NCBI GenBank assembly: GCA_019637975.1 | Contig: JAHBUR010000003.1 | Coordinates: 124,001-188,000, forward strand | Direction: 5' to 3' | Source of the DNA: Bacteroidota bacterium | Lineage (GTDB): Bacteria; Bacteroidota; Ignavibacteria; UBA10030; UBA6906 | DNA: 64,000 bases | Part shown: one piece after another, positions 1-64,000 of the stretch | Position numbering within the stretch: the first letter of the stretch is position 1 | How the letters are laid out: the number at the start of each line of letters is the position of its first letter | Position numbers and translations under genes: made by a program | The notes under the pieces: model-generated | Databases searched by the model: none | The model's input: the letters and a program-made list of their open reading frames with translations, nothing else | What the model was told of the DNA's origin: nothing

Positions 1-1278
1 GTGTTTGATTTCAATGAACTGGTCGAGACCGTAACATCAATGACGCTCCAGGTGTGCGAAGCACAAAGCTGCTGGCTTGAAATCATCCACCATGAACATG
101 ACCAGGATCGCAACACATCCGGCCCAAAGGAGCTTGTTGTACTCAACGATGCGGGCGGGAAGTACTCTGTGCAGTTGGCAGGCATGAAGAACATTTCCCA
201 ACTGGAAATCATTACGTTGCTGCCTGCCGGAGAGCGAACATTGCGTGACGAAGTGATCGAAGAACGAAAAGCCATTGTGGTTGACGACCTGGCGCGGGAT
301 TCCCGGTTCCGACGCGTTGAAAAATCAAAAGCGCAAATTGGGTCGATGGTCGTGGTTCCGCTTGTTTCACACGCAGGATTGATCGGTGTTTTGTATGCCA
401 CAAAGGAGAATGCCTACGGCTTTTTCAAGGATGATGTTGATGTGATTTCGGCATTTGCTGATCAGGCTACTGTGGCAATCGAAAACTCACGCCTCATCAA
501 GAAGTCGATTGAGCGCGAGCGCCTGTTGCGCGAGATGACACTCGCCCAGGAAATTCAACGCAGACTGCTGCCGCAGTGCCTTCCTTCATACGCGGCAATG
601 GACATTGATGCGAGTTCCATTCCTGCCTTCGAGGTGGGGGGCGACTATTACGATGTTGTTGAACTCGACGACAACAAATGCGGCATCGTCGTTGGCGATG
701 TTTCGGGAAAGGGAGTGTCGGCGGCCTTCTACATGTCTGAAGTGAAAGGCATCTTTCAATCGCTCAGTCGTCTCTATCCCTCTCCCCGGGAATTCATGAT
801 CAGGGCGAATGAAGCCCTCTCAAGCTCTATTGACAAACATTCTTTTGTTAGCTTAATTTATGCTGTTATCGACATGGCCAACGGCACGTTGACCTTAGCG
901 CGTGCCGGGCATTGCCCGCTGTTGCACCTTTCGGGGGAGAACGCCGCCTACCTTCGTCCCGGCGGTATGGGACTCGGACTTTCGAACGGAACAGCATTTG
1001 CACAAAGTATCGAGGAGAGTACGATCCGACTCAACCCCGGGGATGTATGCGTGTTTTATACCGACGGCATCACCGAGGCGCGGCGGGGCGACGACGACGA
1101 ATACGGATATGATCGTTTGATGCATACAGTGATAAGTGCGAAACAGGAGGCCGTGTCGGCGCTCAAAGAACATATCCTGCACACGGTTCGGTCGCACGCC
1201 GACAAGCCGGAGAATGACGATGACATGACGGTGGTGGTGGTCAAATGGCGGGGTGGGGGTTCACAGAAGTCTGCATGA
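1..1278 (+). CDS. GAF-domain PP2C (SpoIIE/RsbU-type) serine phosphatase, probably 5'-truncated by the window edge
   Basis: This protein should dephosphorylate the phosphoserine of an anti-sigma-factor antagonist, turning on a partner-switching cascade. Residues 1 to about 165 form a GAF sensor domain. A short helical linker follows (about 165-195), then a SpoIIE-type PP2C domain at about 200-415. The metal-binding motifs are visible: GGDYYDV and GDVSGKG near the start of the domain, FYTDGITEAR, and a terminal NDDDMTVVVV. The first in-frame codon is a GTG at base 1, so the true start probably lies upstream and more sensor sequence may be missing. It is followed within 25 bases by a STAS protein and then an RsbW-like kinase, which is the classical set of partners. 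The ligand of the GAF domain cannot be told. Confidence 0.9.
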   Translation: MFDFNELVETVTSMTLQVCEAQSCWLEIIHHEHDQDRNTSGPKELVVLNDAGGKYSVQLAGMKNISQLEIITLLPAGERTLRDEVIEERKAIVVDDLARDSRFRRVEKSKAQIGSMVVVPLVSHAGLIGVLYATKENAYGFFKDDVDVISAFADQATVAIENSRLIKKSIERERLLREMTLAQEIQRRLLPQCLPSYAAMDIDASSIPAFEVGGDYYDVVELDDNKCGIVVGDVSGKGVSAAFYMSEVKGIFQSLSRLYPSPREFMIRANEALSSSIDKHSFVSLIYAVIDMANGTLTLARAGHCPLLHLSGENAAYLRPGGMGLGLSNGTAFAQSIEESTIRLNPGDVCVFYTDGITEARRGDDDEYGYDRLMHTVISAKQEAVSALKEHILHTVRSHADKPENDDDMTVVVVKWRGGGSQKSA

Positions 1279-1300
1279 TTTTTTTTCGGAGGAATCTCGA

Positions 1301-1654
1301 ATGAATGAATTCAAAATCGCCCAGCGCGAGGCAAGCAATGTGAATGTGCTTGAGCTGAGAGGATATCTGGACGCGCACACTGCGCCCAAATTGGAGGAGG
1401 CATTCCAAACCCTCCTGAAAACAAATCGCACAAACATTGTCGTCAACTGCAAAGATCTCTCGTATATAAGTAGTGCAGGGCTTGGTGTGTTTATGGCCTA
1501 TATCGAGGACGTCCGGAACAAATCGGGCGATATCAAACTGACGAATATGTCGAACAAGGTGTACAATGTGTTCGATTTGCTGGGTTTTCCGCTTCTGTAC
1601 GAGATTTTCAAAGACGAGTCGGAAGCGGTAAAGAAATTCAACGACAAGAAATGA
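1301..1654 (+). CDS. STAS-domain anti-sigma factor antagonist (RsbV/SpoIIAA-like)
   Basis: This is a 117-residue single STAS domain, the normal length for RsbV/SpoIIAA. The segment YISSAGLGVF (from residue 55) carries the phosphoacceptor serine, most likely Ser58. When unphosphorylated it should bind the kinase encoded next door and free that kinase's target. The start at 1301 is chosen because a strong ribosome-binding site (CGGAGGA) sits 7 bases upstream. The frame stays open to 1253, but the extra residues match nothing in the family and would overlap the preceding gene. It is flanked by two PP2C phosphatases, so two inputs may converge on this one switch protein. Confidence 0.93.
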   Translation: MNEFKIAQREASNVNVLELRGYLDAHTAPKLEEAFQTLLKTNRTNIVVNCKDLSYISSAGLGVFMAYIEDVRNKSGDIKLTNMSNKVYNVFDLLGFPLLYEIFKDESEAVKKFNDKK

Positions 1655-1675
1655 GGGCCTTCTGACGGCATTGCT

Positions 1676-2095
1676 GTGAAGAAACAAACCCTGAAAATAG
1701 ATAGCAAAACCGAGCAGCTTATCACCGTGCGCGACTTCGTTTCGCAGGCGGCGTATGCCTCCGGGTTCAACGACGAAGAGGTGAGCAAAATCGCCCTCGC
1801 AGTCGATGAAGCCTGCACAAACGTCATCAAGCATGCGTATCAGTATGACGCGAAGAAGAAAATTTCAATTACCGTTGGCGACTCGAACGGCAACTTCGAG
1901 GTGTCGATTGTTGACAGCGGCAAGCAGTTCGATCCGAAAAAAATCAAACAGCCCGATATGAAGGAGTACCTCAGTTCGTACCGCCGCGGCGGACTGGGTG
2001 TCTATCTGATGAAATCCCTGATGGATAAAGTAGAGTACGACATCGAGCCGGGCAAGCGCAATCAAGTCCGTCTCATTAAACAACTTCCCCGTTAA
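1676..2095 (+). CDS. RsbW/SpoIIAB-type anti-sigma factor serine kinase (HATPase_c)
   Basis: This 139-residue protein is a stand-alone GHKL ATPase domain. The N-box reads DEACTNVIKHAY (about residues 43-54), the G1 box DSGKQFDP (about 81-88) and the G2 box RRGGLGVYLMKSLMD (about 103-117). Proteins of this type phosphorylate the STAS antagonist and sequester a sigma factor or other effector. The start is a GTG at 1676, only 21 bases after the STAS gene. No sigma-factor gene lies in the visible operon, so the regulated partner is encoded elsewhere or is not a sigma factor. An effector other than a sigma factor is common for this family outside Bacillota. Confidence 0.92.
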   Translation: MKKQTLKIDSKTEQLITVRDFVSQAAYASGFNDEEVSKIALAVDEACTNVIKHAYQYDAKKKISITVGDSNGNFEVSIVDSGKQFDPKKIKQPDMKEYLSSYRRGGLGVYLMKSLMDKVEYDIEPGKRNQVRLIKQLPR

Positions 2096-2112
2096 CTCGT
2101 TTCCCTCCGTGC

Positions 2113-3861
2113 ATGGCAACGGCACGTCGTACATCACGTTCTTCCGCCTCGTCTTCCTACGAGAGCTACTTCGAACACACGGCGTTGTTCGAGTTCAGCA
2201 AAGTCATCAACTCGTCGCTCGATCCCCGCTTTATCTACAGTCACATACTTCTTACCATCATGGGGAAGATTCTGTCGTCGAAAGGGATGGTGATTGTCGA
2301 AAAGGAATCCCGGCACTTCAACGTCGTCATGGCGAAGGGATTCTCGCAAGATGTTGTGGGAACATCAATGCACATCAGGCAGATTCCGCCCTCCATTTTT
2401 CTTGTCGACAAAGTGAACGCGACAAAGTACCCGTGGGTGAAATTCTTTAAAAGACTTGGAGTAAAGATTCTTCTGCCGATGTATATGGCCGACACCCCGA
2501 TCGGGTTGCTCGCATTCGGGGAGAGATTCTCTAAGAAAAAGCTTCACTCAAGAGAAGTGACCTATCTCCGTTCGCTGGCGAACATTTCCGCAACCGCCAT
2601 CGAAAAAAGCCGGACGTTTGATGAATTGCAGCAAGTCAACCGGAAACTCGACCGGAAAATTCAGGAGTTGAACACACTGTTCGACCTGAGCAAGGAATTC
2701 GGTTCGCTGCTTGATGCGGAAAAACTGATCCGCCTGCTCGAGTTTTCACTGCTCGGGCAGGTGGGCGTCAACCGATACATTATTTGTCTGCGACAGGGAA
2801 GTGATGTACGGGTTGCCGCGTCGCGGGTTGACGGCCCTGTGCCCCAAGCAGAGTTGCTGCAGACTTTGTTCAAATTGAAGGCAACGGTGCCTGTTGCTCA
2901 TCTCTCCGCAAGCGGAGTGCAGAATGCCCGCGATGTTCTGACGGGATTGAGAATGGCACTTGTTGTGCCGATGGGGTTGCAGGGCGAAAACAAAGGCTTG
3001 ATGATATTGGGAGAACGTCTCTCCGGAAACCCGTACGAGGAAATCGACTACGAATTCCTGACGTCGCTGGCAAATCTTGCGATCATTTCTCTTGAGAATG
3101 CGAGGCTCTTCAAAGAGGCGATTGAAAAGCAGAGGATGGAAGACGAATTGTTGATAGCGCGAGACATCCAGAAGGGCCTTCTGCCGAACGTACTGCCTGC
3201 AATTCCGGGCTTCGATATTGCGGCCGCAAATATCTCCTCGAAGCAGGTCGGCGGCGATTACTATGATGTGATCCCCGCCGACAACAACCGGCATGTAATC
3301 GCCATCGGCGATGTGTCGGGGAAAGGAACACCGGCCGCGCTGCTGATGGCCAGTATTCAGGCGAGTATTCGTGCACTCGTTCCCCTGAACCTCTCGCTGA
3401 GTGAACTGACCGGACGCGTGAACGACCTCATGTGTGAAAACACGGGCGGCAACAAGTTCGTAACGTTCTTCTGGGGATTCGTCGATCCCGTTGCGATGAC
3501 GTTGAACTACGTGAACGCCGGACACAACTACCCGTACCTCATTCATGCCGACGGTTCCATTGACCGGCTTGATAAAGGGGGAATGATTCTCGGTGTGCTC
3601 AAGACATTGATGCCCTATGAAGAGGCAACTGTTAGGCTCACACACGGCGACCTGCTGTTGCTGTTCACCGATGGCGTCAGTGAGGCGATGAGCCACGACT
3701 CGATGGAGTATGGCGAGGAACGCATCGAGGCTGTGCTGAGGAAATACGGCCGTGAACCGGCCCAACGTATCATCGAACTGCTGCATGAAGATATCATCCA
3801 GCACGCCGACGGAGCGCAGCAATCCGACGACATTACGATGATGGTGTTGAAAGTAGCGTGA
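2113..3861 (+). CDS. Dual-GAF PP2C (SpoIIE/RsbU-type) serine phosphatase
   Basis: This 582-residue cytoplasmic signalling phosphatase has a GAF domain at about 25-165, a coiled-coil-like linker (165-185), a second GAF at about 185-340 and a SpoIIE/PP2C domain at about 350-580. The catalytic metal motifs are intact: GGDYYDV, GDVSGKGTPAAL, FTDGVSEAM and SDDITMMVLK near the end. It is the fourth gene of the partner-switch operon, starting 18 bases after the kinase gene. It probably integrates two small-molecule or redox signals and dephosphorylates the upstream STAS protein. Its phosphatase domain is only moderately similar to the one encoded at 1-1278, so the two are diverged paralogues and not a fresh duplication. 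Confidence 0.92.
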   Translation: MATARRTSRSSASSSYESYFEHTALFEFSKVINSSLDPRFIYSHILLTIMGKILSSKGMVIVEKESRHFNVVMAKGFSQDVVGTSMHIRQIPPSIFLVDKVNATKYPWVKFFKRLGVKILLPMYMADTPIGLLAFGERFSKKKLHSREVTYLRSLANISATAIEKSRTFDELQQVNRKLDRKIQELNTLFDLSKEFGSLLDAEKLIRLLEFSLLGQVGVNRYIICLRQGSDVRVAASRVDGPVPQAELLQTLFKLKATVPVAHLSASGVQNARDVLTGLRMALVVPMGLQGENKGLMILGERLSGNPYEEIDYEFLTSLANLAIISLENARLFKEAIEKQRMEDELLIARDIQKGLLPNVLPAIPGFDIAAANISSKQVGGDYYDVIPADNNRHVIAIGDVSGKGTPAALLMASIQASIRALVPLNLSLSELTGRVNDLMCENTGGNKFVTFFWGFVDPVAMTLNYVNAGHNYPYLIHADGSIDRLDKGGMILGVLKTLMPYEEATVRLTHGDLLLLFTDGVSEAMSHDSMEYGEERIEAVLRKYGREPAQRIIELLHEDIIQHADGAQQSDDITMMVLKVA

Positions 3862-3939
3862 TCCCGAAAACGTCGGGCTGTTCCGGCAAAGTGGAGAATT
3901 CCGTTTCATTGATTCATCTCACAATATGGAAGGAATACT

Positions 3940-4263
3940 ATGGCATACTCATACGAACACCTCAGCAAAATGACGGTTACCCAGCTTCGGGAAATTGCCC
4001 AAGGAATCGAGCACGAGGCGGTCAAGGGCTTCAGTACAATGCACAAGGAGAAACTCCTGCCTGCACTCTGCACGGCGCTTGGTGTTGAAGCACACATCCA
4101 TCACGAAGTGAAAGGCATCAACAAGGCGGCCGTGAAAGCCGAAATCAAGATGATGAAGGCAAAACGTGACGCGGCGTTGAAGGAGAAGAACTACGCGGAG
4201 CACAAGGCCGCAATGCGGAGAATCCACGACTTGAAGCGTGCGTTGCGGAAAGCAATGGTATAA
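3940..4263 (+). CDS. Small Rho-N/SAP-like helical protein of unknown function
   Basis: The product is 107 residues. The first half (residues about 6-47) has the spacing of a Rho N-terminal domain (LSKMTVTQLREIAQ followed by KEKLLPALCTALG), a small fold that in Rho sits beside the RNA-binding domain and resembles SAP modules. The second half (about 60-105) is strongly basic and helical (many Lys, Arg, Ala), suggesting nucleic-acid contact. The start is supported by GGAAGGA about 6 bases upstream. It lies 78 bases after the phosphatase operon and may be co-transcribed. No catalytic residues are seen. A role as a small nucleoid- or RNA-associated protein is inference only. Confidence 0.8.
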   Translation: MAYSYEHLSKMTVTQLREIAQGIEHEAVKGFSTMHKEKLLPALCTALGVEAHIHHEVKGINKAAVKAEIKMMKAKRDAALKEKNYAEHKAAMRRIHDLKRALRKAMV

Positions 4264-4367
4264 GGTCCGGCAGCCGGTAACTCGCTGAGATTGCAGCAAC
4301 AGTTCCTTTTACGCGCCGTTGTTCATCGGTGCGAGAATATCCTCTAACGATCCAAGAAAGAACGAAC

Positions 4368-6056
4368 ATGTTCATCAGGATACTGAGTATCGTCGCCGTT
4401 CTGTTGTGCTGCGCAACGCCCGGACTTGCACAGACAAGCCAGTCATCGTTCACACGGGCCGACTCGCTACGCGGCATGTTAACGCCCTTGCGTACCTGCT
4501 ACGACGTGACATACTACCATCTCTCGGTTAAGGTGGACACGGCAACACGTTCGATCGAGGGATTCACAACAATCAAATTCAACGTTGTGAGCGACTTTGA
4601 TGTAATGCAGGTGGATTTGTTTGAGATTATGAAGATCGGACGGATTGTGTTTGAGGGGAATACTGAACTGCAATACGAACGGGAACATGCCGCCGTATTC
4701 GTCCGCTTTCCGAGATCGCTGAAGCGAAAAGGGGTGCATGAGATTACGATTCACTATTCCGGCACTCCTCAGGAAGCACGGAGGCCGCCGTGGGGCGGGG
4801 GATTTACGTGGGCACGTGATGGCGAAGGGAACCCCTGGGTTGCCGTTACCTGCCAGGGTTTGGGCGCAAGCTCATGGTGGCCCAACAAGGATCATCAGTC
4901 GGACGAGCCGGACAGCATGATGATCAGCGTGACGGTTCCTTCCAACCTCATGAATGTCTCCAATGGCCGGCTGCGGAAAACGGAGGATTTGCCGGACGGT
5001 TCGACCCGATACGATTGGTTCGTCAGTTATCCGATTAACAACTATAATGTTACGCTCAACATCGCCCGCTACGCCCGTTTCAGCGATACGTATGTTAGCG
5101 GGAAAGATACACTCACGCTCGACTACTACGTTCTTCCCGAAAATGTGGCCAAGGCTCGGCGGCAGTTCGAGCAGGTGAAGCCGATGATGAAGTGCTTCGA
5201 ACACTATTTCGGACCTTACCCGTTCATTCGGGACGGCTACAAACTTGTGGAGTCGCCGCATTTGGGGATGGAGCATCAGAGTGCTGTAGCGTACGGCAAC
5301 CACTATTTGCAGGGATACAGGGGCAGATCATCCTCCGAGGTGGGACTGATGTTTGATTTCATCATCATTCACGAAACGGCCCACGAATGGTGGGGGAATA
5401 GCGTCACCTCCAACGACATTGCCGATATGTGGATCCACGAGAGTTTTGGGGCGTATGCCGAAGCCCTGCACGTTGAGTGTCTGTTCGGGTATGACAAGGC
5501 GATGCAATACGTGAACGGAAAAAAATGGAATGTGCAGAACGACCGTCCCATCATCGGCACGTATGGCGTCCATCAACGCGGCTCGGGCGACATGTACGAT
5601 AAGGGGCAGCTTGTACTGAACACGCTGCGGCACGCTATCAACAATGATTCTCTGTGGTGGAATATCGTGAAGAGTATAGCGCAGAAGTTCAAATACACAT
5701 CCATCAATGCGGAAGATATTTTTAGTCTTGTCAACGAAAAAACAAAATCGGATTACTCGTACTTCTTCGAGCAATATCTCAAGCAAACAAAGCCGCCCCG
5801 GCTTGAAGTTGGCTTGACCAAGAAGGGCGCCGCTCTTGAACTACGCCACCGTTGGGTTGCAGATGTTGAGGATTTTCGTATGCCCGTCAAAGTCGCTTCC
5901 GGAGCGGGCGAGTATGTGTTCATTTATCCAACGACGTCGTGGCAAACAGCCCGATTCGACAAGTTGAATCCGCAAGAGTTCCGGGTTGCTGAGGATCAGT
6001 TCTATCTCGATGTGAAGTTGACCATCCAGTATCTCGATCCGTCCGGGGGACACTGA
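4368..6056 (+). CDS. Secreted M1-family zinc aminopeptidase
   Basis: This 562-residue gluzincin has the complete zinc signature HETAHEWWGN at residues 335-344. The third ligand Glu358 lies in the WIHESFGAYAE segment, giving the exact HExxH-x18-E spacing of family M1. Upstream, GMEHQSA corresponds to the GxMEN exopeptidase motif that binds the substrate N-terminus (here G-M-E-H). The chosen start gives a clean signal peptide (MFIRILSIVAVLLCCATPGLA), so the enzyme acts in the periplasm or outside the cell. The frame is open 13 codons further upstream, but that would bury the signal peptide. It is shorter than the 850-residue aminopeptidase N type and resembles the LTA4H-like group found in Bacteroidota. 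Probable role: peptide turnover. Confidence 0.9.
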   Translation: MFIRILSIVAVLLCCATPGLAQTSQSSFTRADSLRGMLTPLRTCYDVTYYHLSVKVDTATRSIEGFTTIKFNVVSDFDVMQVDLFEIMKIGRIVFEGNTELQYEREHAAVFVRFPRSLKRKGVHEITIHYSGTPQEARRPPWGGGFTWARDGEGNPWVAVTCQGLGASSWWPNKDHQSDEPDSMMISVTVPSNLMNVSNGRLRKTEDLPDGSTRYDWFVSYPINNYNVTLNIARYARFSDTYVSGKDTLTLDYYVLPENVAKARRQFEQVKPMMKCFEHYFGPYPFIRDGYKLVESPHLGMEHQSAVAYGNHYLQGYRGRSSSEVGLMFDFIIIHETAHEWWGNSVTSNDIADMWIHESFGAYAEALHVECLFGYDKAMQYVNGKKWNVQNDRPIIGTYGVHQRGSGDMYDKGQLVLNTLRHAINNDSLWWNIVKSIAQKFKYTSINAEDIFSLVNEKTKSDYSYFFEQYLKQTKPPRLEVGLTKKGAALELRHRWVADVEDFRMPVKVASGAGEYVFIYPTTSWQTARFDKLNPQEFRVAEDQFYLDVKLTIQYLDPSGGH

Positions 6057-6057
6057 T

Positions 6058-6237
6058 TCTCGCAAGTACCTGACAAATTCGTGCCTGAAACACAGACGGT
6101 CTGCACGACCCGCCATCAACCTCAAGCACGATAAAACCACAATTGAGCGCCAAATCGCCGCGACCGTTTATGAACTCTACGGCCTGAGTTGGGAGAGAGG
6201 TGGCGAATTGTTTCGAAGTAATGAGGACGAAGAGTAG
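6058..6237 (+). pseudogene. Possible remnant of an Eco57I-type restriction/methylase C-terminus
   Basis: The frame from 6058 is open but has no start codon of its own. It ends at TAG 6235-6237. Its last 40 residues include TTIERQIAATVYELYGLSWE, which resembles the conserved tail of Eco57I/TaqI-like restriction-methylase proteins (typically TD-x-x-ID-x-LVYELYGLT). No upstream methylase motifs such as NPPY are present in the window. It begins right behind the aminopeptidase stop. If real, it is a decayed fragment left by a lost restriction-modification gene. The match is short, so confidence is low. Confidence 0.35.
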
Positions 6238-6577
6238 TTCAAGAAGTGTCACAAATCCAGCAACGACAAAATTGTGCAGCGTATCGATTCGGGTACCTAA
6301 AGTGCGCAAGAAGGTAGCCGCTGCCAATCTCTCCAACAAAAAAAACTCCTCCAGCGTCACACAACCATCTGGCGGAATTGGAATCTGTTGAGGAACAGTA
6401 TGGGGTTTAGGCCCCGGGGCGGGTGTTCTTGTAAGATTTCCATCCTTTTTGTAGAAGTCTCAACTACGATTTCACCACAGGAGCCCGATTAACACAGCCG
6501 TTCAGCTTTTCCTGCGTTTGGCATGTGTGTTGCTCATCTACTCGTAGTTCGAATAGCCTTCAACAACACGCGGTTCT
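6238..6577. other. Intergenic stretch before the pilin-like operon; no gene seen
   Basis: This stretch is 340 bases long. A 63-codon frame (6200-6391) overlaps it but has biased, unlike-protein composition (long runs of Ser/Thr/Lys) and no family resemblance, so it is left out. The last 100 bases must contain the promoter and leader of the gene at 6578, but no confident -35/-10 pair stands out. Confidence 0.5.
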
Positions 6578-7105
6578 ATGTCAAGCTTTCATGCTATGAT
6601 GTCAATAGGCGCCCTTGTATTGCTCACGACAATACTCATGGGTTACAATCAGCGCACCGCAATGTCTGCTCTTGATATCACACGGTCGAAGGAAGCATTG
6701 GCAATGACTGCGTTGGGTTCATCATACATTGAGTTTGCCCAAGGCTTGGCGTATGACAGGTACTCCGACACTGCATCAGTCCCTCCGGGCAACGCCTCCC
6801 TGTTTACTTCCTCAGCTTCTCTCGGGCCCGACGGCGGTAACGAGGATACTCTTACCTCGTTCAACGACTTTGATGATTTGAACGGATATCAACTTGACAG
6901 AACAGGGCCTGACGCGAGAGTATACCGGGCATCGTTCAATGTTCGCTACGTGTTACCAAGCGATGTGAATGCCTACACAACCGGCAAGACGTTTTCGAAA
7001 CGGCTTGATATCAAACTCTGGAGAATCAATCCCCCGTTCAACGGTGCTGACGAGGCAGACACTGTCCGCCTCCATTATGTTATGGGATACTTCCTCTTTG
7101 AATAA
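6578..7105 (+). CDS. Pilin-like protein with N-terminal membrane segment, first gene of a three-gene set
   Basis: The 175-residue product opens with a hydrophobic segment (about residues 4-22, ending MGYNQRTAMS) and then a mostly polar, Asp/Ser/Thr-rich globular region. The layout (short N-terminus, one helix, small extracellular domain) is that of type IV pilin-like minor subunits. No clear prepilin peptidase site with a Gly before Phe/Met-Glu is visible. It is followed 9 bases later by a PilW-like gene and then by a PilX-like gene, so it is probably a minor subunit of the same type IV pilus or secretion pseudopilus. The exact family is not recognised. Confidence 0.72.
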   Translation: MSSFHAMMSIGALVLLTTILMGYNQRTAMSALDITRSKEALAMTALGSSYIEFAQGLAYDRYSDTASVPPGNASLFTSSASLGPDGGNEDTLTSFNDFDDLNGYQLDRTGPDARVYRASFNVRYVLPSDVNAYTTGKTFSKRLDIKLWRINPPFNGADEADTVRLHYVMGYFLFE

Positions 7106-7114
7106 GAAGATGAG

Positions 7115-7720
7115 ATGGCTACAGCATTAGATTTGCTCATTTCGATGTTCATCGGCATTGCCATTTTCGGGATCCTTATTGCCGGTACCCAGAATGCAGC
7201 GGATGACTCCTCCTTTCAGCGCTTCGAAACGCAAACGATGGAATCGTTGCTTTCAACGATGGAAGTAATCGAGTCGGACATGCGAAATGCGGGAGCGGGA
7301 ATAGCAGATACGCTGCCGAAGATCAGCAAGGCCGATCTCTCAGAAATGATACTGCATCGGGTTATTAACCGGGGTTCGGCAAAGGCGGACACGATCCACT
7401 ACTCAATCGGTCCAACGAATGAAGTATCGAAGACAGAAAACCCCGACGACAGGTTCTTGTACAGAAAGCTAAACAAGGAACCGGCTTTACGAGTCGGTGT
7501 GGTAACGGAATTTGCGCTCCGATATCTGACGGCCGCAAATGTCGAGTTGCCCGTACCGGTTCCGGCTGATCGCCTGACGGAAATCAATGCAATGGAACTG
7601 ACCATTGAAGTCCAGAGTCCGCATGCAATTGAAAATGCTGCAGGAATCGAAGGGCCCAAACGCTATACTGCTTCGCGTTTTGTCAGCAGAAGGTTTGAAT
7701 CAAAAAATCTGAAACGTTAG
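7115..7720 (+). CDS. PilW-like minor pilin/pseudopilin
   Basis: This 201-residue protein has a hydrophobic N-terminal helix (about residues 5-25, LLISMFIGIAIFGILIAGT). A segment typical of PilW/PulJ-type minor pilins follows, MEVIESDMRNAGAGI (residues about 48-62), in which the MRNAG block is characteristic of the family. The rest is a small beta-rich domain. It overlaps neither neighbour but is tightly packed (9 bases before, 10 after), indicating one transcript. Such proteins sit in the inner membrane and prime pilus or pseudopilus assembly. The canonical cleavage glycine-glutamate pair is not evident, so processing is uncertain. Confidence 0.78.
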   Translation: MATALDLLISMFIGIAIFGILIAGTQNAADDSSFQRFETQTMESLLSTMEVIESDMRNAGAGIADTLPKISKADLSEMILHRVINRGSAKADTIHYSIGPTNEVSKTENPDDRFLYRKLNKEPALRVGVVTEFALRYLTAANVELPVPVPADRLTEINAMELTIEVQSPHAIENAAGIEGPKRYTASRFVSRRFESKNLKR

Positions 7721-7730
7721 GAGATTCTCT

Positions 7731-8990
7731 ATGCTCAGCAAGGCATCATTAATCATGGTCATGGGATTTGGCGGAATTGTCGGGTACATTGGGCTGAATA
7801 TGGCACGGAATGCGGGTACGGCCAACGACAACAGCTCCATATATGCCGAGAAGGCAACATCGCAAAATCTGGCATTCACCGGTGCGAACATAGGTCTGGC
7901 AAATCTCTACCAGGATTCGCTGTGGCGCGGGCCCGTAACACAGCAGGTTGATGTGAATGGAATGGCCGGGAGCTTCACGGTTCATGCAGAGGAGGGAGCG
8001 TCGGGGTCACTCGTCCGGAGTATTTCCTCACTGAGGTCCATTGCCGGCCCCATGAGGCACGATACCGTCGAGGTTTCGTTCGCGGATGCCGAGGAAAACA
8101 GCTTCTCGCTGTACGCGTGGATGAGCAACAACGAGGGGAATGTGTATTGGTTTACGGGAGACACGGTGTGGGGGGCTCTGCATTCGAATTCAAGCTTGAA
8201 TGTTTCCGGCTATCCGGTGTTCATGGAAAAAGTGACGACTGCAGGTGATATTAAGGGGGATAAGAAGAATGCAAAGTTCAAGAAAGGATACAAGACAGGT
8301 GCGTCGCGCATTACATTCCCGAGTGATCTTTCGAGGTTGGTGACAGCGGCAAATTCAGGAGGGCGATACTACGGACAAGCGGTTGAGGTAACGCTGCAAC
8401 CCGGGTCGGCTGCTGCCGGCGACGGGAAGGCTATTGTGCGTTCTCTTTCAGGTACTACGATCAATGACACCATCCAAATTTCTTCTTCAGGCTTCAATGG
8501 TGTTATTGGAAGCTCCCAAAAGGTCAACGTGAAGGGGACGCTTGACGGGAAATTGACAGTATTCTCTCAACAAGACATTTGGATCCAGGACGATGTTACG
8601 TACGCAAGCGGATCTAACTACTCTACAAGCAACGATTTGCTGGGGCTGGTTGCAGACAAGAACGTGATCATCACAAACAATCAGGCCAATGCCCTCTCGG
8701 TAAAGATCCAAGCTAGCATTTTCTGTAGAAGCGGGTCATTCTATGCTGAAAACTACCAGAGCCGACCCAAGGGAGTTCTCCAGGTACAAGGCTCCATCGT
8801 CCAAAACGATCGTGGGGCAGTCGGCACATTCTCTGGATCCTCGCTCGTTTCGGGGTTCCAAAAACGGTATACGTATGACCAACGTCTTGCCAACAACCAG
8901 GTCCGGCCGCCATTCTATCCGGGTTTTTTCGATCTACGCCGAAGGATTGCAGGTTGGTGGACCGGGGGCGGAGGGTTACAAGGGGGATGA
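7731..8990 (+). CDS. PilX/DUF4900-like pilus-associated protein
   Basis: The 419-residue product has one N-terminal membrane helix (about residues 5-25) and then a long extracellular region of repeated short beta-strand segments. This arrangement recalls PilX-type and DUF4900 proteins, which stand beside pilW-like genes in many FCB genomes. Positions 140-190 (VYWFTGDTVWGALHSN) read like the start of the beta-helical region in DUF4900 members. The start is well supported: AGGAG at 7719-7723 overlaps the upstream stop codon. It ends the operon; a strong terminator lies 54 bases downstream. The C-terminus is glycine-rich (GWWTGGGGLQGG). Confidence 0.75.
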   Translation: MLSKASLIMVMGFGGIVGYIGLNMARNAGTANDNSSIYAEKATSQNLAFTGANIGLANLYQDSLWRGPVTQQVDVNGMAGSFTVHAEEGASGSLVRSISSLRSIAGPMRHDTVEVSFADAEENSFSLYAWMSNNEGNVYWFTGDTVWGALHSNSSLNVSGYPVFMEKVTTAGDIKGDKKNAKFKKGYKTGASRITFPSDLSRLVTAANSGGRYYGQAVEVTLQPGSAAAGDGKAIVRSLSGTTINDTIQISSSGFNGVIGSSQKVNVKGTLDGKLTVFSQQDIWIQDDVTYASGSNYSTSNDLLGLVADKNVIITNNQANALSVKIQASIFCRSGSFYAENYQSRPKGVLQVQGSIVQNDRGAVGTFSGSSLVSGFQKRYTYDQRLANNQVRPPFYPGFFDLRRRIAGWWTGGGGLQGG

Positions 8991-9043
8991 AATTCCATCC
9001 TGCAGGACTTAACTCCTGACAGCATGAGGCGTTCTGCTTAAGC

Positions 9044-9081
9044 AGAGGCCGATACTGAATGTATCGGCCTCTTCCATTTTT
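9044..9081 (+). terminator. Rho-independent terminator of the pilin-like operon
   Basis: A perfect 12-bp stem (AGAGGCCGATAC at 9044-9055 with GTATCGGCCTCT at 9061-9072) closes a 5-base loop and is followed by TCCATTTTT. It separates the pilin-like operon from the gene starting at 9184. Confidence 0.9.
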
Positions 9082-9100
9082 GCAGGTGAGAGGAAAGTTT

Positions 9101-9117
9101 GTACCTTACAAAGGTAC
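9101..9117. promoter_or_regulatory. Short perfect palindrome, possible operator upstream of the DUF255 gene
   Basis: GTACCTT (9101-9107), a 3-base spacer, then AAGGTAC (9111-9117) forms a perfect inverted repeat about 65 bases before the start codon at 9184. Its position between a terminator and a start codon suits an operator or a leader hairpin. No regulator is known from the sequence. Confidence 0.3.
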
Positions 9118-9183
9118 TCAGCCTGGCAATGGTGATTGGCGCTTTCCCACGAGTACAGAATTCATTCACAATGAAATCATCCG

Positions 9184-11319
9184 ATGGCTTTCCCGAAACA
9201 AAATCGCCTCGCCCGCGAGAAAAGTCCGTATCTCCTTCAGCATGCAAACAATCCCGTTGACTGGTATCCCTGGGGTGATGAGGCATTTGCCAAGGCGCGT
9301 TTGGAGGATAAGCCTATCTTCCTTTCTGTCGGCTATTCAACGTGCCATTGGTGCCACGTCATGGAGCGTGAGTCATTCGAAGTCGAATCCATCGCAGGGA
9401 TAATGAACGACCTCTTCGTTAACATCAAAGTCGATCGCGAAGAACGCCCCGACGTTGACAAAGTGTACATGACGGCGCTTCAAGCGATGGGTGAGAATGG
9501 CGGCTGGCCGATGTCGATGTTTCTGACTCCCGATCTCAAACCGTTCTTCGGTGGAACCTACTTTCCTCCCGAAAACCGATACGGCAGAATCGGGTTTCCC
9601 GAATTGCTTCAACGCATCAGTCAGATTTGGAAGAACGAACGCGAACGGGTGGCGGAATCTGCCAACGGTATTACGCAGTTTCTGCACGATTTGCCGGCAG
9701 CAATGAAAGAAACTGAGTCGCTGGACATCGCGTTCCTACAGACTTGTTTCACACAGGCAACAAAGAACTACGACACACAGTTTGGCGGATTTGGAAGCGG
9801 ACCGAAGTTTCCGCGGCCGGTTGTGTTCAACTTTTTACTTCGTTATTTCAACCGAACCGGTGAACCGCAGGCTCTGGACATGACCGTGCAATCGTTGCGT
9901 CAAATGTCCAACGGGGGGATGTATGATCACCTCGGCGGCGGCTATCATCGCTATTCCGTGGATGGTGAATGGCGGGTTCCGCATTTCGAGAAGATGGTGT
10001 ACGATCAGGCACAGATATGCATTGCATTGGCGGACGCATATTCGATAACCGGAGACCCCTTCTTTGAACGTCGATTGCGGGAAACGCTTGCATACGTGTT
10101 GCGGGACTTGACGGATACCGGCGGAGGATTTTATTCTGCTGAAGATGCCGACAGCAGGCTCACGGATGCTGCCGATGAAACAGGGGAAGGGGCATTTTAT
10201 ATCTGGTCGAAAAGGGAAATCGACGAAGCGCTCGGCGATGAAGCACGGATATTCAACTTCTATTACGGCGTGGAGGAAAGCGGAAACGCGTTGAACGATC
10301 CGCAGCATGAGTTTACGGGAAAGAACATTCTGTATGTTGCTGCCACAAGTGCGGAAACGGCGGCCTTTGCCCGCGTGAGTGAGGCGGAGGTTGAGGCACG
10401 GCTTGAGCATGCGCGACAACAGCTCTTCGATATCCGGTCGAGGCGATCACGGCCCCATCTCGATGACAAAATCATTACTGCATGGAACGGGCTTATGATC
10501 TCTGCATGTGCCCGTGCCGCGCAGGCTCTGAATGAGACCGCGTATGCGCAGGCAGCGGAGCGGGCAGCGACATTTGTCATGGATAATCTCTTCAATCAAG
10601 ACACACACACTCTGTATCGGCGGTATCGGGATGGAGAAGCGAAGTTCGACGCCTATCTCGATGATTATGCATTTCTGACTCAGGGGCTGATTGATCTGTA
10701 TGAAACATCCTTCGAACCCTGCTGGCTCCAACAAGCAATGCGTTTGACGGAAAAGCAGATTGAGTTGTTTTGGGATGAGGCAGCAGGCGGATTTTTCGAT
10801 ACAACAGGGAACGATGGCTCGATACTCGTTCGCATGAAAGAACAATACGACGGGGCCGAGCCGACGGGAAACTCTGTCGCAGTGATGAACCTGCTACGAC
10901 TGTCCGTTATGACGGATAATCGTGATTGGCGCGTAAAAGCCGGACGAACATTGAAGGCATTCGGTGATGTCTTGCAGAAATCGCCGTTCACAATGCCGCA
11001 GATGGCCGCGGCGTTTGATTTCTCACTTGATGGTGTGAAGCAGATTGTTATCGCAGGAAGGCGGCATGATGAGGCAACAGGTAAAATGATAAAGGAGATC
11101 CATTCCCGCTATCTCCCGAACTCAGTCATACTCCTTGCTGAGGAAGCACCACAGATGAATTTCGGAAGTGCCGGAGCGTTTCTGAAATCCATTTCGATGA
11201 TTGATGAGAAGCCGACTGCATATGTATGCGAGAACTTCGTCTGCCGGCTGCCGACAACCGATATCGCGAAGATGATTAACTTGCTGGAAAGCGAATCGAA
11301 GTCAAGTTCAATGAGATAG
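9184..11319 (+). CDS. DUF255 thioredoxin-fold protein with (alpha/alpha)6 domain (YyaL/SPATA20-like)
   Basis: This 711-residue protein matches the full length of the YyaL/SPATA20 family. Residues about 1-170 are a thioredoxin-like DUF255 domain with the active-site pair CHWC (Cys54, Cys57), followed by the signature stretch [14 protein letters not shown] and [16 protein letters not shown]. The remainder is an alpha/alpha toroid domain like those of N-acylglucosamine 2-epimerases and glycosidases, with motifs such as [13 protein letters not shown] and [10 protein letters not shown]. The biochemical activity of the family is not settled; a redox or carbohydrate-related role has been suggested from the fold. 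It stands alone between two terminators. Confidence 0.93.
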
Positions 11320-11330
11320 CAGGGAACAGC

Positions 11331-11357
11331 AAAGCCGGAACGGGGTATTCCGGCTTT
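11331..11357. terminator. Bidirectional terminator between convergent genes
   Basis: A perfect 10-bp stem, AAAGCCGGAA (11331-11340) with TTCCGGCTTT (11348-11357), surrounds a 7-base loop. The A-run at one end and T-run at the other make it usable from both sides. It lies between the + gene ending at 11319 and the - gene ending at 11361. Confidence 0.85.
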
Positions 11358-11360
11358 CAT

Positions 11361-11609
11361 TCAGTGGATCGGGCGCGTGAGGGTCCAGCCAGGTTTGCGC
11401 TTTTTCATATTCTCTTCGCCGGCGTTTGACCTGAATTGCTCTGCAAGTTGACGGGCGAACAAATCTGCTTGGTTCTTATCAAGAAACCAATCTGTGCTGA
11501 TGTGTTTGTTTAGCAGTAGTCTCTTGCGTTGGAGGCGAACAATCCATGGCATTCCCTTTTCGTTCGCCTGTCTTGTTTCAATGATGTAGTTGCCGACGGT
11601 TGTATTCAT
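11361..11609 (-). CDS. Small conserved hypothetical protein
   Basis: The 82-residue product begins MNTTVGNYIIETRQ and ends in a basic tail (KKRKPGWTLTRPIH). It contains no cysteines, signal peptide or membrane helix. The middle part (IVRLQRKRLLLNKHISTDWF then LDKNQADLFARQLAEQF) looks like a beta-hairpin followed by an amphipathic helix, a layout seen in small single-domain proteins. I do not recognise a family. The start at 11609 is preferred over an upstream in-frame ATG at 11657 because the extra residues are hydrophobic and unlike the rest. It is one of only three minus-strand genes in the window. Confidence 0.7.
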   Translation of the reverse strand: MNTTVGNYIIETRQANEKGMPWIVRLQRKRLLLNKHISTDWFLDKNQADLFARQLAEQFRSNAGEENMKKRKPGWTLTRPIH

Positions 11610-11693
11610 GGAAGAAATCCGCGGGAATGTTATGTATATTTCAACTACAAAGTACACAGAAGCACGACCAAGTTCAACACCGGATCACTTTCG

Positions 11694-12122
11694 ATGACTA
11701 TTCGGATTACCTCGTCGTTGTCCATTCCCGAACATGAAGTGACATTCCGATTTGCCCGAAGCAGCGGACCGGGCGGACAGAATGTTAACAAGGTGGCAAC
11801 GCGTGTCGAGTTGGTGTTCAACGTTCGGGATTCGGCATCACTGACGAACGCGCAGAAAGAGCAGGTCTATTCCAGGCTGGGTTCACGCATCGATTCCGGC
11901 GGGAACCTTCACTTCGCATCACAAGAATCGCGGAGCCAATGGAGAAACCGAGAAGTGGTAGTTGAGAAGTTCGCGTCGCTAATGCAAAAAGCCCTCGCTG
12001 TCCAGAAGAAAAGAAAACCAACCAGACCCTCCGCAGCATCGCAGCATTCCCGCATCCGGAGCAAGAAATCCCACAGCGTCAAGAAGAAGCTGCGGGGAAA
12101 AGTGAACGCCGCCGGCGAGTAA
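11694..12122 (+). CDS. arfB: ArfB-type peptidyl-tRNA hydrolase (alternative ribosome rescue factor)
   Basis: This 142-residue protein releases nascent peptides from ribosomes stalled without a stop codon. The catalytic GGQ motif is at residues 27-29 within ARSSGPGGQNVNKVATRV, and the C-terminal tail is long and highly basic (KKRKPTRPSAASQHSRIRSK and beyond). That tail enters the empty mRNA channel in ArfB. The protein lacks the codon-recognition domains of RF1 and RF2, and its length fits ArfB (about 140). The start at 11694 is chosen because homology begins there; the frame remains open upstream to 11529 with unrelated sequence. It probably forms a single-gene unit. Confidence 0.92.
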   Translation: MTIRITSSLSIPEHEVTFRFARSSGPGGQNVNKVATRVELVFNVRDSASLTNAQKEQVYSRLGSRIDSGGNLHFASQESRSQWRNREVVVEKFASLMQKALAVQKKRKPTRPSAASQHSRIRSKKSHSVKKKLRGKVNAAGE

Positions 12123-12215
12123 TTATTATTCAGCTTTTCTTCACCACGGAACTTCGCCCCCCGTTTCAGTGTTGTAACCGTGCACTCTTCTCTTTCAAGT
12201 AAGAAATCCATAACC

Positions 12216-14495
12216 ATGAAGACTTTTCTAAGAACAGTATTGCCGGTGCTCGCCGGTTCAGTCGTGCAGCTTTACGCGCAAACAGGAACCATCACCGGAA
12301 CAGTTGTCAACCGGATCACACAGGAGCCGTTGCCGTTTGCAAACGTCAGGATTCTCGGAACCCAGTCCGGCGCTGGGACTTCGGTTGACGGTACGTTTTC
12401 GGTCGCGGAGGTTCCGGTCGGGACGTATCAGGTTCAGGCATCGCTGGTGGGGTTCGCGCCGTTCATCCTGACCGACGTCGTGGTACGAGTCGGGAAGCCT
12501 GCAGACCTGAAATTCCAGTTGCAACCTGCAGATATTGCTTTTGAAGAAGTGGAAGCAAGCGGGAGGTATTTTCAGAAATCGCCCGATGCAGCTGTAAGTA
12601 TTCAGCAGCTTTCGTACGAGGAAATCAGGAGATCGCCGGGAGGATTTGAGGATGTTGTGCGGGCTATTTCCGTTTTGCCAGGTGTCGCGCAAGTGTCGCC
12701 GGGACGAAACGACCTTGTTGTCCGCGGCGGTGCTCCATCCGAGAATCTCTTTGTTGTGGACAATATTGAAATTCCCAACATCAATCATTTCGGCACGCAG
12801 GGCGCCAGCGGAGGACCGCTCAGCTACATCAATCTGGATTTTGTACGAGAGACCGCCTTTTCTACCGGTGGCTTCGGTGTGCGATACGGTGACCGCATGT
12901 CATCCGTGCTCACGATAGACTTGCGTGATGGAAGAAGCGACAAACTCGGAGGCAAAGCAACCATTTCTGCAAGTCAGTTCGGCCTCAATGTTGAAGGGCC
13001 GCTTGACAACAACGGTACATTCGTCTTTTCTGCGAGGCGAAGCTATCTGGATTTGATTTTCAAAGCGGCGGGCTTTGCCTTCGTTCCCGAGTATTGGGAC
13101 TTCCTCGGAAGAGCATCGTACAAGATCGACAATGCCAATCGTTTGACATTTCTGGCGGTGGGAGCGATAGATGATGTGAGCTTCTTTAATGATGACGCAA
13201 CAAAGAGATTCGACAACTCACGCGTACTCGGCACGGCGCAACGGCAATATGCGAGCGGAGTGAGTTGGGTTCACCTGTTTGGAAATGGATTCTCGACTGT
13301 CACGCTTGGCCGCAGTTACGTGAACTACAACGGCGTTCAACGCGATTCACTTCTCGTCCCGTTCTTCACTAATCGCTCGAAAGAAGGGGAGACAAGCCTC
13401 CGCGGCGACGTGGTGATGCAGCTGCCGTATTTGGCTGAAGTGTCATTTGGTGCACAGGCGCGATACATCAACTTCAAGGCAAACCTTGGGATGCCGGAGT
13501 ATGTCACCACGTTTGGTGATACGCTCCAAATTATGGTGAATAATTACGCGGAAACCGGACAGAAAATCGGAGTGTACGCACAATATTCGCAACGGGTGAT
13601 GACACATCTCCAACTGACCGTAGGCGGAAGACTTGACTACTTCAGTATGATCAACAAGAAAACGTATCTCTCGCCCCGGGGTTCCATCACGTATGATATT
13701 TCGGATCTTACGTCGATCAGCGCCAGTGCCGGGATGTATTACCAGAATCCGTCGTACATCTGGTTGGTGGCGAATCCACTGAACAGGAATCTTGAAGCTG
13801 CTCGTGCCGATCAATATGTGCTGGGCGTGGAACATTTGCTGCGGGCCGATCTGAAGCTGCGTATCGAAGGATTCCATAAGAAGTACCGTAACTATCCGGC
13901 CAGCGTGACGCGGCCGTACCTTGTTCTGTCCAACACAGGCGGAGGCTTCGGCGGATCTGACGAGAACTTTGCTTCGTACGGACTTGACCATCTGGTGAGT
14001 GGCGGAAGGGGACGTTCATACGGTATTGAGTTCCTTCTGCAGAAGAAGCTGTCGGAAATACCGATGTACGGACTTGCAAGTCTGACGCTGAGTTCGACGA
14101 AATTTACCCCCCTTGATGGTATTGAGCGGCCGGGTGCATTTGATCAACGCGTGATGTTCAATGTGGGCGGCGGCTATCAGTTCAACGAGCGGTGGGAAGC
14201 AAGCGCGAAATTCCGGTTCGCTTCCGGCAGCCCGTACACGCCGTTCAGCCAGAATGGAACGCAGAGTGCCGCCGCGTACAATTCCTCCCGATTTAACAAT
14301 CTCCACAGCCTAGACATACGGGTAGATCGCCGCTGGAATTTTGCGAATTGGGATTTGATTGTCTATCTCGACATCCAGAATATCTACAACAACAAGGCTG
14401 TGAGCCAGATTCGCTGGAATGCGCGTGAGCAGCGTGCAGAAGTGAACGAAAGCATTGGAATTCTCCCTTCCATCGGAATCAGCGCCGAGCTCTAG
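12216..14495 (+). CDS. TonB-dependent outer-membrane receptor with carboxypeptidase-like regulatory domain
   Basis: The 759-residue product has a signal peptide (MKTFLRTVLPVLAGSVVQLYA) and a CarboxypepD_reg-like beta-sandwich at about 25-110 (TITGTVVNRITQEPLPFANV). Then comes a plug domain with ISVLPGVAQVSPGRNDLVVR and GGAPSENLFVVDNIEIPN, and a 22-strand-type barrel to the C-terminus. This layout is common in Bacteroidota for import of siderophores, glycans or peptides. No SusD partner follows, so a polysaccharide-utilisation role is not supported. The substrate is unknown. The start at 12216 is chosen for the signal peptide; an in-frame ATG lies 36 bases upstream. Confidence 0.9.
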   Translation: MKTFLRTVLPVLAGSVVQLYAQTGTITGTVVNRITQEPLPFANVRILGTQSGAGTSVDGTFSVAEVPVGTYQVQASLVGFAPFILTDVVVRVGKPADLKFQLQPADIAFEEVEASGRYFQKSPDAAVSIQQLSYEEIRRSPGGFEDVVRAISVLPGVAQVSPGRNDLVVRGGAPSENLFVVDNIEIPNINHFGTQGASGGPLSYINLDFVRETAFSTGGFGVRYGDRMSSVLTIDLRDGRSDKLGGKATISASQFGLNVEGPLDNNGTFVFSARRSYLDLIFKAAGFAFVPEYWDFLGRASYKIDNANRLTFLAVGAIDDVSFFNDDATKRFDNSRVLGTAQRQYASGVSWVHLFGNGFSTVTLGRSYVNYNGVQRDSLLVPFFTNRSKEGETSLRGDVVMQLPYLAEVSFGAQARYINFKANLGMPEYVTTFGDTLQIMVNNYAETGQKIGVYAQYSQRVMTHLQLTVGGRLDYFSMINKKTYLSPRGSITYDISDLTSISASAGMYYQNPSYIWLVANPLNRNLEAARADQYVLGVEHLLRADLKLRIEGFHKKYRNYPASVTRPYLVLSNTGGGFGGSDENFASYGLDHLVSGGRGRSYGIEFLLQKKLSEIPMYGLASLTLSSTKFTPLDGIERPGAFDQRVMFNVGGGYQFNERWEASAKFRFASGSPYTPFSQNGTQSAAAYNSSRFNNLHSLDIRVDRRWNFANWDLIVYLDIQNIYNNKAVSQIRWNAREQRAEVNESIGILPSIGISAEL

Positions 14496-14743
14496 CGCCT
14501 CCACGGCAAACAGATGCAATAGATGTAACCGGTTGCACCCGCAGATCATTTCCCATATATTTAATCCGGTTGCCAGCAGCCTACGAACATTCGTTCTCCG
14601 GACTTTCCCAAGAACACAAGCAGCGACACGCGTGATATTGGAGCGATGAGCGATCAAGGACGTTTCAGCGCCTCCTGAATATGAAGCGTACGCTCTGTTT
14701 CTGCTGTGTTCATTTCTTCCACATCATAAGGGTCAGATCATTC

Positions 14744-15394
14744 ATGAAACTTGATAGTTTCCTTCACGCTCTTCTTCCCAAAGACGACAAGTTCTTCAAG
14801 TACTTTGAAAAGGATGTCGACAATCTGCAGCAAGCGGCGAGGATGTTCAGCGAACTGATGTCGAATTCAATGTCAAAGGAAGAACGTGCCCAGAAAATCC
14901 GCAGGATCGAGGAATTTGAACACAAGGGAGATGAGATTACACATCAGATTTTTTCCGAGCTCGGATCGACGTTCATCACACCATTTGACCGTGAAGATAT
15001 TCATGCGTTGACATCAAAGCTGGACGATATTCTCGACTACATTCAAGGAGCGGCCAACCGGATTGTCCTGTATCGTGTCGATATCATTCTCCCCGAAATG
15101 GAGCGACTGGCCATTCTGATCTGCCAGGCAGTCAACGAACTCAGCGTCGCAATCCACCATTTACGTGACTATCAGAACGAGTCGAGTATTCGCGAGAATC
15201 TTGTGAAGATTCACAGCATCGAAAACGAGGCGGATGATTTGTTCGAGCGTGCCATTGCCAACCTGTTCGATACCTGCAAAGACCCGATTCTTCTGATCAA
15301 GAACAAAGAGCTGATTGTGAGTCTCGAAACGGCAACGGACAAGTGCGAGGATGCGGCGAACGCCATCGAATCGATTATCGTCAAGAACGCCTGA
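14744..15394 (+). CDS. DUF47/PhoU-like accessory protein of a phosphate transporter
   Basis: This all-helical protein of 216 residues belongs to the DUF47 group related to PhoU. Acidic helix motifs such as RRIEEFEHKGDEITHQIF (about residues 55-72) and HSIENEADDLFERAIANLF (about 160-178) are the metal-binding EXXXD-type signatures of the family. Members are almost always encoded next to a PiT transporter and modulate its activity. That is the case here: the transporter gene starts one base after this stop codon. The start is set at the ATG 14744, where family similarity begins (MKLDSFLHALLPKDDKFF). Confidence 0.92.
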   Translation: MKLDSFLHALLPKDDKFFKYFEKDVDNLQQAARMFSELMSNSMSKEERAQKIRRIEEFEHKGDEITHQIFSELGSTFITPFDREDIHALTSKLDDILDYIQGAANRIVLYRVDIILPEMERLAILICQAVNELSVAIHHLRDYQNESSIRENLVKIHSIENEADDLFERAIANLFDTCKDPILLIKNKELIVSLETATDKCEDAANAIESIIVKNA

Positions 15395-15395
15395 T

Positions 15396-16397
15396 ATGCT
15401 GACACTCGTTATCATAATCATTGTGATGGCTTTGTTGTTTGATTTCCTTAACGGAATGAACGATGCTGCCAACTCCATTGCAACAATTGTATCGACACAT
15501 GTACTTTCGCCCAAGCTTGCGGTATTGTGGGCGGCGTTTTTCAATGTTGCCGCAGCGTTTGGATTCGGTGTGCATGTTGCCAATACAATCGGGAGGGGGA
15601 TTGTTGAGCTGTCAGTTGTGAACGAGTACCTGATTCTCGGAGCATTGATCGGGGCCATCGTCTGGACGCATGTCTGCACACGATATGGCCTGCCGATCAG
15701 CGTCTCGCATGCCCTCATTGGCGGGCTTGCAGGTGCCGGGCTGGCGAAAGGCGGATTTGAGGCGCTTGTAGCCGCCGGTCTTATCAAGGTATCATTGTTC
15801 ATTTTTCTCTCCCCTCTGTTGGGATTGTTGATAGCATACGTTTTTATGGTTGGTGTAACGTGGTTGTCGCGGAATTCTTCGCCGCACAAGGTTGACCGCG
15901 TCTTTCGGGTGGGACAGTTACTCTCATCGGCTGCGTACAGTCTTGGTCACGGCACAAATGACGCGCAGAAAACCATGGGTATTATTGCGTTGGTTCTTTA
16001 CACATCGGGTTATCTGGGTGACGAATTCTACGTTCCGGTCTGGGTAATTCTTTCGGCACATGCGGCAATCGGACTTGGCACATACATGGGAGGGTGGAAA
16101 GTTGTCCGCACGATGGGAATGAAACTAACCCACTTGCGACCAATCGGCGGTTTCTGTGCCGAGACAGCGGGTGCCTCCATCCTTCTCGGAACGGCGCTGG
16201 CAGGAATTCCCGTCAGCACTACCCACACGATTGCCGGTGCCATAATGGGCGTTGGGTCAACAAGGAGGTTGTCGGCTGTGCGGTGGGGAATCGCAGGCAG
16301 AATCGTTTGGGCATGGGTTCTTACGATTCCGGCATCCGCGACTGTTGCCGCCGGAGGATATTACATCGTTGATGCCATCCACAACCTGTTTGTGTGA
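15396..16397 (+). CDS. pit: PiT-family inorganic phosphate (or metal-phosphate) transporter
   Basis: The 333-residue integral membrane protein has the two inverted PiT signature repeats. The first is near residues 15-30 (DFLNGMNDAANSIAT) and the second at about 190-210 (LGHGTNDAQKTMGI). Both contain the conserved G-x-N-D-A core that binds phosphate and cation. About ten membrane helices are evident. It should import phosphate driven by protons or sodium. It is co-transcribed with the DUF47 regulator just upstream (1-base gap). It is shorter than E. coli PitA, in line with archaeal and FCB members. Confidence 0.93.
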   Translation: MLTLVIIIIVMALLFDFLNGMNDAANSIATIVSTHVLSPKLAVLWAAFFNVAAAFGFGVHVANTIGRGIVELSVVNEYLILGALIGAIVWTHVCTRYGLPISVSHALIGGLAGAGLAKGGFEALVAAGLIKVSLFIFLSPLLGLLIAYVFMVGVTWLSRNSSPHKVDRVFRVGQLLSSAAYSLGHGTNDAQKTMGIIALVLYTSGYLGDEFYVPVWVILSAHAAIGLGTYMGGWKVVRTMGMKLTHLRPIGGFCAETAGASILLGTALAGIPVSTTHTIAGAIMGVGSTRRLSAVRWGIAGRIVWAWVLTIPASATVAAGGYYIVDAIHNLFV

Positions 16398-16459
16398 CAA
16401 AGAAATGGCTTGAACTTCGTTCCTGTTTTCTGTATCATACATCCACATTTGAAATCCAT

Positions 16460-16534
16460 TCCGCGATAGCTCAATGGTAGAGCATGCGGCTGTTAACCGC
16501 AGGGTTGCAGGTTCGAGTCCTGCTCGCGGAGCCA
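16460..16534 (+). tRNA. tRNA-Asn (anticodon GTT) with encoded CCA
   Basis: A complete cloverleaf is present. The acceptor stem TCCGCGA pairs with TCGCGGA, the D-stem GCTC with GAGC, the anticodon stem TGCGG with CCGCA around CTGTTAA, and the T-stem GCAGG with CCTGC around TTCGAGT. The anticodon GTT is at 16492-16494. The discriminator G at 16531 is followed by genome-encoded CCA (16532-16534). Confidence 0.97.
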
Positions 16535-16537
16535 GAG

Positions 16538-16564
16538 GCCTTGGGATTACTCCCCAAGGCTTTT
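16538..16564 (+). terminator. Rho-independent terminator after tRNA-Asn
   Basis: An 8-bp stem GCCTTGGG (16538-16545) / CCCAAGGC (16553-16560) with a 7-base loop is followed by TTTT. It starts 3 bases after the tRNA CCA end, so the tRNA is probably a single-gene transcript. Confidence 0.85.
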
Positions 16565-16754
16565 GCATTTACAATCAACTGCTTAGGTGTCTCCTCTCCT
16601 CATGATCACAGTGAAAAGTCTATGTGATGTGGCGGCTGTGAGCCTGAGCAATTGAAGCCTCAAAAAATGGGTGACAGTCTTTGTGCACCCCGCAGGCCTG
16701 TGTGAACCGTCTACCGGACGAAAGAGGAAATCGTTCGGTCGCAAGCAATTTCAT

Positions 16755-16785
16755 TTGACAAACGATTCCGTCCGAAGTATATTTG
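16755..16785 (+). promoter_or_regulatory. Putative promoter of the first GH8 gene
   Basis: TTGACA at 16755-16760 and TATATT at 16778-16783 are 17 bases apart, a textbook housekeeping-sigma arrangement. The same sequence also fits the Bacteroidota form (TTTG at 16754 and TATATTTG at 16778). A leader of roughly 100 bases would precede the ATG at 16894. The second GH8 gene has a matching element. Confidence 0.6.
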
Positions 16786-16893
16786 GAGGGAATTTTGTAA
16801 GCATCAATTTGTTGACACTATGCCGGTCCCGTATCGGTCACTCCGGACGTCTCTTCTGTAGCATTTTCTATCTAATCACATTTCACAGGATGT

Positions 16894-18681
16894 ATGCGTG
16901 CAACGGTAATTTGTGTCGCTTTATGGAGTGCTACGGCTCTTGCGTCCGAGATGTTCGGCGGCCCGAGGGATAATCTCACAAGGATAAACCGCGTCGATAC
17001 TCTCGGCAACGAATGTCTGAATTTTCCGTTCCCTCAGAATGCAACCTATCCTTTCGGCCTCATGCCGAACGGCAGAGATCATGCAATGGCTTACCAATCC
17101 TATCTTGCATGGAAAAACAACTACGTCACAACCGACGGAGCATGCGGTTTCCGCAGGGTGGTGTTTAACGACATGAATACGACTTACTCCGAGGGGATAG
17201 GATACGGGATGCTTCTCGCCGTCAATGCAGGCGATCAGGAGTTGTTTGATGATTTGTTCGGATACTACAACAACTTTCTCGATCAAAAAGGACTCATGCA
17301 CTGGTGGATCGGGAGTAATTGCCAGGTTATCGGAATTACGGCGGCAACGGATGCGGATCAGGATGTGGCGTTTGCGCTTCTTCAGGCTCATCGGCAGTGG
17401 TGCAGCGAAGGGGCAGTCAACTACCTTCTGAGTGCACAAACGATCATCGATCGGTTGTACGCTCACACGGTTGAACCGGATACGTATGTTCTCAAACCCG
17501 GAGATAGTTGGGGAGGCTCGCATGTGACGAATCCTTCGTACTTTGCTCCGGCATACTACCGGGCATTTCGTGAGGCAACAGGGAATGCGGGTTGGGATTC
17601 GGTTGTTACCAAATGCTATGAGATTCTGAACAACGCGGCACATCACACAACGGGTCTGGTGCCCGATTGGTGCCAGGCAAATGGTCAACCGGCAAACGGG
17701 TTCGCGTACTACTACTACTACGATGCAACACGAACGCCGTGGCGGGTCGCTCTGGACTACCTGTGGTATGGTGATCAACGTGCTTACGAATTCTGCAAGA
17801 AGATCTCAAATTTTGCTCGAGGGATTGGCGCTCCCAATATTCTTGAAGGATATCATCTCAATGGAACTCCCCTCAATTGGTCGCACATCAATGTGTTCAT
17901 CGGTCCGTTTGGCGCGGGTGCAATGGCAACGGATGAAGCGTACCAGGCATTTTGTGATTCAATGTACGATGAGAACGTAAATACCATCCCATGGTTCATT
18001 CCCGGAAATTACTATAACTACAGTTTGAGGACGCTCACGCTGTTCCTTCAGACAGGGAATTTCCTCAACCCGAACGAAGTGCCGTTGCCTGTGCATCTCG
18101 CGTATTTCAGAGGCCGGGTTACCCTGCCCGGTAACCGCGCATTGCTTGAGTGGGGAACGCTGTCCGAGCTGAACAACTATGGATTTGAGATCCAGAAACG
18201 AACTCCATCAGCGCCGGAGTTCGCAACGCTGCCCAATAGTTTCATTCCCGGACACGGCACAACGCTTGAGCCGCAATTCTATTCGTTTGCAGACAATGAA
18301 GCCATCACGCGTCCAACATACTACAGGCTGAAACAAATTGACCTTGACGGGAGATTGCATTTCACTGATGCAATCTTGGTGGAGGCACCAACGTCGGTTC
18401 ATGAGGAAGCAGTTCCGGTTGCTTTTTCGCTGTATCAGAACTTTCCGAATCCTTTCAATCCCTCGACCCGGATTCGCTTCGGCCTCCCGAATGACGCCAA
18501 TGTCAAGATGAGTGTGCATAATACCCTCGGACAACTCGTTGCTCAACTGATCGATGAAGAGAAGCCTCGCGGGTATCACGAAATGGTATTCCGTGCAGAG
18601 GGGTTGTCGAGCGGCGTGTACTACTGCACGCTCAGAGCCGGAGGATTCGTGGCATCCAGGAAACTCATTCTCGTCAAATAG
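16894..18681 (+). CDS. Secreted GH8-family glycoside hydrolase with type IX secretion C-terminal domain
   Basis: This 595-residue enzyme has an N-terminal signal peptide (about 1-18), a GH8 (alpha/alpha)6 catalytic domain at about 40-385, a beta-rich linker (about 395-500), and a terminal sorting domain (about 510-595) starting FSLYQNFPNPFNPSTR. The GH8 signature SEGIGYGMLLAV places the likely general acid at Glu100. The ATDADQDVAFAL block (about 151-162) carries the substrate-binding Asp of the family. GH8 members cleave beta-1,4-glucans, xylan or chitosan by inversion; which one cannot be told here. The C-terminal domain should direct export by the type IX system and surface attachment or release. 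It is the first of three GH8 paralogues. Confidence 0.9.
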   Translation: MRATVICVALWSATALASEMFGGPRDNLTRINRVDTLGNECLNFPFPQNATYPFGLMPNGRDHAMAYQSYLAWKNNYVTTDGACGFRRVVFNDMNTTYSEGIGYGMLLAVNAGDQELFDDLFGYYNNFLDQKGLMHWWIGSNCQVIGITAATDADQDVAFALLQAHRQWCSEGAVNYLLSAQTIIDRLYAHTVEPDTYVLKPGDSWGGSHVTNPSYFAPAYYRAFREATGNAGWDSVVTKCYEILNNAAHHTTGLVPDWCQANGQPANGFAYYYYYDATRTPWRVALDYLWYGDQRAYEFCKKISNFARGIGAPNILEGYHLNGTPLNWSHINVFIGPFGAGAMATDEAYQAFCDSMYDENVNTIPWFIPGNYYNYSLRTLTLFLQTGNFLNPNEVPLPVHLAYFRGRVTLPGNRALLEWGTLSELNNYGFEIQKRTPSAPEFATLPNSFIPGHGTTLEPQFYSFADNEAITRPTYYRLKQIDLDGRLHFTDAILVEAPTSVHEEAVPVAFSLYQNFPNPFNPSTRIRFGLPNDANVKMSVHNTLGQLVAQLIDEEKPRGYHEMVFRAEGLSSGVYYCTLRAGGFVASRKLILVK

Positions 18682-18757
18682 TATCACGAACTCTGGTTTG
18701 TAAGGCGAAATCGTCACAATCTGCTCCCCCTTTGCCGTAATAATTCGTTTTCAGTTC

Positions 18758-18788
18758 TTGACAACCCTCTCATCTACGCGTATATTTT
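18758..18788 (+). promoter_or_regulatory. Putative promoter of the second GH8 gene
   Basis: TTGACA at 18758-18763 and TATATT at 18781-18786 are again separated by exactly 17 bases, as in front of the first GH8 gene. The start codon at 18855 is about 65 bases downstream. The match in both boxes and spacing suggests the two paralogues are expressed together from separate promoters. Confidence 0.6.
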
Positions 18789-18854
18789 AGCGCGAGACAA
18801 TCTCGTATCCACGAGCACACACCAACCTTTCGCGAAAGGTGGAATTGGGGGAGA

Positions 18855-21464
18855 GTGAACCCGCTTCGATTTGTAGAAAGAATCCTTCTTGTTGCCTTTG
18901 TGAGTGCCGGGTCATTATGGGCACAGCAATTCGGCATTTCCGACACGCTGGAATGTCACAACTATCCATTTCCTCAGGATGCGATTTATCCCCACGGTCT
19001 GATGCCGGCGGATCGTAATCACCTTCACGCTCAACAATCATACCTCAGTTGGAAGAACAACTATGTTACATCCTCCGGAGCCTGCGGGTTTCGGCGCGTG
19101 CTGTTCAACGACATGAACTCGACTTACTCCGAGGGAATCGGATACGGAATGCTGCTTGCCGCTAACTTTGATGACCAGCCATTGTTCGATGACCTTTGGC
19201 GCTACTACGTGGCCAATCTTGACCAGTACGGATTGATGCACTGGTGGATTGGCAACAACTGCCAGGTGTTGGGCATCAATGCCGCGACCGATGCCGACGA
19301 GGATGTTGCATTTGCGCTTTTGCTTGCCGACAAACAATGGTGCAGTACCGGCCCTCTCAACTACAGGCAACTTGCAGTCACGCAAATCAATCGGATCTAT
19401 CAACGCCAGGTTGAACGCAACACGTATGTGCTGAAGCCCGGGGATACGTGGGGAGGTTCCAACGTCACAAATCCTTCTTACTTTGCTCCGGCATACTATC
19501 GTGCATTTCGCGAAGCCACAGGCAATGCCGCGTGGGATTCCGTGATTACAAAATGTTATCAGATTCTGAACAACGCCGCACACCCGACAACCGGGCTTGT
19601 GCCTGATTGGTGTCAGGCGAATGGTTTGCCGGCAAGCGGCTTTGCCTATTATTACTACTACGACGCAACAAGAACCCCGTGGCGAATTGCGCTGGATTAT
19701 TTATGGTTTGGTGACGAAAGAGCAAAAGCTTTTTGCGAGAAGATCTCATCGTTTGCCCGCAACATCGGGTCAGTCAATATTGGCGAGGGATATCAAATAG
19801 ATGGAAGTCCAATGGGTTCGGCGCATATCAATGTGTTTGTCGGGCCGTTCGGGGCCGGCGCAATGGGAACGGGGGCACCATTTCAGGCTTTTTGCGATTC
19901 CGCTTATGAGGACAATGTCGCAACGGTGCCGCAGTTCGTGAATGGAAACTACTACAACTACAGTCTGCGAACCCTCACGCTTTTTCTTCAGACGGGGAAC
20001 TTCTTCAACCCATTGGCGGATCCGGTTCAGATACCGGCAATCCCGTCATTGGTGAGTCCTGTGAATGGGTCAACCACCAATCCCACTTCTCCCGTACTGG
20101 TCTGGCATGCGTCCGCGCGGGCCACGAGCTACAGAATACAAATTGCGGCTGATTCAACATTTACATCATTGATGCTTGATGATTCGACGCTGGTTGACAC
20201 AACACGGTTTGTTACGGGATTGTCAAATGCAACCTCGTACCATTGGCGCGTTAAGGCGAAAAATCATGTTGGATGGACTGAATTTGGTGCCTCGTGGAAG
20301 TTCACTACAGTTCCGTTGCCACCGGTTGCTCCGGCACTTCATCTGCCCGCTAATTGGGCAGCAGGAGTAGCGGTTTCTCCTACTCTTTCATGGGATAGCT
20401 CACAGAATGCGTCAATGTATCGGGTTCAGGTTTCAAGCGATTCGTTGTTCTCAAGTGTTGTTGTTGACGACTCCGCGGTTGCTGCAACCTTCTTGCCCGT
20501 CGGGCCACTGAACTTTCTGACGGCATACTATTGGCGTGTAAGTGCCCGCAATGAAGGGGGCTCGAGTCCGTTTTCGGAGGCATGGCGTTTCACGACTACG
20601 CTTCCACCGCCTTTACTCCTTATGCCGCCCGATGGCGCGGTAGGAGTCTCAACCAATCCTTTACTCTCGTGGGATTCAGTGGCGGGTGCGCTCCGGTATC
20701 AGGTACTGGTTTCGCGGGATTCGTCATTCGGTATTGTAGTCCTTGATAGTGTGGTGGTCGGCGAAATTGAATGTTATGCAGCCGGACTGGAGAATTCACT
20801 CCAGTATTTCTGGAGAGTAAGGGGGAGCAACACGGAAGCTGTCGGAGTCTGGTCGGATGTATGGAGGTTCACAACAATACTCCGATTGCCGGATCAGGTC
20901 GTACTGGTTGCCCCGCTGAATGCAGCAGTTATCGCATCCGACAGTGTGCAATTCACATGGCGCCCAAGCGGGCCTGCGGTAGACTTCTATTGGTTTGAAA
21001 TAGCAAGTGATTCAACCTTCGAAGATTCCAAAATCGATTCGACACTGACAGATACCATTCGCGTAGCCCGCGGCCTCGTGAATCATTCCTTGTATTGGTG
21101 GAGGGTGAGATCAAAGAATGAAGCGGGTTGGGGAGAATTCAGCGATGTTCGAAGGTTCAGTGTGTTGACCACGAGTTCGGGCACAACATACGCAGTTCCT
21201 CAGGAGTTCGAGCTTGCGCAGAACTATCCGAACCCGTTCAACCCGACGACGACAATCAGGTACGGTTTGCCGCGCAACTCGGATGTTTCCCTGTTCGTGT
21301 TCAACACTCTTGGCCAGGTCGTGGAAGAAATGGTAAATGATTATCAGCAGGCCGGCTATCATGAAGTCGTATTCAGGAACACTCGCCTCGCGAGCGGCAT
21401 CTACTACTTTCAATTGCGTGCCGGGGGAGTGATTCTGACAAAGAAATTCGTTCTGATCAAGTAG
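18855..21464 (+). CDS. Secreted GH8 glycoside hydrolase with four FN3-like repeats and type IX sorting domain
   Basis: This 869-residue paralogue begins with a GTG preceded by GGGGGA. It has a signal peptide ending near LWAQ (residues 21-24) and a GH8 domain to about residue 385, with the motif SEGIGYGM placing Glu93 as likely general acid and ATDADED at about 144-150. Four fibronectin-III-like repeats follow (about 395-780), each ending in a YHWRVKAKN- or YYWRVSARN-type strand and a WRFTT-type strand. Last is the sorting domain from about 785 (FELAQNYPNPFNPTTTIRYG). The repeats probably serve as spacers or glycan-binding modules holding the catalytic head away from the cell surface. The catalytic half is closely similar to the neighbour at 16894, indicating tandem duplication with gain of repeats. 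Confidence 0.9.
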   Translation: MNPLRFVERILLVAFVSAGSLWAQQFGISDTLECHNYPFPQDAIYPHGLMPADRNHLHAQQSYLSWKNNYVTSSGACGFRRVLFNDMNSTYSEGIGYGMLLAANFDDQPLFDDLWRYYVANLDQYGLMHWWIGNNCQVLGINAATDADEDVAFALLLADKQWCSTGPLNYRQLAVTQINRIYQRQVERNTYVLKPGDTWGGSNVTNPSYFAPAYYRAFREATGNAAWDSVITKCYQILNNAAHPTTGLVPDWCQANGLPASGFAYYYYYDATRTPWRIALDYLWFGDERAKAFCEKISSFARNIGSVNIGEGYQIDGSPMGSAHINVFVGPFGAGAMGTGAPFQAFCDSAYEDNVATVPQFVNGNYYNYSLRTLTLFLQTGNFFNPLADPVQIPAIPSLVSPVNGSTTNPTSPVLVWHASARATSYRIQIAADSTFTSLMLDDSTLVDTTRFVTGLSNATSYHWRVKAKNHVGWTEFGASWKFTTVPLPPVAPALHLPANWAAGVAVSPTLSWDSSQNASMYRVQVSSDSLFSSVVVDDSAVAATFLPVGPLNFLTAYYWRVSARNEGGSSPFSEAWRFTTTLPPPLLLMPPDGAVGVSTNPLLSWDSVAGALRYQVLVSRDSSFGIVVLDSVVVGEIECYAAGLENSLQYFWRVRGSNTEAVGVWSDVWRFTTILRLPDQVVLVAPLNAAVIASDSVQFTWRPSGPAVDFYWFEIASDSTFEDSKIDSTLTDTIRVARGLVNHSLYWWRVRSKNEAGWGEFSDVRRFSVLTTSSGTTYAVPQEFELAQNYPNPFNPTTTIRYGLPRNSDVSLFVFNTLGQVVEEMVNDYQQAGYHEVVFRNTRLASGIYYFQLRAGGVILTKKFVLIK

Positions 21465-21590
21465 CAGCAAATCAACGCATTCCTCTCTAACCGGGAATTT
21501 TGTGACACGACGCATGTGCAGGATTCGGACTTTTACGCACAATGCTTTCGTTCACTCACTCAGTAGTTTCGTACGTACCACAACAACGAG

Positions 21591-22727
21591 ATGACCACTC
21601 CCAATACGCCGCTTGTGTCGGTTGTTATTCCCGCCTACAACGCAGAAAGGTTTGTCGGCAAGACCATCGAGTCGATTCTGTTGCAGACCTACCCGCACTT
21701 TGAAGTCCTTGTCGTTGACGATGGTTCAACAGACAGTACAGCAGGTATAGTCAAATCGTTTGCTGTTCACGATTCCCGCGTCAAGCTTCTTCAGAAACCC
21801 AACGGGGGGGTGGCGACGGCACGCAACATGGGTATTCGGAACGCAACAGGCGAATATGTTGCCCCATGCGATTCCGATGATGTGTGGTATCCCGACAGAT
21901 TGAAGGCGCAGGTTGAATGTATGATACAATCGGATGAGTCTGTTGGACTCGTCTATTGCTGGTCAAAGATCATCGACGAAGATGACCGGCCCATTGTTGA
22001 TATAACGCACTCGTATGAAGGGCGAGTATTTGCCGATCTGGTCTATTCAAATTTCCTTGGAAACGGCAGTTGTGCGCTCATCCGGCGAAGGTGCTTTGAT
22101 GCGGTGGGGGAGTATAACGGCGCTACAACACCATGTGAGGAATGGGACTTGTACATCCGTGTTGCCGAACGTTACAAGGTCCGTCTCGTCCCGAACATTC
22201 TCGTCGGATACAGGGAGGTGCTGACCAGTTTGTCTGCAAATCATTACCGGATGGAAGGAGCCTTTGCATCGCTGCTGAAGGAGATAAAACATCGTCACCC
22301 GCACATTCCAAATCCGATACTCCGGGTGGCGAAGGGGTCGTACTACCTGTACCTTACCGGAAAGAGTAATCGTCGCAGTCGGTATGGCACATCTCTCAGG
22401 TATTTAGGGATCAGTCTTTTTTCAGATCCGTTGCGATTCTTTTCGTCAGAATTCCATTCTACACTTGCAAAGGCAATCCTCCGTTTCCTTGCCCATCCTG
22501 TAACTTCCAGAATCTGGAAGGACGATCGCATGTGGCGCACGATGAGGCGGAAACTTCATGCTCCGGCGACGACACAAGAACATGGTGAAGCAGAGAACAA
22601 ACGAACGCCCGCTACAGCAGCTCCTTTGCGACTGTTTGACCGCTTGCATAACTCCCGCATGAAACGATTCAGAGACGAGGCAAACGCCGTTTTGTCCGCC
22701 GACGGGCACAGGACATCAGGACAGTAA
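21591..22727 (+). CDS. GT2-family glycosyltransferase
   Basis: The 378-residue protein has a GT-A domain at about 8-220. It opens PLVSVVIPAYNAERF, continues VVDDGSTDSTAGIV (nucleotide binding) and has a CDSDDVWYPDRL segment carrying the DXD-like motif. It transfers a sugar from a nucleotide donor, usually to a cell-surface glycan or a lipid carrier. The C-terminal 120 residues are basic and without membrane helices. It stands between two GH8 genes, 126 bases after one and 47 before the other. A joint role in making and trimming an extracellular polysaccharide is plausible, but this is inferred from position only. Confidence 0.88.
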   Translation: MTTPNTPLVSVVIPAYNAERFVGKTIESILLQTYPHFEVLVVDDGSTDSTAGIVKSFAVHDSRVKLLQKPNGGVATARNMGIRNATGEYVAPCDSDDVWYPDRLKAQVECMIQSDESVGLVYCWSKIIDEDDRPIVDITHSYEGRVFADLVYSNFLGNGSCALIRRRCFDAVGEYNGATTPCEEWDLYIRVAERYKVRLVPNILVGYREVLTSLSANHYRMEGAFASLLKEIKHRHPHIPNPILRVAKGSYYLYLTGKSNRRSRYGTSLRYLGISLFSDPLRFFSSEFHSTLAKAILRFLAHPVTSRIWKDDRMWRTMRRKLHAPATTQEHGEAENKRTPATAAPLRLFDRLHNSRMKRFRDEANAVLSADGHRTSGQ

Positions 22728-22774
22728 GAACGGCTCCACCGTGCGGAAGAATCCGAATTCCTTTTTGAGCTCCG

Positions 22775-24820
22775 ATGACATATAGGCATTTTTTATTCTC
22801 ATACTCCGGATTCCAACGAACAGTCTTCGCCACTGTTTGGATGGTGTTCATTCTTGTCAGTTCCACACGCTGTCAATGGACAAGCAGCACGAGCGGAAGT
22901 ACAGACCCGCTTTCTGCGGTGACACATGCCGGCGGCAGCCGTTGGTACGCTGTAGGGGCACGCGGGTTCATCGCCTGCTCGGAAGACAGCGGTGTTACAT
23001 GGAGCAAGCAATCAAGCGGCACAAATACTTGGCTCAGTGCAGTCAGTTTCGTTGATGAAAACACGGGATGGATTGTGGGATGGAATGGAAGAATGCTCAC
23101 CACCTCCAACGCCGGAGAAGTGTGGCTGCAATACGAAGGAGGGACGAAGAAATCGCTGTACGGCGTTTCCTTTTCAGACAAGAGAAACGGAGCCATCGTC
23201 GGTTTCGAGGGAACGATTCTTCGAACGAAGGACGGTGGAGCAACCTGGGTGACGCAGCCGGGCGGAACAACGGCGAACTTGCGCGGCGTGTTTCTTATCG
23301 ATAGTGTCACAGGTATTGCCGTGGGGTCCGAAGGAACAATCCTCCGCACGACCGATGCGGGCGAGACGTGGACTCGGCGACCGTCAGGGAAATCAACACT
23401 GCTCCACAACGTTCGTTTCACCAACGCGGGTTTTGGAATAGCGGTCGGCGAAGCAGGAACGATCCTCACTACTACCAATGGTGGCGTAGATTGGCGAGAG
23501 GCCCCCTCCAACACTACGTCGGATCTTTGGGATGTATGCTTTGCTGACACAAAAATCGGTTTTATCGTCGGGTCTGCCGGCGCACTGTTGAAGTCGACAG
23601 ACGGCAGGAACATTTGGGCTAACCAGCCAGCCGGAACAGAAACCGATTTGCGCGGCGTGTCGTTTGCAAACGGTACGATAGGTGTTGTCGTGGGTGTACA
23701 TGGAACGATTCTCCGGACGCAAAATGGCGGCGGTTGCGAGAAGTTTCCATTTCCTCGGAACATTGTATACCAATACGGCGCTATGCCGCGACAACGGAAT
23801 CACGGGATTGCTGAAGCCTCGTACATGAGTTGGAAGACCGGCTACGTGACGTCGCAAGGTGCGTGCGGTTTCCGGCGGGTGTTGTTTGACGATATGCGTT
23901 CAACAACATCCGAGGGAATCGGGTACGGGATGTTGTTAGCTGTTACGTTCGGCGATCAGGCACTCTTTGATGATCTGTGGTCGTACTATCAAAGATTCCT
24001 GAACAAAAGCGGCTTCATGGATTGGCACATCAGCGACAGTTGTACAGTTCTGGGATACGGAGGTGCAACCGACGCCGATGAGGATGCAGCCTTTGCGTTG
24101 TTGCTTGCCGACGAGCAGTGGTGCAGCGATGGCAAAGTCAACTACCGGGAGGATGCGCAGGTTCTGATTGACCGGATCTTCACACATCAGGTCGAGCCGG
24201 AAACGTTTGTTCTTAAACCCGGAAACGGCACGTGGGGTGGATCGCATCTCCTCAACCCATCGTATTTTGCCCCGGCGTATTACCGTGCATTCGAGGCAGC
24301 AACGGGCAACCCGGGATGGTCGAGGGTCATGGAGAAATGCTATGAAGTTCTGAGAAATGCTGCCCATCCGGAAACCGGACTTGTGCCGGACTGGTGCAAA
24401 GCAGACGGATCTCCGGGACAAGGGCGTGAAAATAATCATTACTATTATTGGGATGCAACAAGAACGCCGTGGCGAATTGCCCTTGACTATCTTTGGTACG
24501 GGAACGAAGAAGCACGGCAATTCTGCTTGAAGATTGCCGGATTTGCGCGAACAATCGGCGCAGCAAATATCGGGAACGGCTATTCGTTGGATGGCAAGCC
24601 GATGGGGCCCGAACGCAATAGCATATTTGTGGGGCCTTTCGGGGCGGCTGCAATGGTTGCGGGCGAGGAATATCAACCATTGTGTGATTCACTTTATCGC
24701 GAGAATGCTCTCCGTGAACCTCCGGCTGTGGGAAATTACTACAACTGGAGTCTGCGCACGTTGACCTTGCTTCTTCAAACGGGAAATTTCCGCCCTCCTG
24801 ACCTGTTCCGGCGTCCATAG
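22775..24820 (+). CDS. YCF48/BNR-like propeller fused to a GH8 glycoside hydrolase
   Basis: This 681-residue secreted protein has a signal segment (about 10-35) and then about seven YCF48-type repeats of roughly 42 residues (about 40-325). Each repeat carries a pattern such as VGSEGTILRTTDAGETW. A GH8 domain fills about 330-675, with SEGIGYGMLLAV near residue 380 and an ATDADEDAAFAL block about 50 residues further on. It has no type IX sorting domain, unlike the two other paralogues, and no FN3 repeats. The propeller probably binds glycan or protein or acts as an assembly scaffold (YCF48 proteins help photosystem II assembly in plants and cyanobacteria). Joining this propeller to GH8 is an unusual layout. 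Confidence 0.87.
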   Translation: MTYRHFLFSYSGFQRTVFATVWMVFILVSSTRCQWTSSTSGSTDPLSAVTHAGGSRWYAVGARGFIACSEDSGVTWSKQSSGTNTWLSAVSFVDENTGWIVGWNGRMLTTSNAGEVWLQYEGGTKKSLYGVSFSDKRNGAIVGFEGTILRTKDGGATWVTQPGGTTANLRGVFLIDSVTGIAVGSEGTILRTTDAGETWTRRPSGKSTLLHNVRFTNAGFGIAVGEAGTILTTTNGGVDWREAPSNTTSDLWDVCFADTKIGFIVGSAGALLKSTDGRNIWANQPAGTETDLRGVSFANGTIGVVVGVHGTILRTQNGGGCEKFPFPRNIVYQYGAMPRQRNHGIAEASYMSWKTGYVTSQGACGFRRVLFDDMRSTTSEGIGYGMLLAVTFGDQALFDDLWSYYQRFLNKSGFMDWHISDSCTVLGYGGATDADEDAAFALLLADEQWCSDGKVNYREDAQVLIDRIFTHQVEPETFVLKPGNGTWGGSHLLNPSYFAPAYYRAFEAATGNPGWSRVMEKCYEVLRNAAHPETGLVPDWCKADGSPGQGRENNHYYYWDATRTPWRIALDYLWYGNEEARQFCLKIAGFARTIGAANIGNGYSLDGKPMGPERNSIFVGPFGAAAMVAGEEYQPLCDSLYRENALREPPAVGNYYNWSLRTLTLLLQTGNFRPPDLFRRP

Positions 24821-24825
24821 CCGGG

Positions 24826-24854
24826 TTGCTTGCTGTGTAAAAAATTGCTACAAT
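24826..24854 (+). promoter_or_regulatory. Putative promoter of the etf-acyl-CoA dehydrogenase operon
   Basis: TTGCTT (24826-24831) and TACAAT (24849-24854) are spaced by 17 bases. They lie just after the GH8 stop and about 230 bases before the etfB start. The long leader holds no further gene. The match is moderate and based on position and consensus only. Confidence 0.4.
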
Positions 24855-25083
24855 GTCTGTGGCAACACGCCGGAAGTATCTTCAACCCCAACATCTACCC
24901 CCGTTCTTTCACACCCTGCAAGGGAATGCAGGCCCGGCCTTCATGTGAAGAGATTTTCAACGTTTTCTCATCATCATCTTCATCCTCCTGTATTCATCAC
25001 CATACGTTGCTTCGGGTCAGGAATGACCATTTCCTGCGCAGGATGTGCTGTAGGCACAGCAGATTCACGTTCAGGAAATCACT

Positions 25084-25971
25084 ATGTACAATTCAATAGT
25101 CCTTGTCAAACAGGTGCCCGACACCTCCAACATCTCCGGCCAGGTGATGAAAGAGGATGGAACGGTCAACCGGGCGAAGTTGCCGGCGATCTTCAATTTT
25201 GAAGACAGAGTCGCGTTGGAATTCGCCCTTCAGATCAAGGATCGCTGCGGCGGAAAGGTAACGGCTGTGACGATGGGTCCGCCCCGTGCGTCCGACATTC
25301 TTCGCGAATGCCTCTACATGGGGGCGGACGATGCGTTTCTGATTACCGACAGGAAGTTCGCCGGAGCAGATACGCTCGCGACCTCCTATGTTCTCAGCGA
25401 AGCGATCAGGAAGATCGGAGATGCTGATCTCATTTTTGCCGGCAGACAGGCAATTGACGGCGATACGGCACAGGTGGGCCCGCAGACGGCTGAAAAACTC
25501 GGCATTCCGCAAATCACATACACCGAAGAAATCCTCGACATCGGCGGGAACAAGATACGCGTCAAGAAGAAAATTGACGGCGGATACGAGATAGTGGAGG
25601 CGCAACTTCCCGTCCTTCTGACAGTGCTCAAGGATGCGGCCGAGCCCCGGCCGTTCAGCGCGAAACGCGTCATGGCATACAAAGGGGCGAAGTCACTTCT
25701 CGAACTCGAAAAACTTGCCGAAGGAAATTCCCTACTGTACATCGACAAACTCATCTACGAATACAAGAACCGCTCGCTCTTCATTCCGACGTTGACGGCG
25801 GAAGATCTGCACATCGACGTCGCACGATGCGGCATCAAGGGCTCACCCACAAAAGTGTACGAGGTGGAATCCGTCGTGCTGACCGGAAGCAAACCGATGC
25901 GGTTTGAGAATTCCAAGGCAGGCATGCTCTCCCTCGTCGATGTATTGATGGAAGACAGAATACTGGGATGA
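25084..25971 (+). CDS. etfB: Electron transfer flavoprotein, beta subunit
   Basis: EtfB (295 residues here) binds AMP or FAD and, with EtfA, carries electrons from acyl-CoA dehydrogenases to the respiratory chain. Family features are visible: an N-terminal VLVKQVPDTSNI start, EDRVALEFALQIKDRCGGKVTAVTMG (residues about 39-65), FAGRQAIDGDTAQVGPQ (about 119-135), and a terminal block around RCGIKGSPTKVYEVESV. It is a little longer than the 250-260 residues typical of aerobic EtfB, as seen in FixA-like members. Its stop codon overlaps the EtfA start (ATGA), so the two are translationally coupled. An acyl-CoA dehydrogenase follows. Confidence 0.94.
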   Translation: MYNSIVLVKQVPDTSNISGQVMKEDGTVNRAKLPAIFNFEDRVALEFALQIKDRCGGKVTAVTMGPPRASDILRECLYMGADDAFLITDRKFAGADTLATSYVLSEAIRKIGDADLIFAGRQAIDGDTAQVGPQTAEKLGIPQITYTEEILDIGGNKIRVKKKIDGGYEIVEAQLPVLLTVLKDAAEPRPFSAKRVMAYKGAKSLLELEKLAEGNSLLYIDKLIYEYKNRSLFIPTLTAEDLHIDVARCGIKGSPTKVYEVESVVLTGSKPMRFENSKAGMLSLVDVLMEDRILG

Positions 25972-26996
25972 TGATCATGGAAAACTTCACAAATGATGTC
26001 TGGGTGTTTGTTGAGCAACGGGACGGAAAACCCGCTGAAGTGAGCTTCGAGCTTCTCAGCAAAGGCCGGAAATTGGCCGACAGCATGGGAGGAAAACTCA
26101 AGGCCGTTGTACTCGGAAACGACGTACAGACCATTGCGGCCGATACATTCCGTTTTGGTGCGGACGAGGCAATGGTTGTCTCCCACCCCGATCTCGGACA
26201 CTACACAACATTGCCCTATGCACGCGTACTGAATGACCTCGTCGGGGCCCACACACCACGCATTGTCTTGTTCGGCGCCACGATTGTCGGGCGTGACCTT
26301 GCACCGCGCATCGCGTCGCATACCCGCAGCGGCCTGACGGCCGATTGCACCGATCTGAAGATTGCGGATGTGACGTATCTCGGCAAGGAACACAAGAACT
26401 TGTTGTTGCAGATCAGGCCCGCTTTTGGCGGCAATATCATTGCAACGATTATTACTCCCGATACGCCGACGCAAATGGCGACAGTCCGGGAAGGAGTGAT
26501 GGAGCTTCATCCTCTCTCTCATCCGCATGAGGTGAACATCACCCACATTCCCTACACTCCGGACAGCGTGGATAGCATTGTGACCATCATCGAACAACAC
26601 CGTACCGAAAACAAAGTAAATCTGAAAGGGGCCCCGATCATCGTCGCGGGAGGATACGGTCTTGGCACAAGAGAAAATTTCCGTCTCGTTCACGAACTAG
26701 CGCATACTATAGGCGGAGAGGTTGCGGGAAGCCGCGCAGCGGTGGATGCAGGGTTTATACCGCATGAACGACAAGTCGGGCAAACGGGAGTGACCGTGCG
26801 CCCTAAACTCTATATCGCCATCGGAATTTCCGGAGCTATTCAGCACAGGGCGGGCATGCAGGAGGCCAAAAAGATCATTGCCATCAATACGGATGCGGAT
26901 GCGCCCATTTTCGATGTGTCGCATTACGGCATCGTTGGTGATGCCACCGACGTCATCCCGAAATTCATCGAAGCATTCAGAAGCAGATTGAAGTGA
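25968..26996 (+). CDS. etfA: Electron transfer flavoprotein, alpha subunit
   Basis: This 342-residue subunit carries the FAD domain at its C-terminus. Recognition is firm: GGYGLGTRENFRLVHELA (about 223-240), GSRAAVDAGFIPHERQVGQTG and YIAIGISGAIQHRAGM (about 284-299), and AINTDADAPIFDVSHYGIVG (about 306-325). Starts at 25968, 25971 and 25977 are all possible; the first overlaps the EtfB stop by four bases. EtfA and EtfB form a heterodimer in the cytoplasm, and electrons pass on to an ETF:quinone oxidoreductase that is not in this window. The gene is followed 6 bases later by the acyl-CoA dehydrogenase. Confidence 0.95.
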   Translation: MMIMENFTNDVWVFVEQRDGKPAEVSFELLSKGRKLADSMGGKLKAVVLGNDVQTIAADTFRFGADEAMVVSHPDLGHYTTLPYARVLNDLVGAHTPRIVLFGATIVGRDLAPRIASHTRSGLTADCTDLKIADVTYLGKEHKNLLLQIRPAFGGNIIATIITPDTPTQMATVREGVMELHPLSHPHEVNITHIPYTPDSVDSIVTIIEQHRTENKVNLKGAPIIVAGGYGLGTRENFRLVHELAHTIGGEVAGSRAAVDAGFIPHERQVGQTGVTVRPKLYIAIGISGAIQHRAGMQEAKKIIAINTDADAPIFDVSHYGIVGDATDVIPKFIEAFRSRLK

Positions 26997-27002
26997 GGGT
27001 CT

Positions 27003-28724
27003 ATGCCGAACTACTTTCTTGACAATCCAGATATTCTCTTTCATTTCAATAATCTTGACTTGAAGGAAGTCGTTGCCATTGCGGAAGACGACTACGCACA
27101 GGCACAAGAGTTTCCGTATGCTCCCGCCGGATACGAGGATGCAATGGAAAACTACCGGAAGGTGCTTGAAGTGGTGGGCGATCTTTCAGGGAACTTCATT
27201 GCAGCGCGGGCCGCGGGCGTGGATCATGAGGGCGCCAGGTTTGCCGACGGCAAAGTCGCCTATGCCGGGGGTACGCAGAAGAACTTGAAGCAACTCTCCC
27301 AAGCGGATTTGATGGGCATGATTCTTCCGCGCAAATACGGAGGATTGAACTTCCCCTTCACCATCTACATGATGACGGTGGAGATGCTCTCCCGCGCCGA
27401 TGCGTCACTGATGAATATCTTCGGTTTGCAGGATATCGGTGATACGATCCGCAAGTTCGGCAACGAGGATCAACGGATGGAATTTCTGCCGAAGATCAGT
27501 TCGGGCGAACACACCGGCGCAATGGCATTGACGGAGCCCGATGCAGGTTCCGATCTGCAGGCAGTGAAACTCCATGCCTATCAGGACGAGCAAGGCCGAT
27601 GGTTCCTGCGCGGAATGAAGCGCTTCATCACCAACGGCAATGCGCAGGTGTTGCTTGTTCTTGCCCGATCAGAAGCCGGAACAAAGGACGGCAGGGGCCT
27701 GAGCCTCTTCGTTTGCCATCACGACAAAACCGTCAAGATCCGCCGCATCGAGAACAAGTTGGGCATTCACGGCTCGCCCACCTGCGAACTGCAATTCAAT
27801 GACACGCCTGCACAGCTTGTCGGATCACGGCGCTTCGGGCTCATCAAGTATGTCCTTGATTTGATGTACAGGGCGCGCATGGGTGTGTCGGCACAGGCGC
27901 TCGGGATTTCGCAGGCGGCATATGAAGAAGCGCTGAAGTACGCACGCGAGCGCAGGCAATTCGGCAAGGCGATTGCCGATATTCCGGTCATCTCCAACAT
28001 GCTGATCGATATGCGTGTGATGCTCGAAAGTAATCGTTCGCTGTTCTACAGTACAACACAATGTGTGGATGAAAAGGAGAAGTTGGAAGACAGGATCGAA
28101 AAGCTGAAGGCGGAAGGAAAATCTGTCGCGGAAGAGACAGCCCGGCTGAAACACGTCACGAAAACAGCCAATCTGCTCACGCCCATGTCGAAATACATGC
28201 TCGCAGAGTGCAGCAACAGAATAACGTACGACGCACTGCAAATTCACGGCGGCACAGGATACATGAAGGAGTTCCATGTGGAGCAGCTTGCCCGCGATGC
28301 GCGCATCACGAATATTTATGAAGGAACGTCGCAACTGCAGATCGTCGCGGCGTCCGGCGGTGTCATCAATGATGTGTTGGGGGAGACGTTCGAGGCGAAT
28401 GAGAAACGTGAGTACAAAGGAGGCCTCACCCGGCTTGCAGATCATCTGAAGGAAATCCGGCGCCTGTTTCTTGACAGCCTGAAATATGTGGTTGACAAGA
28501 AAGACAGCGGATTTCAGGATGTTGCTGCGAAGGACCTTGTAGAGATGTACGGCTCTCTCTACATCGGTTATCTATTATTGGATGAGGCGGAGATTGAGCC
28601 GCGGAAAGTGTTCATCGCAAATCGTTACATCGTTACTTCCCTGGCGCAGGCACGCAGGAATGCCGAGGCAATCAGGGGAGAGTTGTTTGGCGATTTGCTG
28701 CACGCAAGCAAGATTTTGCAGTAA
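27003..28724 (+). CDS. Acyl-CoA dehydrogenase family flavoenzyme
   Basis: This 573-residue FAD enzyme oxidises acyl-CoA thioesters at the alpha-beta bond and passes electrons to the adjacent EtfAB. Conserved blocks include GAMALTEPDAGSDLQAV (about 172-188), the KRFITNGNAQVLLVLAR strand, and IHGGTGYMKEFHVEQLARDA near residues 417-436. IYEGTSQLQIVAASGG (about 442-457) holds the FAD-binding and nearby active-site residues. It is longer than the 380-residue short-chain type, with an extended N-terminus and a helical C-terminal extension (about 470-573). Substrate chain length cannot be inferred. Spacing indicates one etfB-etfA-acyl-CoA dehydrogenase transcript, suggesting beta-oxidation or amino-acid-derived acyl-CoA breakdown. 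Confidence 0.94.
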   Translation: MPNYFLDNPDILFHFNNLDLKEVVAIAEDDYAQAQEFPYAPAGYEDAMENYRKVLEVVGDLSGNFIAARAAGVDHEGARFADGKVAYAGGTQKNLKQLSQADLMGMILPRKYGGLNFPFTIYMMTVEMLSRADASLMNIFGLQDIGDTIRKFGNEDQRMEFLPKISSGEHTGAMALTEPDAGSDLQAVKLHAYQDEQGRWFLRGMKRFITNGNAQVLLVLARSEAGTKDGRGLSLFVCHHDKTVKIRRIENKLGIHGSPTCELQFNDTPAQLVGSRRFGLIKYVLDLMYRARMGVSAQALGISQAAYEEALKYARERRQFGKAIADIPVISNMLIDMRVMLESNRSLFYSTTQCVDEKEKLEDRIEKLKAEGKSVAEETARLKHVTKTANLLTPMSKYMLAECSNRITYDALQIHGGTGYMKEFHVEQLARDARITNIYEGTSQLQIVAASGGVINDVLGETFEANEKREYKGGLTRLADHLKEIRRLFLDSLKYVVDKKDSGFQDVAAKDLVEMYGSLYIGYLLLDEAEIEPRKVFIANRYIVTSLAQARRNAEAIRGELFGDLLHASKILQ

Positions 28725-28761
28725 TCACATCCAATCAGATTCATTACGAGGAAACGATATC

Positions 28762-28977
28762 ATGGCAAAGAGGACGGCGTACTACTACTATCGCATTTAC
28801 GACGACAAAGAGCAGTTCAACTACATCCGGAGTACGTTTCAGGAGAAGAAGATCAGGACTCTCTTGAAGAAATTCGAGAAGACACATCAGGAATACTACA
28901 ATTCGGAGTTTATTGACTTTCTCAAGAAGCAGGACCCCAAAGCAGAGCTGATTGATGTCGCGCCGATTTCGTACTAA
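28762..28977 (+). CDS. Small basic conserved hypothetical protein
   Basis: The product is 71 residues with an unusually aromatic start (MAKRTAYYYYRIYDDKEQFN) and a basic amphipathic helix (about residues 28-50). I do not recognise a family. The start at 28762 is backed by a purine-rich ACGAGGAAACG upstream. It lies 37 bases behind the acyl-CoA dehydrogenase and is probably the last gene of that operon. No cysteine, signal or membrane segment is seen. The high Lys/Tyr content would suit contact with nucleic acid or protein, but there is no direct evidence. Confidence 0.72.
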   Translation: MAKRTAYYYYRIYDDKEQFNYIRSTFQEKKIRTLLKKFEKTHQEYYNSEFIDFLKKQDPKAELIDVAPISY

Positions 28978-29053
28978 GTCGTGATTGCTGTTTATAGGAG
29001 TTGTCGGGGCGGCGTTTCGGGAAGGTCTGCATCCGGGCCTTGGCCGCCACGCT

Positions 29054-29305
29054 TCAGGAAAGGAATATCCTGATCAACGCCCTCAGGAATGGCTTGGCGA
29101 ATTCGAGCAGGATGATTCCGAACCCTATTCCCAATAATACCACTTGTGTTACTCTCAGCGCCTTTCTTCTTATCCTCATTCCCCTCCAATTACACTCATG
29201 GCACCGGAAGTAATGCACAGGCAAAAGTGCCCTAATAGCCTTTTCTGATGCGGTTTTGCTCCGTGAGCGGAATACGCGTGAGCTTTTGCAGGACGGGCAT
29301 ATCAT
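29054..29305 (-). CDS. Small zinc-ribbon protein with C-terminal membrane helix
   Basis: The 83-residue product has two CxxC knuckles: CPSC at residues 3-6 and CHEC at about 35-38. Between them is a basic loop (SRVFRSRSKTASEKAIRALL). A hydrophobic helix at about 53-70 (VTQVVLLGIGFGIILLEFA) is followed by a short C-terminus. This suggests a membrane-tethered zinc ribbon whose zinc domain faces the cytoplasm. The family is seen in FCB genomes as an uncharacterised short protein. Function is unknown. It lies alone on the minus strand, convergent with the preceding operon. Confidence 0.72.
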   Translation of the reverse strand: MICPSCKSSRVFRSRSKTASEKAIRALLPVHYFRCHECNWRGMRIRRKALRVTQVVLLGIGFGIILLEFAKPFLRALIRIFLS

Positions 29306-29875
29306 AAGGGCGGTTGGGTTTGTTCCGTATCACATGAACTGAAGCAGCAAAGAGTTACATACTTGAGTTGCATTGTATCACTTGATTGCACAAGATGCAA
29401 GAGACGATGCAAAAAACGCGGATGCTGAACCTGATGCTTCCGAATTCGTTCAGGGGGGACGAGTCGGGAAAACAGGGAAGTCATCCCGTGTGCTGAAGGA
29501 CGGCGGATTCGGAGAGAGGTCGGTGACTTGACGCGCTTAGCGTGTCACCTATGAGCACAGAACATTGTTGACTTTCACGCATTATTCGGTTACACTAATG
29601 CGTTACTTGAACGGACTCTGCAATCGTTAACTGCAAGTCCGGCATAATCTTACAGTCAACTGTGTGCTTGCACTGGCGACACCGGCATCAGGTCGGGCGG
29701 GAACTGCCGATGGAGTCTATTGGGGAGAGCGCAATACCATTTCCTTTGTCATTGACGGAACGTTGCAGGAACACGGCAGAGGATTTCTCACAGTACCCCC
29801 TCCCACATTGCCCCATCGGAATCGAACCGACAACAATTCTCCGCATGTACGCCAGTCTATCGTGATTCTCCGGCT
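29306..29875. other. Intergenic stretch without a supported gene
   Basis: These 570 bases lie between two minus-strand genes. A hairpin-like GGTGAC...GTCACC occurs near 29520-29548. A + frame over 29664-29800 (ADGVYWGERNTISFVID) reads like protein for 30 residues but has no start context or family match. A tRNA T-arm-like string is seen near 29815-29838 on the minus strand, without the rest of a tRNA. Nothing here is secure. Confidence 0.5.
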
Positions 29876-30577
29876 CTATTCTCCGAGCGAGAGTCGTTTG
29901 GCAAGTACGGTTGGCAGACCTTTGGCAAGTATAGCTTTGGCAGCGCCGTCAATATCGTATTCTGACCGGATGTTCTGGTATGACCAGCTGTCAGAGTCGA
30001 ACATGCCAAAGCTGAGCTGAGGATTGCCATCACGCGGCTGTCCGACACTGCCGACATTGATGAGAAAGCGCATATCTTTCTTGAGGGAGAAGGTTTTCAG
30101 ATTCTCACCGCATACAAAGGGAATGTGCGTGTGGCCGATGAAACACAAAGGCGTTGCGAATGCCGGGAATTGCTTCTGCGCAAGAACGAGAGAAGAAACG
30201 TAGGTCCATTGTTCGGGCTCATGCGGAGAAGCATGCACAAGGGTTGCTTGTTCTTTGGCCGTGGAATAGGGGAGTGACTTCAGAAAATCGATATTGTCGG
30301 GTGTGAGTACCGAATGAGTCCACTCGGCGGCAATACGGCCGGGCTTCGTGAAGTAATGGGCAACGGAGGTGTCAATAGCGGCAAGGTCGTGGTTTCCCAG
30401 AACGGTCAAAGTACAACGCTCACGGATAAGCCCGAGGCATTCGTTGGGATTGGCGCCGTACCCGACAATGTCACCGAGACAATAGATTTCGTCAATGCGG
30501 GAACGGTCGATAATCGAAAACGCTTTGGCAAGTGCCTGAAGATTGGAATGAATATCAGCAAGAATAGCGACGCGCAT
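29876..30577 (-). CDS. Calcineurin-like metallophosphoesterase
   Basis: This 233-residue phosphodiesterase shows the full metal-site set: ADIHSN (residues 7-12), GDIVGYGANPNE (about 35-46), LGNHDLAA (about 59-66), and GHTHIPF (about 148-154). These motifs bind two metal ions in the family, which hydrolyses phosphodiester or phosphomonoester bonds. It resembles the YfcE/MJ0936 subgroup, whose physiological substrates are mostly unknown. It is transcribed away from the polysaccharide locus. The 107-base gap to the divergent start at 30685 must contain both promoters. Confidence 0.92.
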   Translation of the reverse strand: MRVAILADIHSNLQALAKAFSIIDRSRIDEIYCLGDIVGYGANPNECLGLIRERCTLTVLGNHDLAAIDTSVAHYFTKPGRIAAEWTHSVLTPDNIDFLKSLPYSTAKEQATLVHASPHEPEQWTYVSSLVLAQKQFPAFATPLCFIGHTHIPFVCGENLKTFSLKKDMRFLINVGSVGQPRDGNPQLSFGMFDSDSWSYQNIRSEYDIDGAAKAILAKGLPTVLAKRLSLGE

Positions 30578-30684
30578 ATCTGATAAGTTATATGTTGAAA
30601 CGAGAAAAGCAAGTCAAGTATGGTTGGGCGGAAAAATACTGTGAACAGGGACGAATTCGAACGTAACATCAAGCAAGGTGCAGC

Positions 30685-33027
30685 GTGGAAACAATAAACT
30701 TTGGAACAAACGGTGATATGCACGGGGGACTTCCGCGTGAATCCCATGTGCAGGAGTATGTCTCCATCATTCTTCGGGGAAAGTGGATCATACTTGCCTC
30801 GATGCTGCTTGCCACTACGATCAGCGCATTCGTCACATTGCGCACAGATCCGGTGTATGAATCCGCGGCTCTTGTTCTTGTGGATATGAAAGGAAAAGGA
30901 GGCCAGCTCCCGTTCTTTGATTTTGCCGGAACCAGCTTCAATAAGATGACCAACGAACTGGAGATCCTCAAATCGCGGACAATGGCGGAGGCGGTTGCCC
31001 AGGACCTGCTGAAGGACGCGGAACACGCCAGCCCGATTTCAGAGGTAACCCCGATACTTCTGGTGATTGTGGATGGCGTTCCCCAACAGAAACTCGCCAG
31101 TGTAAGAGAGGTTGCCGGGCGGCTGCTCGGGTCGGTGTTGTTTGTCCCGATTCGTGACTCGGATATTATCAGGATTACGGCACGAAGCAACCATCGGGCG
31201 GAGGCGGCATTACTCGCTAACACCTACATGAAGGTCTATGCCGAGCGGAACATGGATGCCAGCCGTACGCGCTCTCGCGCCGTTCGGGAGTTCCTGCAGG
31301 GTCAGTTGGAAACCCGTAGAACTGCGCTGGATACAGCCGAGGCATCCCTTCAGGCGTATATGAAGTCTGCAGGTATGGTCTCGCTCGACGGCGAATCCAA
31401 CAAAGTCGTGGCCCAGTTGTCGCAACTCGAGGCAAACCGCGACGCTATCGAGGTGGAAATCCGGTCCAAAGAAAAGGCCCTCGCTTCCTATCGTGAAGAA
31501 ATTGCCAAACAGGAACCCAGCGTTGCCCGGACACTGGGCGAATCGAGTGATGCGTATATCCGCTTGCTGCAAGACAAGCTTGCCGCGCTCGAGGTACAGC
31601 GCGATGTGGTCATCGCCCAGAATCCTGCGCTTGCCGGACAGTCTATTTACTCCGAGAAGCTGAAGGAAATCGACTCCCAGATTGCCGCGTTGAAGGTGAA
31701 TCTCAAATCACGAACGGAAGCATTTCTGAAAACCATCGGCTCCGGCGAAGACGGCATCGGCAGTGCCGCGTTTGTCGGGCAGATGAGGCAGAAGATCGTC
31801 GAGCAGCAAATTGAGTTGGAGGCCCTTGATGCACGCAAGCGGGCTTTGCAGTCTGTTATCGCGCAATACGAGCGGCAGTTCAATCAGATTCCGGAAAAAA
31901 GCATCGAACTGGCGAAACTCCAGCGGGCACGACTCAGCAACGAAAAACTCTACCTTCTCGTCGAGGAGAAGTACAACGAAGCAGCTATCACCGAAAAATC
32001 CGAATTCGGGTATGTTGACATCATTGATCCGGCAATTGTGCCGGGAGGGCCCGTCAGTCCCAACATGCGCAAGAACCTGATTCTTGGCCTGTTAGTCGGG
32101 CTCGGACTTGGTGTTGCGTACGTCCTCTTGCGTTCCTACCTCGATGTTCGGGTCAGAACACCCGAGGATCTGAAGCGATTCGGGTTTATTCCGCTGTCTG
32201 CCGTGCATCAAATGGACAATATGCACAAGCAGGAAGCTTCGACGGGGAACGGGCATTCCCCTCATGAAAGTCCCGATTTCGACCCGCACCTGGTTGCGTA
32301 CCACAATCCGCTGTCGCCTCTTGCCGAGGCGTACCGCCGTTTGCGCACGAACGTTCTGTACGCACAGCTTGATACGCCGCTGAAGAGTTTTTTGGTAACG
32401 AGCGCAAACCCCTCGGAGGGGAAATCCACCACGATCTCCAATCTCGCTGTTGCGTTTGCACAGGCAGAGAAAAGAGTGTTGCTGGTTGATGCGGATATGC
32501 GTCGGGCGACAATTCACAACTACTTCCGAATCAACAAGAACCCCGGCCTCACGGATATCTTTGTCGGGAGTGTCTCCATTGATGATGCACTGAACAGGAA
32601 TGTTGTGGAAAATCTGGACGTGTTGTGCTGCGGTACAACGCCACCCAACCCGGCGGAACTTCTCGGCTCGCGCAGGATGCGTGAATTCATCGAACAGATG
32701 AGTGGAAGTACGACATCCTGATGTTCGATTCGCACCGCTGCTGGCGGTAACAGTGCAGCTGTGCTCTCGACCATTGTCGACGGGGCAATTCTTGTCGCCT
32801 CCGCAGAAGACCCGATGCCGGCAATCTACCGTGCAACAGGATCGTTGACAAATGTCGGAGGAAAAGTACTCGGTGTGCTGCTCAATAATTTTGATGTCAA
32901 GAAAGCATACGGCGGCTACTACGGAAGCTACGGGTACAGTTACTATGCGCACAATTACGGGTACTACCATTCCAACGGAAACGGTGAGAGTCCGAAGAAG
33001 AAGCGGAAGAAAACTGTCGGCAGTTGA
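30685..33027 (+). CDS. wzc: Wzc-like BY-kinase/polysaccharide co-polymerase, interrupted by three 1-nt deletions
   Basis: This membrane tyrosine kinase controls chain length and export of surface polysaccharide. It has a Wzz domain with one membrane helix at each end (about 30-50 and 462-485), a long coiled coil, and a cytoplasmic kinase. Walker A SANPSEGKSTT is at 573-583 and Walker A' VLLVDADMRR at about 598-607. The frame breaks at the Walker B segment: it stops at 32721, yet the conserved text (KYDILMFDSPP, LLAVTDAAVL) can be restored by adding one base near 32707, 32733 and 32753. The original frame then runs to 33027, with a Tyr-rich tail (YYGSYGYSYYAHNYGYY). Either local sequence error or a broken gene. 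GTG start preceded by AAGG. Confidence 0.82.
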
Positions 33028-33078
33028 GAGTACCTCGTTCACGAAAACCGGTTTGTTCACAATCTGTATAAAGAGGGT

Positions 33079-33582
33079 ATGAAGAATTTTCTGTTGATTG
33101 GTATAGTTGCGATCTTGCTGTCGCATCAGGCACAGGCACAGCTCGATCAAACAGGGCTGCTTTCCGCCACATCGGTGGGAACGACAACGTCGAACTTCTA
33201 TTTTGCGAAGCCGAATGAGCTGACCATTATCGTGAATGTGCTGGGATTTGTGCAGAAGCCCGGACGGTACGAAATCTCCAGCACCATTGATCTGATCAAC
33301 CTGCTCGCATTAGCCGGCGGCCCTTCCGTGGATGGAACGCTAAAGGGAATCAAGATCTCCCGTCTCGTTCGAAACGAGGAGCGGTTTGCCCGCCAAGAGT
33401 TCACGGTTGACCTGAACGATCTTACCCGTATTGGTGCGGAACAACTCGCTTTGCAGCCCGGCGATGTCGTGGAGGTCGACAGATCCACGTGGTCGGTAGT
33501 CCGTGATATCTTCGGTGTGGTGGGATACGCTGCCGTGATCACCACAACCGCTGCCACGGTCATTAATCTGGCCCGACGATAA
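33079..33582 (+). CDS. SLBB-domain protein, probable polysaccharide export component
   Basis: This 167-residue protein has a signal peptide (MKNFLLIGIVAILLSHQAQA) and one SLBB-type domain at about 45-115. The domain reads IVNVLGFVQKPGRYEIS followed by LINLLALAGGPSVDGTLKGI. A hydrophobic C-terminal segment closes it (about 145-162, VVGYAAVITTTAATVINLA). Wza-type exporters combine a Poly_export domain with SLBB repeats; the Poly_export domain is missing here, so this is not a full outer-membrane channel. It lies between Wzc and the UpxY-like regulator. A periplasmic adaptor role is inferred. Confidence 0.8.
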   Translation: MKNFLLIGIVAILLSHQAQAQLDQTGLLSATSVGTTTSNFYFAKPNELTIIVNVLGFVQKPGRYEISSTIDLINLLALAGGPSVDGTLKGIKISRLVRNEERFARQEFTVDLNDLTRIGAEQLALQPGDVVEVDRSTWSVVRDIFGVVGYAAVITTTAATVINLARR

Positions 33583-33616
33583 GTTGTCTCTCACAACGGT
33601 CCGGGGTATTTCCGAG

Positions 33617-34180
33617 ATGAACCATCACCTATCCGCAACAGAGCACACCGCACGCTGGTACGCGCTGTACACCCGTTCCCGGTTTGAAAAGAAGATCGAC
33701 GATGATTTTCGCCGGCGGGGAATCGAAAGCTTCCTTCCGCTCGTGGAAGAAGTACGTTTGTGGAGCGACCGGAAAAAGAAAGTGCTTGAGCCGCTGTTCC
33801 GGGGGTACATTTTTGTGCGGACGGACTTGCGCAACAAGGTCTCCATCCTTCAAACCGACGGCATTGTCCGGTTTGTGGGTGTGCGTAACACGCCATCGCC
33901 TGTTCCCGAACACCAGATCAATTGGGTGCGCATTCTCGCCGGGTCGCCTGATGCGATCCGTCGCGAGGAATATGTAAGCGTGGGCGAGGTCGTACGAATC
34001 ATCGCCGGTCAGTTCAAAGGTGTTGAAGGAGTTGTCATGAAGGTGAAGGATACGGCTCGTGTCGCCGTGTCGTTATCGTGCATAGCGCAGTCGGTATCCG
34101 TGGAAGTGCCACAGGAGTTTTTGGAGAGAATCGATCAGCCTGTTGAGGAACAAAGAGCGGGCTTCATACCAAGGCTGTAG
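33617..34180 (+). CDS. UpxY/RfaH-like NusG-family antiterminator
   Basis: The 187-residue protein has an NGN domain at about 10-110 (WYALYTRSRFEKKID, then FRGYIFVRTD, then VRFVG) and a KOW motif at about 127-160 (VGEVVRIIAGQFKGVEGVV). Specialised NusG paralogues of this size, UpxY in Bacteroides and RfaH elsewhere, bind RNA polymerase and allow it to read through long capsule or O-antigen operons. Its place just before a 20-kb set of sugar genes fits this role. No ops/JUMPStart element could be found in the window. The start at ATG 33617 is preferred; a TTG at 33584 is also in frame. Confidence 0.88.
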   Translation: MNHHLSATEHTARWYALYTRSRFEKKIDDDFRRRGIESFLPLVEEVRLWSDRKKKVLEPLFRGYIFVRTDLRNKVSILQTDGIVRFVGVRNTPSPVPEHQINWVRILAGSPDAIRREEYVSVGEVVRIIAGQFKGVEGVVMKVKDTARVAVSLSCIAQSVSVEVPQEFLERIDQPVEEQRAGFIPRL

Positions 34181-34313
34181 TTCATCCCTTCATATGTCAG
34201 CGACATTGAAGAGACGTTGAGAGTTGTGTTGTAACAAAATGCCCAAGTAGGCCGCATCTGCTTGTTCTAAAAGCAGAATGTGACTGAAAGGGCGGAGCGT
34301 ACCTGAGAGGACA

Positions 34314-34380
34314 GGTTGAGGCCAAGGATGAGATTGAGATTCCGGTCCGGAGATCGGAACCTTTAACCTGAATCTCAACC
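34314..34380. repeat. GGTTGAG...CTCAACC inverted repeat in the leader before the dehydrogenase gene
   Basis: GGTTGAG at 34314-34320 and CTCAACC at 34374-34380 bound a 67-base segment with further partial internal pairing (ATTCCGG, then CCGGAGATCGGAA). The same heptamer pair brackets the four-helix-bundle gene at 35786. It is 30 bases upstream of the start at 34411 and could fold in the leader RNA. Confidence 0.5.
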
Positions 34381-34410
34381 CCAAATGACAACAAGCGGAC
34401 AGATGCAATA

Positions 34411-35739
34411 ATGCACCCACCACAAATACATCAAGCTGATACAACGAAGGATAACCTTCTAAACAAAATTAATGGCAAGACTGCTGTTGTCGGCATCATC
34501 GGGCTCGGCTACGTAGGCCTGCCGCTCGGCCTTTGCTTTGCGGAGAAGAAGTTCCATTGCATCGGGTTCGATATCGACCGCAAAAAAACGGACACATTGT
34601 CGAAAGGCGAATCGTACATCAAGCACATTCCTTCCGAACGTATCCGGCAGGCTGTCTGTTCGGGCATGTTCAGCGCGACAACAGATTTTTCGATGATTGC
34701 GAAGTGCGACGCCGTTCTGATTGCCGTCCCCACACCGCTGAACAAGAACCGCGAGCCCGACATGTCGTACATCGTCAGCACCTGCGAGACAATTGCGCCG
34801 TACGTGCGTTCAGGGCAGTTGTTCGTGCTGGAGTCAACCACCTATCCCGGCACAACAGATGAGGTGGTGATTCCGATTCTCGAATCAACCGGATTGAAAT
34901 GCGATGTTGATTTCTTTGCCGCATTCTCTCCCGAGCGTGAAGATCCGAACAACAAGGAGTACCGCACCGAGACGATCCCGAAAGTCGTCGGTGCAACATC
35001 GCCTGACGGACTTGCTGTCGCGGATAAACTCTACTCGCAAATCGTTGTGCGAACGGTACCTGTTTCCTCAACCCGCGTCGCCGAAGCAACGAAGCTGATG
35101 GAGAACATCTTCCGTTCGGTAAACATCGCCCTGGTCAATGAGCTGAAAGTTGCCTTCATGAAAATGGGAATTGACGTGTGGGAAGTGATCGAAGCAGCGA
35201 AGACAAAGCCGTTCGGCTATATGCCGTTCTATCCGGGTCCGGGTCTCGGCGGCCACTGCATTCCCATTGATCCGTTCTACCTTACGTGGAAAGCGCGGGA
35301 GTATGGTGTTGCCACGCGGTTCATCGAGTTGGCGGGCGAGATCAATACTTCCATGCCGGACTTTGTGGTGCAACGCGTGATGGAGGCACTCAATGATCAC
35401 GGCAAGGCACTCAAAGGCTCGAAAATCCTGATGTTGGGACTTGCATACAAAGCCAACGTTGATGACGACCGCGAATCCCCTTCCTATCACTTGATCGAGA
35501 AGCTGGAAGAGAAAGGCGCAACGGTAAGCTACAACGATCCGTTCGTCCCCGTGATCCGTCCCTCGCGCGAATGGTCGAAATACGCAGGCCGCGAGTCGGT
35601 GGAGATAAGCAACATCTACGACCTCATCCTCATCGCAACGCCGCATGACGAATACAGGAGAATGGATTTCAGCAGCTTCACCGCACCGATTGTGGATACG
35701 AGGAATATGGTGTCCATAGGAAGAGCGTATAAGGCGTAG
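34411..35739 (+). CDS. wbpA: UDP-N-acetylglucosamine 6-dehydrogenase-like (WbpA-type)
   Basis: This 442-residue enzyme oxidises a UDP-N-acetylhexosamine at C6 to the uronic acid, using two NAD. The N-terminal Rossmann motif is GLGYVGLPLG (about 31-40); the catalytic cysteine is Cys283 in GGHCIPIDPFYL. VPTPLNKNREPD (about 109-120) is typical of the WbpA/WecC/TviB group. The pairing with WbpB- and WbpD-like genes downstream favours the WbpA reaction (UDP-GlcNAc to UDP-GlcNAcA) over glucose dehydrogenase. It starts the sugar-precursor section of the operon. Confidence 0.9.
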   Translation: MHPPQIHQADTTKDNLLNKINGKTAVVGIIGLGYVGLPLGLCFAEKKFHCIGFDIDRKKTDTLSKGESYIKHIPSERIRQAVCSGMFSATTDFSMIAKCDAVLIAVPTPLNKNREPDMSYIVSTCETIAPYVRSGQLFVLESTTYPGTTDEVVIPILESTGLKCDVDFFAAFSPEREDPNNKEYRTETIPKVVGATSPDGLAVADKLYSQIVVRTVPVSSTRVAEATKLMENIFRSVNIALVNELKVAFMKMGIDVWEVIEAAKTKPFGYMPFYPGPGLGGHCIPIDPFYLTWKAREYGVATRFIELAGEINTSMPDFVVQRVMEALNDHGKALKGSKILMLGLAYKANVDDDRESPSYHLIEKLEEKGATVSYNDPFVPVIRPSREWSKYAGRESVEISNIYDLILIATPHDEYRRMDFSSFTAPIVDTRNMVSIGRAYKA

Positions 35740-35740
35740 G

Positions 35741-35781
35741 GTGAGGATGAGGTTAAGGTTGAGATCAAGGTCGAGGTTTAG
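35741..35781 (+). repeat. GGTTGAG-rich repeat, left flank of the four-helix-bundle gene
   Basis: The spacer between the dehydrogenase stop and the next ATG is a degenerate purine repeat (GATGAGGTTAAGGTTGAG, then ATCAAGGTCGAGGTTTA). Its reverse complement resembles the CCTCAACCTAAACC array at the other side of the gene (36144-36187), so the gene is enclosed by an imperfect inverted repeat. Confidence 0.65.
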
Positions 35782-35785
35782 CTAG

Positions 35786-36154
35786 ATGTATGAATCGTTT
35801 CGTGACATGCCTGTTTGGCGGGAGGCGATGGAGATTGCTGCTGAGGTCTTTCGCCTTACTGATGGTCTCCCGAAGAAGGAAGATTACGGCGTTACGAGCC
35901 AAATCCGTCGATCTGCTTTGAGCATTTCCGGCAATATTGCTGAAGGCTTTGGGCGGCACCACTCAAAAGATAAAATGAACTTCTACTATATAGCACGTGG
36001 GTCGGCAACGGAAACACAAAGCCACCTTGAGTATTGCAGGAGAGTCGGGTATATCCCCGAAACGTCGGTTGCCACTCTCGATGTTCGGTTGTCGCAGTTG
36101 ATTCATGATATCAACAAGATCATTCAATCACTCAATTTCTCAGCCTCAACCTAA
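35786..36154 (+). CDS. Four-helix-bundle protein of the 23S rRNA intervening-sequence (IVP) family
   Basis: This 122-residue protein has the IVP signature: FRDMPVWREAMEIAAEVFRL (residues 5-24), GVTSQIRRSALSISGNIAEG (about 36-55), and RGSATETQSHLEYCRRVGYI (about 72-91). The fold is a pentameric basic four-helix bundle found inside 23S rRNA insertions of Leptospira and others, in diversity-generating retroelements (Avd), and free-standing in many FCB genomes. No rRNA, reverse transcriptase or template repeat is present here. It breaks the line of polysaccharide genes, and its stop codon lies in the first CCTAAA repeat. It is probably not part of the sugar pathway; nucleic-acid binding is likely. 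Confidence 0.88.
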   Translation: MYESFRDMPVWREAMEIAAEVFRLTDGLPKKEDYGVTSQIRRSALSISGNIAEGFGRHHSKDKMNFYYIARGSATETQSHLEYCRRVGYIPETSVATLDVRLSQLIHDINKIIQSLNFSAST

Positions 36155-36187
36155 ACCTAAACCTAAACCTAAACCTAAACCTAAACC
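36151..36187 (+). repeat. Tandem CCTAAA hexamer array, six copies
   Basis: CTAAAC repeats without error six times from 36151 to 36186, directly after CTCAACC (36145-36151). The array overlaps the stop codon of the IVP-type gene and ends 7 bases before the TTG start of the next gene. It resembles telomere-type repeats in sequence but is short and internal. Confidence 0.85.
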
Positions 36188-36193
36188 TCTTCC

Positions 36194-37204
36194 TTGTCCT
36201 CCTACCTAGTCACCGGTTCCGCCGGATTCATCGGCTATCATCTTGCGGAAAGACTCCTTTCGCAGGGGGTGCGTGTCGTCGGACTGGACAACATGAATGC
36301 GTACTACGATGTCAGTCTGAAGGAGGCGCGGCTCGACCGTTTGCGATGCCACAAGGGGTTCGAGTTTGTGAAGCTCGATCTTGCAGACCGGAGCGGGATG
36401 GAACGGCTGTTCGCTGAACACACATTCGATGTTGTTGTCAATCTTGCGGCGCAGGCGGGCGTGCGCTACTCGCTCACCAATCCGCATGCGTACATTGATT
36501 CGAACATTGTCGGGTTCCTCAATGTCCTTGAAGGATGCAGGCACGCAAAGGTGAAGCATCTCGTCTTCGCATCCAGCAGCTCGGTGTACGGTGCCAACAC
36601 CCACATGCCGTTTGCCGTGTCGGACAATGTCGATCATCCGGTGTCGTTGTACGCGGCAAGCAAGAAGGCGAACGAGTTGATGGCGCATTCGTACGCGCAC
36701 TTGTATGGCCTTCCGTGTACAGGACTTCGTTTCTTCTCTGTGTACGGCCCGTGGGGGAGACCGGACATGGCGATGTTCCTGTTCACGAAGGCGATTCTCG
36801 AGGGGAGACCGATCGACGTGTACAACAACGGTGACCTGCAACGTGACTTTACCTACATCGACGATATCGTCGAGGGGGTAGCGCGTGTCGCAACGAGAAT
36901 CCCGTCCGCGGACCAGGCATGGAACGGCGCAGCACCGAATCCCGCAACCAGTAAAGCGCCGTACCGTCTCTACAACATCGGCAATCACAATCCGGTTCAC
37001 CTGATGCACTTCATAGAACTGATCGAGAAGGCAACCGGGCGGACGGCGGAGAAGCGGTTTCTTCCTATGCAGCCCGGCGACGTGCCCGCAACATTTGCCG
37101 ATGTGGATGATCTCGCGCACGATGTCGGCTTTGCGCCTTCGACGCCGATTGAGGAGGGAGTGAAGAGGTTTGTGGAGTGGTACAGGGAGTTTTATGGCGG
37201 CTGA
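36194..37204 (+). CDS. UDP-glucuronate 4-epimerase-like NAD-dependent epimerase
   Basis: This 336-residue short-chain dehydrogenase has the NAD motif [14 protein letters not shown] (about 7-20) and the catalytic YAASKK (YxxxK) near residue 155, after an SSSSVYG strand. The N-terminal signature [19 protein letters not shown] (about 32-50) is typical of UDP-GlcA 4-epimerases such as CapI and LspL, which make UDP-galacturonate. The start is a TTG at 36194; no upstream ATG is in frame and a later start would delete the NAD site. The translation start therefore abuts the hexamer array, so the original upstream region may have been replaced by the insertion. Confidence 0.9.
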
Positions 37205-37250
37205 TGGTTGATGGTTGATGGTTGAATGACAAGGTTGAGGTTGAGGATAA
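37203..37250 (+). repeat. GATGGTT / GGTTGAG tandem repeats between epimerase and Wzm genes
   Basis: After the stop codon, TGATGGT is repeated about three times, then AAGGTTGAGGTTGAGGATAA follows. The GGTTGAG unit is the same as beside the IVP-type gene. No CTCAACC partner is found nearby. A further short repetition of GATAGCT precedes the start at 37300. Confidence 0.65.
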
Positions 37251-37299
37251 GTAGTGAGCGCTGAGAGCTGATTGCCGATAGCTGATAGCTAAAAAAACA

Positions 37300-38148
37300 A
37301 TGCAAACAGAAACAACAATATCACCGGTAATTCCCGTCATCCGCATTGAGCCTTCGCGTGGATGGGTTTCGCTGAAGCTCAAAGAGTTGTGGGAGTACCG
37401 AGAGCTTCTGTACTTCCTCACGTGGCGCGATATCAAAGTGCGCTACAAGCAAACAGCACTCGGAGCGGCGTGGGCAGTGTTGCAGCCGTTCATGACAATG
37501 GTGGTGTTCAGTCTCTTCTTCGGAAAGCTTGCCCAAATTCCTTCTGACGGACTTCCGTACCCGATCTTCAGCTTTGCGGCATTAGTTCCCTGGACATTCT
37601 TCGCGTACGGACTCAGCCAATCGTCAAACAGTCTTGTCGGCAGCGCCAATCTTATCAAGAAAGTGTATTTCCCGCGGCTCGTTGTTCCTATTTCCAGCAT
37701 TCTTTCGGGCGTTGTCGATTTTGCCTTGTCCTTTGTGATGCTGTTAGTGTTGATGGTGTACTTCAGCATTTTCCCGACGATGAACGTCGTGTGGCTGCCG
37801 GCGCTGTTACTGCTTGCAGGGGTGACGTCGCTCGGCGTCGGACTCTGGCTTTCGGCACTCAATGTCGAGTACAGGGATGTTCGCTATGTGATTCCATTCC
37901 TGACACAGTTCTGGATGTTTGCGACGCCGATTGCCTACCCGAGCAATCTGCTGCCCGAATTCTGGCGGCCTGTCTATGCGCTGAACCCGATGGTTGGTGT
38001 TGTCGAGGGATTTCGTTGGGCGCTGCTCGGCACGGATACGCAACCCGGACCGATGATCATCGCTTCTTCGCTTGCGGCATTGGTTCTTCTCGTGAGCGGT
38101 GCATTTTACTTCAAGAGGATGGAAAAGAATTTTGCAGATTTAGTCTGA
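37300..38148 (+). CDS. wzm: Wzm-type ABC-2 permease for polysaccharide export
   Basis: The 282-residue inner-membrane protein has six hydrophobic helices (from about residue 60 to 265) and the family blocks LTWRDIKVRYKQTALGAAWA (about 34-53) and VYFPRLVVPISSI (about 122-134). With the ATPase encoded at 39821 it should form the exporter that flips a finished undecaprenyl-linked glycan to the periplasm. The presence of Wzm/Wzt indicates the ABC-dependent route and not Wzx/Wzy. No Wzx or Wzy is seen in this window. Two sugar-enzyme genes lie between permease and ATPase genes, an unusual separation. Confidence 0.93.
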   Translation: MQTETTISPVIPVIRIEPSRGWVSLKLKELWEYRELLYFLTWRDIKVRYKQTALGAAWAVLQPFMTMVVFSLFFGKLAQIPSDGLPYPIFSFAALVPWTFFAYGLSQSSNSLVGSANLIKKVYFPRLVVPISSILSGVVDFALSFVMLLVLMVYFSIFPTMNVVWLPALLLLAGVTSLGVGLWLSALNVEYRDVRYVIPFLTQFWMFATPIAYPSNLLPEFWRPVYALNPMVGVVEGFRWALLGTDTQPGPMIIASSLAALVLLVSGAFYFKRMEKNFADLV

Positions 38149-38162
38149 CACAAAAGACGATT

Positions 38163-39131
38163 ATGGTCAACGCTCCTAAAAATTTTGCAGTCACCGGAGT
38201 AGCGGGGTACATCGCGCCCCGGCACCTTAGAGCAATCCGGGACACCGGCAATCGTCTTCTCGCCGCAGTGGATCCGCACGATGCTGTTGGTATTCTCGAT
38301 CAGTTTGGATTCGACATCCGGTTTTTCACGGAATTCGAGAGGTTCGATCGGCATTTGGAAAAGCTTCGGCGGGGACCCGATGAGAAGCGTGTGCATTATC
38401 TCAGCATTTGCTCGCCGAATTTTTTGCATGACGCTCATTGCAGGTTGGCATTGCGCGTTGGAGCAGATGCCATTTGTGAAAAGCCTTTGGTAATCAATCC
38501 ATGGAATCTTGACGCACTGACGGAACTTGAGCAGGAGTATGGTAACCGGATTTACACTGTGCTGCAGTTGCGGGTACACCCGTCACTTATTGCACTGCGT
38601 GAGCGACTTCAAAAGAAGAATAACGGCCGTCGGCACATTGTTCAGCTAACCTACGTCACCTCAAGAGGTCTGTGGTACCAAACGTCCTGGAAAGGAAATC
38701 CTGAGAAGTCCGGGGGGGTAGCCACAAACATCGGTATTCACTTTTTTGATCTGCTTATCTGGTTGTTTGGGAAAGTAGAAGCCTTCGGCGTCAATGTAAG
38801 AGATGTCACGAAGATGGGCGGTTTTCTGGAGTTGGAGAACGCAGACGTGCGTTGGTTCCTTTCTATGGAGCAGAATGATCTGCCGTTCAAACCGCAGCCC
38901 GGCCAACCCACAACATATCGTTCGATTCAAGTGGATGGCGAGGAGATCGAGTTTACGGAGGGGTTTACGGACTTGCACACAAGGGTATATGAACAAACGC
39001 TTGCCGGTTCCGGTTTTAGCATCGACGATGCAAGGCCATCGGTTGAGCTTGCCTACCGCATCAGGACGGCGCCTGTAACGCCTTCAGCCGGTGAGCTGCA
39101 TCCGCTTCTCATCACTTCCACGCCACACTGA
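38163..39131 (+). CDS. wbpB: WbpB/WlbA-type UDP-GlcNAcA 3-dehydrogenase (Gfo/Idh/MocA family)
   Basis: This 322-residue oxidoreductase has an N-terminal Rossmann fold (NFAVTGVAGYIAPRHLRAI, residues 6-24) and the catalytic EKPLVINPWNLDAL segment (about 106-119). WlbA-type proteins share the AVTGVAGYIAPRHLRAI start and the LQLRVHPSLIALRERL strand, so the assignment is stronger than for generic Gfo/Idh proteins. The enzyme oxidises C3 of UDP-GlcNAcA to give the 3-keto sugar for the aminotransferase. It starts 14 bases after Wzm. Upstream in-frame codons exist but overlap Wzm and match nothing. Confidence 0.9.
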   Translation: MVNAPKNFAVTGVAGYIAPRHLRAIRDTGNRLLAAVDPHDAVGILDQFGFDIRFFTEFERFDRHLEKLRRGPDEKRVHYLSICSPNFLHDAHCRLALRVGADAICEKPLVINPWNLDALTELEQEYGNRIYTVLQLRVHPSLIALRERLQKKNNGRRHIVQLTYVTSRGLWYQTSWKGNPEKSGGVATNIGIHFFDLLIWLFGKVEAFGVNVRDVTKMGGFLELENADVRWFLSMEQNDLPFKPQPGQPTTYRSIQVDGEEIEFTEGFTDLHTRVYEQTLAGSGFSIDDARPSVELAYRIRTAPVTPSAGELHPLLITSTPH

Positions 39132-39141
39132 ACCGAATACC

Positions 39142-39798
39142 ATGTCGATGTCATACTTCAAACATGAATCCGCATATGTGGATGAACCGTGCGAGATAGG
39201 AGAAGGCACGAAAATCTGGCACTTCACGCACATTCAGAAAGGAGCCCGGATCGGCCAACACTGTGTCTTTGGACAGAATTGCAATGTTGGCAACGATGTT
39301 GTCATCGGCTCGAACGTGAAAGTGCAAAACAACGTCTCAATCTACACGGGGACGATCATTGAAGATGATGTGTTTCTCGGCCCCTCATGTGTGTTGACCA
39401 ATGTGACGAACCCCCGATCGCAGGTGAACAGGCACGCGCTTTATGAGAAAACACTTCTACGGCGGGGTTGCACAATAGGAGCCAACGCGACGATCGTCTG
39501 CGGTGTCACCATCGGCTGTTATGCGTTTGTTGCAGCGGGCAGTTTGGTGGCAAAGGATGTGCCCGACTATGCCCTCATTATTGGCGTACCGGGGAAGCAG
39601 CGCGGCTGGATGTCGCGGCACGGTCACAGACTCAATTTTGACGATAGCGGAAATGCAACGTGCAGTGAGAGCGGGCTGAACTACAAACTTGTGAACGGGG
39701 TAGTTCATTGTGTGGATCTGCCCGAAGACCAGCCCTTGCCGGATGGATTAAGGGTTGGGGTCAAGCCATACGACTTCTACAAGAAGGATCGCAGTTGA
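39142..39798 (+). CDS. wbpD: WbpD/WlbB-type N-acetyltransferase (left-handed beta helix)
   Basis: This 218-residue acetyltransferase is built of hexapeptide repeats from about residue 15 to 155: FGQNCNVGNDVVIGSNVKVQ and IYTGTIIEDDVFLGPSCVLT are clear coils. The beginning (SYFKHESAYVDEPCEIGEGT) and RHALYEKTLLRRGCTIGANA are typical of WbpD/WlbB, which acetylate the 3-amino group of UDP-GlcNAc3NA. It follows WbpB by 10 bases. Together with WbpA, WbpB and the DegT aminotransferase at 42099, it completes a route to UDP-2,3-diacetamido-glucuronate. Confidence 0.9.
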   Translation: MSMSYFKHESAYVDEPCEIGEGTKIWHFTHIQKGARIGQHCVFGQNCNVGNDVVIGSNVKVQNNVSIYTGTIIEDDVFLGPSCVLTNVTNPRSQVNRHALYEKTLLRRGCTIGANATIVCGVTIGCYAFVAAGSLVAKDVPDYALIIGVPGKQRGWMSRHGHRLNFDDSGNATCSESGLNYKLVNGVVHCVDLPEDQPLPDGLRVGVKPYDFYKKDRS

Positions 39799-39820
39799 TC
39801 GTTTCGAAGCCTGATGCGAA

Positions 39821-41113
39821 ATGAGTTCTAAAGCAATCATAGCCTCCAACCTGGGAAAGCTGTATCGCATCGGCGTGCAGAAAGCGGGATACAGGACGCT
39901 GCGGGACTCCATCGCCCGAATACCCGGTGCGCCCCTCAGATTTGCCAAATCCATGTTCGGTCGCAACGGATACACGAAGCCTGCACACAACACGTTCTGG
40001 GCTCTCAAGGACGTAACGTTTGAAGTACAGAGCGGCGAGGTGATTGGTGTCATCGGAAGAAACGGAGCCGGCAAAAGCACACTGCTGAAGATTCTTTCTA
40101 GAATAACTGACCCAACGTCGGGATATGCCGAGATTCGCGGCAGGGTTGGATCGTTACTTGAGGTAGGAACAGGATTCCATCCCGAGTTGACCGGCAGAGA
40201 GAACATCCTACTCAACGGCGCTATTCTTGGTATGAGCAAAGTGGACATCGCTCGCCGATTCGACGAGATGGTCAGCTTTGCAGAAGTTGAAAAATTTATC
40301 GATACGCCCGTGAAGCACTATTCCAGCGGGATGTACCTTCGGCTCGCGTTCGCGGTAGCCGCCCATCTCGAAACTGATATTCTTCTTGTGGACGAAGTTC
40401 TGGCGGTTGGTGATATGCAGTTCCAAAAAAAATGTCTCGGCAAGATGAGTGATGTTGCAAGTGCAGGCAGAACGGTGGTATTCGTCAGTCACAATATGTC
40501 TGCCGTGAAATCCCTCTGCTCGAAGGCCCTTCTTCTCAAGAGCGGTCAAATCGGGTTCGAAGGGGATGTCAAGGAGGCAGTCGATAAGTACCTCACGGAT
40601 GGCTCCACAATTCATGAAACAGGCGTCATTGATGACTCATTCACTCGTCAATTCGGCACCGGTGAGGCCCGTTTTCGGAAAGTAGAACTGACCACATCGG
40701 ATGGCATCCCGACCAAGCAGTTCTATTTCCGGCAGCATATAACAGTCGGAATGGAATTCGAAGTGAAACAACAGGTTCCTGATGCCAATATCAGTGTGGG
40801 AATAACCACCGCAGATGGAATGATGGTCGTTTACTCCGAGACTCTTGACATCGATGGCAGTACTTTGACGTTGACGGAAGGCCACCACTGCATCGGCGTG
40901 GAGATTCCGGCCTCGCTGCTTCCGGGCAACTACTCCATTCAACTCGGGCTGGGGCATTTGAACGGCAAAACAATTGACTGGATTGAGCGTGTGTGCGATT
41001 TCACGGTCTTGAAGGTTTCCCTTGAAAAAGACAGGCACTACCGTTGGTCCTCATCGCACGGATTCATTGCGATGGAGGCAACGTGGCATTTGCCGGAGCA
41101 TATAACGAAGTAA
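39821..41113 (+). CDS. wzt: Wzt-type ABC ATPase with C-terminal glycan-binding domain
   Basis: The 430-residue protein has an ABC domain at about 1-245 and an immunoglobulin-like Wzt C-terminal domain at about 260-425. Walker A is GRNGAGKST at residues 79-87, the signature is YSSGMYLRLAFA (about 167-178) and Walker B is DILLVDEVLAVGD. The C-terminal domain in Wzt proteins recognises the finished O-polysaccharide terminus, so this tail helps decide which glycan leaves. It pairs with Wzm at 37300. Nine bases separate it from the epimerase that follows. Confidence 0.93.
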   Translation: MSSKAIIASNLGKLYRIGVQKAGYRTLRDSIARIPGAPLRFAKSMFGRNGYTKPAHNTFWALKDVTFEVQSGEVIGVIGRNGAGKSTLLKILSRITDPTSGYAEIRGRVGSLLEVGTGFHPELTGRENILLNGAILGMSKVDIARRFDEMVSFAEVEKFIDTPVKHYSSGMYLRLAFAVAAHLETDILLVDEVLAVGDMQFQKKCLGKMSDVASAGRTVVFVSHNMSAVKSLCSKALLLKSGQIGFEGDVKEAVDKYLTDGSTIHETGVIDDSFTRQFGTGEARFRKVELTTSDGIPTKQFYFRQHITVGMEFEVKQQVPDANISVGITTADGMMVVYSETLDIDGSTLTLTEGHHCIGVEIPASLLPGNYSIQLGLGHLNGKTIDWIERVCDFTVLKVSLEKDRHYRWSSSHGFIAMEATWHLPEHITK

Positions 41114-41121
41114 GGAGTATC

Positions 41122-42102
41122 ATGGATATACGCGGAAAGAAAATACTTGTTATCGGTGGCGCAGGACTCATCGGGTCTCATGTCGTTGAAGAATTGCTTC
41201 GAGAAGATGTAGGTGAGGTTATTATCTACGACAATTTCTGCCGCGGCACGCGGGAAAATCTCGCCGACGCTTTGGAAGATCCACGGGCACGGATTTTTGA
41301 CATCGGGGGTGACATACTGCAAACTGATATTCTCTCGTCGGCGATGAAGGGTTGCGATGGCGTGATCCATCTGGCGGCATTGTGGCTGCTTCAATGCTAT
41401 GAATACCCACGCGCAGCGTTTGATGTGAATATTCGCGGGACATTCAATGTGCTGGAAGCATGCCGCGACCATGCTGTCCGGCGTCTGGTCTATTCATCGT
41501 CCGCATCAGTGTACGGTGACGCTGTCGAAATTCCTATGACCGAGGAGCATCCGTTCAATAACCGGACTTTTTACGGAGCAACAAAGATCGCCGGCGAAGC
41601 GATGTGCAGGGCGTTCAACGACAGATACGGACTATCCTATGTCGGACTCCGGTACATGAATGTGTACGGGGCCCGGCAGGACTACAAGGGAACCTATATC
41701 GCGGTTATTATGAAGATTCTTGACCGGATCGATCAGGGATTGCCGCCGATTGTGTTCGGGGATGGATCACAGAGTTATGATTTCATCTACGTCAGCGACG
41801 TTGGTCGCGCAAACGTGTGTGCCCTGAAGTCCGACGTGAGTGATCGTTTCTACAACATCGGAAGCGGCATCAAAACGTCAATCAAAGAAGTGTGTGAATT
41901 GCTCCTTGAACTGACGGGTTCAGATCTTCAGATTCACTATGAGCCTGCAGGGAAAACGTTTGTGACCAACAGAATCGGGAGCACGGCCAAGGCGGAACAG
42001 GACCTCGGTTTTCGATCCACGATTGAGTTGCGCGAGGGATTGATGAAACTGATCGAATGGCGCAATACCCGCAAACAACTCATTGCCGATTTCCAGGCAT
42101 GA
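41122..42102 (+). CDS. NAD-dependent sugar epimerase/dehydratase (SDR family)
   Basis: The 326-residue SDR has the NAD motif GGAGLIGSHVVEELL (about 13-27) and a YGATKIAGE catalytic YxxxK block near residue 153-161, preceded by SSSASVYGD. It belongs to the extended SDR group of nucleotide-sugar 4-epimerases and dehydratases; the exact reaction is not clear. The start at 41122 is backed by AAGGAG 5 bases before it. Its stop overlaps the next start (ATGA), showing translational coupling with the aminotransferase. Confidence 0.88.
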   Translation: MDIRGKKILVIGGAGLIGSHVVEELLREDVGEVIIYDNFCRGTRENLADALEDPRARIFDIGGDILQTDILSSAMKGCDGVIHLAALWLLQCYEYPRAAFDVNIRGTFNVLEACRDHAVRRLVYSSSASVYGDAVEIPMTEEHPFNNRTFYGATKIAGEAMCRAFNDRYGLSYVGLRYMNVYGARQDYKGTYIAVIMKILDRIDQGLPPIVFGDGSQSYDFIYVSDVGRANVCALKSDVSDRFYNIGSGIKTSIKEVCELLLELTGSDLQIHYEPAGKTFVTNRIGSTAKAEQDLGFRSTIELREGLMKLIEWRNTRKQLIADFQA

Positions 42103-43271
42103 ACATCCCGATAGCAAAGACGGTCTTTTCGGATGCTGACCTTGAGGCCATACTCAAACCGCTGAAATCCGGTTGGGTTGTTCAAGGGCCGCTCGTCAAG
42201 GAGTTCGAAGAGAAATGGTCGCAGTTCACCGGAGCAAAACACTCTATCGCTACATCAAACTGTACTACCGCGTTGCATCTCTCTCTCGCAGCACTCGGTA
42301 TCGGGCAGGGTGATGAAGTAATCGTACCGGCATTTACCTGGGTTGCCTCGGCGAACGCCGTCGAATCGCTTGGGGCAAAGCCGGTGTTCTGCGATATCAA
42401 TCTTGCCACGTTCAACATTGAGCCAAGGCAGATTGAAACGAAAATCACGTCGCGTACAAAAGCGATTATGCCGGTGCATCTCTTCGGACTTGCTGCCGAC
42501 ATGGACGAGATTCCCGACATTGCCCGCCGACATAATCTGCTGATTGTGGAAGATGCGGCGTGCGGTTTCGCGTCCCGATACAAAGGGGTTCATGTGGGGA
42601 ATTTTGGTACAACAGGGTGTTTCAGCTTTCATCCGCGTAAAGCTATTACCACGGGTGAGGGGGGAATGATCACGACGAACGATGCAACTCTGGCCGGAAA
42701 GCTGCGTGCCATGCGCGACCATGGCGCAACAACATCCGACCATCAACGCCACTTGGGCAGCAAGCCGTATCTGCTTCCGGATTTCCCATACCTCGGTTTC
42801 AACTACCGGCTGACCGATATCCAGGCATCGATTGGCTCATCGCAGATGGACAGAGCACAGGATATTCACCGGCTGCGTACCGAAATAGCGGCCCGTTACG
42901 ATGTACTCCTTGCCGGTATTCCCTGGTTGAGAAAGCCCTTTGCGGCTGAAGCGTTTGTGCACGGCTATCAGGCGTATGTCTGCCTCTTTCAACCTGAGCC
43001 TGTGACAACTGACAACGTGAGCGAGATAAACCGGCTGCGCAACAGTTTCATGGAGTATCTTCAAGAGCACGGAGTTTCCACACGCCCCGGGACGCATGGA
43101 GTTCACATGCTTGCGCACTACTCCCAAAAATACAGCCTTATGCCGGACGATTTCCCAAACGCGTGGATCGCAGATCAGTGCTCCATCGCATTTCCGTTGT
43201 TTGCCAATATGAGCAACAGTGAATTTGACCTGATCCGTTCAGTTGTTTCGGACTACCCGGGTGCTCGGTAA
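42099..43271 (+). CDS. DegT/DnrJ/EryC1-family PLP sugar aminotransferase (possible WbpE)
   Basis: The 390-residue protein carries the Lys that binds pyridoxal phosphate at Lys181 (FSFHPRKAITTGEGGM) and the conserved PAFTWVASANAVESLGAKPV block (about 80-99), plus VEDAACGFASRYKG. Such enzymes put an amino group on a keto-sugar from glutamate. With WbpA, WbpB and WbpD genes in the same operon, the likely substrate is the 3-keto product of WbpB, which would make this WbpE. A perosamine-type role on a 4-keto sugar cannot be excluded, because the coupled epimerase gene precedes it. Confidence 0.88.
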   Translation: MNIPIAKTVFSDADLEAILKPLKSGWVVQGPLVKEFEEKWSQFTGAKHSIATSNCTTALHLSLAALGIGQGDEVIVPAFTWVASANAVESLGAKPVFCDINLATFNIEPRQIETKITSRTKAIMPVHLFGLAADMDEIPDIARRHNLLIVEDAACGFASRYKGVHVGNFGTTGCFSFHPRKAITTGEGGMITTNDATLAGKLRAMRDHGATTSDHQRHLGSKPYLLPDFPYLGFNYRLTDIQASIGSSQMDRAQDIHRLRTEIAARYDVLLAGIPWLRKPFAAEAFVHGYQAYVCLFQPEPVTTDNVSEINRLRNSFMEYLQEHGVSTRPGTHGVHMLAHYSQKYSLMPDDFPNAWIADQCSIAFPLFANMSNSEFDLIRSVVSDYPGAR

Positions 43272-44421
43272 GACAAACCTTTTCCGAAGGGCTCAGCGAA
43301 CTGCTTCCTCGAAGCTACGTCGCGGTATACTTCTAAGTGTGCTTGCAGGAGTTTCCTTCACACTTGGGATGCTTGTGGGAGTATACCAGTATCCACCTTA
43401 CGCTCAGTTGCGATCCCTCCGCAACATGCTCGTTGGGGAATCCGCGCACAGCAACTCTGTTGCCTCTAACAACGACCTTCTCTCGTTGGCCTTCACCGAT
43501 CCGATAGGGGCGGATACACTCCTGCTTCCACCAGTCAGTAGTATCTCGGCGGCGCACAACGAACTCAAGAAGCTGGTGATTCCGGTTGAACTCTTCTGGG
43601 ACGCTTATGCAGGAATATCTCTCTCGAACGAAAGTTTTGAGACGCTGATAGTTGGTAACAACAAAGTCGTAGGAGTGCCATATCGACTAAGCAATGAAGA
43701 GCGGATTTCGTATGCATATTTTGAGCCGGCGCGCCGAAGGGACCTCACAACCGCAGCAATTGTAATTCCGGGAACCGGCATTAACCAATCCACTGCCCTT
43801 ATGCAAAGAACACAAGGAAATTATCACGGTCATGTCCTTGACTCTCTCGTGGAATTCTGTGATACCTATGTGGCCGTTAAACCCAACGAAGGCTTTCTTG
43901 CAATACATGATGGCACGAGGAAGTTGAATTACCAGTTCATTGTGAATTACCTCATAAGCGAGGGAGGTTCGTATTCCTCCTATTATCTGGTGAATGCAAT
44001 GGCTCTGACAAAATATTTAAAGGCAAGATATGAAAAGGTTGTTGTTGTCGGCCTTTCGCAAGGTGGCTTGGCCGCGCTACTTATTAGCCTTCAGGCACAT
44101 CCGACTGCAGCAATAGTGTCCTCAGGGTTCTCCATAGTCAATTACCGTCTGACGCATGCCGGTCTCAGCCAAATACTGATACCGGGACTTTACAAGCACT
44201 ATTCCGAGGACGAGCTCTTTAGCCAGATCAGCAAAATGCCAACGCAGTTTATGCTCACATACGGCGCAGAGGAATCCGGTTTGTACGCACTTGAATACGA
44301 GAAGAAACTTACGGAGAAGAAGTTCAATCAGTTGGAGAATATTCGATTTCTGTACCATGATGGTGGACATGAATTTCCTCTTCATGGAGTGTCCGATTTT
44401 TTTCGCGAAGTTATAGAATGA
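43243..44421 (+). CDS. Membrane-anchored alpha/beta hydrolase
   Basis: The 392-residue product has a membrane helix at about 29-48 (LLSVLAGVSFTLGMLVGVYQ) with a basic N-terminus, so the catalytic part lies outside the cytoplasm. The nucleophile elbow is VVVGLSQGGLAALL near residue 270, and a candidate catalytic His is in YHDGGHEFPLHG. The family is not identified further; esterase or deacylase action on the polysaccharide or on a lipid is possible. The start is uncertain: TTG at 43243 or GTG at 43261, both overlapping the previous gene. Confidence 0.75.
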   Translation: MFRTTRVLGKTNLFRRAQRTASSKLRRGILLSVLAGVSFTLGMLVGVYQYPPYAQLRSLRNMLVGESAHSNSVASNNDLLSLAFTDPIGADTLLLPPVSSISAAHNELKKLVIPVELFWDAYAGISLSNESFETLIVGNNKVVGVPYRLSNEERISYAYFEPARRRDLTTAAIVIPGTGINQSTALMQRTQGNYHGHVLDSLVEFCDTYVAVKPNEGFLAIHDGTRKLNYQFIVNYLISEGGSYSSYYLVNAMALTKYLKARYEKVVVVGLSQGGLAALLISLQAHPTAAIVSSGFSIVNYRLTHAGLSQILIPGLYKHYSEDELFSQISKMPTQFMLTYGAEESGLYALEYEKKLTEKKFNQLENIRFLYHDGGHEFPLHGVSDFFREVIE

Positions 44422-44481
44422 GAAGGTTGATCTTGCGGCGGGGACAGCGATTCTACTCAATGACGAGGAAATGACGATCTA

Positions 44482-46353
44482 ATGTGCGGCATAGCCGGCA
44501 TTTTAAACGTTGATGGGAAACCGGTCTCCATCAACACCCTGAAGAAGATGACGGATGCAATAAAGCATCGCGGGCCTGACGGAGAGGGTTTTTGGACCGA
44601 ATCCTTTGTGGGTTTCGGGCATCGCCGCCTGGCCATTATTGATTTATCGCCGTTGGGGCATCAGCCGATGCAGAACAACGACGGGTCGCTCGTCATAGCC
44701 TACAACGGCGAGGTGTACAATTTCCAGAATATCCGACTTGAGCTCGAGGCAAAAGGCTATGCGTTCCACTCAAGGACAGACACAGAGGTTGTGCTGAAGT
44801 CGTATCAGGAGTGGGGCAAAGCCTGCGTCGGCAAGTTCAACGGCATGTTTGCGTTTGCCATTTGGGACAAGAAACAACAGCAACTGTTTATTGCACGCGA
44901 CCGGTACGGCATCAAGCCCCTCTACTACTACTACAAGAACGGTGTCTTTCTCTTCGGATCCGAGATCAAAGCGCTTCTCACGCATCCCGATTTCTCCGTC
45001 TCGGTTTCGATTCAAGCGTTGAATGAGTACTTCTCATTTCAGAATGTCTTTTCCGATCTCACGCTTTTTGAGGGCGTACGGCTGCTTCCGGCGGCGCATA
45101 CTCTGACGCTCCGGCTCGGAGACCTGAACTCTCTCCGCACGGAAAGGTACTGGGATTATCATTTCCGCGATGAACTGACGCTGACCGAGGATGAATGCGC
45201 GCTGGAACTCTCCCGCTTGTTCGAGCAGGCGGTCAACAGGCAACTCATCAGCGATGTGGAGGTCGGTTCGTATCTGAGCGGCGGCATGGACTCAGGGTCG
45301 GTGACCGCTATCGCTGCGAGGAGCTTCAGAAACCTCAAAACATTTACAGGTGGGTTCGACCTCTCCTCGGCTTCGGGCCTTGAGCTCGGATTTGACGAAC
45401 GGACAAAAGCCGAGTTTCTTTCCAACGCATACAAGACCGAGCATTATGAAGTTGTTCTCAAGGCGGGCGACATGGAGCGGGTGATGCCTGATCTTGTGTG
45501 GCATCTTGAAGATCTGCGTCTCGGCCAATCCTATCCCAACTATTACATTGCAAGGCTCGCAAGCAAGTTCGTGAAGGTTGTGCTTTCAGGGGCGGGCGGT
45601 GACGAGTTGTTTGCAGGATACCCATGGCGCTATTTCAGCGCCGTATCGAACGACGACCCCAATCACTACATCGACAAGTACTATCGCTATTGGCAGCGTC
45701 TCGTGTCGGACAGTGAGAAGCCGGATTTCTATCAGCCGTCGATCTACCCGCAGATTTGGGATTATCAAACCAAGGACGTGTTCCGCACCATCATCAATGG
45801 CAAGGCTCCGAAAAGCAATGAGGCGAGCGAATACGTCAATCAGTCTCTGTATTTTGAAATGCGCACGTTTCTCCACGGCCTGTTTGTCGTGGAGGACAAA
45901 CTCAGCATGGCGCACAGCCTTGAGTCGCGTGTCCCCTTTATGGATAATGATCTTGTTGATTTTGCCATGCGGGTGCCAGCGCGCTACAAATTGATGAGTC
46001 TCCATTTGCAAAGGCGCATCAATGAGAATGATCCTCAAGTCGCCAAGTCGATGGAGCAAACAACGGAGGGGAAGCAGATCTTGCGAAAAGCGTTGTCGCC
46101 TTTCATGCCGGAGCAATTCACAAACGGGGCAAAGCAGGGATTTTCAGCGCCGGATGCAAGTTGGTTCCGCGGTGAGAGTATTGAGTACATTCGCACGCTG
46201 CTGTTCGATAGAAAAGCAAGGATATACGACTATATACAACCTGCGAAAGCGCAAGCCTTCATGCGCGAGCATTTTGATGGAAAAACGAACCGCAGGCTTC
46301 TGATCTGGTCTCTCCTTTCATTCGAATGGTGGCTTCGGCAATTTATCAAGTGA
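44482..46353 (+). CDS. asnB: Glutamine-hydrolysing asparagine synthase-like protein (AsnB family)
   Basis: This 623-residue protein has an Ntn glutaminase domain (1 to about 200) with the nucleophile Cys2 (MCGIAGIL) and an ATP-pyrophosphatase domain with SGGMDSGS at 266-273. It is complete and close to the classic AsnB length. Within polysaccharide loci, AsnB-like proteins (such as WbpS) amidate uronic acids; the neighbourhood makes this more likely than asparagine synthesis. It is followed by a hexapeptide acetyltransferase and WbpG-HisH-HisF-like genes. Confidence 0.92.
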   Translation: MCGIAGILNVDGKPVSINTLKKMTDAIKHRGPDGEGFWTESFVGFGHRRLAIIDLSPLGHQPMQNNDGSLVIAYNGEVYNFQNIRLELEAKGYAFHSRTDTEVVLKSYQEWGKACVGKFNGMFAFAIWDKKQQQLFIARDRYGIKPLYYYYKNGVFLFGSEIKALLTHPDFSVSVSIQALNEYFSFQNVFSDLTLFEGVRLLPAAHTLTLRLGDLNSLRTERYWDYHFRDELTLTEDECALELSRLFEQAVNRQLISDVEVGSYLSGGMDSGSVTAIAARSFRNLKTFTGGFDLSSASGLELGFDERTKAEFLSNAYKTEHYEVVLKAGDMERVMPDLVWHLEDLRLGQSYPNYYIARLASKFVKVVLSGAGGDELFAGYPWRYFSAVSNDDPNHYIDKYYRYWQRLVSDSEKPDFYQPSIYPQIWDYQTKDVFRTIINGKAPKSNEASEYVNQSLYFEMRTFLHGLFVVEDKLSMAHSLESRVPFMDNDLVDFAMRVPARYKLMSLHLQRRINENDPQVAKSMEQTTEGKQILRKALSPFMPEQFTNGAKQGFSAPDASWFRGESIEYIRTLLFDRKARIYDYIQPAKAQAFMREHFDGKTNRRLLIWSLLSFEWWLRQFIK

Positions 46354-46377
46354 CTGTAACCTCTGAAAGGTGAAAGC

Positions 46378-46893
46378 ATGAAACTCGAAATGAATGAGCT
46401 GCTTAAAGGACTTCGCTCATTGTACGAGCAATTGCGAAGTGACAACTCAAGAAAATGGAATCGCGATCTCCCTTTTGAAGAGCTCTTGTTTGATCGTTGG
46501 GAGCGCGCACGAATTCTTGGTTTTGGAGAAGGATCGAGCATATACCATAACAGCTATGTTTATGGCAATGTCAAGGTAGGTCTCAATACATGGATTGGTC
46601 CTTTCACGATACTTGATGGAACTGGTGGATTGACAATTGGTGACAATTGCAGCATCAGCGCAGGGGTTCAAGTCTATACACACGATTCCGTGCTTTGGGC
46701 TTTGTCCGGTGGTACCGAAAAATACGAGCATCAGCCAACATCAATCGGATCACGCTGCTACGTCGGCCCGAACACTATTATCTCGAAAGGGGTCGTTGTT
46801 GCCGACGGATGTTTGATTGGTGCAAACAGTTTTGTTAATCGGTCGCTTCCGGCCGGTTCCAAAGTTGCAGGCAATCCGGCACGCCCCATCTAG
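46378..46893 (+). CDS. Hexapeptide-repeat acyltransferase (WbbJ/LacA-like)
   Basis: This 171-residue protein has a short helical N-terminus (1-35) and a left-handed beta-helix from about 50 to 160. The helix region shows VYGNVKVGLNTWIGPFTILD and SIGSRCYVGPNTIISKGVVV. His-containing loops (VQVYTHDSVLWAL) mark the catalytic His of O- or N-acetyltransferases in this fold. It should acetylate a sugar of the growing polymer. It sits 24 bases after the asparagine-synthase gene and 6 before WbpG. Confidence 0.88.
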   Translation: MKLEMNELLKGLRSLYEQLRSDNSRKWNRDLPFEELLFDRWERARILGFGEGSSIYHNSYVYGNVKVGLNTWIGPFTILDGTGGLTIGDNCSISAGVQVYTHDSVLWALSGGTEKYEHQPTSIGSRCYVGPNTIISKGVVVADGCLIGANSFVNRSLPAGSKVAGNPARPI

Positions 46894-46899
46894 AACAAC

Positions 46900-48129
46900 A
46901 TGGCTGGCACACTAATTAAAGCTGAAGACATGCAAACTGCCGTCGATGTAGAGGAAGTCTCTTCGCGTCAAACACCGGCTCACCTACGCAGGCGACGCAT
47001 TTGCACGCGGTGTATCTATGACGAAACCGTCGGAGGAATTCGATTTGACGCAGAGGGCGTCTGTAATTATTGTCATACCATTGATCAGTTGCGGATTGAG
47101 TATGCAACTGGAACACCTGAAGGAGAGAAGAGACTCCAGGTTTTGATTGACCGGATGCGGCAAGATGGACGCAACAAGAAATATGATTGTGTTGTCGGAG
47201 TTAGCGGAGGAACGGACTCTTCCTTCATGATAGCCAAGGCTGTCGAATGGGGGTTGAGGCCCTTGGCGGTTCATTATGACAATACTTGGAACACGGCGAT
47301 CGCCACCGAGAACATCAAGAAGGTTCTAGGGAAGCTCGGAGTAGACCTCTACACCCACGTTGTGGACAACAAGGAGGCAGACGACATCATCAAGTCCTTC
47401 TTCAAAGCCAGTGTCCCAGACCTTGACTGCGCAACCGATATCGCACTTGCAGAGACCTTGTATCGTGCTGCAGATACGTACGGTGTAGCGTATATTCTTG
47501 AAGGGCACTCGTATATTGCAGAAGGGATATCTCCTCTGGGAACACTCTATATGGACGGCAAATATATCCGATCAGTGCACAAATTGTACGGAACAATGCC
47601 GATGAGGACTTATCCAAACATGCCTTTCTGGACGTTCATGAAATGGATTCTGTTGAAGCGTATTAAGAAGATTCGTCCCCTTTGGTACATAGGCTATTCA
47701 AAGACAGAAGCACGGGCTTTCCTGGAGAGAGAATTTGGTTGGCAGTACTATGGTGGCCACCATCTTGAAAATCGCATCACAGCCTTTCATCATAGCTACT
47801 ACAACCCGATGAAGTTTGGAATCGACAACCGCAACAACAGTCTTTCTGCATCTGTGCGGGCAGGCCTTCTCTCTCGAGATGAAGCATTGATGGAATTTGC
47901 AGAGCCGCCTCACATGGAGCCTGACTTGTTGGAGTATTTCAAAAAGCGGCTCGGCCTCTCGGATGAAGAATTTGCATCCACCATGGCTTTGCCTGCAAAA
48001 TCATATCGGGACTATCCAACCTATAAGCGTACCTTCGAGCGCCTTCGTCCACTCTTCTTTCTGTTGGCCAAAGTCAATCTCGTCCCTATGAGTTTTTACA
48101 TCAAGTACACCTCTAAATCGGAGATCTGA
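46900..48129 (+). CDS. wbpG: N-acetyl sugar amidotransferase (WbpG/PseA-like)
   Basis: The 409-residue protein belongs to the adenine-nucleotide alpha-hydrolase (PP-loop) superfamily: VVGVSGGTDSSFMI near residue 88-101 is the PP-loop. An N-terminal zinc-like cluster CTRCIYDET and CNYCH (about 33-55) is diagnostic of WbpG/PseA. It activates an acetamido group of a UDP-sugar with ATP, and ammonia from HisH2-HisF2 replaces the oxygen to give an acetamidino group. HisH and HisF follow within 21 bases, so the trio is complete. Confidence 0.92.
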   Translation: MAGTLIKAEDMQTAVDVEEVSSRQTPAHLRRRRICTRCIYDETVGGIRFDAEGVCNYCHTIDQLRIEYATGTPEGEKRLQVLIDRMRQDGRNKKYDCVVGVSGGTDSSFMIAKAVEWGLRPLAVHYDNTWNTAIATENIKKVLGKLGVDLYTHVVDNKEADDIIKSFFKASVPDLDCATDIALAETLYRAADTYGVAYILEGHSYIAEGISPLGTLYMDGKYIRSVHKLYGTMPMRTYPNMPFWTFMKWILLKRIKKIRPLWYIGYSKTEARAFLEREFGWQYYGGHHLENRITAFHHSYYNPMKFGIDNRNNSLSASVRAGLLSRDEALMEFAEPPHMEPDLLEYFKKRLGLSDEEFASTMALPAKSYRDYPTYKRTFERLRPLFFLLAKVNLVPMSFYIKYTSKSEI

Positions 48130-48136
48130 CCCGGCA

Positions 48137-48745
48137 GTGATCACACTTGTGGATTACGGCATGGGTAATCTCGGTTCGCTTGTGAACATGTTCAAAAAAC
48201 TCAAAGTCGAAACCGAAGTCACCAGTGATCCGGCGTCGTTGAGTGTTGCCCGGAAGGTGTTGCTCCCCGGGGTCGGGGCCTTCGACGCCGCGATGAAACG
48301 CATAAACGACGGCGGCTTTCGGGACGTACTGATCCGGAAGGCGAAAGATGGTGTCCCAATTCTCGGGGTCTGCCTGGGTATGCAACTTCTGCTGGAGTCG
48401 AGTGAGGAGGGGAGTCTTGCGGGATTGGGATTCATTCCGGGTTCCGTGCATAGATTTTCATTTTCTCTGGATTCCGGATTGAAGGTCCCGCACATGGGAT
48501 GGAACCGCGTCAGCGAAATCAGGCCCTCACCTTTAACAACCGGGCTGCCGGATGACCCCCGCTTCTACTTTGTGCATTCCTACTACGTGAAGGCAGCAGA
48601 TCGCTCCGATGTTGTTATGCAAACCCATCATGGAATACACTTCGATTCGGTTATCCAGCATGACAATATTTTTGGAGCACAATTTCACCCCGAGAAGAGT
48701 CACAAATTCGGACTCCGGCTACTTGAGAACTTTGCTTCTCTCTGA
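48137..48745 (+). CDS. hisH2: HisH-like glutaminase of the sugar-amidination set (HisH2)
   Basis: This 202-residue class I glutamine amidotransferase has the complete triad: Cys79 (GVCLGMQ), His184 and Glu186 (AQFHPEKS). It hydrolyses glutamine to supply ammonia to its HisF partner. No other histidine genes are present. Its placement between WbpG and a HisF lacking Asp11 indicates it serves the amidotransferase and not histidine synthesis. The start is a GTG at 48137, 7 bases after the WbpG stop. Confidence 0.92.
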   Translation: MITLVDYGMGNLGSLVNMFKKLKVETEVTSDPASLSVARKVLLPGVGAFDAAMKRINDGGFRDVLIRKAKDGVPILGVCLGMQLLLESSEEGSLAGLGFIPGSVHRFSFSLDSGLKVPHMGWNRVSEIRPSPLTTGLPDDPRFYFVHSYYVKAADRSDVVMQTHHGIHFDSVIQHDNIFGAQFHPEKSHKFGLRLLENFASL

Positions 48746-48750
48746 TTGTT

Positions 48751-49515
48751 GTGGTTAGGACCCGTGTCATTCCGTGCCTGCAGCTTGTGGGTGAAAGTCT
48801 CGTCAAGACCATTAAGTTCGGTGAATACGGGTACATCGGCGACCCGGTCAATACGGTTCGCATCTTCAATGAGTTGGAAGTTGATGAACTTTGCTTTCTG
48901 GATATCCGGGCGACGAAGGAAAGGCGTGAACCCAATCTTGATGTGCTGCGCCAGATCTGCGACGAGTGTTTTATGCCGCTTGCCTACGGAGGCGGGATTC
49001 ATGACTTCAATGCTGCAAAGAAGATCTTTTCACTTGGATTCGAGAAGGTTGTCGTGAATACCCATGCCTATCGTGATCCTTCATTCGTGACAAAACTCTC
49101 CGAGCATTTTGGCGCGCAGGCTGTCATCGGCTCCATTGATTTCAAGAAAACCCTCTTTGGAAAGTATCAGGTGTTTGTGAACGACGGGCAGGAGAAGACA
49201 CCGCATGAGCCATTGGAGTGGGCACAACAACTCGCTGCCCTTGGCGCAGGCGAACTGTTGCTTACTTCAATGGATCGTGACGGCACCTGGTCCGGATACG
49301 ATGTCGAGCTTACAAAACGGGTGGCTTCGGCCGTAACCGTACCGGTGATTGCCAATGGCGGTGCTGGCTCAATCGAGCATATCGGCGAAGTCGTGAGAGC
49401 GGGAAGTGCCTCAGCGGTGGCTTTGGGGAGTATGGTTGTTTATCAAAAGAAGGGGATGGGGGTACTGGTGAATTTTCCGGATAGAAAGAGTCTCGAACTG
49501 AGATTGGGTTACTGA
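48751..49515 (+). CDS. hisF2: HisF-like ammonia channel/synthase subunit of the sugar-amidination set (HisF2)
   Basis: This 254-residue TIM barrel resembles cyclase HisF. In histidine-pathway HisF the catalytic pair is Asp11 and Asp130. Here position 11 is Gln (VIPCLQLVGE, residues 6-15) whereas Asp130 is kept (IGSIDFKK). The same Asp11 loss is known from O-antigen HisF2 proteins, which pass ammonia to WbpG. IANGGAGSIEH and YGGGIHDF phosphate-binding loops remain. The GTG start lies 5 bases after HisH2. It is therefore better annotated as polysaccharide-associated HisF2. Confidence 0.92.
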   Translation: MVRTRVIPCLQLVGESLVKTIKFGEYGYIGDPVNTVRIFNELEVDELCFLDIRATKERREPNLDVLRQICDECFMPLAYGGGIHDFNAAKKIFSLGFEKVVVNTHAYRDPSFVTKLSEHFGAQAVIGSIDFKKTLFGKYQVFVNDGQEKTPHEPLEWAQQLAALGAGELLLTSMDRDGTWSGYDVELTKRVASAVTVPVIANGGAGSIEHIGEVVRAGSASAVALGSMVVYQKKGMGVLVNFPDRKSLELRLGY

Positions 49516-50690
49516 TGAAGCTTGCTCTTGTCGGAAACGCTGCGAACACCATGTTCTCGTTGGCCAGATATCTGAGGGCGCGTGGCTTTGATGCCCATTT
49601 GTATCTCATGGCTAATGAATTCGATCAGTTTCATCCAAGCAACGACAGCTATGCTGATGATTATAGGGACTATACTTCCCGGATTTCGTGGAGCAATCTG
49701 CCCTCCATTTTCTATTCAAGCAAGAAATCGGACATAAGACAGTTTGTTGCCAAGTATGATCGGGTCATCGGAAGCGGTGCAGTCCCGGCATATCTGAATA
49801 AAGCAGGAGGATGTCTGGATGTATTTATCCCCTATGGCTCGGACTTGTATTTCATCCCGTTCGTGAAGCTTTTGCAGACTCCCAAATCTAAATTTCACAA
49901 GTACGCTTTCCTGAAATACCATCAAAGGGAGGGTATCAGGAATTCTCGTGTGATCGTCATGGACAAATCGAACGATGAGTTCGAAAGCAACTTGACAAAG
50001 CTGAAGCCAAGAGGGAAAAGAATTGTATCCAACTCTCCCTTTATTTACGCCCCCGAATATGATCCAGGAAACATTTCACAAAACTACTCCGGCAGCAAAT
50101 GGTATCCTGAGTTCAAGAGGATTCGTGAGGAGTTCGAGGTCGTGGTTTTTCATCATTGCAGACACTCCTGGAAGACACATGGTAACTCATACAGTTATAA
50201 GGGGAATGAGAAAGTACTTTCCGGGTTTGCCGATTTTGTCAAAGAGCACAAGAGGGCATGTCTTGTGACTACCGAGTATGGCCCGGATGTTGACGAGAGT
50301 AAGAAGCTGATTCAGGATCTTGGGATTGAAGATCATGTGAGATGGTTTCCGCTCTTACCCCGCAAGGAACTCATGATTGGAATCAGCCATTGTGATATTG
50401 GCATTGGAGAATTAGGTATGAGTTGGTTTTCGTACAGCGTCATATACGAATTTCTGACAATGGGAAAACCGGTTGTTCACCACAGGAATGATGAACTCTA
50501 TGAGGGCAGGTATCCACAAATGTATCCGATGATCAAAGCTACTTCCTCTGACGAAATCACACGCATTCTCTGGAATCTCGTGAATGACAGTAGAAGATTT
50601 GCCGAGATAGGGGACGGGGGACGAGAGTGGTTCTTAAAATATGCGGTAGAAGAGCCGGTCAATACAGTTGTTGAGGCCTTGAATGAATAG
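49515..50690 (+). CDS. GT-B fold glycosyltransferase
   Basis: The 391-residue protein begins MKLALVGNAANTMFSLARYL, a GT-B style N-terminal Rossmann half. The C-terminal half (about 200-391) holds an ELGMSWFSYSVIYEFLTMGKPVV segment (in two parts, about residues 296-318), in which the Glu before FLTMGKP corresponds to the donor-binding E of GT4-like enzymes. The exact family is not recognised. The start codon overlaps the HisF2 stop by one base. It probably adds a sugar to the lipid-linked repeat unit. Confidence 0.8.
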   Translation: MKLALVGNAANTMFSLARYLRARGFDAHLYLMANEFDQFHPSNDSYADDYRDYTSRISWSNLPSIFYSSKKSDIRQFVAKYDRVIGSGAVPAYLNKAGGCLDVFIPYGSDLYFIPFVKLLQTPKSKFHKYAFLKYHQREGIRNSRVIVMDKSNDEFESNLTKLKPRGKRIVSNSPFIYAPEYDPGNISQNYSGSKWYPEFKRIREEFEVVVFHHCRHSWKTHGNSYSYKGNEKVLSGFADFVKEHKRACLVTTEYGPDVDESKKLIQDLGIEDHVRWFPLLPRKELMIGISHCDIGIGELGMSWFSYSVIYEFLTMGKPVVHHRNDELYEGRYPQMYPMIKATSSDEITRILWNLVNDSRRFAEIGDGGREWFLKYAVEEPVNTVVEALNE

Positions 50691-50746
50691 CGCATTGATC
50701 CCGACCGTGCAGCTGATTTCGTGTCTTCTATTCATGCATTGATTCA

Positions 50747-51559
50747 ATGGCAACAGCTTTCTATAATCTCGGGGGTCGTCTTGCCCAGTTCCAAAGCCTC
50801 AATGGTCACGAGCAGTTTTGGGAAGAAAGATGGAGTCGGCGAGATATCAGTAGTTTTCTTGAGGCATACCGAAACGGTAGGCTTGACGAATTCGATGGTT
50901 TGTTCACACGCTACCTCCCACGCGATCTTCCCGTGCTTGAGGCCGGATGCGGTACAGGGCATTTTGTGATGGCACTGGCTGCAAGAGGCTATGCCGCTGA
51001 AGGCCTGGATTATGCCTCGGACACAATCGCCCGAATCAAGGGTTCGGCTCCGGAGTTGAACGTTCGAGTAGGTGATGTGTACAATGTCGATGTGCCCGAT
51101 GAAAACTACGGTGGCTATATTTCCATCGGCATTTTCGAACACAATGTAGATGGTCCTGTTTCTGGATTGAAGGAAGTGCGACGAATTCTTCATCCTCGAG
51201 GCGTCGCGTTTATCTCAGTGCCTTACCTCAACGGACAACGGGCATCGTGGATGACGAAGACTCCCACGGTTGATCAAGAGACACTTCCCGACGGACGAAG
51301 GTTCTACCAATACTATTTCTCACGGAATGACTTTGAATTGCAGTTGGCTGAGTCGGGCCTGAGTGTGCTTGACGTTTTTCCGTATTCAGTATACTCCGGC
51401 CTGACGCGTGATTTTACTCTTGGGCGAAAGCTCCATGAACGGAGTTTCTTTCATTGGCGAATTCAGAGCGCGCTTGCTCACTTGTGTACGCGTGCGCCAC
51501 TCTGGGCCCGCTGGCGTTGGGCACACATGATTATGTTCATTTGTAAGAGGAGTCAATAG
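50747..51559 (+). CDS. SAM-dependent methyltransferase
   Basis: This 270-residue class I methyltransferase has motif I VLEAGCGTGHFVMALAARGY (about 63-82), a motif II acidic end at LDYASDTIARIK, and ISIGIFEHNVDG (about 125-136) as motif IV/V region. It is soluble and probably methylates a sugar hydroxyl of the polymer; terminal methylation can set chain length in Wzm/Wzt systems. It begins 56 bases after the glycosyltransferase. An uncoded 116-base gap follows. Confidence 0.87.
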   Translation: MATAFYNLGGRLAQFQSLNGHEQFWEERWSRRDISSFLEAYRNGRLDEFDGLFTRYLPRDLPVLEAGCGTGHFVMALAARGYAAEGLDYASDTIARIKGSAPELNVRVGDVYNVDVPDENYGGYISIGIFEHNVDGPVSGLKEVRRILHPRGVAFISVPYLNGQRASWMTKTPTVDQETLPDGRRFYQYYFSRNDFELQLAESGLSVLDVFPYSVYSGLTRDFTLGRKLHERSFFHWRIQSALAHLCTRAPLWARWRWAHMIMFICKRSQ

Positions 51560-51675
51560 GAAGTGAGGTACGACGCTGTGAAAGGTTATGTCTTGGGACT
51601 GTTTTCGCGAGGGCGAAGAATGTCGGCCATGGTCCGAGTGGGCACGGTGACGAAACTAGAAAGAAGACTCACACA

Positions 51676-52653
51676 ATGTCAATGCGAAACAGAAGTATAC
51701 TCGTAACCGGGGGTGCCGGATTCATCGGGAGCAATGTCGCGAAAGCTCTGATCAAGCAAGGATATCGCGTTGTTGTTCTCGACAATGAATCTACGGGAAA
51801 TCGCGAACATGTTCCCCTAGAGGCAACTTACATTCATGGCGATGTAAGGAATGAAGCTGACCTTCACGAGGCATTCTCTCATTCGATTGACGTCGTCTTT
51901 CATATTGCCGGGCAAGCGTCAATCAGGAAATCGTTCGACAATCCAACACAGGATTTGGATGTCAATACTCGGGGAACTGTCCTCGTAACCTCATATGCGC
52001 AAAGGCATGGCGTCGGTAGGCTCATATATGCGAGTTCGATGACCATATACGGTAATCCGTCGGTTGTTCCTACTCCGGAAGAATGTCCACCCGATCCGTT
52101 GTCGTTTTATGCAATCTCCAAGTACGCCGGTGAGCGATACGTTCTGGCGGCCGCACGGAACAACAACGGTAGCCATCCTTTACGAGCAACGTGTTTTCGT
52201 ATGTTCAATGTGTACGGTCCAGGACAGAGCCTTAGCAACAGCTATCAAGGGGTTTTTGCTATTTTCATCGGGAATGTACTGCGCAAAGAGCCCATCAACA
52301 TACATTCGGATGGCAGGCAATCAAGAGACTTTGTGCATATTGACGATATCACGCGTGCGTGGATATCGGCGATTGACAACCCCACAACCTATGGGCAGGT
52401 TATCAACCTGGGTTCCGGTGAGGATGTTTCAGTGAATCGCCTGTGTGATTTTGTTCTGAGTACATTCGGTACGAATCGGGCGGAGTATCCTGTCCAATTT
52501 CATCCCCCCCAGCCTGGAGATATCCGAAAATCTGTGGCAGACATATCCAAGGCACGCAGAATGATGGAATGGGCACCGCAGGTTCACCTTGAGAAAGGGA
52601 TGTCTGAAACCGTCAGATGGGCTACTGAGCAAAAGAAATTGCAGCTTGCCTAA
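51676..52653 (+). CDS. NAD-dependent sugar epimerase (SDR family)
   Basis: The 325-residue SDR has the NAD motif GGAGFIGSNVAKALI (about 12-26), a Y-AISK catalytic block (FYAISKYAGERYVLA, about 154-168) after SSMTIYGN, and a DFVHIDDITRAW substrate loop. It resembles UDP-glucose/UDP-GlcNAc 4-epimerases. It differs from the SDR genes at 36194 and 41122, so the locus encodes at least three epimerase-type activities. The gene ends 10 bases before a glycosyltransferase start. Confidence 0.9.
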   Translation: MSMRNRSILVTGGAGFIGSNVAKALIKQGYRVVVLDNESTGNREHVPLEATYIHGDVRNEADLHEAFSHSIDVVFHIAGQASIRKSFDNPTQDLDVNTRGTVLVTSYAQRHGVGRLIYASSMTIYGNPSVVPTPEECPPDPLSFYAISKYAGERYVLAAARNNNGSHPLRATCFRMFNVYGPGQSLSNSYQGVFAIFIGNVLRKEPINIHSDGRQSRDFVHIDDITRAWISAIDNPTTYGQVINLGSGEDVSVNRLCDFVLSTFGTNRAEYPVQFHPPQPGDIRKSVADISKARRMMEWAPQVHLEKGMSETVRWATEQKKLQLA

Positions 52654-52663
52654 TGGACCTCAT

Positions 52664-53794
52664 ATGAGTGGCGGTGGATACAAATACGAAGTAACACTGT
52701 ATGCAACCCCTGATTTCCGGCATAGTTCATATGTCATGAAAGGGCTCTCGGATTTACAGAGAGAAGGGATAGTGAGGATTAAGCCAAGGATTCGTGGACT
52801 GCAATATCGTGATCGGGTAGTAGTGGATGGCGGCATCCTGATGCGCTTGAATCGTCCGTATCCTTGGTCGCCAATCTGTCGCATCAAAGATCTTGAATCT
52901 GGAGTAGTGACAAAGATTGCCATCGATCTCCAGGATTGGCCGAATTGGTTTTCTCGTCACGCATTGACACAGGCCGACATTGTTTTTAAAAGAAGCTATG
53001 ACAAAAATACTGCAGGATTGATAGCGCGCGAGTTCGGGGTTAAAGTCCTGCCCTTCGGGATGTCCCATTCATCCAAACTTGATGGCAATGTACTGTCCGA
53101 CGGACAATTGAGGATACTGTCACTCTTGGGCAAGCTTGAGTCTGTACTCAACGACCCACTGCGGCTACGAGGTCGCCTATCCACCATACGATTTCATGGC
53201 CATCGTCCCATGGCCCAAATCAATTCCAAGTCATTTACCGACCGCAAACCCAGCCTGCCCGATCGTTATGTGTTCTTTCAAGTGAAGTACTATGATTGGA
53301 ACAACCGTTGGTCAACTCCGCTCAATGAGTATCGCGCAGAAATAATTCGAAGTTTGAGACAACATCTCGGCAACAGTTTCCAAGGTGGTATGTTCTTCGA
53401 AGGTTCCGTACCGGATGGATATCGCGACTGCATAACGGATCTTCCCACATCTCAGGAACACTACCTGAACCTCGTACAGCGGGCAACAGTTGTTGTTTCT
53501 ACGAATGGATTTGCGCAATCTCCGCCATGGAAGTTGTGCGAATACCTGAAGATGGGAAAATGTATTGTTTCCGAACCGATGGCGTATGAGCTTCCTGTGT
53601 CATTGGTGGATGGTAGGGATGTACAGTACTTTCAAACTCCTGATGATTGCGCAGCTGTATGTCAATCGTTGCTGGACAATCCCCGGCAAACAGAAGAGTT
53701 AGGTGGAAATGCCCGGTCATTCTATGAAGCCAACATCAAGCCACGAAACACAATTCTAAGGACGATTAGCAATTCTCTTGAGGCAAGAAGCTAG
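52664..53794 (+). CDS. GT-B glycosyltransferase (group 1-like)
   Basis: The 376-residue product has a poorly recognised N-terminal half (YKYEVTLYATPDFRHSSYVM) and a clearer GT-B C-terminal half. The latter contains ATVVVSTNGFAQSPPWKLCE (about 283-302), YLKMGKCIVSEPM and a final DNPRQTEELGGNARSFYE helix. The in-frame Met at 52664 is selected because the upstream extension overlaps the epimerase gene in another frame. Sugar donor and acceptor are unknown. Confidence 0.78.
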   Translation: MSGGGYKYEVTLYATPDFRHSSYVMKGLSDLQREGIVRIKPRIRGLQYRDRVVVDGGILMRLNRPYPWSPICRIKDLESGVVTKIAIDLQDWPNWFSRHALTQADIVFKRSYDKNTAGLIAREFGVKVLPFGMSHSSKLDGNVLSDGQLRILSLLGKLESVLNDPLRLRGRLSTIRFHGHRPMAQINSKSFTDRKPSLPDRYVFFQVKYYDWNNRWSTPLNEYRAEIIRSLRQHLGNSFQGGMFFEGSVPDGYRDCITDLPTSQEHYLNLVQRATVVVSTNGFAQSPPWKLCEYLKMGKCIVSEPMAYELPVSLVDGRDVQYFQTPDDCAAVCQSLLDNPRQTEELGGNARSFYEANIKPRNTILRTISNSLEARS

Positions 53795-53861
53795 CCATAT
53801 AGATGAGGCGAGGTTCTCTCTGAAACGTCAAGAGTAGTCTCATCTTCACTGAGTGTACGCT

Positions 53862-54980
53862 ATGGCAAGTCCTGCAAAAATACTCTTCACAATTCCCAAC
53901 TTCATTACAGCTGGTTCGGGCCGAGTAATGCTCAATATCCTCGAAAGACTTGACCGCAGTAAATTTCTGCCATCCATCTGTGTATTGCGAAGAGGTGGGA
54001 AACTTGATGCTGAAGTTGAGCGTTTAGGGATTCCCTTTTTTGAACTTCCCTTTACTGTGGATGTGAAGCCGTACTGGAGTCTTTTCGAGCGTTCACGAAG
54101 AGCCGCGAGAGCTTTTAGTCCATACAGATTTGATTTATGGCATTCATTTCACTACGCGGGGGAGTATACAGAGCCGATTATTGCCAGACTTGCAGGAGCT
54201 AAAGCCTGGGTGTATACAAAAAAGGCAATGGGCTGGGGATCAAGGGCATGGAAAATCCGTTCTCTGCTGGCGACTCGCATAGTTGCAGACAATTCAGACA
54301 TGTTACGCGTCATGTTTGAACGGCCATGGTTTGCACGCAAGGTCAGGCTAATCCATCACGGAATTCCTTCAGCTGAGTATGCTCCTACCGACAATCGACT
54401 TGCGCTGAGAGCGCATCTCGGCATCGGTAGCAGGCAAATAGTTGTGACATCCGTTGCCCATCTTTTGCCGGTCAAGGGGCACTCTACACTCATAGAAGCT
54501 CTCAATCAAATGCCGGATGCGCATTTGCTTCTTGCCGGAATGCCTCTTGATGCGGAGTATGTCCAGTCGTTGCATGCTCAGGTTAAAAAGTATGGTCTAG
54601 AAGGCCATGTCCACTTCCTTGGTGCAGTTGCAGACGTTCCCGCTCTGCTGTCTGAGACTGACATTTTTGTTCTTCCAACATGGGCCAAATGGAGGATGGA
54701 AGGATGTCCGGTTGCGTTGTTGGAAGCCATGTCCTGCGGGCGGGCCTGCATTGCTACGGATATACCGGGCTCGCGGGATTTGATAGAGAATGGCAGAAGC
54801 GGGCTTCTTGTTCCTCCCGAAAACCCGGCGGCGTTGTCGCACGCGTTGACAACATTGATTGAAAACCCGTCTCTGCGCATGCGGTTGGGAGAAGCGGCGA
54901 GAGAACGAGTACTCAAGCACTACACCATCGAGCATGAAGTAGCGGCCCATGAACAGATGTACAGTGAACTCCTCGGATGA
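53862..54980 (+). CDS. GT4-family glycosyltransferase
   Basis: This 372-residue GT-B enzyme has the typical N-terminal glycine loop (LFTIPNFITAGSGRVMLNIL, about residues 8-27). The C-terminal donor site contains TWAKWRMEGCPVALLEAMSC (E-x7-E type, about 268-287) and GRSGLLVPPENPAALSHAL. It is a retaining GT4 transferase likely to extend the repeat unit. The ATG at 53862 is used; a GTG three codons upstream is possible. It is the last gene before a 1.2-kb zone filled with interspersed repeats. Confidence 0.9.
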   Translation: MASPAKILFTIPNFITAGSGRVMLNILERLDRSKFLPSICVLRRGGKLDAEVERLGIPFFELPFTVDVKPYWSLFERSRRAARAFSPYRFDLWHSFHYAGEYTEPIIARLAGAKAWVYTKKAMGWGSRAWKIRSLLATRIVADNSDMLRVMFERPWFARKVRLIHHGIPSAEYAPTDNRLALRAHLGIGSRQIVVTSVAHLLPVKGHSTLIEALNQMPDAHLLLAGMPLDAEYVQSLHAQVKKYGLEGHVHFLGAVADVPALLSETDIFVLPTWAKWRMEGCPVALLEAMSCGRACIATDIPGSRDLIENGRSGLLVPPENPAALSHALTTLIENPSLRMRLGEAARERVLKHYTIEHEVAAHEQMYSELLG

Positions 54981-54995
54981 CGGGTGTGACCGGGG

Positions 54996-55335
54996 GAAAG
55001 AACACCGCGAAGGCGCGAAGACACGAAGTAGTTGCAGATTGTTGGTAGACGCAGCAGTTGTTGTATGTCGCCCCTTCAGGGCTTTGGGCTCGCATTGGAT
55101 GTTGAGTGTCGGGGCTTTGCCCCGACCTATAATATTTGACGCCTTCAGCGTCATTCCCCGACTGGTGAAAGAACACCGCGAAGACGCGAAGACACGAAGC
55201 GGTTGCAGATTGTTGGTAGGGCAGCAGTTGTTGTATGTCGCCCCTTCAGGCTTCGGCTCGCATTGGATGATGAGTGTCGGGGCTTTGCCCCGACCTATAA
55301 TATTTGACGCCTTCAGCGTCATTACACCGACTGGT
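54996..55335 (+). repeat. Tandem pair of about 170-bp repeats with internal palindromes
   Basis: Copy A (54996-55166) and copy B (55167-55335) follow head-to-tail, each starting GAAAGAACACCGCGAAG and ending CGACTGGT. Inside each are CCCCTTCAGG, the palindrome CGGGGCTTTGCCCCG, and GACGCCTTCAGCGTC. A diverged third copy lies at 55766-55989. No gene is present in them. Confidence 0.9.
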
Positions 55336-55571
55336 GAAAGAAAACCGAACACATCGTTGGTAGGAGCGGGCGGACAGGCCTCTCACTGGCACACAGGGCC
55401 CGCACACAGAGTGGAATATTGGTTGAACGCAGCAAACAGAATCCGCAGATTAGACACTCTCCTCTGTGGGCTGGTTGTGTGGAGGAGAGAGGGGAGACGG
55501 AGGCTCGTCCGCCGAAGCGAAGCGTAGGCGGAGGTGTGTTATTTGAGTGGACCGATACCGTCGCGGCGCTC
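55336..55571 (+). repeat. Mosaic repeat zone, partial copies
   Basis: This piece contains GGCGGACAGGCCTCTC, then a segment (about 55385-55440) with ACAGAGTGGAATATTGGTTG which recurs near 62100-62160. No gene is seen. Confidence 0.6.
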
Positions 55572-55763
55572 AGTGAAATTCGCGGGACCACACCCCGTCA
55601 TCCCGACTACCGTCGGGATGCCACCCCTCTCCCCGACGCGATAGCCCACACACAGAGGGGAATATTGTTCAAACGTGTGAAACAGAATCCGCGTATAACA
55701 CATTCCCCTCTGCGGGTGAGCAAGTGTGAAAGAGAGAGGGGAGACGGAGGGGTGTGTATCCAA
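55572..55763 (+). repeat. Interspersed repeat, copy 1 of the AGTGAAATTCGCGGGACC family
   Basis: It begins AGTGAAATTCGCGGGACCAC, holds the palindrome ATCCCGACTACCGTCGGGAT, an ACAGAGGGGAATATTG block and a CATTCCCCTCTGCGGGTGAG block that pairs with it, and ends GGAGACGGAGGGGTGTGTAT. Related copies are at 61036 and 61752, one on each side of the DUF559 gene. Confidence 0.85.
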
Positions 55764-55765
55764 GT

Positions 55766-55989
55766 CAAAGAACATCACGAAGACGCGAAGGCGCGAAGTG
55801 AATGTTGGTTGAGCATGGCAAATAGAATCAAGGCGAGCGTGCAGACACGAAATCATGAATGGGGTCGCAAGTTGTTAGTCGGATTATCAATGATTGTATG
55901 TCGCCCCTTTGGGGCTCTGGGCTTCCATTGGTTGATGAGTGTCGGGGCTTTGCCCCGACCTGTAGTATTTGACGCCTTCAGCGTCAGAT
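55766..55989 (+). repeat. Diverged third copy of the 170-bp repeat
   Basis: It starts TCAAAGAACATCACGAAGAC and shares TGTATGTCGCCCCTT, GTCGGGGCTTTGCCCCGACC and TTTGACGCCTTCAGCGTCA with the copies at 54996 and 55167. About 50 extra bases sit in the first third. Confidence 0.8.
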
Positions 55990-56040
55990 CTCCATGGACA
56001 AGGGGATAGTCTTCACTGCGCCATCCGGATTTACAATATG

Positions 56041-56130
56041 TCCCTGAAGGGGACAGATACTACAGCCGGGGGCGAAGCCCCCGGAATCGGACACACGACA
56101 TACTGCCGAAAGCCCTGAAGGGGCGGGATA
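56041..56130. repeat. CCCTGAAGGGG-type palindromic cluster
   Basis: TCCCTGAAGGGGAC (56041-56054) and GCCCTGAAGGGGCG (56112-56125) frame a perfect hairpin, CCGGGGGC-GAA-GCCCCCGG (56066-56084). Repeats of this kind are common between genes of FCB bacteria. The cluster lies 20-100 bases before the GTG start at 56150 and may act as a transcript end or leader hairpin. Confidence 0.75.
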
Positions 56131-56149
56131 CACTTCATTACATCCTCAT

Positions 56150-57961
56150 GTGATCAATAGCGGTGAACTAATATTGAATCTTCCCTTCACTCGAAGGATG
56201 CAGCAACCGTCGGGGGCAACCTCGATGATCGCCGACCTTTTGATCGGCTTTCGCTTGAGAGAGAATGCCCCTCGAGGACGTGCGGGAAGAACCGACTGGC
56301 ATGCGGAGAAGGTTTCAGAAACATGCGAACTTCTCGTTCAATCCCAAGGTAGCGGGTGGAAGGGCTACCCGTTGCTCACTGTTGAAAAAGACGAGTGGCG
56401 ACTGAGCCTTCTCGGCGAAATTTTCGGGACAACAGATGCGGGGAATGCAGTTCTGCAGTTTGTCCGTGATCCGCAAGAGTGCGGACTGAACGGCCATTTC
56501 CTTCTGTTCGGCTACAACACTGTAACGCTCGAATGGCATGTGTGGACGGACAGGTTCGGGACGCTTCACGCATACTACGCCGAAAACGGACATCAGGCCG
56601 CAATCGGCACGTTCTTCCCGACTGTTGCGGCTGTCGCGTCAAGGCGCAGAATCGACAGAACCGCTCTTGCAGGATTTTTCAGATTCGGATTCTTCCCGGC
56701 CGACAGGACATACTTCGAAGACATCCGCATTCTCCAGCCTGCCTCGCAGTATGTCTTTGACGAAAACGGCCGGTTGCTGCACTCGCGCAGATACCGGCAA
56801 TGGCATTACGTCCCGGATCAGCAACGCAGCGCCGACGACACGGTGGCCGAGTTTGCGCATCTGTTCGGAACCGTCATGGATGACATGACGTCACACGGAC
56901 GCATTGCCCTTCCCGTTTCCGGCGGACTCGATTCCCGATCCACTGTTGTTCCTTTGCACTCCAGTCCGGAGAATATCTGGAGCTACTCCTACGGCTATGC
57001 CGCCGACTCTCCCGAAATCTCGATCGCGAAGGACATTGCAGAGGCCCGGTCGCTTCCGTTTGAGAGTTTCACCATCACACCGTATCTCTTTGACCGCCTC
57101 GATCATGTTCTCGCATCAGTGGAGGGATTTCAGGATCTCACGCAATGCAGACAGGCGTTCGTCGCCGATCGGATAGCAGCAAACGCCGATTACCTGATTG
57201 CCGCGCATTGGGGAGATGTGTGGATGGACAGCATGGGCGTTGACAATCCGATCGGGCATGATACCGGTACTTTGGCTGACATGACATACGGAACGATGAA
57301 GAAGCGGGGAAGCGATTGGCTGATCGGAAATATGCTTCGGTCCGGCCGGGCGGAAGCCGATTCGAATCTTCGCGACATTCTACTGAAAGAACTCATCCAG
57401 TACGAAGGAATTGCTGATCCCGATTTCCGTCTCAAGGCGGTCAAGACCGACACCTGGTCGTTCCGCTGGACGATTGCGAGCTTGCGCATGTTTCAGGCTG
57501 CCGCATTCCCGCGGTTGCCGTTTTATGATACGCGGCTTGCGGATTTCTTCTGCACGGTCCCGACGGATTTCGTCAGAGATCGACGGCTCCAGATCGACTA
57601 TATCAAACGTTTCGCCCCCGATCTTGCCCGGATTACCTGGCAGGCGTATGATGCGGATCTCTTCCGCTATCAATATTTCAATTCACTCCTCCTGCCCAAG
57701 AGAGCCGTCCGTAAAGCGGCCAGGATGATCACGCGTCGACCGGTGATTGCAAGGAACTGGGAAATTCAATTCAGCGGCGAGCAGGGGAAGGAAGGACTAG
57801 CGTACTGGCTGCTTCGTCCGGGACTTCGCATTCACGAATACTATCCACCCGACTCCTTGCGCAGATTGCTGACTGAGTTTCACGCATCGCCGGATGCGGG
57901 GAAAGGGTACGCAGTTTCGATGCTGCTCACAGTCTCGTCATTTCTTGAGACGTATGGATAA
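56150..57961 (+). CDS. Asparagine-synthase-family protein without N-terminal catalytic cysteine
   Basis: The 603-residue protein has a degenerate glutaminase-like N-terminal domain (about 1-190) and an ATP-pyrophosphatase domain with SGGLDSRS at residues 257-264. It lacks the MCG start and Cys2 nucleophile of AsnB, so glutamine cannot be hydrolysed in the usual way. Such proteins use ammonia from another subunit or catalyse other ATP-dependent amide or ring-forming steps. The start is uncertain: GTG 56150 or ATG 56198. The upstream DNA is repeat-rich. Its role in the polysaccharide locus is unknown. Confidence 0.82.
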   Translation: MINSGELILNLPFTRRMQQPSGATSMIADLLIGFRLRENAPRGRAGRTDWHAEKVSETCELLVQSQGSGWKGYPLLTVEKDEWRLSLLGEIFGTTDAGNAVLQFVRDPQECGLNGHFLLFGYNTVTLEWHVWTDRFGTLHAYYAENGHQAAIGTFFPTVAAVASRRRIDRTALAGFFRFGFFPADRTYFEDIRILQPASQYVFDENGRLLHSRRYRQWHYVPDQQRSADDTVAEFAHLFGTVMDDMTSHGRIALPVSGGLDSRSTVVPLHSSPENIWSYSYGYAADSPEISIAKDIAEARSLPFESFTITPYLFDRLDHVLASVEGFQDLTQCRQAFVADRIAANADYLIAAHWGDVWMDSMGVDNPIGHDTGTLADMTYGTMKKRGSDWLIGNMLRSGRAEADSNLRDILLKELIQYEGIADPDFRLKAVKTDTWSFRWTIASLRMFQAAAFPRLPFYDTRLADFFCTVPTDFVRDRRLQIDYIKRFAPDLARITWQAYDADLFRYQYFNSLLLPKRAVRKAARMITRRPVIARNWEIQFSGEQGKEGLAYWLLRPGLRIHEYYPPDSLRRLLTEFHASPDAGKGYAVSMLLTVSSFLETYG

Positions 57962-59156
57962 GCGATTGAAATTGCTTATTGTCGGGATTGCGTGGCCGCC
58001 CGAGACATTTCTTGAAAGGCTTATTCACGGGTTGCTGCAACACGGCATTGAGATCACGATTGCGAGCAGCAAGAAGCCGGGACGCGACTTGCCACCTGGA
58101 CTTACGTGGCTGAAGCTTCCATCGTCCGAGGCTCCGCCGCCGGTAGCTGCGGCAGAGACACTGTCCGGGGCTGTCCGCGCATTGCTTTTATCGCGTCGTG
58201 ATTTCGGCAAGTTGTCTTCTTCAACAACCGGAATCGCTGCGTCACGATTCTTCCTTCCATTCGCAGGTGGAAAGTGGGACGTCATCTACTTCCCGTGGAA
58301 CTCGGCAGCGGTGGAGTATCTTCCGTTGTTCGATCTCGGACATGCAACTGTCGTGAGTTGTCGCGGAGCGCAGATCAACATAGCTCCCCACAACCCGGAG
58401 CGGGCCTCGATACGTCAGGGTCTTGAAGAGACTTTCAGGAAAGCTGCTGCCATACATTGTGTGTCCGAGGCCATCATGCATGAAGCGATGAAGTACGGCC
58501 TTGATGCACGCAAAGCTCATGTTATCAGGCCCGCGGTGGATGCTGACTTTTTTTCTCCTGACAGAGAGGGCCGTCGGACGATGGATTCTCTGCGAGTCGT
58601 AACAACCGGGTCATTGATTTGGAGGAAAGGATTCGAGTATGCGTTGCAGGCTGTTCAATCGGCAAAGAAGGCAGGGGTTGCGATCCGCTTCGATGTCATC
58701 GGCGACGGACCCGAACGACAAAGAGTAGTGTACACAATTCACGATCTTGGACTGCATGCTGATGTCCGGCTGTTGGGGAGTCAGAACAGTGAATCGGTTC
58801 GTGAACATCTCAGGAACGCCGATGTATTTCTTCTTTCAAGCCTGAGCGAAGGAATCTCCAACGCAGCACTGGAGGGGATGTCATGCGGGCTGCCCGTCGT
58901 GACAACGGAATGCGGCGGCATGCGTGAAGCGGTTGACGACGGAGTTGAAGGGTTCGTTGTGCCGGTACGGGACCCGGAGGCAATGGCAGATGCGTTGGTC
59001 AAGCTTGCAGACGATGAGGGCTTGCGGAAGAGGATGGGCGGGAATGCCCGTGCACGGATTGAGCAGGCGTTTTCGATTCGTGATCAGATTGGGAAGTGGT
59101 TGAGTCTTCTTGAGCATGCCCGATCACGCGTCGGCACAGAGAGGGCGGCAGCGTGA
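57954..59156 (+). CDS. GT4-family glycosyltransferase
   Basis: This 400-residue GT-B transferase starts MDKRLKLLIVGIAWPPETFL and has the donor-site block LLSSLSEGISNAALEGMSCG (about 290-309), followed by LPVVTTECGGMREAV. The two glutamates of the E-x7-E motif are present in SEGISNAALEG. Another family feature is GSLIWRKGFEYALQAV (about 220-235). The gene overlaps the previous one by 8 bases, so the two are co-translated. It is closely related in layout to the repeat-bearing transferase that follows. Confidence 0.92.
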   Translation: MDKRLKLLIVGIAWPPETFLERLIHGLLQHGIEITIASSKKPGRDLPPGLTWLKLPSSEAPPPVAAAETLSGAVRALLLSRRDFGKLSSSTTGIAASRFFLPFAGGKWDVIYFPWNSAAVEYLPLFDLGHATVVSCRGAQINIAPHNPERASIRQGLEETFRKAAAIHCVSEAIMHEAMKYGLDARKAHVIRPAVDADFFSPDREGRRTMDSLRVVTTGSLIWRKGFEYALQAVQSAKKAGVAIRFDVIGDGPERQRVVYTIHDLGLHADVRLLGSQNSESVREHLRNADVFLLSSLSEGISNAALEGMSCGLPVVTTECGGMREAVDDGVEGFVVPVRDPEAMADALVKLADDEGLRKRMGGNARARIEQAFSIRDQIGKWLSLLEHARSRVGTERAAA

Positions 59157-59242
59157 TGAGGGGAGACATGTTGATGCTGCGTATGCAGACCTCGCCTCAC
59201 ACACCTCTCTTAGCAAGAAAGGCTTTTTCCGGTGTGTCCTGA

Positions 59243-61015
59243 ATGAGCATTGTGCTGGTTGTACAGAGTTTTCCGAAGCTGTCGGAGACGTTTATTTTCA
59301 GGAAGTTTGCCGGTTTGCTGAGGAAAGGGTGGGATGTTCATGTTGTATGCAATGAGTCGGATGTCGCGGAATGGTTACACTTTGTGGAGGGAGTTCACCG
59401 CGGAGACGCGGAGAACGTGGAGGGAAAACCCTCTGCATCTCAGCGGTCAGAATCACGTAGGTCCCGTGTACATACAGGATGGCCTCACACACCTCACTGG
59501 CTTGCCGGTATGTTGATTCCCTTCGCGATGATCCACTGTCTCGCAAAGAATCCTGCCGGAACAATCCGTTATCTCCGTCTCGGATGGAAGCAGTCGGGCA
59601 TCGGCGTTCTTAAGAAACTCTACACGGATCGTCCGATTATTTGTCTGAACCCCGATGTCGTGCACTTCGAGTTCGGCGCGTTGGCTGTCGGGCGCATGCA
59701 TCTCAAGGAGTTGCTGCAGTGCCGGATTGTGGTGAGCTTCAGGGGGTACGATTTGAATTTTACAGGACTTGCCGCAGGGCGAAACTCCAGTTTCGCTTCC
59801 ACAGGTTTGACAGGACCGATTCAGGAGAATCGGGTTACGGCTGCCGGGCCGATTCTGGAGAATCGGGTTACGGCTGTAGGGCCGATTCAGGAGAATCGGG
59901 CTACGGCTGTAGGGTCGATGCAGGAGAATCGGGTTACGGTTGCCGGACCGATTCAGGAGAATCGGGGTACGGCTGCCGGACCGATTCTGGAGAATCGGGG
60001 TACGGCTGCTGGGCCGATTCTGGAGAATCGTGCCACGGCTGCTGGGCCGATTCTGGAGAATCGTGCTACGACTGCCGGACCGATTCTGGAGAATCGGGTT
60101 ACGGCTGCTGGGCCGATTCAGGAGAATCGGGTTACGGCTGTAGGGCCGATTCTGGAGAATCGGGTTACGGGCGATGGTGCTAAATATTATCACGACGTGT
60201 GGGATAAGGCGGATGTCATTCATCTGCTCGGAAACGACCTGTGGCGGCGGGCGCAGGAGCGAGGGTGCCCGCCGGCAAAACGCCACGTTCTGATTCCTCC
60301 GGCAATTGATCCCGAGATGTTCAATCCGGGTGATCGAAGTCATCAGGGTGTTGCAGGTACCACCGAACGACCTGTCCGGATTCTGAGTGTCGGACGTCTT
60401 GAGTGGAAGAAGGGATACGAGTATGCGCTGCGTGCCGTCCGGCAATTGGTTGACAGGGGCGTTTCTGTAGAGTACCACATAGTCGGCAGCGGGGCATATT
60501 TAGAAGCCCTGACTTTTGCCCGCTACGAAATGGGACTTGAGCAAGTTGTGCATTTCGACGGTGCCCTGTCACCTGATATCGTGCGCGACAAAATGAATTG
60601 GGCTGACCTGTTGCTTCACGCCGCAGTGTCTGAAGGGTTCTGTAACGCAGTGATGGAAGCACAAGCGATGAAGTTGCCTGTGGTGTGTTCGGACGCGGGT
60701 GGGTTACCGGAAAACGTTGTGGACGGGGTAACGGGGTTTGTTGTTGTTAGACGTAACCCGGATGCGCTTGCAGAAAAGATCGAAATCCTCGCCCGCGATG
60801 CGGGGTTGCGGCAACGGATGGGGGAGGCAGGGCGTGAGCGTGTTCGACGATTTTTCCGGATTGAGAATCAGATAGCAGCGTTTGAAGAGATGTACCGCCA
60901 AGTAGAGCGACTTGCCGGAGTCGCTCAATTCAGCAACCCGGCCGCCTCAGGCCAGACAGAGGAGTATGTTATTCCCGGGCTGTCCCGCCAACCAAGTACA
61001 AACGAGGCGCAGTGA
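59243..61015 (+). CDS. GT4-family glycosyltransferase carrying eleven in-frame 33-bp tandem repeats
   Basis: This 590-residue GT-B enzyme is much longer than its roughly 400-residue relatives. The N-terminal half begins SIVLVVQSFPKLSETFIFRK; the C-terminal half has VGRLEWKKGYEYALRAV and AAVSEGFCNAVMEAQAMKLP with the E-x7-E motif. Between VVSFRGYDLNFTGLA and YYHDVWDKADVIHLLG, residues 191-311 are eleven copies of an 11-residue unit (GPI-Q/L-ENR-V/A/G-TA-A/V). A second odd segment (about 50-75, GVHRGDAENVEG) is encoded by DNA resembling the intergenic repeat at 54996. Removal of both would give a normal-size enzyme. Whether this protein folds and works is unknown. Confidence 0.88.
   Translation: MSIVLVVQSFPKLSETFIFRKFAGLLRKGWDVHVVCNESDVAEWLHFVEGVHRGDAENVEGKPSASQRSESRRSRVHTGWPHTPHWLAGMLIPFAMIHCLAKNPAGTIRYLRLGWKQSGIGVLKKLYTDRPIICLNPDVVHFEFGALAVGRMHLKELLQCRIVVSFRGYDLNFTGLAAGRNSSFASTGLTGPIQENRVTAAGPILENRVTAVGPIQENRATAVGSMQENRVTVAGPIQENRGTAAGPILENRGTAAGPILENRATAAGPILENRATTAGPILENRVTAAGPIQENRVTAVGPILENRVTGDGAKYYHDVWDKADVIHLLGNDLWRRAQERGCPPAKRHVLIPPAIDPEMFNPGDRSHQGVAGTTERPVRILSVGRLEWKKGYEYALRAVRQLVDRGVSVEYHIVGSGAYLEALTFARYEMGLEQVVHFDGALSPDIVRDKMNWADLLLHAAVSEGFCNAVMEAQAMKLPVVCSDAGGLPENVVDGVTGFVVVRRNPDALAEKIEILARDAGLRQRMGEAGRERVRRFFRIENQIAAFEEMYRQVERLAGVAQFSNPAASGQTEEYVIPGLSRQPSTNEAQ
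59813..60175 (+). repeat. Eleven-copy 33-bp tandem repeat inside a glycosyltransferase gene
   Basis: The unit is 33 bases and contains an interrupted palindrome, GATTC-(A/T)GGA-GAATC (one copy deviates to GATGC). Copies start at 59813 and every 33 bases to 60143. Most differences are between CAG/CTG (Gln/Leu) and GTT/GCT/GGG (Val/Ala/Gly). Because 33 is divisible by three, gain or loss of units keeps the frame. The other frames are also open across the array. Confidence 0.97.
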
Positions 61016-61035
61016 ATGACACCATCACGGCGCTC

Positions 61036-61240
61036 AGTGAAATTCGCGGGACCACACCATGTCCCGACTGCGTCGGGGCACCTCCGCCAGAGGCGGACAG
61101 GCCTCTCCCCAGCGCTGATGCTTCCGCACAGAGGGGAATAATTGATTGAACGCAGCAAACAGAATCCTCGGATAACACATTCCCCTCTGTGGGTGAGCAA
61201 GTGTGAAAGCGAGAGGGGAAGCAGAAGGCTTGCCCGCCGT
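61036..61240 (+). repeat. Interspersed repeat, copy 2 (left of DUF559 gene)
   Basis: It begins AGTGAAATTCGCGGGACCAC and contains the palindrome CTCCGCCAGAGGCGGA, CACAGAGGGGAATAATTGAT and ACACATTCCCCTCTGTGGGT. It is about 90 percent like copy 3 at 61752 by eye, with copy 1 (55572) more diverged. It follows the glycosyltransferase stop by 20 bases. Confidence 0.9.
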
Positions 61241-61250
61241 GGTGTACCTT

Positions 61251-61360
61251 CTTGACCGCCGATTCCTTTGGCGGTGTGGCGGGGGTGTGTATCAAGAGCC
61301 ATTCGTTACACCCCGTGTTGTACCCCTTCTTGACCGCCGATTCTTTTGGCGGTTTGGCGG
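61251..61360 (+). repeat. Two direct copies of a CCGCC...GGCGG hairpin sequence
   Basis: CTTGACCGCCGATTCCTTTG with GCGGTGTGGCGG (61251-61282) and its near-copy at 61329-61360 are 78 bases apart. Each can fold into CCGCC/GGCGG. The second ends 24 bases before the DUF559 start codon. Confidence 0.8.
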
Positions 61361-61384
61361 TGTGTGTGTTGAAAGTGCATCACG

Positions 61385-61756
61385 ATGAAACGACAGCGAC
61401 TTCGTTACAACCCAAAACTGACGGAGAAGGCGCGAGCGCTTCGCAATGAAAGCACTCTCGCTGAAGTGCTGCTGTGGAATCAGTTGAAACGCAAACAGAT
61501 GCGCGGCTATGATTTTCATCGTCAAAAACCGATTGACCGGTACATAGTGGATTTTTTCTGCCAGAAATTGATGCTTGCGATAGAAATCGACGGAACAAGT
61601 CATATGTTCCGGGGGGAGCGTGATGCGAAGAGGCAAGAACGGCTGGAATCGTTGGGTGTGCATTTTCTGAGGGTTGATGATCTGGATGTGAAATTCCGGA
61701 TGGATGATGTGTTGAAGATGATTGAACAATGGATTGATGGACACACAAAGAAGTGA
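61385..61756 (+). CDS. DUF559 endonuclease-like protein (Vsr/PD-(D/E)xK fold)
   Basis: The 123-residue protein shows the whole DUF559 pattern: LRNESTLAEVLLWNQLKRKQ (residues about 19-38), GYDFHRQKPIDRYIVDFFC (about 41-59), LAIEIDGTSHMF (about 64-75) and RDAKRQERLESLGVHFLRV. The D-(x)n-E-x-D/H core (YIVDF, IEIDG) matches the very-short-patch-repair endonuclease fold, so DNA nicking or cutting is likely but unproven for this family. Its stop codon is formed by the first bases of repeat copy 3 (AGTGAAATT), and copy 2 lies upstream. The gene has no link to polysaccharide synthesis. Confidence 0.9.
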   Translation: MKRQRLRYNPKLTEKARALRNESTLAEVLLWNQLKRKQMRGYDFHRQKPIDRYIVDFFCQKLMLAIEIDGTSHMFRGERDAKRQERLESLGVHFLRVDDLDVKFRMDDVLKMIEQWIDGHTKK

Positions 61757-61970
61757 AATTCGCGGGACCACACCCCGTCATCCCGACTACCGTCGGGGCA
61801 CCTCCGCCAGAGGCGGACATGCCTCTCTCCAGCGCTGATGCTCCCGCACAGAGGGGAATAATTGATTGAACGCAGCAAACAGAAATCCGCGGATAACACA
61901 TTCCCCTCTGTGTGTGAGCAAGTGTGAAAGCGAGAGGGGAAGCAGAAGGGGTGTGTATCAAGAGCCGCAT
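61752..61970 (+). repeat. Interspersed repeat, copy 3 (right of DUF559 gene)
   Basis: It begins AGTGAAATTCGCGGGACCAC and runs parallel to copy 2 for about 200 bases, including CTCCGCCAGAGGCGGACATG, AGAGGGGAATAATTGATTGA and AAGTGTGAAAGCGAGAGGGG. The distance between starts of copies 2 and 3 is 716 bases, enclosing the DUF559 gene as in a composite element. Confidence 0.9.
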
Positions 61971-61982
61971 TGCACACCCCAT

Positions 61983-62084
61983 CCGACTGCGCAAAAAGAG
62001 TGCTTTGTCGGACACTCCGACTGCACAAAAAGAGTGCTTCGTCGGACACTCCGACTACACAAAAAGAATGCTTCGTCGGATACC
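61983..62084 (+). repeat. Three-copy 34-bp tandem repeat
   Basis: CCGACTGCGCAAAAAGAGTG with CTTTGTCGGACACT (34 bases) repeats at 61983, 62017 and 62051, the last slightly diverged. Each unit is bounded by CCGAC and GTCGG, which can pair. A CTCCGCCAAAGGCGGAC palindrome and a piece shared with 55385 follow directly (to about 62160). Confidence 0.9.
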
Positions 62085-62166
62085 TCCGCCAAAGGCGGAC
62101 AGGCCTCTCTGGCACACGGGCCCGCGCACAGAGGGGAATATTGGTCAAGCGCAGGAAACAATTCAT

Positions 62167-63861
62167 TTGCCCAATAACACAACGAACATAACACTCATCT
62201 GGTTTGGCAAAGGCGAACCTGCACCCGCGTGGCCGCTTGGCGACACGCTAACCGCGGACGCCACGGCTCCATCGGTTGCTTCGCTCATCGAGCAGAGCCT
62301 TCACGCCTCACAATCCGATGCCTGGCTCTTCTGGGACAGCGCGTTGGGAACTCCCGACCCTAAGCGCATAGTCGAGGCGATGGAGCGACCGGGAGACGTG
62401 TGGCATGCCGGAGTGAGGTTGGGCATGGGCGGACTCCCTTCATCAATTGACTATGTGAACCCGACCTGGATGCTCAATCGGGATCCCGATCCGGCAATCG
62501 AGGCGACATCATGGCGTCTCACGTGGCGATGCTGTCTGATACAGACGAATGTCTTGCGTCAGATGGGCGGTGTGGATTCCCGCTTTCAATCGCTCGACGC
62601 TGCCATGCTGGAGTTGGGGCACCGATGCGTGACCCGCGGAGTGATGACACGGCATCTCCCGTGGCTTGCCCCCGCCGGCGCAACGGCTTCAACGCCTGAG
62701 CTCGGATGCGAGGACGAGTTCCGGTTCATCTCCTACCGGTTCGGAATCAAGTGGTTGACGTGGGCTTTTTGGAGAACGATCATGCAGGGGAACGTCCCGC
62801 GTACAGCCGCATTGAAAGCCTTTCTCCGCGTTCGCCGCGAGCAACGTCCCGTAACACCGACCCCGTATAGACAAGAGCCGGTGAGCCGTAACGGCATTGC
62901 GTCCGATGCAAAAGTGAGTATCATCATCCCGACAGTTGACCGGTATCCGTATTTGCAATCCCTGCTTGCACAGCTCGGAACCCAGACTGTTCGTCCCTAT
63001 GAAGTGATTGTCATTGATCAGACAGAAGCAACACATCGCCGGACGGATTTCGGGCAGTTGTTCCCCGATCTACCGCTTACCGTGTTGTACAGAGATGAGG
63101 CCGGCCAATGCAGTTCCCGCAATGCAGGCCTGCAACAATCAACGGGTGACTATATCCTGTTTTTGGATGATGACGACGACAACCTTCCGGCGACTCTGAT
63201 CGAATCCCATCTGAAAACTCTTCATGAGTTTCGTGCGGACGTTTCATCGGGAGTGGTTCAGGAAGTCGGCATCGAGCGCCTGCCGGATGAATTCACGTTG
63301 TTGCGCATCTCTGATGTGTTCCCAACGAACAATACATTGCTACGGCGCGAGGTTCTGCACACATCGGGGTTGTTTGATCTTGCATATGAAAAAGGGGTCA
63401 GGGCTGATGGAGACCTTGGAATGAGAATCTATCTCACCGGCGCGTTGATGATTCTGAACCCTGAAATATCCTTGGTGCATCACAGGGCCCCATCGGGCGG
63501 CCTGCGAAAGCACAAGGCCCGCGTTGTAACGTATGCGGCGAGCAAGAAGAGTTTGACGGTACGCCATCTACCCAATCCGACCGAGGCGTATCTTGCATAC
63601 AGGTATTTCTCGCCAAGGCAGGTGGGAGAGAGCATCAGGTTAAGGGTGTTGGGGACTCTGTTCATGGAGGGGAGCGCCGCAAAGAGGATTCTGCGTCTGT
63701 TTGTTGGGATCATAAGGCTGCCCGCAACGTCGGCCCGAATAAAGAACAAATATGTTGCCGGGCGAGCGATGCTGACAGAATATCCGCAAGTTGCCCGGCT
63801 TTCCGTGGATCGTACGTTGAGTTCAGGGAAGAACTTGCAAAGGATTCTGGAGGCCCATTGA
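62167..63861 (+). CDS. Two-part protein with C-terminal GT2 glycosyltransferase domain
   Basis: The 564-residue protein has an N-terminal half (about 1-240) that looks like a degenerate GT2 domain (SLHASQSDAWLFWDSALGTP). A complete GT-A domain follows at about 245-460: KVSIIIPTVDRYPYLQSLLA, VIVIDQTEATHRR, and DYILFLDDDDDNLPATLI with the metal-binding acidic cluster. The start is placed at TTG 62167, since sequence before it is repeat DNA; the frame is open further to 61924 only because the repeats lack stops. It follows the same sense as the other transferases. Confidence 0.82.
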   Translation: MPNNTTNITLIWFGKGEPAPAWPLGDTLTADATAPSVASLIEQSLHASQSDAWLFWDSALGTPDPKRIVEAMERPGDVWHAGVRLGMGGLPSSIDYVNPTWMLNRDPDPAIEATSWRLTWRCCLIQTNVLRQMGGVDSRFQSLDAAMLELGHRCVTRGVMTRHLPWLAPAGATASTPELGCEDEFRFISYRFGIKWLTWAFWRTIMQGNVPRTAALKAFLRVRREQRPVTPTPYRQEPVSRNGIASDAKVSIIIPTVDRYPYLQSLLAQLGTQTVRPYEVIVIDQTEATHRRTDFGQLFPDLPLTVLYRDEAGQCSSRNAGLQQSTGDYILFLDDDDDNLPATLIESHLKTLHEFRADVSSGVVQEVGIERLPDEFTLLRISDVFPTNNTLLRREVLHTSGLFDLAYEKGVRADGDLGMRIYLTGALMILNPEISLVHHRAPSGGLRKHKARVVTYAASKKSLTVRHLPNPTEAYLAYRYFSPRQVGESIRLRVLGTLFMEGSAAKRILRLFVGIIRLPATSARIKNKYVAGRAMLTEYPQVARLSVDRTLSSGKNLQRILEAH

Positions 63862-63863
63862 TC

Positions 63864-64000
63864 GTGCCTATTCCGGAAGTTCATCGGTTGAATTCCCCTG
63901 TTTCTCAGCCGGGGTCCCTGAAGGTAGTATTCCTTAAGGACTTGTTCGAGCTTGGCACCGCGCGCCACTTCATCAACGATTTCTACCGTTGGTTAGAGTA
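63864..64000 (+). CDS. Start of a further gene, truncated by the window end
   Basis: A GTG at 63864, two bases after the previous stop, opens a frame that runs to the window end (at least 45 codons). It starts VPIPEVHRLNSPVSQPGSLK and goes on VVFLKDLFELGTARHFINDF. Composition and tight spacing suit a real gene of the same operon. No family can be named from this piece. Confidence 0.55.
   Translation, partial: MPIPEVHRLNSPVSQPGSLKVVFLKDLFELGTARHFINDFYRWLE

Follow-up and report, generated by a model that had tools for sequence, protein, structure and literature searches.

An eleven-copy palindromic repeat array within a glycosyltransferase gene, likely derived from a GTAG-tagged REP-type hairpin

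GTAG-tagged REPs are hairpins with stems of 5–13 bp and loops of 2–20 nucleotides that are linked to Y1 transposases (RAYTs) and include intragenic copies (BMC Genomics 2013, 14:522; PMC3733652). The same survey documents intragenic GTAG REPs that are inserted in frame. Dimeric or grouped inserts specify 20 to 30 residues, and in the authors' view insertions of this kind may occupy flexible linkers or loops. Head-to-tail REP dimers are rare in the survey, arrays of GTAG repeats adjoin exopolysaccharide genes in Thauera, and the list of phyla with GTAG repeats omits Bacteroidetes and Chlorobi. The classic case of palindromic mobile DNA inserted in frame into conserved genes and translated is that of the Rickettsia palindromic elements (RPEs), whose length is given as 105–146 bp in the relevant passages of PMC2229807; according to PMC3733652, two of them, RPE-4 and RPE-6, are short and carry a CGTC tag. 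PARCEL repeats (PMC2996958) are tandem, palindromic, in-frame coding repeats that specify a 25-residue amphipathic domain, are associated with membrane proteins, and have spread horizontally.

The window (the whole 64-kb stretch of DNA that was analyzed) contains a glycosyltransferase gene that includes an in-frame tandem array of palindromic units. We consider it probable that this array arose from a REP-type hairpin that entered the gene without breaking the frame and then multiplied in tandem, and that it persists as a neutral passenger rather than as a device. The features of the gene are listed below.

59243–61015, plus strand: host GT4 glycosyltransferase gene, 590 amino acids (open reading frame; PF00534)
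59394–59453, plus strand: another dispersed, imperfectly palindromic repeat (TTCACCGCGGAGACGCGGAG...CTCTGCATCTCAGCGGTCA) within the host gene, common to the sister species; end approximate (sequence comparison)
59779–59796, no strand assigned: a further perfect palindrome, GCGAAACTCCAGTTTCGC, a short distance upstream of the array, without counterpart in the sister orthologue (sequence comparison)
59813–60175, plus strand: array of 33-bp units, (GPI[LQ]ENRVTAA)n (Tandem Repeats Finder, frame phasing)
59813–60175, minus strand: array units read as GTAG-REP-type hairpins (stem-loop and tag pattern)

The host protein matches Pfam PF00534 (glycosyl transferase group 1) at residues 374–533 with an E value of 2.2e-34, which identifies its C-terminal domain as GT4. 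The nearest NCBIfam profiles are EpsE, TIGR03088, and WcaL, every one of which scores below its cut-off; EpsE and WcaL are exopolysaccharide enzymes, and the WcaL match starts at profile position 168, directly after the array. The array follows VVSFRGYDLNF and precedes KYYHDVWDKADVIHLL (KYYHDVWDKAD). This position is inside the N-terminal GT-B domain and not, as the first-pass annotation had placed it, between the conserved parts of the two Rossmann halves, given that the C-terminal domain match begins at residue 374. The surrounding genes, which encode a Wzc-like kinase, a Wzt-type ABC protein, and sugar-nucleotide enzymes, form a surface-polysaccharide locus. Two proteins encoded in the window bear type IX secretion sorting tails, which point to a Bacteroidota-like (FCB) host.

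When phased by the reading frame, positions 59813–60175 comprise exactly 11 units of 33 bp arranged head to tail, which encode 121 residues with the 11-residue consensus GPI(L/Q)ENRVTAA repeated 11 times without indels. Tandem Repeats Finder, run on the window, reported 59816–60170 with a period of 33, 10.8 copies, 89% matches, and 0% indels. Thus, the eleven-copy array and the 121 residues that it adds to the GT4 protein stand as first annotated. Two accompanying claims required correction. GATTC-N4-GAATC, said to be present in every unit, is complete in 10 of the 11, with unit 4 (from 59912) reading GATGC. Likewise, the array had been described as open in all frames; three of the six are open (the coding frame, one other on the plus strand, and one on the minus strand), and the remaining three contain 3, 4, and 8 stops. 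The minus strand of the array reads as GTAN-NN-CGATTC-TCCW-GAATCG hairpins, in which the tag is GTAG in 2 of the 11 units, GTAA in 6, GTAC in 2, and GTGG in 1. The core hairpin pattern is matched 16 times across the window, compared with 0.04 times in shuffled sequences, and 21 GANTC sites, which would be candidate targets of GANTC methylation, fall within the array. RNA transcribed from the array folds far better than shuffles (z −9.7). This value is a consequence of the palindromes rather than a demonstration of function, and a functional role for the RNA hairpins was not retained.

As DNA, the array was found once in its own genome and in none of the 20 other genomes of the family (21 searched), and a scan of 394 other genomes in the phylum found no pairs of palindromes with the spacing of the array. 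The first-pass annotation saw no counterpart of the unit among the intergenic repeats of the window. This holds for the 64 kb, but counterparts do exist in the genome, since nine dispersed, GTAG-tagged hairpins resemble the unit in core and tag. In this genome the dispersed copies have the sequence GTAGCGCGATTCTCCTGAATCGC, and in that of a sister species GTAGGGCGATTCTCCTGAATCGC; GTAGCGCGATTCTCCTGAATCGC and similar copies form a short stem-loop with GTAG at one end, as GTAG REPs do. A search for GTAGNNCGATTC-N3-5-GAATCG gave 11 matches in this genome (2 in the array and 9 elsewhere), 5 in the sister, and 1 in a third species of the genus; the reversed pattern, used as a control, gave 0 in the genomes of all three species. 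The nine copies outside the array are spread over three contigs (C2, C5, and C28) and thus constitute a multicopy family of modest number, the dispersed hairpins of this genome amounting to about ten copies. The dispersed copy closest to the array, located in a cluster of intergenic repeats, shares 89% identity with it over 36 bp (E 5.7e-5).

Of the five Y1 transposase (PF01797) genes in the genome, the one on C28, a candidate RAYT, is bracketed by GTAGAACGATTC hairpins that lie among other repeats. At 959–2011 of L109 (G000:C28), this gene is embedded in a closely packed mixture of unlike hairpin repeats, and GATTC hairpins with the GTAG tag lie to either side of it. We regard the anatomy of the array unit as REP-type because its stem-loop core and tag recur in dispersed elements, two of which bracket a Y1-type transposase gene. 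Descent of the unit from the REP family is likely but not proven, and a Y1 transposase may have been involved in the origin of the array.

An independent minisatellite, in which slippage multiplied a local stretch of 33 bp whose core resembles a REP by chance or through convergence on a stable hairpin, is an unlikely source of the array. Palindromes favor slippage, and the exact GTAG tag is present in just 2 of the 11 units. Flanks outside the hairpin core resemble those of the dispersed copies weakly, with 1 of 40 comparisons standing out (P 0.001), so the core may have arisen independently. These points are countered by the recurrence of the core together with the degenerate GTAG tag in the genome and genus, against 0 in the control, and by the BLAST match to a dispersed copy.

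Hairpins with the same core occur farther afield. An Ardenticatenia MAG contains 56 CGATTC-N4-GAATCG palindromes compared with 1 in the control, several of them as GTAGCGCGATTCTCCAGAATCGCGCTAC, and three Ardenticatenia matches to the unit are dispersed hairpins of this core. They represent an abundant family of another phylum, and no cross-phylum descent is claimed. A match in Pirellulaceae was rejected as a relative of the unit; it lies in a MoxR-like ATPase gene (assigned by eye) and is probably due to chance. A text search of the literature for the core sequence returned a single match, an unrelated CRISPR paper.

The first-pass annotation had suggested searching related genomes for an orthologue without the repeat. 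The same-genus sister species (G001) has an intact orthologue in the same gene order, in which the flanks of the insertion site are 78% and 70% identical and the array is absent. At the site of the array, the sister gene carries about 30 other codons, among them a dispersed repeat of another type, TTCACCGCGGAGACGC (G001:C24:207578). Both species have a first copy of this repeat closer to the N-terminus (at 59394 in the window and at G001:C24:207116). Because the sister carries a different dispersed repeat there, the array site appears to be an insertion-tolerant loop in the N-terminal domain. The array-free orthologue and the different repeats within the gene therefore indicate that dispersed repeats have targeted the host gene more than once. 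No close orthologue of the host gene was found in the third species of the genus. We infer that the array was gained in this lineage, not lost in the sister. Strong purifying selection acts on the flanking enzyme, with dN/dS ratios of 0.13 in the N-terminal part and, at saturated dS, about 0.06 in the C-terminal part; the enzyme presumably remains active despite the array.

Set against their consensus, the array units differ by 13 distinct changes, of which 5 are synonymous and 8 nonsynonymous. Without selection, the expected synonymous share is 31–34% (P 0.36–0.45), in a test whose power is low with 13 changes. Judged from the sequence of the units, their variation appears to fit neutrality and the peptide seems free of constraint; the tract looks tolerated, not useful. 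Near-identical units are found at lags of 3, 4, 7, and 8, which suggests past block duplications within the array, that is, turnover of copy number.

Such turnover, the uniform length of all 11 units (exactly 33 bp, a period divisible by 3), and the location of the gene in a surface-polysaccharide locus could be taken to indicate a variable-length device, the other proposal of the first-pass annotation, in which in-frame slippage tunes glycosyltransferase activity or acceptor choice and thereby varies the surface polysaccharide. We find this decidedly unlikely. The sister orthologue lacks the array, variation in the tract looks neutral, and an in-frame change in length would be expected to act in a graded, not an on/off, manner. 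It is tempting to speculate that a REP hairpin captured in the glycosyltransferase became a copy-number-variable, in-frame length tuner, and hence that selfish DNA turned into a contingency locus; this combination is very doubtful.

In an AlphaFold model of the host protein, residues 191–311 have the lowest confidence (pLDDT about 20–22) and no secondary structure, within a whole model that is itself poor (mean 43). The model was built from three window sequences and is weak because viral contigs yielded no relatives to deepen the alignment. The array tract is probably disordered, as far as this model predicts. It is highly improbable that the tract is a repeat-protein domain that folds or binds in its own right, with the palindrome a by-product of the codons: the peptide is regular, but it is unstructured in the model, its synonymous and nonsynonymous changes are as chance predicts, and the DNA hairpin is also found outside genes.

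Insertion and tandem expansion of a REP-type hairpin thus remains our preferred explanation. A GTAG-tagged REP-type hairpin, or a fragment of one, would have entered the loop in the N-terminal domain of the GT4 gene in the lineage of this species, and the single insert would have grown to eleven 33-bp units, head to tail, through slippage or unequal recombination. Survivors would be inserts that kept the frame and lacked in-frame stops; the period may be stop-free and divisible by 3 because translation has to continue into the catalytic domain downstream. The resulting tract would be a neutral passenger. The earlier proposal of a gene-invading, tolerated repeat gains support from the dispersed GTAG hairpins, the array-free orthologue, and the neutral-looking variation among units.

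Other repeats lie in the same window. A DUF559-like ORF (61385–61756, by eye) is situated between direct repeats of about 190 bp that are 93% identical (61036–61228 and 61752–61949). In the sister species, the two neighboring glycosyltransferase ORFs lie a few bases apart; because these ORFs nearly adjoin, the entire 61036–61949 segment has the look of an inserted cassette. Three tandem 34-bp palindromic units, TCCGACTGCACAAAAAGAGTGCTTCGTCGGACAC (61982–62088), occupy the spacer that follows the host gene; they form a tandem hairpin array that is probably non-coding and has a period not divisible by 3. At 36144–36188, 7.5 copies of CCTAAA end about 6 bases before the called start (36194) of a sugar-nucleotide epimerase ORF, where a variable translation start is possible. 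A 168-bp unit present in 2.1 copies of 93% identity (54996–55347) is located just downstream of another GT4 gene.

In the host gene, a short palindrome has been multiplied inside a conserved gene until it accounts for a fifth of the protein, and an array-free orthologue is available for comparison. Two sister species carry different dispersed repeats in the same loop of one gene, and elements of this type can become a source of new repeat tracts in proteins. The array would matter more if its copy number did vary and change the surface glycan.

The array shares features with several known systems. Variable-length surface repeat proteins (e.g., Periscope), as presented in the relevant part of PMC8201768, also contain an in-frame tandem repeat able to vary length; here, the host is an enzyme, the repeat is absent from the orthologue, and no length variants were seen in an analysis that covered one genome per species. 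PARCEL repeats are likewise tandem, palindromic, in-frame, and protein-coding, but the unit described here specifies 11 residues and lies inside an enzyme. It is set apart from PARCEL by description, unit length, and context, and membership in that family was rejected on the latter two grounds. The likeness to Rickettsia palindromic elements is one of kind, palindromic DNA lying in frame in a conserved gene and being translated, and the passages of PMC2229807 on these elements describe no 11-unit array. Intragenic hairpins have precedents; what is unusual here is the tandem repetition of one hairpin in eleven copies. The locus differs from described GTAG REPs in having eleven head-to-tail units in one gene, a tag that is degenerate in most units, and few dispersed copies. 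It resembles them in its short hairpin (stem 7–8 bp, loop 2–4 nt) with a GTAG or related tag at one end, its clustered dispersed copies, the Y1 transposase genes in the genome, and the presence of in-frame intragenic copies.
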